A stretch of DNA of 20,293 nucleotides from a virus. This document shows, piece after piece, positions 1-20,293 of the stretch. The stretch lies in IMG/VR virus record IMGVR_UViG_3300035698_007640, positions 1 to 20,293 of that record; one strand, written 5' to 3'. The translations under genes were made by a program, and so were the position numbers. The notes below the pieces were generated by a model, which saw only the letters and a list, made by a program, of their open reading frames with translations, searched no databases and was not told the origin of the DNA. The first letter of the stretch is position 1. Each line of letters begins with the position of its first letter.

Positions 1-4
1 CGTC

Positions 5-217
5 ATGGATAGAAAAGTTAGGCATTGTCCTTGCTGTGCATACACATTTAAAAACTTTAAGTGGCGTAAAACTTGGAAATATGATGGAGATGTAGCTTGT
101 TGTCCTAATTGTAGATTACCTAATCTTGAATGGAGATACTTCAACCCAAAAAGATTAACGGTAAGTAAGTTAAAAAATGAATATGGAATAACACCAGAAG
201 AAGCAAACATAATTTAA
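5..217 (+). CDS. Small Cys-rich putative zinc-binding protein
   Basis: A 70-residue protein of unknown function. It has two cysteine clusters, C8/C10/C11 and C32/C33/C36, in the arrangement of a zinc ribbon, between which lies a basic aromatic stretch (FKWRKTWKY). The metal binding is inferred from this pattern. The ATG is only four bases from the window edge and the frame is open to the edge, so the true start could lie upstream and no ribosome binding site can be judged. It is followed after 16 bases by another Cys-pair gene on the same strand, so both probably belong to one early or accessory operon. No family was recognised. Confidence 0.6.
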   Translation: MDRKVRHCPCCAYTFKNFKWRKTWKYDGDVACCPNCRLPNLEWRYFNPKRLTVSKLKNEYGITPEEANII

Positions 218-233
218 TTAAGGAGAAATAACA

Positions 234-542
234 ATGGAAGAAATAATTATAACATGTGATATATGCAATAAAATCATTGATACTTCTAATTGGGAAGATA
301 AAGCAGGAGCATTATATATAAAACACAGTCAATCTTCACAGAATATTCTTAAAAACCTTAAAAATGCAGAAGGGAATTTTCAAAGAGTAGAAATAAAACT
401 AAATGATTTGTGTTATGATTGTCAACGAAAAACATCTAATGCATTGTCAAAGATGATTACAGATTTAAAACGGGAGAGAGAAGGAGTAATATTATGTTGG
501 TTCCATACAGCGGTAAGGGAAAGAGGACTAAACTACAAATGA
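234..542 (+). CDS. Putative zinc-binding phage protein
   Basis: A 102-residue protein of unknown function. It begins with a Cys pair (C8-D-I-C11) and has a second pair further on (C60-Y-D-C63), which together would make a four-cysteine zinc site separated by a polar region. The start is well supported: AAGGAG lies eight bases before the ATG. The last 17 codons overlap the start region of a short membrane protein gene in another frame, whose own AAGGAG sits inside this gene. The C-terminal tail from about residue 80 is therefore constrained by two uses of the DNA. Function is not known. The metal site is an inference from spacing only. Confidence 0.65.
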   Translation: MEEIIITCDICNKIIDTSNWEDKAGALYIKHSQSSQNILKNLKNAEGNFQRVEIKLNDLCYDCQRKTSNALSKMITDLKREREGVILCWFHTAVRERGLNYK

Positions 543-637
543 TAAAACACGTTAGTATCTGGGTGATTGCGTTTGGCGGGTGTGTCGGCATCTGGATATT
601 AACAGCAATTTTTTTAAATATATTATTAACTAAGTAA
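494..637 (+). CDS. Short single-pass membrane protein (47 aa)
   Basis: A 47-codon gene that starts inside the preceding gene. Its ATG is preceded by a strong AAGGAG about eight bases upstream, which is the main reason for calling it. The protein has a basic N-terminus (about residues 8-19, with K8, K10, R11, K13 and K18) followed by a hydrophobic segment at about residues 21-44 (SIWVIAFGG to LNILL), and it ends TK. This is the pattern of a small inner-membrane protein. Many phages carry such proteins for lysis, superinfection exclusion or host takeover, but nothing here decides which. Its stop codon lies inside a perfect 16-base palindrome. Confidence 0.6.
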   Translation: MLVPYSGKGKRTKLQMIKHVSIWVIAFGGCVGIWILTAIFLNILLTK

Positions 638-648
638 GTATACTTACT
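633..648. promoter_or_regulatory. Perfect 16-bp palindrome, possible operator
   Basis: AGTAAGTATACTTACT is identical to its reverse complement. It overlaps the stop codon of the short membrane protein gene and ends 22 bases before the exonuclease ATG. It is followed by the AT-rich stretch ATATATAA, which could serve as a -10 element. A dimeric repressor site is the simplest reading. No trailing T-run follows, so it is not a standard terminator. Confidence 0.4.
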
Positions 649-670
649 ATATATAAGGGAGTACTCGATT

Positions 671-1258
671 ATGGAGATTGAACAAGACGTTAAAACGCTT
701 TTTATTGACACCAAAACAACCGGATTGCTCGCGTGGAAGCACGATATTATTCAGCTTGCGTACATTGTTGATATTAACGGTGAAGTGAAAGACGAAGGAC
801 ACCTATTTATTCAGCCGTGTGATTTTACTACTGTTCAAGAAAGAGCATTAAAGGTTTCTGGAACTACACTACAACAGCTTGCTGATTATACGCCATCAGG
901 CGAAGCGTATGAGACTTTCGTGGAAGCATTATCCGTACACGTTGACCGCTTTAATAAAAATGATAAGTTCTCACCGGCCGGGTATAACATATCATTTGAT
1001 GTAGATTTCCTCATCCAATTCTTTAAGAAGAACGGGGATAAATATTATGGCAGTTTCTTTTCGTGGACTAAGATAGACCCGATGTACATTCTGTATTATT
1101 TAAACTTCATGGGTGTTATTAAACTACCGGACTTTAAACTTGCGACAGCGTGTACTTATTTTGGTATTGAGACCGATGCTCATAATGCGTTAAGTGATAT
1201 TCGAGCGACGAGAGAATTAACCTATATATTAAAGGACCAGTTAAAATGGACAAAGTAG
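671..1258 (+). CDS. DEDDh-family 3'-5' exonuclease-like protein, altered Exo I motif
   Basis: A 195-residue protein resembling the DnaQ-like DEDDh exonucleases, which remove nucleotides from 3' ends using two metal ions. Exo I reads FIDTKTTGL at residues 11-19. The family normally has D-x-E-T-T-G, so D13 is present but the second metal-binding acid is Lys15. Exo II (GYNISFDVDFL) keeps D110. Exo III (HNALSD) keeps H171 and D176. Length fits a stand-alone phage exonuclease domain. A GGGAG site lies about ten bases before the ATG. The stop overlaps the next gene by 13 bases. With K15 the enzyme may be inactive or act as a nucleic-acid-binding protein. The fold assignment is firm, the activity is not. 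Confidence 0.85.
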   Translation: MEIEQDVKTLFIDTKTTGLLAWKHDIIQLAYIVDINGEVKDEGHLFIQPCDFTTVQERALKVSGTTLQQLADYTPSGEAYETFVEALSVHVDRFNKNDKFSPAGYNISFDVDFLIQFFKKNGDKYYGSFFSWTKIDPMYILYYLNFMGVIKLPDFKLATACTYFGIETDAHNALSDIRATRELTYILKDQLKWTK

Positions 1259-1398
1259 ATTCAATACAAAAAAGACTTAACCTGAGTAAAAAGGTTAAAC
1301 TTAAGAAAGCCCAAAAATGGCATAATAGGATTAATGTAGAAGTAAAGATAACTGAAAGTATCAAACGAAACAAACGAAAGGCTTTAGGTGGTGTCTGA
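1246..1398 (+). CDS. Small basic protein (50 aa)
   Basis: A 50-codon gene that starts inside the last codons of the exonuclease gene in a different frame. AAAGGA lies nine bases before the ATG, which supports real initiation. The product is very rich in Lys and Arg (for example KKVKLKKAQKWHNR and KRNKRK) and has no hydrophobic segment, so it may bind nucleic acid. The overlap suggests translation coupled to the exonuclease. No family was recognised. Confidence 0.5.
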   Translation: MDKVDSIQKRLNLSKKVKLKKAQKWHNRINVEVKITESIKRNKRKALGGV

Positions 1399-1402
1399 TA
1401 AG

Positions 1403-1429
1403 GTAAAAGTTTTACGATTTTTCTTTTAC
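1403..1429. other. Short palindrome and stem in intergenic gap
   Basis: The gap between the small basic gene and the membrane protein gene contains GTAAAAGTTTTAC, an odd-length perfect palindrome. Its left arm GTAAAAG can alternatively pair with CTTTTAC at 1423-1429. There is no T-run as expected for a terminator. It could be an operator or a weak RNA stem. AT-rich palindromes of this size can arise by chance. Confidence 0.25.
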
Positions 1430-1503
1430 ACGAAAATGGCAGCGGTATTTACTCCAACCGTGGATCTGCCTAAAGTCTTTCACTAAAACAAAGGAGGTTG
1501 TAA

Positions 1504-1992
1504 GTGATAGTATTTATACTGTTAACATCATTATCAGCGTTACTGTACAGACTCGGCGGGTGGGGTAATGAAGGCCGTGAGAAATACCCTAATCTTCCAC
1601 ACAATTTATTCGATACCAAAGCCCGCGATATAGGGTGCTCAATATGTAGAGTGTTATTAATGTTGTCTATGGGAATACAAGGACCATGGTGGGTATACCT
1701 GCTTTCATTCCTTGGTACATTCGGGGCACTGACTACGTACTGGGATTTTATGTTCAATAATAGAGACAATTTCTTTATGCACGGATTTATGTTAGGTATT
1801 GCTTATATCTGGTTTCCGATATTTACTGATGTGACGTGGTTAGGGTTCGGCGTTATGACAGCCGTATTAACTATCGGTATGGGAATGTGGTCTCTTTTTA
1901 TCGGCAAAGATTGGATCGAAGAGGGCGGCCGCGGCGCTATTCTTCAAATCGGGACATTAGGAATGATTATAGGATTAATGGTTACTGCTTAA
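1504..1992 (+). CDS. Polytopic membrane protein of unknown function
   Basis: A 162-residue protein that starts with GTG, chosen because AAGGAGG sits six to seven bases upstream. Hydrophobic segments appear at about residues 1-18, 47-75, 90-106, 110-133 and 145-162, so four to five membrane passes are likely. Between the first two lies a polar, conserved-looking segment (PHNLFDTKARDIGCSICR) with two cysteines, C45 and C48. Aromatic and glycine-rich loops (GGWGNEG, GPWWVY) are typical of integral membrane proteins. The function is not recognised. It could be an envelope-modifying or exclusion protein, but that is speculation. It is followed closely by a zinc-ribbon gene. Confidence 0.75.
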   Translation: MIVFILLTSLSALLYRLGGWGNEGREKYPNLPHNLFDTKARDIGCSICRVLLMLSMGIQGPWWVYLLSFLGTFGALTTYWDFMFNNRDNFFMHGFMLGIAYIWFPIFTDVTWLGFGVMTAVLTIGMGMWSLFIGKDWIEEGGRGAILQIGTLGMIIGLMVTA

Positions 1993-2002
1993 GGGGGTGA
2001 TA

Positions 2003-2389
2003 ATGGGAAATTGTAAAAGGTGCGGTAAAAAAGTTAAATCGTTTAATTCGGTCTACGGGTTCTGCGATAAGTGCCATCAAATGTTTCTGCCAAGACTCAG
2101 CGAATTAATTAAGACCTTTATTGAATATGAAAAACATACAGTTTCGTTTTCAGTAAAGAAATATAATTTTGTAAAGAAAAGGATTAATTTGGTAACGAAA
2201 GCCTGTCCTATGCCGTTTTATAGAGAACAGTATAAACTACGGGGCTCGCAAAGGTTAATACGTCTTGCGAGAAAGGATCTTGGTTATTCTGAAAAGACAA
2301 TCGACCTTGATATTTATTCAAGTATACATAGAGCGTACTTGAAGATTATTAACAATGATAAAAAAAGGAGGATACGGCATGATGTATAA
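2003..2389 (+). CDS. Zinc-ribbon-like phage protein
   Basis: A protein of 128 residues with an N-terminal four-cysteine ribbon: C4-K-R-C7 and C21-D-K-C24. The rest is basic and helical in appearance, with many Lys and Arg residues, which suggests nucleic-acid or protein binding. The ATG at 2003 is preferred over an in-frame GTG at 1997 because the GTG lies inside the AAGGGGGTGA ribosome binding site itself. The end overlaps the next gene by 11 bases. Function unknown. Confidence 0.65.
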   Translation: MGNCKRCGKKVKSFNSVYGFCDKCHQMFLPRLSELIKTFIEYEKHTVSFSVKKYNFVKKRINLVTKACPMPFYREQYKLRGSQRLIRLARKDLGYSEKTIDLDIYSSIHRAYLKIINNDKKRRIRHDV

Positions 2390-2573
2390 ATACAGGATAG
2401 AAGTAATGAAAAAGAAAAGGTCTAAAAAGGCATGGTGGAGAATCAGGTCAACAAACGGTAATATAATTTGCCATAGCGAAATGTACTCCGACCTTTCAAT
2501 GGCTAAAAGAACGGCTAAACAAGTTCACAACAGTTTATTTGAAAGCAAAATCGAAGTTATTGAAGAAAAATAA
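2379..2573 (+). CDS. DUF1508 (YegP-like) domain protein
   Basis: A 64-residue protein with a single domain like DUF1508/YegP: the core reads WWRIRSTNGNIICHSEMYSD, which matches the usual W-x-R-x-x-x-x-N-G-x-x-x-x-x-S-E-x-Y-x-S pattern. The biochemical role of this family is not established. The start at 2379 is chosen over an in-frame ATG at 2355 because the strong AAAGGAGG lies between them, seven bases before 2379. The reading frame ends shortly before the operon terminator. Phage copies of the domain exist, but why a phage carries it is unknown. Confidence 0.7.
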   Translation: MMYKYRIEVMKKKRSKKAWWRIRSTNGNIICHSEMYSDLSMAKRTAKQVHNSLFESKIEVIEEK

Positions 2574-2597
2574 GGTTTTAAAGCGTATTAATAAAAG

Positions 2598-2629
2598 AAA
2601 AGGCATATCGAAATTGATATGCCTTTTTT
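2598..2629 (+). terminator. Intrinsic terminator, probably bidirectional
   Basis: A perfect 12-base stem (AAAAGGCATATC paired with GATATGCCTTTT) encloses the loop GAAATT and ends in a run of six T on the plus strand. An A-rich flank on the left gives a T-rich tail on the minus strand too. It lies 24 bases after the last plus-strand gene, where the two convergent operons meet, so it can stop transcription from both sides. Confidence 0.9.
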
Positions 2630-2632
2630 CGT

Positions 2633-2748
2633 GTGTGACGTCGCCGTGGTTGAACGTTTAAAATCGCTATGTCGTGATACGTTTTTTTAATAATAATCGT
2701 ATACGGTGTCATATCCATTGATTTTTACACACAAAAACGACGTTACAC
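2633..2748. repeat. Long imperfect inverted repeat at the convergent junction
   Basis: The outer arms GTGTGACGTCG (2633-2643) and CGACGTTACAC (2738-2748) pair over 11 positions with one G-T. Further in, TAAAATC can pair with GATTTT(T)A, TATG with CATA, and ATACG with CGTAT, around an AT-rich loop at about 2682-2697. The gap without genes (2574-2756) is thus mostly terminator plus this element. It may be a structured RNA end for the late transcript, a processing site, or an att- or origin-like element. Confidence 0.45.
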
Positions 2749-2756
2749 CATATATA

Positions 2757-2939
2757 TTATTTTTTTGCCGGAAAAATTGATTTTATTGCTTTTGCAATGA
2801 TTTTTACTAAATTATCATCCCATTTCCAAGGCGTTAAATCTGAAACTGCACGTAATGCTTGCTCAACCAACCATGCCGCTGCTGCTATCGCAACCCAGTT
2901 CTGCTGTACGTAAGCTGCAAGTTCTTTTATAAAACCCAT
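2757..2939 (-). CDS. Small membrane protein, holin candidate
   Basis: A 60-residue protein at the distal end of the late operon. It has an Ala- and Trp-rich helix at about residues 14-33 (QNWVAIAAAAWLVEQALRAV), a middle segment DLTPWKWDDNLVKII, and a Lys-rich C-terminus. Short phage proteins with a hydrophobic helix followed by a P-W-K-W-D-D motif are often found in lysis cassettes, so a holin or holin-like role is a reasonable guess. No endolysin is visible beside it, which weakens the guess. GGAGG lies seven bases before the ATG, which overlaps the previous stop as TAATG. Confidence 0.6.
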   Translation of the reverse strand: MGFIKELAAYVQQNWVAIAAAAWLVEQALRAVSDLTPWKWDDNLVKIIAKAIKSIFPAKK

Positions 2940-3217
2940 TAGACACCCTCCTTATTTTTAATCGTCGTTGCTTTTTGAACCGTCTGTTTTTTGGGCTCAA
3001 TTTTGCCGAGAAGAAAATTCAACTTTTTATATTGTTTATAATTAAATGATAAAGTCTCGCGAATAACATCAATCACTTTCTCTTTATCATATGGGTCCTC
3101 TTTTAATAAGTTTGTTGATACAAATGTGAGCCGGAGATATTGTTTATAATTAAAGGCCTTAATTGCTTTAAGTTCTAACGCCATCTGATCTTTGTCAATA
3201 TCTCCATTATTGTTCAT
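2939..3217 (-). CDS. Hypothetical protein with internal FNYKQY repeat
   Basis: A 92-residue soluble protein of unknown function. The motif FNYKQY occurs twice (residues 22-27 and 58-63), each followed by a similar helix (LRLTFVSTNLL and KKLNFLLGKI), so the protein looks like two copies of a 36-residue unit. The Lys-rich tail from residue 75 is probably disordered. GGAG lies seven bases before the ATG, inside the end of the preceding gene, and the two overlap by 11 bases. Confidence 0.6.
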   Translation of the reverse strand: MNNNGDIDKDQMALELKAIKAFNYKQYLRLTFVSTNLLKEDPYDKEKVIDVIRETLSFNYKQYKKLNFLLGKIEPKKQTVQKATTIKNKEGV

Positions 3218-3569
3218 TTGGTATCTCCTCTATTGTTCCTGTTTCAGTTCCGTTTTGAGTATCAGATTCTGATACCAATGATACTAAGTGTAACATTAAT
3301 GCTTCTTGCTTTGCTTCATATACTGAAATCATAATAGTTGATTTACTTATTTTATGAACTGCAGAAAAAAATTTCTTTCTACTCTTTTTTAATTTCTCTT
3401 TTTTCTCATCACCATTTATTGTTTCTGTCCAATATAAGGTATCCCCGCGTTCAGCAGAATCTAACAGTATCGCCCATTGTTCTGTAAATATTCGATATTG
3501 TTCTTTCTTCTTATTATTGTATTGTGTTATTTCTGAGAGTATATGCCGGTCTACATCAATGAGCGCCAT
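3207..3569 (-). CDS. Hypothetical protein
   Basis: A 120-residue protein of unknown function, read from the ATG at 3569. That start is preferred over one ten codons upstream because GGAGG is placed directly before it (GGAGGATAATAATG) and the upstream codons would run into the preceding gene. The middle is rich in Lys and Glu (DEKKEKLKKSRKK) and probably helical, and the C-terminus is acidic and Thr-rich. There is no signal peptide or membrane segment. It lies between two small genes in the fibre-to-lysis part of the operon. Confidence 0.6.
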   Translation of the reverse strand: MALIDVDRHILSEITQYNNKKKEQYRIFTEQWAILLDSAERGDTLYWTETINGDEKKEKLKKSRKKFFSAVHKISKSTIMISVYEAKQEALMLHLVSLVSESDTQNGTETGTIEEIPNEQ

Positions 3570-3571
3570 TA

Positions 3572-3853
3572 TTATCCTCCGGTTGCTGAATGTACCCAAA
3601 AACCTAAAACTATTCCACCAAGAATAGTACCGATAACTAACCCCCTGAATATTACTAATTGATTTAAAAACCCAGCCATTCTTTCTATATGAGTTTCACA
3701 CGGTAAATTATCAAGTTTTTCAAGCTTCGTAAAAATTACCGAAATAACTTTTTTATCTTCTTTCCTACTCCTTAAATTTTCTTCGTGGCGTTCAGATTGT
3801 TTAGTCTCTATCTGGACAATCTTGTTGTATATTTTTTGAGCATCACCATTCAA
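3572..3853 (-). CDS. Coiled-coil protein with C-terminal membrane anchor (XhlA-like layout)
   Basis: A 93-residue protein starting with TTG, chosen because GAGGAGG lies five bases upstream and no in-frame ATG is near. Residues 1-50 are charged and heptad-like (KIYNKIVQIETKQSERHEENL), and a membrane helix spans about residues 69-88 (IFRGLVIGTILGGIVLGFWV). This coiled-coil plus tail-anchor layout is seen in XhlA-type and similar phage lysis accessory proteins, whose role is to work with a holin. The assignment rests on architecture and position, not on a clear sequence match. Confidence 0.6.
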   Translation of the reverse strand: MNGDAQKIYNKIVQIETKQSERHEENLRSRKEDKKVISVIFTKLEKLDNLPCETHIERMAGFLNQLVIFRGLVIGTILGGIVLGFWVHSATGG

Positions 3854-3873
3854 GAATACCTCCTCTTGTTAAG

Positions 3874-4869
3874 CTATGTCCTTTTGTAAAGTTTAGCGTA
3901 ACCGGTTGCGTTCTGTGCAGTATTAATATCTAAGTTACCAATATCGCCAGTAGCATTTGAATAATACCCAGCAAAATCAACGAACGCGAAATCAGCATCG
4001 CCGGTAACTCTAAACACCAATCTTCCAGTTACAGTAATCTTTATACTACCACCAACATCAGTAGTTTCAATGTCAAGGTACCCTTTAATATATGTTGCAC
4101 TTTTAACTGTTGCTAAAAGAAGCGTTGCTTGATTAGCCGCTTGAGTACTTATTGCTGTTCCGCCTAAATCTATACCTTGATGAATATAATTCCATCCATC
4201 AGCTGTCATACTGACTGAATCGTCAATATTAACAACTGAATCAGCCGCGAAAGTATGAAGAACAAAAACTAAATGATACCTACTACTCGCCGCTATTGTT
4301 AAACTCATCTGTTTATCAGCGCTTACTGAACCAGAATCACTAAGTTCATAATCACCGGAAGAATCTGCCCATATAGGATTAGCCGCTGCGCCTTGTGTCT
4401 TAAGGAACTGTCCATCTGTGCCAACACCTAACGCTGAAATAACACCGGCCGCTGAGAAATAAATAATAGATCCTTGAGCCTGACCTGAATAATCACTTCC
4501 TAACCCGCCGTTAGCTTCTGCTAATTGACCTGTTACATTAGCGAGCGCTAAGTAATAACTGCCTTCCTGCCCGTCTAGCTGATCTGCATTCTTACCAGTT
4601 AACGTGTCGGGTATGTTTGCAAGAGGTAAATCACCGGCACCGGCTGGAACATTGTTCAATGAATATAATGCCGAACCAGAAACTTTATCACTCGAAGTAA
4701 TAGCCGCTAACTTCGTATCTGCAATCGCCGCATCTGACTTTACTTTTGCATTTGTAATCTGCAAATCCGTATCAGTTAATAAAGCGATAGCGTCCCAGTT
4801 CGCCCGTATTTGAGCCGGTGCGTTGATTAAAAGTCCATCATTAGCTGGTTTCGTTTCATCCCAAGCCAT
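3874..4869 (-). CDS. Tail fibre / receptor-binding protein
   Basis: A 331-residue protein placed after the tail tip gene. The N-terminus (WDETKPANDGLLINAPAQIRANWDAI, broken here only by description) is the kind of leader common on phage fibre proteins. The ADQLDGQEGSYYLA stretch at residues 95-108 is a fibre repeat motif known from many phages. GVGTDGQFLKTQ at 148-159 is another common fibre element. From about residue 175 the sequence is beta-rich and is probably the distal receptor-binding domain. It is likely to bind the host surface as a trimer. AAGGAGGTGA lies five bases before the ATG. Host range cannot be deduced from it. Confidence 0.8.
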   Translation of the reverse strand: MAWDETKPANDGLLINAPAQIRANWDAIALLTDTDLQITNAKVKSDAAIADTKLAAITSSDKVSGSALYSLNNVPAGAGDLPLANIPDTLTGKNADQLDGQEGSYYLALANVTGQLAEANGGLGSDYSGQAQGSIIYFSAAGVISALGVGTDGQFLKTQGAAANPIWADSSGDYELSDSGSVSADKQMSLTIAASSRYHLVFVLHTFAADSVVNIDDSVSMTADGWNYIHQGIDLGGTAISTQAANQATLLLATVKSATYIKGYLDIETTDVGGSIKITVTGRLVFRVTGDADFAFVDFAGYYSNATGDIGNLDINTAQNATGYAKLYKRT

Positions 4870-4874
4870 TTATC

Positions 4875-5267
4875 TCACCTCCTTTTAATTTTCTTACGTG
4901 CTATCTTTTTTCTTAATCGAGGGCGGGTATCAGGTGTTTTTTTAAACCTTGAATTTAAACCCCCATCTACAATAGCGTTATTTTGTAGATTATGAGCAAT
5001 CGCCATTATATCGTGTAATTTTATTCCGTGGTCCCGTAACTCATCCATCCAGCAACATTCGTGGAAGCTCATGCTCTTAGAATAGTTGTCGGCTTGTTCC
5101 TTGCATTTGAAGATTGGCGGTATTTGTGCAATATACCGCTGAAGAACAAGCGCCGGTTGAACGAGGACATAACATAAATCTTTGATTGGCAGACCGCACC
5201 GGTTACACGTTACTGTTAATGGTACCGTTGCCGGTTCTTTTTTACTTGATACTTTTTGATTGGACAT
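4875..5267 (-). CDS. Cys/His-rich protein with basic tail
   Basis: A 130-residue protein of unknown function. It has a zinc-ribbon-like first half: C21-N-R-C24, C32, C55 and H69-E-C71-C72. The C-terminal 25 residues are strongly basic (RPRLRKKIARKKIKRR), suggesting binding to nucleic acid or to an acidic surface. GGAGG lies six bases before the ATG, inside the end of the preceding gene. It lies between the tip protein and the fibre, where phages often carry fibre assembly factors, so a chaperone role is possible but not shown. Confidence 0.6.
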   Translation of the reverse strand: MSNQKVSSKKEPATVPLTVTCNRCGLPIKDLCYVLVQPALVLQRYIAQIPPIFKCKEQADNYSKSMSFHECCWMDELRDHGIKLHDIMAIAHNLQNNAIVDGGLNSRFKKTPDTRPRLRKKIARKKIKRR

Positions 5268-5496
5268 CCTTTACCTCCATATTCTCGGACACGCAACTGT
5301 GCCGTGACGCGCTGTTGACAATTTCAAGCATTTCTTTTTTATCAACAACATTATTAATGCCTATTGAATATACTTTAGGGTCTACGCTTCCATTATCTTT
5401 TTCGATTTGATATTGAAATATGCTTCGTAAGAAAACACCGGTATCGTCGTATTCAATCGTTACTCTTCTCGGTAAAATATTCTTTTTATTTGCCAT
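5242..5496 (-). CDS. Hypothetical protein
   Basis: An 84-residue protein of unknown function, starting at the ATG at 5496, where AAGGAG sits six to seven bases upstream. Longer readings of the frame would run inside the tip gene without a ribosome binding site and are not used. The sequence looks like a small alpha/beta domain (RRVTIEYDDTGVFLRSIFQY, then VVDKKEMLEIVNSA). It overlaps the next gene by 26 bases. No family was recognised. Confidence 0.6.
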   Translation of the reverse strand: MANKKNILPRRVTIEYDDTGVFLRSIFQYQIEKDNGSVDPKVYSIGINNVVDKKEMLEIVNSASRHSCVSENMEVKDVQSKSIK

Positions 5497-5506
5497 TAAA
5501 ATCTCC

Positions 5507-8500
5507 TTATAATCCGTGTGCGTGGTATAAAAAGTTACCGGTTGCTTCGGTACCATCCATTTCAAGAAGTTTAACTGTGAACCCTGATGTGCTCGGCGCA
5601 ACTGAAAATTGATGACCCCGGCCGTCACCGCTTATGATGGTTATATTAACGTCAGGCGCTTCGTGAAAAGTCTTTGTAAAACTCACTGCCAATCCGGTAG
5701 CTGCAACTGCAACTGTGCCGGATCCCTTTTCGTCAATATCAGGAAGGTCGGCTTCAATAATCAAACTGCTTACTGCTAAATTAGACGATAAACTGTCACG
5801 GGTTATTGTTGCTCTTACTTGATAATATCGGCACGTATAATCTGCAAATATCCAATCTTCCCAATCTTCCCACGTTGAGTTATCTTCAGACGTCCGTATT
5901 TCAAAAGTTAATGCACCGGGAGATTCTTCGCCAGTAAACCGTAACGTTTCTGAATCGTCAAAGGCTGCTTCAGCGTCAGAGTCCCATGCAAGACCTGTTG
6001 TTACAGAAGAAATACCTGAAACGGCTATCCGAGCGTCACATACATACCCAATATCTTTTATGCTTGAATAATAAGTCGCAACGTATTGACCGTCTTGAAG
6101 TCTTATATTCGAGCCGTCAGTATAATAATTTGAACCGGAACTAACTTCCATGATCTTAAATAAGAAGTCGTCAGCTACAACGTTATTCCAAGAACCGTCA
6201 TAATATGAAGAGTTGCCATCAGCAAAAGCGCCGTCGCCATCATCGTACCGCCACACTAAATGGTTGGTGTCACTTTGAGCAAAATCACCTTGAAGAACAA
6301 TCCAGTACTTTGTCGCTGCTGTTAGCGTTATATTGCTGGCAAACTTAAAAATCTGGTATTCATCGTCAGCATTAATACTGGCCGCTTTCATTTTAACGCT
6401 TGTACCGTTCGCAACGGCGCCGTCAGGATCGCCGGGACTGTCATCTTCGATTGTAAGCCAAACGTCACCGGCTGTTATCGTTCCGACTTGACTCATGAAA
6501 AGAGCAATTTTATCTACTGTTATATTTGAACCGCCAACAGTAAATGACTGTGCAAGTTTTGTATATCCGCCGCTTGAATCTCTTAATATATATTCGTTAT
6601 CATCATCACTTACATAATAAAGGTTTGAGTTATCGAGCCAGCTTGTATGTTCGTTTGTCGTATCAACAATATTCTGAAATGGAATATTGCCAACCGTCAC
6701 CGTAGCTTCAGTTGCAGTTGAAGAATAGTTACCTGAATTATCAACCGCTTTTATCCAATATGATTGATTTGTTCCAATACGAATATCACGGACAGTTAGC
6801 TCATCGCCATAAGCCGGTGTTGCTACAACGCCGCCGGATCCCCACGAAGAACCTTTCCTTATTTCATAGCGTGCAACGTCTATATCATCAACCGGCGTCC
6901 ACGAACATATAATTAAATCCCTATATTTTTTAACGAGAAAAGCTGATATATTAGACGGTGCTGCATCTTTACCGACAAGGATTAATGCCGCTGAAACTGT
7001 ACCGCTAGATACAATTCCTTCTTTATTTATTGTCCGTACTTTTATCGTATATGAACTGCCAATTTCTAAATCAGCACCAACACGGATAGTTGATTCTGTC
7101 CTAAATACAGTCCCAGCAGGTTTATACGTCGCGCCATCTTTACTTATTTCAATAGAATACCATTGTAAATACTCGTAACTCGAAGCTATATGGTCCCACG
7201 AAACGTCAATGTGAGCAATATGTACGCCGTCAGCGTTTCGCCACCCGACCTCTGAAAGAGAAACACTCGCAACATCGTCTAACGGTGCAAAAATATTATA
7301 TACCGTTCCAAAATCCCAACTATCAATCGTGGCGCCGGGTGAATCGTCAAGTATTGACGAGTTATAAGCCCTACACGTTAATTTAATCCTGCCACGTTCA
7401 GACTCATCCATAACTATTACTCTAAATGTAGCGGCTGTCCATCCCGGTGTCGAATGAGTGACAGTTATAATATCGCCCGGTTCACATAAAACTGCATCCA
7501 TATCAGCTTCAAAACTACAAGATATGGGGTTTATTTTAGCTTCGTATAATATTTTCTTTGCCCGACGTAACGCCTGTGATTGACGAGTAATACCCTTTAA
7601 ATCAATAATATCGTCAATAATACCCCTTACATCAATATCAAGTTCATCTTCAGCCCACGCAATCCTGTCTACGTTATGCCGTTCTAACGGTGACGTCCAT
7701 TTTATGCCGACTCTGTTAGGCCTATCCTCTGTTCGTGAATAACTGTAATTGAATGAATCACCTACAATATTATCTTCTGTAAACGCCATTTGCGCTGTTT
7801 CGTTAGACTGTTCTAATACGACTTTATACCCACTACCGCTTGGGAATAAATATCCGTCACACGTCGCTAAAATCTCAACGATATTATCAATTACCGATCT
7901 CTGGTCGTCAAAAATATAATCGAACCTATATCTTACTTCAGTGCCGCCATCGCCATCGTCAACCATAACTTCGCAATAATCGTATGCTGAACCGAAAGAA
8001 GCAGCGTTTAAATCAGCGTCATTTAATCCTGCCCCGCCACGTTCACGGTCTAACGTTAAATAATCTCTTAATATAGCAATAGGGTTTCGTGAGAATGTCG
8101 AGCCCGACCATGTACTGCTACTATACGTCTTTATTTTACGACCGCTTATTTGAGCGCCAAAGGTAATGTTACCGGATAAATCATCGTTTGCTTGAATTGT
8201 TAATGCTACGTATGCAAGGTTTCTTAATCCTTTAGCGACACCTTCTGCCCGGCTATCAACAGATTGAGTTGTTGTTCCCTTATATACAGTGTATGAGCAA
8301 GAAGTGTGTACGGTATCAATCAAATCTTCGTTCAGCTCAATGTTATCTATTGTTGAAACTTCGCCCTCTGCCATCGCAACGAACCGCTTAACAGTCTCGC
8401 CGGGATCCGATTGCCATATAATATTACCGCCATAAAGTAAGGGCCCGCCATAAATTAACGGGACAACACCGTCATTTGAAAAAGAGTTTGTAACCTCTTT

Positions 8501-9085
8501 ATAATTTACGGGGGCAGTAGTTGGTTTCTTTTTAGTTATTTTAGATTTTTGAGCGTCAACAACTGCAGAGTAAACAGAGTAAACAATAGCCGCGGCCGCT
8601 ACAATAGCCAGTGTGCCTATAAGATCAACGGCAAGCATAATCGTTGCCGTTATCGGGATAACGAACCCTCCCGCAGGTGGCATATTTATTTCTTTTAATC
8701 CTTCGGTATGTATACCGCCAAGAAAAGCTTGTTTCCATTCAAAATTTAAAGTTACTATCCTCGAAGTTTTAAAACGGCTATCGACCTGTAAGAGTTTGTC
8801 GTACCCTAAATAAATACCGACGTGTAAATAATTCTTGAAGTAAAAAACTGCAACGTCATCTTTTTTTAAATCTGAATAATCGAACTTATCGAAATATTTA
8901 AGCGATTCTTTCGGATCACGGATAAACTCTATTTTATCCGGTACGTGGCATTTAATACCTTTCTTTTCAAGATACATCGCCGCTAATCCGACGCAACTAC
9001 ACCCTTTAGAATCTCTACCCCTGACAGAATATGGGATACCGATTAATTCGTTCTTTTCATTATTTTGTTCAATTAATTCTTTCAT
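5507..9085 (-). CDS. Fused tail tip protein: NlpC/P60 peptidase + gpI-like segment + gpJ/megatron-like tip + FN3
   Basis: A 1192-residue tail tip protein. Residues about 10-125 look like an NlpC/P60 cysteine peptidase: GCSCVGL places the catalytic Cys at C31 and HVGIYLG gives H88. The family's usual D-C-S-G is changed to S-C-V-G. Residues 139-175 are hydrophobic and Ala/Gly-rich, like lambda gpI. Residues about 195-590 are the gpJ or GTA megatron-type tip (VPLIYGGPLLYGG, EPGDIITVTH). Two fibronectin III domains follow (about 600-705 and 708-798), then a beta-sandwich (about 845-980) and a C-terminal beta domain (about 1118-1192). The peptidase probably cuts host peptidoglycan during DNA entry while the tip binds the host. 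The start overlaps the previous stop as TAATG, which suggests coupled translation. Confidence 0.9.
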   Translation of the reverse strand: MKELIEQNNEKNELIGIPYSVRGRDSKGCSCVGLAAMYLEKKGIKCHVPDKIEFIRDPKESLKYFDKFDYSDLKKDDVAVFYFKNYLHVGIYLGYDKLLQVDSRFKTSRIVTLNFEWKQAFLGGIHTEGLKEINMPPAGGFVIPITATIMLAVDLIGTLAIVAAAAIVYSVYSAVVDAQKSKITKKKPTTAPVNYKEVTNSFSNDGVVPLIYGGPLLYGGNIIWQSDPGETVKRFVAMAEGEVSTIDNIELNEDLIDTVHTSCSYTVYKGTTTQSVDSRAEGVAKGLRNLAYVALTIQANDDLSGNITFGAQISGRKIKTYSSSTWSGSTFSRNPIAILRDYLTLDRERGGAGLNDADLNAASFGSAYDYCEVMVDDGDGGTEVRYRFDYIFDDQRSVIDNIVEILATCDGYLFPSGSGYKVVLEQSNETAQMAFTEDNIVGDSFNYSYSRTEDRPNRVGIKWTSPLERHNVDRIAWAEDELDIDVRGIIDDIIDLKGITRQSQALRRAKKILYEAKINPISCSFEADMDAVLCEPGDIITVTHSTPGWTAATFRVIVMDESERGRIKLTCRAYNSSILDDSPGATIDSWDFGTVYNIFAPLDDVASVSLSEVGWRNADGVHIAHIDVSWDHIASSYEYLQWYSIEISKDGATYKPAGTVFRTESTIRVGADLEIGSSYTIKVRTINKEGIVSSGTVSAALILVGKDAAPSNISAFLVKKYRDLIICSWTPVDDIDVARYEIRKGSSWGSGGVVATPAYGDELTVRDIRIGTNQSYWIKAVDNSGNYSSTATEATVTVGNIPFQNIVDTTNEHTSWLDNSNLYYVSDDDNEYILRDSSGGYTKLAQSFTVGGSNITVDKIALFMSQVGTITAGDVWLTIEDDSPGDPDGAVANGTSVKMKAASINADDEYQIFKFASNITLTAATKYWIVLQGDFAQSDTNHLVWRYDDGDGAFADGNSSYYDGSWNNVVADDFLFKIMEVSSGSNYYTDGSNIRLQDGQYVATYYSSIKDIGYVCDARIAVSGISSVTTGLAWDSDAEAAFDDSETLRFTGEESPGALTFEIRTSEDNSTWEDWEDWIFADYTCRYYQVRATITRDSLSSNLAVSSLIIEADLPDIDEKGSGTVAVAATGLAVSFTKTFHEAPDVNITIISGDGRGHQFSVAPSTSGFTVKLLEMDGTEATGNFLYHAHGL

Positions 9086-9957
9086 TAATAATCTTGCCTC
9101 AATGGTATTGTATGAAACCCGCCATAGTTACCTTCATTGACGTATGTGCTCTGACACGAATTTAAAGTCTTATCACACCCGCGATAAACGCTGAACTTTG
9201 TGCCAACTGTCACTGCTGCCGGTAACGCATAATAAAGTGTTAGTGTGTTCGTTCCATTATCAAAATCTTTAACTAATCTTTTAACTCCTTGCAATGGGCC
9301 CCCACCTAAAAACTCAACGTATCCGTAATTCCAATAATCGTCTGCCTGAGTTAAAAATACTGTATCAATTATGGTGGTCGTTGTTCCTCCGGTAGCTACC
9401 CCCGATGTTTTATTAGCCACCGCGCTTCTATTAACCCCACAATGAGTACCGCCAAAACGCCACGGGCATGGTATTCGATATAATCTTCCGGTCTTATAAT
9501 TAAGAGAACCGAACTTTGAAATAACACTCGCAATCATTTTCTTCGGAGGGAAAGAAATTTGTTCAATAACGCCGTCCCATATTATTTTGACATTTGAAGC
9601 ATCGTCTAATAAATCACGGAACCCTTGCCTTACAACAATACGTTTACCAATGAAATCTTTATCAGCCGCCCACGCTGACATAGCTTTATTAACGTTATCA
9701 ATTTGTATACTTAATGAGTGTACTTTTGTCGTTGCTTCTTTGTTGCAGATACCACGGGAAATTGCGATTGCAGTATATACTTGCGGATGACCTTCTGGAT
9801 AATTAAAGAAAGATGTGTTCTTGTAATAACCTACAAGATGAATTGTATTTGCGTCGGTAACTGTTTGAGAACCCATAAAAATATCGTAAAAATTAATAGG
9901 TCTCGTTTCGAGAGCATCTTTATTACGGTCAAAAGCGTCTGTTGTTGTATATGCCAT
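9085..9957 (-). CDS. Tail hub protein, DUF2163 / BR0599 family (gpL-like)
   Basis: A 290-residue protein of the DUF2163/phage BR0599 family, the counterpart of lambda gpL and of gene transfer agent hub proteins. The C-terminal signature GCDKTLNSCQSTYVNEGNYGGF is clear when read in pieces. Four cysteines are placed as in the family: C164 and C173 (PCPWRFGGTHC), C261 and C268 (GCDKTLNSC). Lambda gpL holds an iron-sulfur cluster through such cysteines, so the same is likely here. It would join the distal tail ring to the tip protein encoded next. Only a weak AGGA precedes the ATG, three bases after the upstream stop, so translation is probably coupled. Confidence 0.9.
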   Translation of the reverse strand: MAYTTTDAFDRNKDALETRPINFYDIFMGSQTVTDANTIHLVGYYKNTSFFNYPEGHPQVYTAIAISRGICNKEATTKVHSLSIQIDNVNKAMSAWAADKDFIGKRIVVRQGFRDLLDDASNVKIIWDGVIEQISFPPKKMIASVISKFGSLNYKTGRLYRIPCPWRFGGTHCGVNRSAVANKTSGVATGGTTTTIIDTVFLTQADDYWNYGYVEFLGGGPLQGVKRLVKDFDNGTNTLTLYYALPAAVTVGTKFSVYRGCDKTLNSCQSTYVNEGNYGGFHTIPLRQDY

Positions 9958-9960
9958 TTT

Positions 9961-10707
9961 TTAAGCATTTCCTGCTCGCGGTTCATAAGAGGTCCATCTT
10001 GCTTCCTGCAAAACCATACCAGTATGTAATAACTGGTACGCTATCATTTCACGACTTAATTCATCTTCTGCGAAACGGACAAGGAAATAAAAATCGTAAT
10101 CCGCCGTTAAAGCTCCAGATGGGGCGGCCGTATAAGTCGCTGTTGCTGATTCTGAAGAAAAATTGTTTGCAACGCTACCGGCCACTTCAACCCCGTCGTC
10201 ATATAACGTAATTGAAGATGCGTCTACGGGGAACTCATCAAGTGTAAAATCAGTTAAAACGCCGTTACCAGATCCTATCGCTTCGGCGGTTATTTCATAC
10301 TCGTGACTCATTTTAATTAAAAATGATTCATATGCACCTTTTCTCGCAACATAAAAATCCCAGATCGTGTTCATTTCGGATTCAGTAAGGAATTTAAGAT
10401 TTAATCTAAACTCTCTTAAACCTTTATCCCATTGAGAACTTGTCCGTTTTCGGCCGCTTTCAAATTCAGTTTTATATGTTTTAAACCGTATACTTTCGGT
10501 CATACCAAATTCAGGCGTTATTGAAAGAACGGCGTTAGCCATTGTGGTAGTTGAAGATGTCGTCGATGTAGTCGTTGACGTTGAAGATGTCGTTGACGTT
10601 GACGTGCTCGATGTAGATGTCGTTGACGTTGTCGTTGATAGCGTTGTCGTTGATGTCGATGTAGTCGATGTAGTTGTCGTTGATGATGATGTGGTCGATG
10701 TACTCAT
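9961..10707 (-). CDS. Distal tail protein, DUF2460 family, with N-terminal Ser/Thr tract
   Basis: A 248-residue protein. From residue 56 it matches the DUF2460 distal tail family: FKTYKTEFESGRKRTSSQW, then a helix and IWDFYVARKGAYESFLIK, the usual F-Y-x-A-R-x-G motif. This family forms the ring between tail tube and hub, as in gene transfer agents. The first 55 residues are almost only Ser and Thr. The only good ribosome binding site (AGGAG, eight bases spacing) serves the ATG at 10707. The ATG at codon 56 has none, so the tract is translated. The site lies in the end of the tape measure gene. Confidence 0.85.
   Translation of the reverse strand: MSTSTTSSSTTTTSTTSTSTTTLSTTTSTTSTSSTSTSTTSSTSTTTSTTSSTTTMANAVLSITPEFGMTESIRFKTYKTEFESGRKRTSSQWDKGLREFRLNLKFLTESEMNTIWDFYVARKGAYESFLIKMSHEYEITAEAIGSGNGVLTDFTLDEFPVDASSITLYDDGVEVAGSVANNFSSESATATYTAAPSGALTADYDFYFLVRFAEDELSREMIAYQLLHTGMVLQEARWTSYEPRAGNA
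10543..10704 (-). repeat. Ser/Thr-coding low-complexity tract (N-terminal, DUF2460 protein)
   Basis: Fifty-four codons, all Ser or Thr except one Leu. At DNA level nearly every codon has the form W-C-N. The string TCAACGACA recurs five times, so part of the tract arose by in-frame repeat expansion. It is the longest of five such tracts in the window. Confidence 0.9.
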
Positions 10708-10710
10708 ATA

Positions 10711-12744
10711 TTAAACTCCTACTTTACTTATCGTATTTCTCAGTCCACCACGTAATCTTATTGAATTATCAACAGCTGCTTCGTAAACGTCAGGGTGTTG
10801 AACGAGATGTTCTCTAAATGATTTAGCGTCGATTGTTTGTATATACCAATTATTTACAATGCTCGGGGATCCACCACCAGAAACTTGACCGCGATTTATT
10901 TCGTGTAATCTTCCTTGGCCTAAAGACCTCATTCCAGTACGGGTAACGACACCCTCCCCTTCTTCTAATATTGCAGGTACAACACCACCGGCTTGGTACC
11001 GTTTAATTCTTCCACTGGCGCCACGGCCAGCCATTCCGCCTTGATGAAACAAACTTGCTATCGAAGCGCCCGGCATTCCAAACGCTGATAATGCCCCTGT
11101 TATCACCATCTTAGCCGCAATTTGAGATAACATTCCTAATATAGCATTGCCAAAATTTACTGCAACTTGTTGTAATGAATCGAACTCGGCTCTCATAACT
11201 TTAAAAAAGAAATCTGACATAGCCGTATGCGCCATTTTAGCCGATTGTTTCATAATGCCAGGAAAATCTTTAGTCCAAACTTTATCCATAGCACCTAATA
11301 TCGTTTCTGTTTCCCTTATAGAATCGCTCATTGTATCGTTCAAATCTTTACGATTCCCTTTTACTCTAATAATACCTATATCAACGCCTTCGTATCCCTC
11401 TCTTAATCTTTCGAGAAGAGTCTTTGCTTCAGAAGCTGACATCATAGAATTTACAATTTCTTCAGCCGCATCGAGAAATGGAGTACTTACTTCAGCCGCA
11501 ACATTTTTCCAATCTTGACGTCTGATATTATTAGCCGCGTCTTGTAATGCCAATGCCATTTTTCGTGCTTCGACCTGTGCGCCACCTCTAAGTGCATTCG
11601 CTAATTTATCAACCATTCCTTTTGTGTTCATTAACCAAGAAGAAATCATTAACTTTGATCTGTCAATAATTTGAAATAATGAATCAAGAGCCGCGCCTGA
11701 AAAACCAACTATTGCAAACGATATTGCTTTAAATCCTTGAACCAAACCTCGCCATATTGTACGGGAAATCTCAAATACGGTTACAACTGTAAGTGCAAAC
11801 TGCCGCCACGAACCGGATAATGCGTCTGTTGACTTTCTAAAATTATCTACTGCTTTTTCATGCTCTTTTAATCTTTCAGTTATCGTTACGATTATCCCGC
11901 GAATAACAAGTGACTTTGTTTGAAACTCGCCAACAGCTTCTAGCAAATCTCCCCACGCATTACCTAATTGCGCCGTTGCACCGGCATATGTGTAAACATC
12001 TTTCGCCGCCCTACCAAAATAATTCTTTTCAGCCATTTCACGCATAAGCGCTGTGAATATCATTGACTTTGGTAAATTCTTACCAATCTGCAACCCGTAC
12101 CGTGATAATGAGCCCGTATATCCGGCAAGCGCCTTTGAGATTATTTCAGTTGAAGTTTTAAGGTCCTTACGTTGAACAGTTGCAAATTCAATAGTCGCCT
12201 GCGTTGCCCTTTTAATGCTCGACATTGATTTTAAACCGCCAACTGATATAAGAGAGTCGACAACTCCCATAATAGCTTCGTCACCAAAACGTGAACTTTT
12301 CTGTACGGTTGAAGCAAACTCTTGAAAACTATCCGAAGTCTGTTTTGAGAACATACCGGCTTGCGATAATGCAAGGTTCATTTTATGCACAGCATCTTCT
12401 TGTTGAGCGGCCGCGGCTGTTGACTTCTTCTGCATATCAATTAACGGCCTTAACGCAAACATCCAAACCAATATAGCGTTACGCAAAGCACCAACTGACC
12501 GCCTAAAGCCATCAGTAACGCCTCGCATTTGTCTTGAAGATTTAGAATAAGAATAAGCGGCTTTTCGTGTTGAAGCCGCCATTTTATCCATATCTAAAGC
12601 AACGCCTTTCCCTGCAGTTTTAACATCAAGGCCTAATCGCTTGACATTATTACGCATATCTTTGGTTGCTTTTACATAACGATTAGTTGCGAGATCTTTA
12701 AACCTCAGTTCAACTTGTATCCCTTGTTTAATATCTTCAGGCAT
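10711..12744 (-). CDS. Tape measure protein
   Basis: A 677-residue tape measure protein, which sets tail length and guides DNA into the cell. Typical features are a helical, charged N-terminal half with a conserved-looking region around FQEFASTVQKSSRFGDEAI and ALAGYTGSLSRYGLQIG, a hydrophobic stretch at about residues 86-105, further hydrophobic helices near 335-365, and a Gly-rich end with the common GGVVPAILEEGEGVV motif. At about 1.5 angstroms per residue the tail would be near 100 nm, an estimate from the helical model only. The ATG overlaps the end of the tail chaperone frame by eight bases and has only a weak ribosome binding site, so it may depend on coupled translation. Confidence 0.93.
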   Translation of the reverse strand: MPEDIKQGIQVELRFKDLATNRYVKATKDMRNNVKRLGLDVKTAGKGVALDMDKMAASTRKAAYSYSKSSRQMRGVTDGFRRSVGALRNAILVWMFALRPLIDMQKKSTAAAAQQEDAVHKMNLALSQAGMFSKQTSDSFQEFASTVQKSSRFGDEAIMGVVDSLISVGGLKSMSSIKRATQATIEFATVQRKDLKTSTEIISKALAGYTGSLSRYGLQIGKNLPKSMIFTALMREMAEKNYFGRAAKDVYTYAGATAQLGNAWGDLLEAVGEFQTKSLVIRGIIVTITERLKEHEKAVDNFRKSTDALSGSWRQFALTVVTVFEISRTIWRGLVQGFKAISFAIVGFSGAALDSLFQIIDRSKLMISSWLMNTKGMVDKLANALRGGAQVEARKMALALQDAANNIRRQDWKNVAAEVSTPFLDAAEEIVNSMMSASEAKTLLERLREGYEGVDIGIIRVKGNRKDLNDTMSDSIRETETILGAMDKVWTKDFPGIMKQSAKMAHTAMSDFFFKVMRAEFDSLQQVAVNFGNAILGMLSQIAAKMVITGALSAFGMPGASIASLFHQGGMAGRGASGRIKRYQAGGVVPAILEEGEGVVTRTGMRSLGQGRLHEINRGQVSGGGSPSIVNNWYIQTIDAKSFREHLVQHPDVYEAAVDNSIRLRGGLRNTISKVGV

Positions 12745-13042
12745 TTATTTTTTTCTCTGATTGTTTATTTATTTCATCTTCAATGATAACAAAAGCGTCT
12801 AATAATTTCGCCGGTTGTCTACCTGCCGGCCCTGTAAACGGAAAATTACCTTTTTGAAAATAAGCAAACCATTTTAAATACTGCCTCGATATTGGCCAGA
12901 CTAATTTAGTCGGGCACTCAGTTAAAACTTCACCGTCAATTTCGTATATCTTACCTAATTTTGACGGGCACTTCATCGTCTTTGGCAATCTTGGGTTACA
13001 TTCGTGACACTGCAAATTCCACTTTGACACCCAGACTGCCAA
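12737..13042 (-). CDS. Tail assembly chaperone T-like extension, expressed by -1 frameshift
   Basis: A 101-residue frame that follows the gpG-like gene and precedes the tape measure, the position of lambda T. Its only start near the front is a TTG at 13042 without a clear ribosome binding site, while the frame is open back to the slippery site at 13048-13054. It is therefore best read as the C-terminal part of a G-T fusion of 248 residues (145 + 103). It has cysteines at C12, C15, C25 and C43 (CHEC, KCP, ECP), as in small tail chaperone T proteins of other phages. The fusion would bind the tape measure during tail assembly. Confidence 0.8.
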   Translation of the reverse strand: MAVWVSKWNLQCHECNPRLPKTMKCPSKLGKIYEIDGEVLTECPTKLVWPISRQYLKWFAYFQKGNFPFTGPAGRQPAKLLDAFVIIEDEINKQSEKKINA

Positions 13043-13044
13043 TC

Positions 13045-13482
13045 TCAGTTTTTTTCCTCTTCCTCACTAATCTCAGTTTCGCCCCAAATAGCGTTAGCCA
13101 ATTCCTTAATTACATTACGGGGTATATGTTTAATTGTTTCATCAGAAACAATTACGTATTCATCAGTCCCAAACAGTAACTTCTTCGTAGTTTTAAATTC
13201 AATTGGTTTACCATCAAGAACAAAGTTCTTAAACCCTCTAAGACCCATTCTTAATATTTCCAAGTCCTGTTCTAACGGCTTCATTTTTGCGGTGAAGTTA
13301 ATATCGAGATCAGGCTTGCCATCTTTAACCGTCGGTTTAATATCAGGCGTCATATATTCGCTAAGCATCTTCGTTTTTGTTATTGAATCAAGGGGCCCGA
13401 TAATCCATATTGTAGGATTTTCTTTATCCCACGGTACCGTTATCTCGATTGTTGAACCAAAAGCAATAGGACTTATTGACAT
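13045..13482 (-). CDS. Tail assembly chaperone G-like protein
   Basis: A 145-residue protein that is the shorter product of the tail chaperone pair. It lies between the tail tube/completion genes and the tape measure, as gpG does in lambda. The C-terminal half has IPRNVIKELANAIWGE followed by an acidic end (EEEE), typical of such chaperones. AAGGAG lies six bases before the ATG. The slippery heptamer at the last codons allows a minority of ribosomes to make the longer G-T form, and the ratio of the two products is important for tail assembly in lambda. Sequence similarity to known gpG was not checked. The call rests on position, frameshift and composition. Confidence 0.8.
   Translation of the reverse strand: MSISPIAFGSTIEITVPWDKENPTIWIIGPLDSITKTKMLSEYMTPDIKPTVKDGKPDLDINFTAKMKPLEQDLEILRMGLRGFKNFVLDGKPIEFKTTKKLLFGTDEYVIVSDETIKHIPRNVIKELANAIWGETEISEEEEKN
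13048..13054 (-). other. Programmed -1 ribosomal frameshift site (A AAA AAC)
   Basis: On the minus strand the zero-frame codons are GAA AAA AAC TGA, giving the canonical heptamer A AAA AAC directly before the stop. Slipping back one base continues as CTG AGA TTG GCA into the T frame. Purine-rich Shine-Dalgarno-like sequence (GAGGAAGAGGA) lies just upstream and could stimulate slipping. No convincing downstream hairpin was found by eye. Confidence 0.85.
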
Positions 13483-13503
13483 AATGTTCTCCTTTTCTTA
13501 CAC

Positions 13504-14085
13504 TTAATAAAGTGAATCTCTGTCAAACGTCTCAATAGTAACAGGTGGTAATGAACCGCCTAAATCACTAAAACCACTGCCAGAACGATACATAGTCCGA
13601 CGTTTCACTTTCTTAAGGTATGACTTTTTAATTGTATTATTAACCCATCTTTTTAATTCTTTCTTTATTGCAACACCCTGACGCTGTGTTATTCCTAAAA
13701 ACGGCCTTGTAATTCTTTTTTTACCCGCGCCTAATTCCTGATGAATCATTCCCAGAATATCTCTACTAGGAAAACCAACTGGCCGGATCCCAATTGAATA
13801 ACTATTTTTACTGTTTTTCCAATACGATACTGACTTTGACATCAATCCAGTATTCCATAAAGCACGATTAGGATAATTAGATGTTTTCTTTTTTCTCCTA
13901 ACCGTGCTCGGCGCCAATTTTTTCATAGACCCGCCACCAACTGTTTTTTGTTGACGTATACGTGCTTTTGCATCTTGAGCGATCTTATGAGCTGTACGTT
14001 TTAAAGGTATGCTGGCATCCTTTAATTCGCTTAATGTAGGAATTATATCCTCATCTATAACAACATAAAATTCGCTACCTGCCAT
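13504..14085 (-). CDS. Tail completion / virion morphogenesis protein (Mu gpG-like)
   Basis: A 193-residue basic protein that looks like the phage virion morphogenesis family: GGGSMKKLAPSTVRRKKK, then RALWNTGLMSKSV, then IHQELG and RPFLGIT near the C-terminal part. Members complete the tail or head-tail joint. The ATG at 14085 lies four bases after the stop of the tail tube gene and has no ribosome binding site, because the upstream DNA is the Ser/Thr tract of the tube protein. Coupled re-initiation is the likely mode. An upstream TTG at 14154 would only read the tract in another frame and is not used. Confidence 0.82.
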   Translation of the reverse strand: MAGSEFYVVIDEDIIPTLSELKDASIPLKRTAHKIAQDAKARIRQQKTVGGGSMKKLAPSTVRRKKKTSNYPNRALWNTGLMSKSVSYWKNSKNSYSIGIRPVGFPSRDILGMIHQELGAGKKRITRPFLGITQRQGVAIKKELKRWVNNTIKKSYLKKVKRRTMYRSGSGFSDLGGSLPPVTIETFDRDSLY

Positions 14086-14089
14086 AATA

Positions 14090-15082
14090 TTAAGCCGTAG
14101 TTGTAGTGGTACTTGTTGATGTAGTTGTAGTCGAAGTCGTCGTTGAACCAGCAAGGGTTATTACTAATTCATCATCTCCGGAGTTCATATTCAATTCCAA
14201 TGTTGCTGAATATGTCCTGATACCGTCACGATCTGACTCACTTAATCCGGTGTACCGCGCTTTAGGTGCCGCTATTGTTAACGTATAATCACTTGAAGAA
14301 AGAAGGATAATACTGACAGCCGCTTCTGTCGTTGATATTAAACTCGCTAAAAAGTCGTGGTCAGCAACAAGTTCTTGTTCGGGATCAAACGTCAAAATAG
14401 GGTCTCGTGCAACTATTTGACCGTAATTAATCCCGCCTACGTCTGTCGGTTTAGGCCGCATTGAAATCTCATTCTGAAGATTAATTTCAAGACTTCCTAA
14501 AAGTAATGCTTTTCCTACTATCGTACACGTTGCATTTTGAAAGACAAAAACTTCTTCTGAGTTAAACTCTGGTGACGGCATAGATTCATCTTCGTGGCTT
14601 GAATATTTACCTTGAAAGGTATACTCAATCATAACCGGCTCGCCAATATTAAAAATAAGCCGGGCGTTACCCATTGCACCGCAAAGTATCTTTTTAAGAC
14701 CATCTTCCCAAACTGCGATCGTTATAGTTTCCATACTCGCAAGAGCCGAGACTGGCTGATATGCAGAAGATGTTGAGCCAGTTAACGTTTCATTTAACCC
14801 GCACGCTTGCATAAATGGGCTTCCTGCAGGTGCAGTACCCTTTGTTGCAGGTGCCATTAACTCAGCACGAAACGTCACCTCTGCTAATCTCTGTCCGGTA
14901 ACGGAGTTCATTCGCGACAAAGTTTTGCGGAAAGGATTTCGTTTAAACTGTGTCGGATTAAAGTTCCATGTCGGTTCATAAGCTAATATTTTTGCTTGAG
15001 CGGCCCCGATAGTTTCGGCCGTACCTTTAGTGGTTTCTACTTTACCTCCAACCTGTACTCTTCGTGTAATCAAACCAGGCAT
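14090..15082 (-). CDS. Major tail tube protein with C-terminal Ser/Thr tract
   Basis: A 330-residue protein in the place of the tail tube subunit. It resembles siphovirus tube proteins: VTFRAELMAPATKGTAPAGSPFMQACGL, with the F-x-A-E-L and G-S-P-F-x-x-A-C-G elements, followed by beta-rich sequence (MIEYTFQGKYSS, LGSLEINLQNEI). Tube subunits stack as hexameric rings around the tape measure. Residues 313-329 are only Ser and Thr, ending in Ala330, so each of the many copies would carry a flexible tail, most simply on the tube's outer face. AAGGAGG lies five bases before the ATG. It is followed after four bases by the tail completion gene. Confidence 0.82.
   Translation of the reverse strand: MPGLITRRVQVGGKVETTKGTAETIGAAQAKILAYEPTWNFNPTQFKRNPFRKTLSRMNSVTGQRLAEVTFRAELMAPATKGTAPAGSPFMQACGLNETLTGSTSSAYQPVSALASMETITIAVWEDGLKKILCGAMGNARLIFNIGEPVMIEYTFQGKYSSHEDESMPSPEFNSEEVFVFQNATCTIVGKALLLGSLEINLQNEISMRPKPTDVGGINYGQIVARDPILTFDPEQELVADHDFLASLISTTEAAVSIILLSSSDYTLTIAAPKARYTGLSESDRDGIRTYSATLELNMNSGDDELVITLAGSTTTSTTTTSTSTTTTTA
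14096..14146 (-). repeat. Ser/Thr-coding tract (C-terminal, tail tube protein)
   Basis: Seventeen consecutive Ser or Thr codons just before the final Ala codon and stop. Nearly all are W-C-N codons with mixed third bases, so the tract is kept at protein level rather than as one DNA unit. It occupies the place where the next gene's ribosome binding site would be. Confidence 0.88.
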
Positions 15083-15094
15083 TGATACCTCCTT

Positions 15095-15580
15095 TTAAAA
15101 AGTGATTCTTTCTCTTATCGAGACTTCTATTTCGTATATATGACAAAGTACGTGTCCGAACATACCATTAAAAATTCTTCCCACTACGGGGTTAATAACG
15201 ACTTCGGCTGTGTCGTTTAAATTAGGCCTATTCCTAAACTGTTGACAAATATCTTCAATAAGGTCTTGGCACGCTGTTTCAGTTGAATTTTCATCGTCTA
15301 ATGAGTACGCGCCTCTTAACAAAAAGTTATGTACGACTCGTTCGACACCATGGGAATTTGTAGCATTACCGGTATCGCCACTGGTTGCGTTGACTTCTCT
15401 TGAAAAGGAAGGCCGCAATATTTCAGTAAAATTTACTCGCGCCTGATCATCCGGCTTAAATAAATCCTTGTATGTAGACCAATCCTTAGAGTATCGTTCA
15501 TACTCATGGACTTCGCCTATATTAGTGACGTTAGTGGTAAGTATAGTTTTTATTTGTGCTCGTACAGTTGACAAACTCAC
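15095..15580 (-). CDS. Tail terminator-like protein (gpU position)
   Basis: A 161-residue protein just upstream of the tail tube gene, the usual place for the tail terminator or a neck protein. It starts with GTG; a purine-rich AAAGGAAGG is upstream with rather wide spacing. The layout fits small alpha/beta terminator proteins: a helical N-terminus (STVRAQIKTILTTNV), a beta core with VERVVHNFLLRGAYSL, a helix (CQDLIEDICQQFRN) and a C-terminal strand (LCHIYEIEVSIRERI). In such phages this protein caps the tube and binds the head. The family match was judged by layout, not by search. Confidence 0.65.
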   Translation of the reverse strand: MSLSTVRAQIKTILTTNVTNIGEVHEYERYSKDWSTYKDLFKPDDQARVNFTEILRPSFSREVNATSGDTGNATNSHGVERVVHNFLLRGAYSLDDENSTETACQDLIEDICQQFRNRPNLNDTAEVVINPVVGRIFNGMFGHVLCHIYEIEVSIRERITF

Positions 15581-15637
15581 GGGTATCGCCGCCTTCCTTT
15601 GTGCCGGGGGATTATTTAGAGTACGCGAGCGCCGGCA

Positions 15638-16402
15638 TTATCTATTCTTTGGTGGATGAGTTAAGTAATTCGATCCCCAAGAAAAATTCAAATCAAAGTC
15701 CTTAAACGCATTAGCACCAGCTTTTGATTCTTCAGGGCCACCTTTAACGTGGCTCTTATATTGTCCAAAATACAGTTCAGCTAAATTTGTATATTCATCA
15801 GCTTTTCGTATATAATCGACAACGTCAGCTTCTATTGTAGATTCTTCTGTCTGTGAATATTTAGCCGCTAAAGCTGCACAACAAAAAGCTGTTGCCAGAT
15901 CACAAACTGCATCTACATCATTGTCGGGAATTGTGCAGTCTGTTTCGGTAACTGTATGCGGAATAACAAAATTATACCTAATAGTATATCCGGTTGACGG
16001 TCTTAAGTTAATAAACCTTAAAACAGTACCGCTTAATTTCTTGTATAAAATCCAATCATTATTATCAACATATTGAGGTACTTGAATAATGCTTGAAACC
16101 GGATACTCAATTCGACTAATAATAGTTGAAAAATTAGTTACCCACGCATCCGGTAAATCAAAATCGTATTTCGAACCGTTAGCCGTAGTATCTTCGTGAA
16201 TTTTTTGTTGAGGCCTATCATTCGAATAAGTACGAATAGCCTTTTTAATACCAAGCTCTTTTTCGTGCGGTTTCAAGATCTCTGAATCATCTTGAAGATT
16301 AAAACTAAGTTTACTTCTAAAATCCTCGATAGTACAAGCGCCTATCGTCGTGGACGTAGACGTTGTCGAGGTCGTCGAAGTCGTACTGGTTGAAGTTGAC
16401 AT
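15638..16402 (-). CDS. Probable head-tail adaptor protein with N-terminal Ser/Thr tract
   Basis: A 254-residue protein between the small virion proteins and the tail terminator, where head completion or adaptor proteins are found. Residues 2-19 are only Ser/Thr. From about residue 22 there is a helix-rich region (TIEDFRSKLSFNL, KELGIKKAIRTYS), a beta part (WILYKKLSGTVLRFINL) and helices near the C-terminus (AVCDLATAFCCAALAAKYS), like adaptor proteins of the gp6/gp15 type. The role is inferred from position. Before the ATG is AGTGAG, a weak ribosome binding site. The leader AATAAAAAGTGAG is shared with the gene at 17348. Confidence 0.6.
   Translation of the reverse strand: MSTSTSTTSTTSTTSTSTTIGACTIEDFRSKLSFNLQDDSEILKPHEKELGIKKAIRTYSNDRPQQKIHEDTTANGSKYDFDLPDAWVTNFSTIISRIEYPVSSIIQVPQYVDNNDWILYKKLSGTVLRFINLRPSTGYTIRYNFVIPHTVTETDCTIPDNDVDAVCDLATAFCCAALAAKYSQTEESTIEADVVDYIRKADEYTNLAELYFGQYKSHVKGGPEESKAGANAFKDFDLNFSWGSNYLTHPPKNR
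16346..16399 (-). repeat. Ser/Thr-coding tract (N-terminal, adaptor-like protein)
   Basis: Eighteen Ser or Thr codons directly after the ATG. The first 13 residues of the protein (MSTSTSTTSTTST) are the same as in the protein encoded at 16857, although the codons differ, and ACGACTTCGACGAC is shared at DNA level. Confidence 0.9.
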
Positions 16403-16428
16403 ATCGACTCACTTTTTATTAAGCTAGA

Positions 16429-16857
16429 TTAAGCTAAATAAATGTATAATCTACAGCCTGCTGATATTTGCTTAACCTGTAAATCACTTACCATTAAAGG
16501 TTTGGCTAATGGAGGGCCATTAATAACTCGACCATGTGCAGAAACATCATCTGCCGTTGCTCTCCAAAAATCGTTAGCACCGACCTTATTAGGATGTACA
16601 ATTCTAACTTCGACACTATCGTTATCTTGCGTTGCAATAAAACTCCAACCTATTATATTAAGGTTCTTGTTTCTTGCTGAATCTCTGACTAATCCAGTCC
16701 CTGCGATAACAAGAGGGTTACCTACCGATTGAATCCCAGTTGAAGTCGTCGAAGTTGTTGTTGTAGAAGTCGAAGTCGTCGATGTTGTTGACGTCGAAGA
16801 AGTCGAAGTTGTTGTAGAAGTCGAAGTCGTCGAAGTCGTTGACGTAGACGTTGACAT
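16429..16857 (-). CDS. Small virion protein with N-terminal Ser/Thr tract
   Basis: A 142-residue protein. Residues 2-40 are Ser and Thr only. The remainder, from G41, is a compact beta-rich domain of about 100 residues (NLNIIGWSFIATQDNDSVEVRIVHP, read in pieces, ending CRLYIYLA) and was not recognised. It lies among the small genes just after the capsid gene, so a head decoration or neck role is likely. AAGGGG lies seven bases before the ATG. After the stop there is a tandem 10-base repeat (ATTAAGCTA twice, 16418-16436). The start region faces the Ser/Thr end of the previous gene across only 38 bases. Confidence 0.6.
   Translation of the reverse strand: MSTSTSTTSTTSTSTTTSTSSTSTTSTTSTSTTTTSTTSTGIQSVGNPLVIAGTGLVRDSARNKNLNIIGWSFIATQDNDSVEVRIVHPNKVGANDFWRATADDVSAHGRVINGPPLAKPLMVSDLQVKQISAGCRLYIYLA
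16738..16854 (-). repeat. Ser/Thr-coding tract with exact 26-base direct repeat
   Basis: Thirty-nine Ser or Thr codons following the ATG. The same 26 bases occur at 16757-16782 and 16808-16833, offset by 51 bases or exactly 17 codons, so one in-frame duplication is visible. No codon in the tract ends in C. Confidence 0.92.
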
Positions 16858-16895
16858 AATTTTCCCCTTTTATATTTTTAAAACACTAACAAAAA

Positions 16896-17348
16896 TTACA
16901 AAGTCGTTGTCGTTGACGATGAAGTCGTACTTGTCGAAGTCGAAGTCGAAGTAGTACTCGTCGAAGTCGTCGTTGAAGTAGATCCTGAAGCCTCTATTGA
17001 ATCAGATGCAATTGCCCGCCAATGAGTACCATCACATTGAAGAAATACAGATGCGTAAGGACTTAAATTTATAGTATCATAATCTACGCCACCACCATTA
17101 AACCCGGCTGACGTTACAACGTCATTAAGAATGGAAGTGCCGACATTTGATATTATTAATTCAACACCCTTATATACAGCCGCAGCCGCTGGTAATGTGA
17201 TGTTAACGTCATCGCCTGAGATAAGAACAACTTTATACTTCATTAACTCTATTTCGGTAAGAGTGGCAGAAGATGTTTTTGTAACAGTTATCTGATTCTT
17301 CCTGAGGCCATGAGGAAATCTTGTATTTCTAGACATTATGAATACCAT
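16896..17348 (-). CDS. Small virion protein, paralogue A, with C-terminal Ser/Thr tract
   Basis: A 150-residue protein whose first 120 residues are paralogous to the neighbouring gene product at 17385-17753. Shared pieces are TRFPHG/TRMPHG, ATL-E-E, TLPAAAA-YKG, AGF-GGG-YDT and CDGT-W. Residues 123-149 are Ser and Thr only, ending in Leu. Its place just downstream of the capsid gene suggests a capsid decoration protein or head fibre. The start at 17348 is chosen because GAGGA lies seven bases before it; an ATG four codons later has no such site. Folding into a small beta domain is likely. The role is an inference. Confidence 0.65.
   Translation of the reverse strand: MVFIMSRNTRFPHGLRKNQITVTKTSSATLTEIELMKYKVVLISGDDVNITLPAAAAVYKGVELIISNVGTSILNDVVTSAGFNGGGVDYDTINLSPYASVFLQCDGTHWRAIASDSIEASGSTSTTTSTSTTSTSTSTSTTSSSTTTTL
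16902..16982 (-). repeat. Ser/Thr-coding tract (C-terminal, paralogue A)
   Basis: Twenty-seven Ser or Thr codons before the final Leu codon and stop. Two Ser are AGT and the rest TCN. The tandem paralogue B lacks the tract, so it was gained by A or lost by B after duplication. Confidence 0.9.
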
Positions 17349-17384
17349 AATCTGTCCTCACTTTTTATTTAATAAAAATAATTA

Positions 17385-17753
17385 TTAACTGCCTGCAGGT
17401 GAAGCCCCAACTATATACCAATATGTTCCGTCACAATAAAGAAAAAGTGCGCCGAGTGCCGGAATAGTAGCGGTATCATAACTTGTACCACCGCCGCTAA
17501 AACCAGCTGTTACGAAAACTTTATTAGTAGTAGAATTTGCATGAATACTCGCAATTATTAGAGAATCACCTTTATACGTTGCTGCTGCTGCCGGTAACGT
17601 TACTTTCTTTCCTGTCCCTGATTGAGTTACTGCATTATACTGCAAAACTTCAGTTTCAGAAAGAGTAGCGTCTGCGGATTTCGCGAGTGAGGGCCTTGCA
17701 TCTCTAACACCATGCGGCATTCTTGTTTGTCTTGTGCGAATAACAGCCATCAT
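17385..17753 (-). CDS. Small virion protein, paralogue B (decoration candidate)
   Basis: A 122-residue protein, the first gene after the capsid terminator. It is paralogous to the gene at 16896-17348 over nearly its whole length but has no Ser/Thr tail, ending ASPAGS. The domain is Ala-, Gly- and Thr-rich and probably beta-structured (TLPAAAATYKGDSLIIASI; FSGGGTSYDTATIPALGALFLYCDGTYW). A capsid decoration or head fibre role is suggested by place and size only. AGGAGG lies four bases before the first ATG and seven before the second, so the ATG at 17750 may be the real start. Confidence 0.65.
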   Translation of the reverse strand: MMAVIRTRQTRMPHGVRDARPSLAKSADATLSETEVLQYNAVTQSGTGKKVTLPAAAATYKGDSLIIASIHANSTTNKVFVTAGFSGGGTSYDTATIPALGALFLYCDGTYWYIVGASPAGS

Positions 17754-17771
17754 TAATCCTCCTTATTTATT

Positions 17772-17805
17772 AAAAGATAGGGCAGAAAAGTTTCCGCCCT
17801 ATCTT
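17772..17805 (-). terminator. Intrinsic terminator after the capsid gene
   Basis: AAGATAGGGC and GCCCTATCTT form a 10-base stem, extended by GAA/TTC after one mismatch. On the minus strand the stem ends in CTTTTAATAA. It lies just after the capsid gene stop, so it may make the capsid message more abundant than the tail messages, with partial read-through into the genes beyond. Confidence 0.85.
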
Positions 17806-17827
17806 AAAATTAAACTAACGCTACTTC

Positions 17828-20293
17828 TTAAGATACACCAGAAACGATACCCGCCGCAAAGCCACGGTAATCTGGAAGTACTCCACCATACTCGTGTCGG
17901 ACTTTGTATCGTAAAGTGTCATATACGAATACGTTTCCAACAGTCGGCTGGTCTTGTACCAGAATTTCAGGTGCTTGTTTTCCGTTTAAAAAGCCCATTT
18001 CGATTAAATCGACTTCGGCTTTTCCGGCACTAAGGAAATAGTTATTTTCATCACCTCGAAGGAACGGAGATACTTTAATCTTCGCTGAGCCCTTCAAAGT
18101 GTTAACTGCGTTTTCGCCACTTTCCGGATGCAGAGTTGAATTAATCAACTGCTCTGCCGTTCCTTTAAGTGCTCGAGGTACCCATAATGTTACATCTTCA
18201 AGACCTAAAGTAGCGGTGATCTTGTAGATTTCTGAATTGATAGCATGTGCTGCATCAGTTGTTCCAAACAGACCGCGAGCAACAGTTAATGCGTCAGTTG
18301 CAACACTATCAACTCTGATATACTCACCATATATTTCAATAATATCGCCCGCTTTGAAATATTGGCCATCACCAGTTGTTACATTAAGAGTAGTCCCTGC
18401 AGCTGCAAGAGGATCGTTGACAACTAAAGACTTAAACCCTTGCTCGCCTTGATTATACATACCTGTTAACAATGTATTCAATGCGTCAAAGTCAAGAGCT
18501 GACGTTGAATAGTTGTTATGAGCAGCTACGTATAAAGCGATTTGATTTGCAGTTCCAGTCGCGCTCGGCCACTTTACAGCAGCGTTAACACCACTAGAAG
18601 TATACCCTAACATCAAATCAAAAACGAATTGATTTAAAGTTCTGTTTGCTGATTGAGCTAACTTACGAGGAATCTGAGTTAACTGTCTTAAATCGTCATT
18701 GATGATTGCCCGACGAGTAACAGTTACCAAACCACCTTTTGTTGAGATACCATAAATTTGCTCACTATCAACCGGGAAACCGAGTTCTGGATATGACGGT
18801 GTCGCCGTATCAGTTGCAGTGCCTTGAGTTGTACGTGCCGCAATAACTTCTGGCAATACACCAAAACCACCCCATCTGACCAATTCTTGCATTTTGAAAT
18901 CTTTGACAGAAATAATGTTAGCAATTTCTCTCCAAAGTTCAGGTAATGCTTTATATTCTTTTGACATCCGGCGATTCATCGTATAACCCAACATATACGA
19001 GAAAGAACCTGATGTAGCTTCTTTTAATCTCTTATGAGGAATTTGACCGGTAACTTCGCTGTCGCCTGTGATAGCAACGTATGCTTCACGAATACTGCCC
19101 CAAGTGTCACATCCCGCATATTTATCTTTTTCATGATCTTCTGGCTCATGACCAAACGTCAAATCAAGGCTAGCTTGAAGTTTATCAACACCAGTACGAT
19201 TCATTTTAATTTCAAGGCTTGTACCATCACCTAAATCTACATCGCCACTTTCTGATAACTTAGCGAGCATTTCTTTTTCATCTTTGATTCTTTCAACAAT
19301 TTGTGATTCTTGAAAAATCATACCGCTAAATTGCTTGTTAATCTTAATCTGCACAGGTGACGGCAAACCAGAATTTTCAAGCAACGTTTTCAAAAGAATA
19401 CGGCATTCTGTAACCTTTTGATTCTTAAGCAATTGATCTACTTTGATTTCAAGGTCCTTATTTTTCTTAGCCATTTCTTCTTCGTCTTTTTTCTTTTTCT
19501 TTAACGCAAGAGGATCTTCTTCTTCAACAGCTTCTTTACTCCATTTTTCGAGTATAGCAGCCGCTAAAGGAAGTTTTTTATCCTTAACAAGAGAAACAAC
19601 CTGTTCAATCATTTTCTTGTTTTTTTCAGCTAACGCTAAATCAGATTCTTTAACGTTCAAAGCATCCATCGCGCTTGTTGCAAGCTTAATTGCTTCTGCT
19701 AAATCAGTCGCTTCTTTATTCTCGGCATCTTTAGCTTCAGCATCAGCTTTTTTCTTATCGTCTTCGGCTTTCTTTTTTTCTTCTTCCTTTACGTCTTTAT
19801 TATCGTCTGCTTCTTTTAACAAAGATTCAAGGATTTTCGCAACTTGATCTTCCGTGATGTTTTTTAAATCTACACCCTCCAATAAATCAGGTCGAGTGCT
19901 TTGAAGTATTTTAATTAATTTTTCAAACATTTGATTTTGTCTCCTTTCAACTTCATTTAAACTTGACATTAATCTTAAAAATCCACCGCCCGCTGCGGGG
20001 TGTGTTACTAAATCAACACTAAAAACCTCATCAATACTATTAACAACTTGCAAGGGTCTGCCTTGTACCATTTGAAGATTTTGATTCCCGGCCGCGTTAA
20101 TAGACAATCCTAAAGCTTTTTTCATTCCTTTTGACCATGCAGAAGTCAACAAATCCTTAAGCCATTTAGCGCTTTCATTTACTGTTAATATACCAGTTAA
20201 CCCAGAAGCTTTTTCACCAGAAACGTCGACGGTCTCATACTTAACATTAGAGAGGAAACCAGCGATATTTTTAGGGAACCCTTCGGGTCGCAA
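17828..20293 (-). CDS. Capsid polyprotein (partial): protease end + scaffold + major capsid protein
   Basis: At least 821 residues, cut by the right edge; the apparent first codon is a TTG at the edge and the frame probably continues. Residues 1-112 look like the end of a prohead maturation protease (LGLSINAAG; SVDLVTHPAAGGGFLRL). Residues about 113-350 are charged and helical (KEEEKKKAEDDKKKADAEAK), as in a scaffold or delta domain. Residues about 395-821 are the major capsid domain, ending YDTLRYKVRHEYGGVLPDYRG, similar to Mu gpT-like capsid proteins. Within it residues about 624-694 look like an inserted beta domain (TTLNVTTGDGQYFKAGD, EYIRVDSV, LTVARGLFGTTDAAH). The protease probably releases the mature capsid subunit from the scaffold during head maturation. 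Confidence 0.87.
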   Translation of the reverse strand: MRPEGFPKNIAGFLSNVKYETVDVSGEKASGLTGILTVNESAKWLKDLLTSAWSKGMKKALGLSINAAGNQNLQMVQGRPLQVVNSIDEVFSVDLVTHPAAGGGFLRLMSSLNEVERRQNQMFEKLIKILQSTRPDLLEGVDLKNITEDQVAKILESLLKEADDNKDVKEEEKKKAEDDKKKADAEAKDAENKEATDLAEAIKLATSAMDALNVKESDLALAEKNKKMIEQVVSLVKDKKLPLAAAILEKWSKEAVEEEDPLALKKKKKDEEEMAKKNKDLEIKVDQLLKNQKVTECRILLKTLLENSGLPSPVQIKINKQFSGMIFQESQIVERIKDEKEMLAKLSESGDVDLGDGTSLEIKMNRTGVDKLQASLDLTFGHEPEDHEKDKYAGCDTWGSIREAYVAITGDSEVTGQIPHKRLKEATSGSFSYMLGYTMNRRMSKEYKALPELWREIANIISVKDFKMQELVRWGGFGVLPEVIAARTTQGTATDTATPSYPELGFPVDSEQIYGISTKGGLVTVTRRAIINDDLRQLTQIPRKLAQSANRTLNQFVFDLMLGYTSSGVNAAVKWPSATGTANQIALYVAAHNNYSTSALDFDALNTLLTGMYNQGEQGFKSLVVNDPLAAAGTTLNVTTGDGQYFKAGDIIEIYGEYIRVDSVATDALTVARGLFGTTDAAHAINSEIYKITATLGLEDVTLWVPRALKGTAEQLINSTLHPESGENAVNTLKGSAKIKVSPFLRGDENNYFLSAGKAEVDLIEMGFLNGKQAPEILVQDQPTVGNVFVYDTLRYKVRHEYGGVLPDYRGFAAGIVSGVS
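19928..19947 (-). promoter_or_regulatory. Internal ribosome binding site and start in the capsid polyprotein gene
   Basis: AAAGGAG (19947-19941) lies ten bases before an in-frame ATG (19930-19928), codon 122 of the visible frame, at the junction of protease end and scaffold. Initiation here would give a 700-residue scaffold-capsid product without the protease, similar in logic to lambda Nu3 nested within C. Confidence 0.5.

Follow-up and report, generated by a model that had tools for sequence, protein, structure and literature searches.

Why should several proteins of one phage particle begin or end in long runs of almost nothing but serine and threonine? Phage particles are usually regarded as bare protein and, to our knowledge, glycosylation of the virion is known in very few phages. 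The stretch of DNA analysed here (20,293 nucleotides, hereafter the window) carries a block of virion genes, all on the (-) strand, and Ser/Thr tracts reported at the termini of five of their products in the preliminary description were confirmed, with lengths of 17, 18, 29, 39 and 54 residues. The distal tail protein, Dit (9961..10707), belongs by profile to the DUF2460 and RcGTA distal tail protein family (PF09343, E 1.2e-19; RcGTA Rcc01695, E 8.2e-6) and has an N-terminal tract at 10543..10704, with 54 residues (residues 2-55) and a single Leu inside. The major tail tube protein (14090..15082) has a C-terminal tract of 17 residues (14096..14146). N-terminal tracts are found in an adaptor-like head-tail connector protein (15638..16402; tract 16346..16399, 18 residues) and in a small beta-rich domain protein (16429..16857; tract 16738..16854, 39 residues). 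The tract of the connector is real, while its earlier label of adaptor comes from gene position; a family match and a PDB match were sought for this protein, and none was found. Finally, spike paralogue A (16896..17348) ends in a C-terminal tract of 29 residues with one Gly (SGSTST..., 16902..16988), of which 27 residues (16902-16982) are pure Ser/Thr. Spike paralogue B (17385..17753), of the same family, has no tract, and the major capsid protein, MCP (17828..20293), with an N-terminal protease-like region (PF25209), lies at the contig end.

The N-terminal tracts start at residue 2 and the C-terminal ones end one residue ahead of the stop. Thr makes up 55-76% of them and all are terminal, so they are not polyserine linkers, which are Ser-only and join two domains. 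Against the Ser+Thr background of the same gene block (14.9%), the naive run probability per tract is about 1e-10 to 1e-41, which, together with their conservation, rules out a chance origin. The tracts are translated, because AGGAG lies upstream of the Dit tract start and AAAAGGGG upstream of that of the beta-rich protein, no Shine-Dalgarno-like sequence was found at the internal ATG past the Dit tract, and the Met encoded there is replaced by Leu or Ala in relatives. Low-complexity repeats assemble poorly, and an assembly or sequencing artefact has to be considered; its probability is negligible, since many metagenomes assembled independently show the same tracts, in every case in frame and at orthologous positions, and since one genome of 63.8 kb was recovered as ten loci with several circular offsets, all with the same 915-residue tract (a base-by-base comparison of three of them showed no difference).

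Related loci carry tracts at the same gene ends as the window, in orthologues that are 45-65% identical, as the check proposed for the window had asked. The C-terminal tract of the tube protein is found in all tract-clade loci covering that end, with a length of 15-38 residues across the family; the N-terminal tract of the connector is kept in the Ser/Thr clade, and tracts in spike or fibre genes occur in both the Ser/Thr and the poly-Ser clades. The position of the Dit tract varies, being N-terminal in the window and in relatives L026 and L056, and C-terminal in the poly-Ser clade. In the phages with tracts, four to six different virion proteins bear them. In the MCP tree three groups are distinguished, a Ser/Thr clade (which includes the window), a poly-Ser clade whose tracts reach 915 residues, and a tract-free clade; each corresponds to one change (supports 100/95, 100/94 and 100/99), a pattern never reached with shuffled labels. 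Gene order in the tract-free clade, which is represented by short contigs only, is the same as in the tract clades. Close relatives free of tracts with otherwise identical proteins were not found: relatives generally have tracts, and the tract-free clade stands apart as a lineage of its own. No DNA similarity to cultured phages was found for the tape measure/Dit region, and searches with the MCP and tube proteins gave remote relatives only.

The composition of the tracts argues for selection on the protein. In the poly-Ser clade, 7012 of the 7840 tract residues are Ser and 69 are Thr; the Ser codons are 50% AGY and 50% TCN, and single-step paths between these two codon groups pass only via Thr or Cys. 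This even split points to selection on the protein. The codons had been described as mixed W-C-N, which does not hold as an exclusive rule, since AGY accounts for 6 of the 59 Ser codons in the window and for 41% across the Ser/Thr relatives. The order of residues in the Ser/Thr clade is non-random: over 3258 tract residues S-S pairs are rarer than expected (34 vs 177 runs of two) and T runs of one or two are enriched. In poly-Ser tracts the interrupting residues are mostly F, I and L, and close spacing of them is avoided. The proposal that selection acts on Ser/Thr content is thus strongly supported by the 50% AGY share, the constrained order and the conservation at the same gene ends, and the tracts are best read as selected protein modules rather than as DNA elements.

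Recombination linkers are another role to consider: low-complexity DNA at gene ends would aid the exchange of virion modules, with the peptide as a by-product. Identical 7-codon words within tracts exceed the synonymous-shuffle expectation (for instance, 535 vs 9.9 in L046), and words common to different genes of one genome are also in excess (47 vs 7.8 expected in the Ser/Thr clade and 292 vs 10.1 in the poly-Ser clade). However, the window's own tracts have no such words in common, the mixing of AGY and TCN lowers DNA identity, whereas a recombination site would need it to be high, the tracts remain with the same orthologues, and the tract-free clade keeps its gene order unchanged. The linker role is consequently the weakest part of a first reading that was otherwise supported in part, and we consider it very improbable. 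Between near-identical genomes, tract lengths differ by 318, 54, 63 and 54 bases, each of which is divisible by three; phase-variable contingency loci, in which length changes shift the frame, were ruled out on this ground. In-frame duplication, with occasional exchange of tract DNA between genes, looks like the upkeep of the tracts and not their purpose.

Where the tracts lie on the particle can be judged best for the tail tube. Its predicted structure (pLDDT 76, pTM 0.80) has the duplicated tube domain of the T5 pb6 type and matches the T5 tail tube in Foldseek (E 2.4e-11, prob 1.00, TM 0.71). The core ends at residue 311-312 and is followed by the tract only, with no C-terminal Ig-like domain. 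In pb6 such a domain follows residue 374 and projects from the tube exterior (PMC8718954). The two proteins would share a decoration beyond the core, an Ig-like domain in T5 and a Ser/Thr or Ser tract of 15-38 residues here; occupying the site of the pb6 exterior domain, the tract would place the tube C-terminus outside, as judged from the fold match. No significant match was returned by PDB profile searches for the spike, the connector or two families of putative glycosyltransferases, and the spike family was thus placed by fold, with a model based on paralogue B that resembles phage tailspike, T4 gp10-like and capsid-spike domains. The tail module follows the order of the RcGTA one (Dit Rcc01695, hub, NlpC/P60, megatron), with DUF2460, BR0599-type and NlpC/P60-Phage-tail_3 proteins, and differs from it in the tract gained by Dit at either end. 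Since both termini of the RcGTA Dit touch the baseplate (PMC7296036), the Dit tract may lack free exposure.

What the tracts might carry is suggested by the genes beside them. A sugar-modification cluster is found in 6/6 near-complete relatives, on the late-gene strand and directly upstream of the terminase and of the giant tract gene, the largest tract gene, which is on the same strand. Cluster and giant gene lie within one contig in four cases (G002, G005, G007 and G001:C5), and their adjacency spans contig ends in G003 and G006; in G004 an RmlB-like gene follows the tail genes. The enzymes encoded are dTDP- or GDP-sugar dehydratases, aminotransferases, methyltransferases and glycosyltransferases, with recognised glycosyltransferase domains in some relatives (GT2 and GT1 in G003, GT9 in G007). 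The complete poly-Ser genome G002 gave no GT2 match; its cluster comprises, by Pfam, a LicD-family protein, a cytidylyltransferase, an epimerase and methyltransferases, and its putative glycosyltransferases A7 and A8 matched no Pfam or PDB profile. No glycan genes were found on the window's own contig, an incomplete one of 20 kb. Among unrelated phages picked for the longest Ser/Thr tracts alone, GT2 genes are present in 5/6 (6, 5, 4, 4, 1 and 0 genes), as opposed to 6/26 among the remaining records with a length of 30 kb or more (Fisher p 0.011). In L143 no GT2 accompanies the long tracts.

Sugar genes with roles in the host envelope or in DNA are common in phages, and those of phages may also act on host surface polysaccharide. 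The clusters could accordingly serve serotype conversion, superinfection exclusion or DNA modification, their co-occurrence with tracts reflecting the complex surface glycans of the hosts. One or two GT2 domain matches were likewise obtained for G031, a distant tract-free outgroup, as this explanation would allow; the late-strand position of the cluster beside the giant tract gene and terminase in all six genomes, and the repetition of the GT2 association in unrelated tract-bearing phages, make it unlikely. The same two observations lend indirect support to the virion modification initially suggested. Given long tracts on four to six particle proteins and sugar genes adjoining the particle genes, a mucin-like, sugared outer layer is probable. 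The explanation that we favour, and hold to be rather likely, is that the tracts are outward-facing, disordered brushes that act as O-linked sugar acceptors for the enzymes of the adjacent cluster. Intrinsically disordered and very hydrophilic, they would sit at the ends of virion proteins (the tail tube, the connector, Dit and the spikes at or close to the head) that probably face outwards, as far as a judgement is possible. Most likely they would offer dense acceptor sites for sugars that the enzymes encoded next to the virion genes would synthesise and attach in the late phase of infection, tract length being maintained by in-frame duplication and occasional copying between tracts. The benefit of such a coat might lie in shielding the virion against surface proteins and proteases, in adjusting adsorption or in preventing the particles from clumping.

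Part of this could be achieved by unmodified tracts, as flexible spacers or an entropic brush whose disorder, hydrophilicity and length tether distal domains off the particle, the sugar genes being unrelated. Most Ser/Thr relatives have a protein whose two folded domains are linked by a tract of 102-226 residues, the beta-rich domain forming the C-terminal part (a fusion of paralogue A, tract and beta-rich domain was considered and dropped, their N-terminal ~160 residues being a different domain), and the spacer role first suggested is compatible with these joints. At the end of the giant tract protein there is a short, conserved aromatic repeat, the length changes in multiples of three fit as well, and poly-Ser spacers are known between the domains of secreted carbohydrases (PMC2386152). 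Nonetheless, spacers usually tolerate Gly, Pro, Asn, Asp and Lys, whose strict absence is left unexplained, as are the clade-wide choice between Ser-only and Ser/Thr, a short tube tract with nothing beyond it and the link to glycosyltransferase genes; as a full account, spacers alone are doubtful. The polyserine linkers of Saccharophagus carbohydrases resemble the present tracts in that long stretches of low complexity, consisting of Ser only, separate folded domains (Ser-only internal stretches occur in relatives L041, L043 and L076), but they belong to secreted bacterial enzymes, while those described here are in virion proteins, often terminal, and Thr-rich in the window.

A closer parallel to the glycosylated brush is offered by the mycobacteriophages Che8, Rita and their relatives, whose virions are glycosylated according to what two citing articles relate (Freeman et al., 2023, cited in PMC11256854 and PMC12691614). 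Glycosyltransferases encoded by the phage belong to that system and are recognised here in some relatives of the window, and in those accounts the glycans of particle proteins form a glycan shield; here the glycans are putative, and the candidate acceptors are, unlike there, dedicated tracts of low complexity that four to six proteins bear, clade-specifically Ser/Thr or Ser-only and up to 915 residues long. We tentatively see a possible dedicated virion-coat system, with near-homopolymer acceptors on four to six proteins, a linked glycosylating cluster and two clade-fixed chemistries, reached independently by unrelated phages. If so, a mucin-like coat could be a permanent trait of a phage lineage, and acceptor tracts would make glycosylated virions predictable from sequence. 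The Ser/Thr, poly-Ser and tract-free clades, with the same gene order, constitute a natural experiment on the role of the coat, and the homopolymer tracts, the longest with 915 residues, could serve as test substrates for glycosyltransferases.

A host of the phage family was sought and not found. For the 63.8 kb genome, which from the dataset numbers we take to come from Ace Lake (Antarctica), a paper on that lake gave no host link. Ser/Thr tract patterns in the MAG that contains L036 and in its kin returned nothing except an AGT repeat in one genome, although the patterns also miss the interrupted poly-Ser tracts of the contig itself. L036, a contig of 66,997 bases, was the only match among genome contigs; since it has a terminal overlap (127 bases) and carries phage genes from end to end, its assignment to the MAG is probably due to binning.

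At 20,293 bases, the window spans an entire IMG/VR record, which falls short of a full phage genome. A siphovirus virion module lies on its reverse strand, comprising the MCP, two spike paralogues, a small beta-rich protein, a connector, the tail tube, the tape measure, Dit (DUF2460), a BR0599-type protein and a protein with NlpC/P60 and Phage-tail_3 matches. All five tracts of the preliminary description were confirmed in place; calling them Ser/Thr only holds broadly and is slightly overstated, since there is one Leu within the 54-residue tract. Ser and Thr together make up 14.9% of the virion genes of the window as background, and the naive chance of a run equal to the shortest tract is about 1e-10 across the whole gene block. 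The starts of Dit and of the beta protein, both ahead of the tract, are preceded by ribosome-binding-like sequences (AGGAG and AAAAGGGG, respectively), and no such sequence lies upstream of the Met after the Dit tract. In the relatives L026 and L056 this Met is replaced by Leu or Ala, and therefore translation must begin before the tract. Judged from these signals, the window tracts are translated. The WCN tracts at 14096-14146 and 10543-10704 leave all three frames of the strand without stops, which results in a spurious upstream start listed for the neighbouring gene (ORF 13504-14154).

Searches with the tube, Dit and MCP retrieved loci that are mostly 46-67% identical, and the MCP alignment comprised 54 loci from viruses plus a single GTDB contig. 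Gene order is conserved among these relatives, and tracts, looked for at orthologous gene ends, recur at the same ends. The tube C-terminus bears a tract of 15-38 residues in every tract-clade locus covering it, the connector N-terminus does so throughout the Ser/Thr clade, and the spike/fibre genes carry tracts of about 26-226 residues in both clades. On Dit, the window shares an N-terminal tract with L026 and L056, and the poly-Ser clade has a C-terminal one; other Ser/Thr relatives have C-terminal tracts on short Dit-like proteins instead. At the junction of paralogue A and the beta protein, the tract is in two parts in the window and L026, separated by a stop codon, a ribosome-binding site and a start codon, while in six relatives (L021-L024, L028 and L029) the beta domain ends one long protein and the tract is an internal linker. 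In a tree built from the C-terminal half of the MCP, Ser/Thr, poly-Ser and tract-free members form separate groups, with one change each, and a single branch (support 100/99) unites the whole tract clade. In the tract-free group (L071 and its kin), connector, tube, tape measure and Dit stand in the usual order with no tract on any of the four, and the spike genes are replaced. Therefore, the tracts belong to the lineage and their composition is set by clade.

The proposal of selection on the tract residues was borne out by codon mixing and by a non-random residue order. Poly-Ser tracts contain 7012 Ser and 69 Thr in 7840 residues, and their Ser codons are half AGY and half TCN (AGY reaches 33% outside tracts). 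These codon blocks are one step apart only through Thr or Cys, and a DNA-level repeat would not mix them, which argues for selection at the peptide level. In Ser/Thr tracts, Ser hardly ever stands next to another Ser and Thr runs are one or two residues long, an order very unlike a shuffled one. The residues interrupting poly-Ser are mostly Phe, Ile and Leu, with close spacing avoided. Single, fairly regular breaks of this kind are seen in L036, L041, L045, L046, L055, L059 and L073, or as Cys-Arg in L045; spacing peaks at 8 and 14 Ser, and the pattern recalls sticker-and-spacer sequences such as FG repeats. Repeated words of seven codons are more numerous within tracts than a synonymous shuffle gives, and several genomes also have an excess of words common to different genes. 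Therefore, tracts lengthen through in-frame duplication and are occasionally copied from one gene to another, with little sign of this in the window. Tract length also varies between close relatives, as the preliminary description had suggested checking: the differences between near-identical genomes (318, 54, 63 and 54 bases) are each divisible by three.

The tube core model (pLDDT 76.4, pTM 0.80) matches the tubes of T5 and others of the pb6 type, and on this model the tube tract stands at the place of the exterior C-terminal Ig-like domain of pb6 (PMC8718954). Paralogue B was modelled to represent the spike family (pLDDT 77.6); its fold resembles tailspike and T4 gp10-like domains, with a weaker match to the capsid spike of a Pseudomonas phage. 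By profile, Dit matches RcGTA Rcc01695, both termini of which touch the baseplate (PMC7296036), so the Dit tract may not be freely exposed.

Sugar genes are found in all six near-complete relatives. The Ser/Thr relative G003 (63,263 bases) encodes four GT2 and one GT1, RmlA-, RmlB- and RmlD-like proteins, a GDP-mannose-dehydratase-like protein, a DegT aminotransferase and a sulfotransferase. An intein-like insert with LAGLIDADG_3 and Intein_splicing matches seems to interrupt the dehydratase-like gene (G003 55216-57285; L085:15216-17285). G006 has a set of DegT, dehydratase, sugar C-methyltransferase and cupin genes, and G001:C5, a complete phage contig, has a similar cluster. This contig (66,997 bases) looks like a full circular phage genome and was binned into the MAG of a GTDB species representative. 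The complete circular poly-Ser genome G002 (127-base terminal overlap) encodes LicD, a cytidylyltransferase, an epimerase and methyltransferases. G005 and G007 encode methyltransferases, with a GT9 fusion in G007, and the conserved putative glycosyltransferases A7/A8, which matched nothing in any profile library searched. In 6/6 genomes the late strand carries the cluster, immediately upstream of the giant tract gene and the terminase; the position in G003 and G006 spans the contig ends under assumed circularity. This arrangement is co-location and not proof of target. The giant tract protein (801-3545 in L046, with counterparts in G001:C5, G003, G005, G006, G007, G008 and G009) is encoded upstream of the terminase and has a stretch of almost pure Ser up to 915 residues long; at its end it repeats an aromatic motif resembling KFKDxTYDY, kept in both clades; the window contig stops short of its place.

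An IMG/VR scan for 16 consecutive WCN codons gave at least 120 stretches; among the matches listed, 38/120 held a Ser/Thr tract within an ORF and only 1/120 had similarity to window proteins. The six records with the longest tracts among the matches listed were chosen before any GT result on them. GT2 genes occur in five of these six, vs 6/26 control records of at least 30 kb (Fisher p 0.011, from a small sample and a test that ignores genome length, host and kinship among records). The value is 0.003 after L137, which proved to have a 60-Thr tract, was shifted post hoc from the controls to the tract-bearing set. In L113, another control, there are three short Thr tracts at C-termini and one GT2.

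It is well supported that the tracts are a protein-level, clade-specific virion feature, and glycosylation is inferred as their best single explanation. Chance, artefact and a frame-shifting repeat were excluded as explanations. No description of phage tracts of this kind was found in the literature searched, which left out most subscription papers. Glycosylated virions have precedents among mycobacteriophages (PMC11256854, PMC12691614), and Ser-only linkers have one in Saccharophagus enzymes (PMC2386152). In L113, L142, L192 and other scan loci with no detected similarity to window proteins, several C-terminal Thr or Ser/Thr tracts stand on separate genes.
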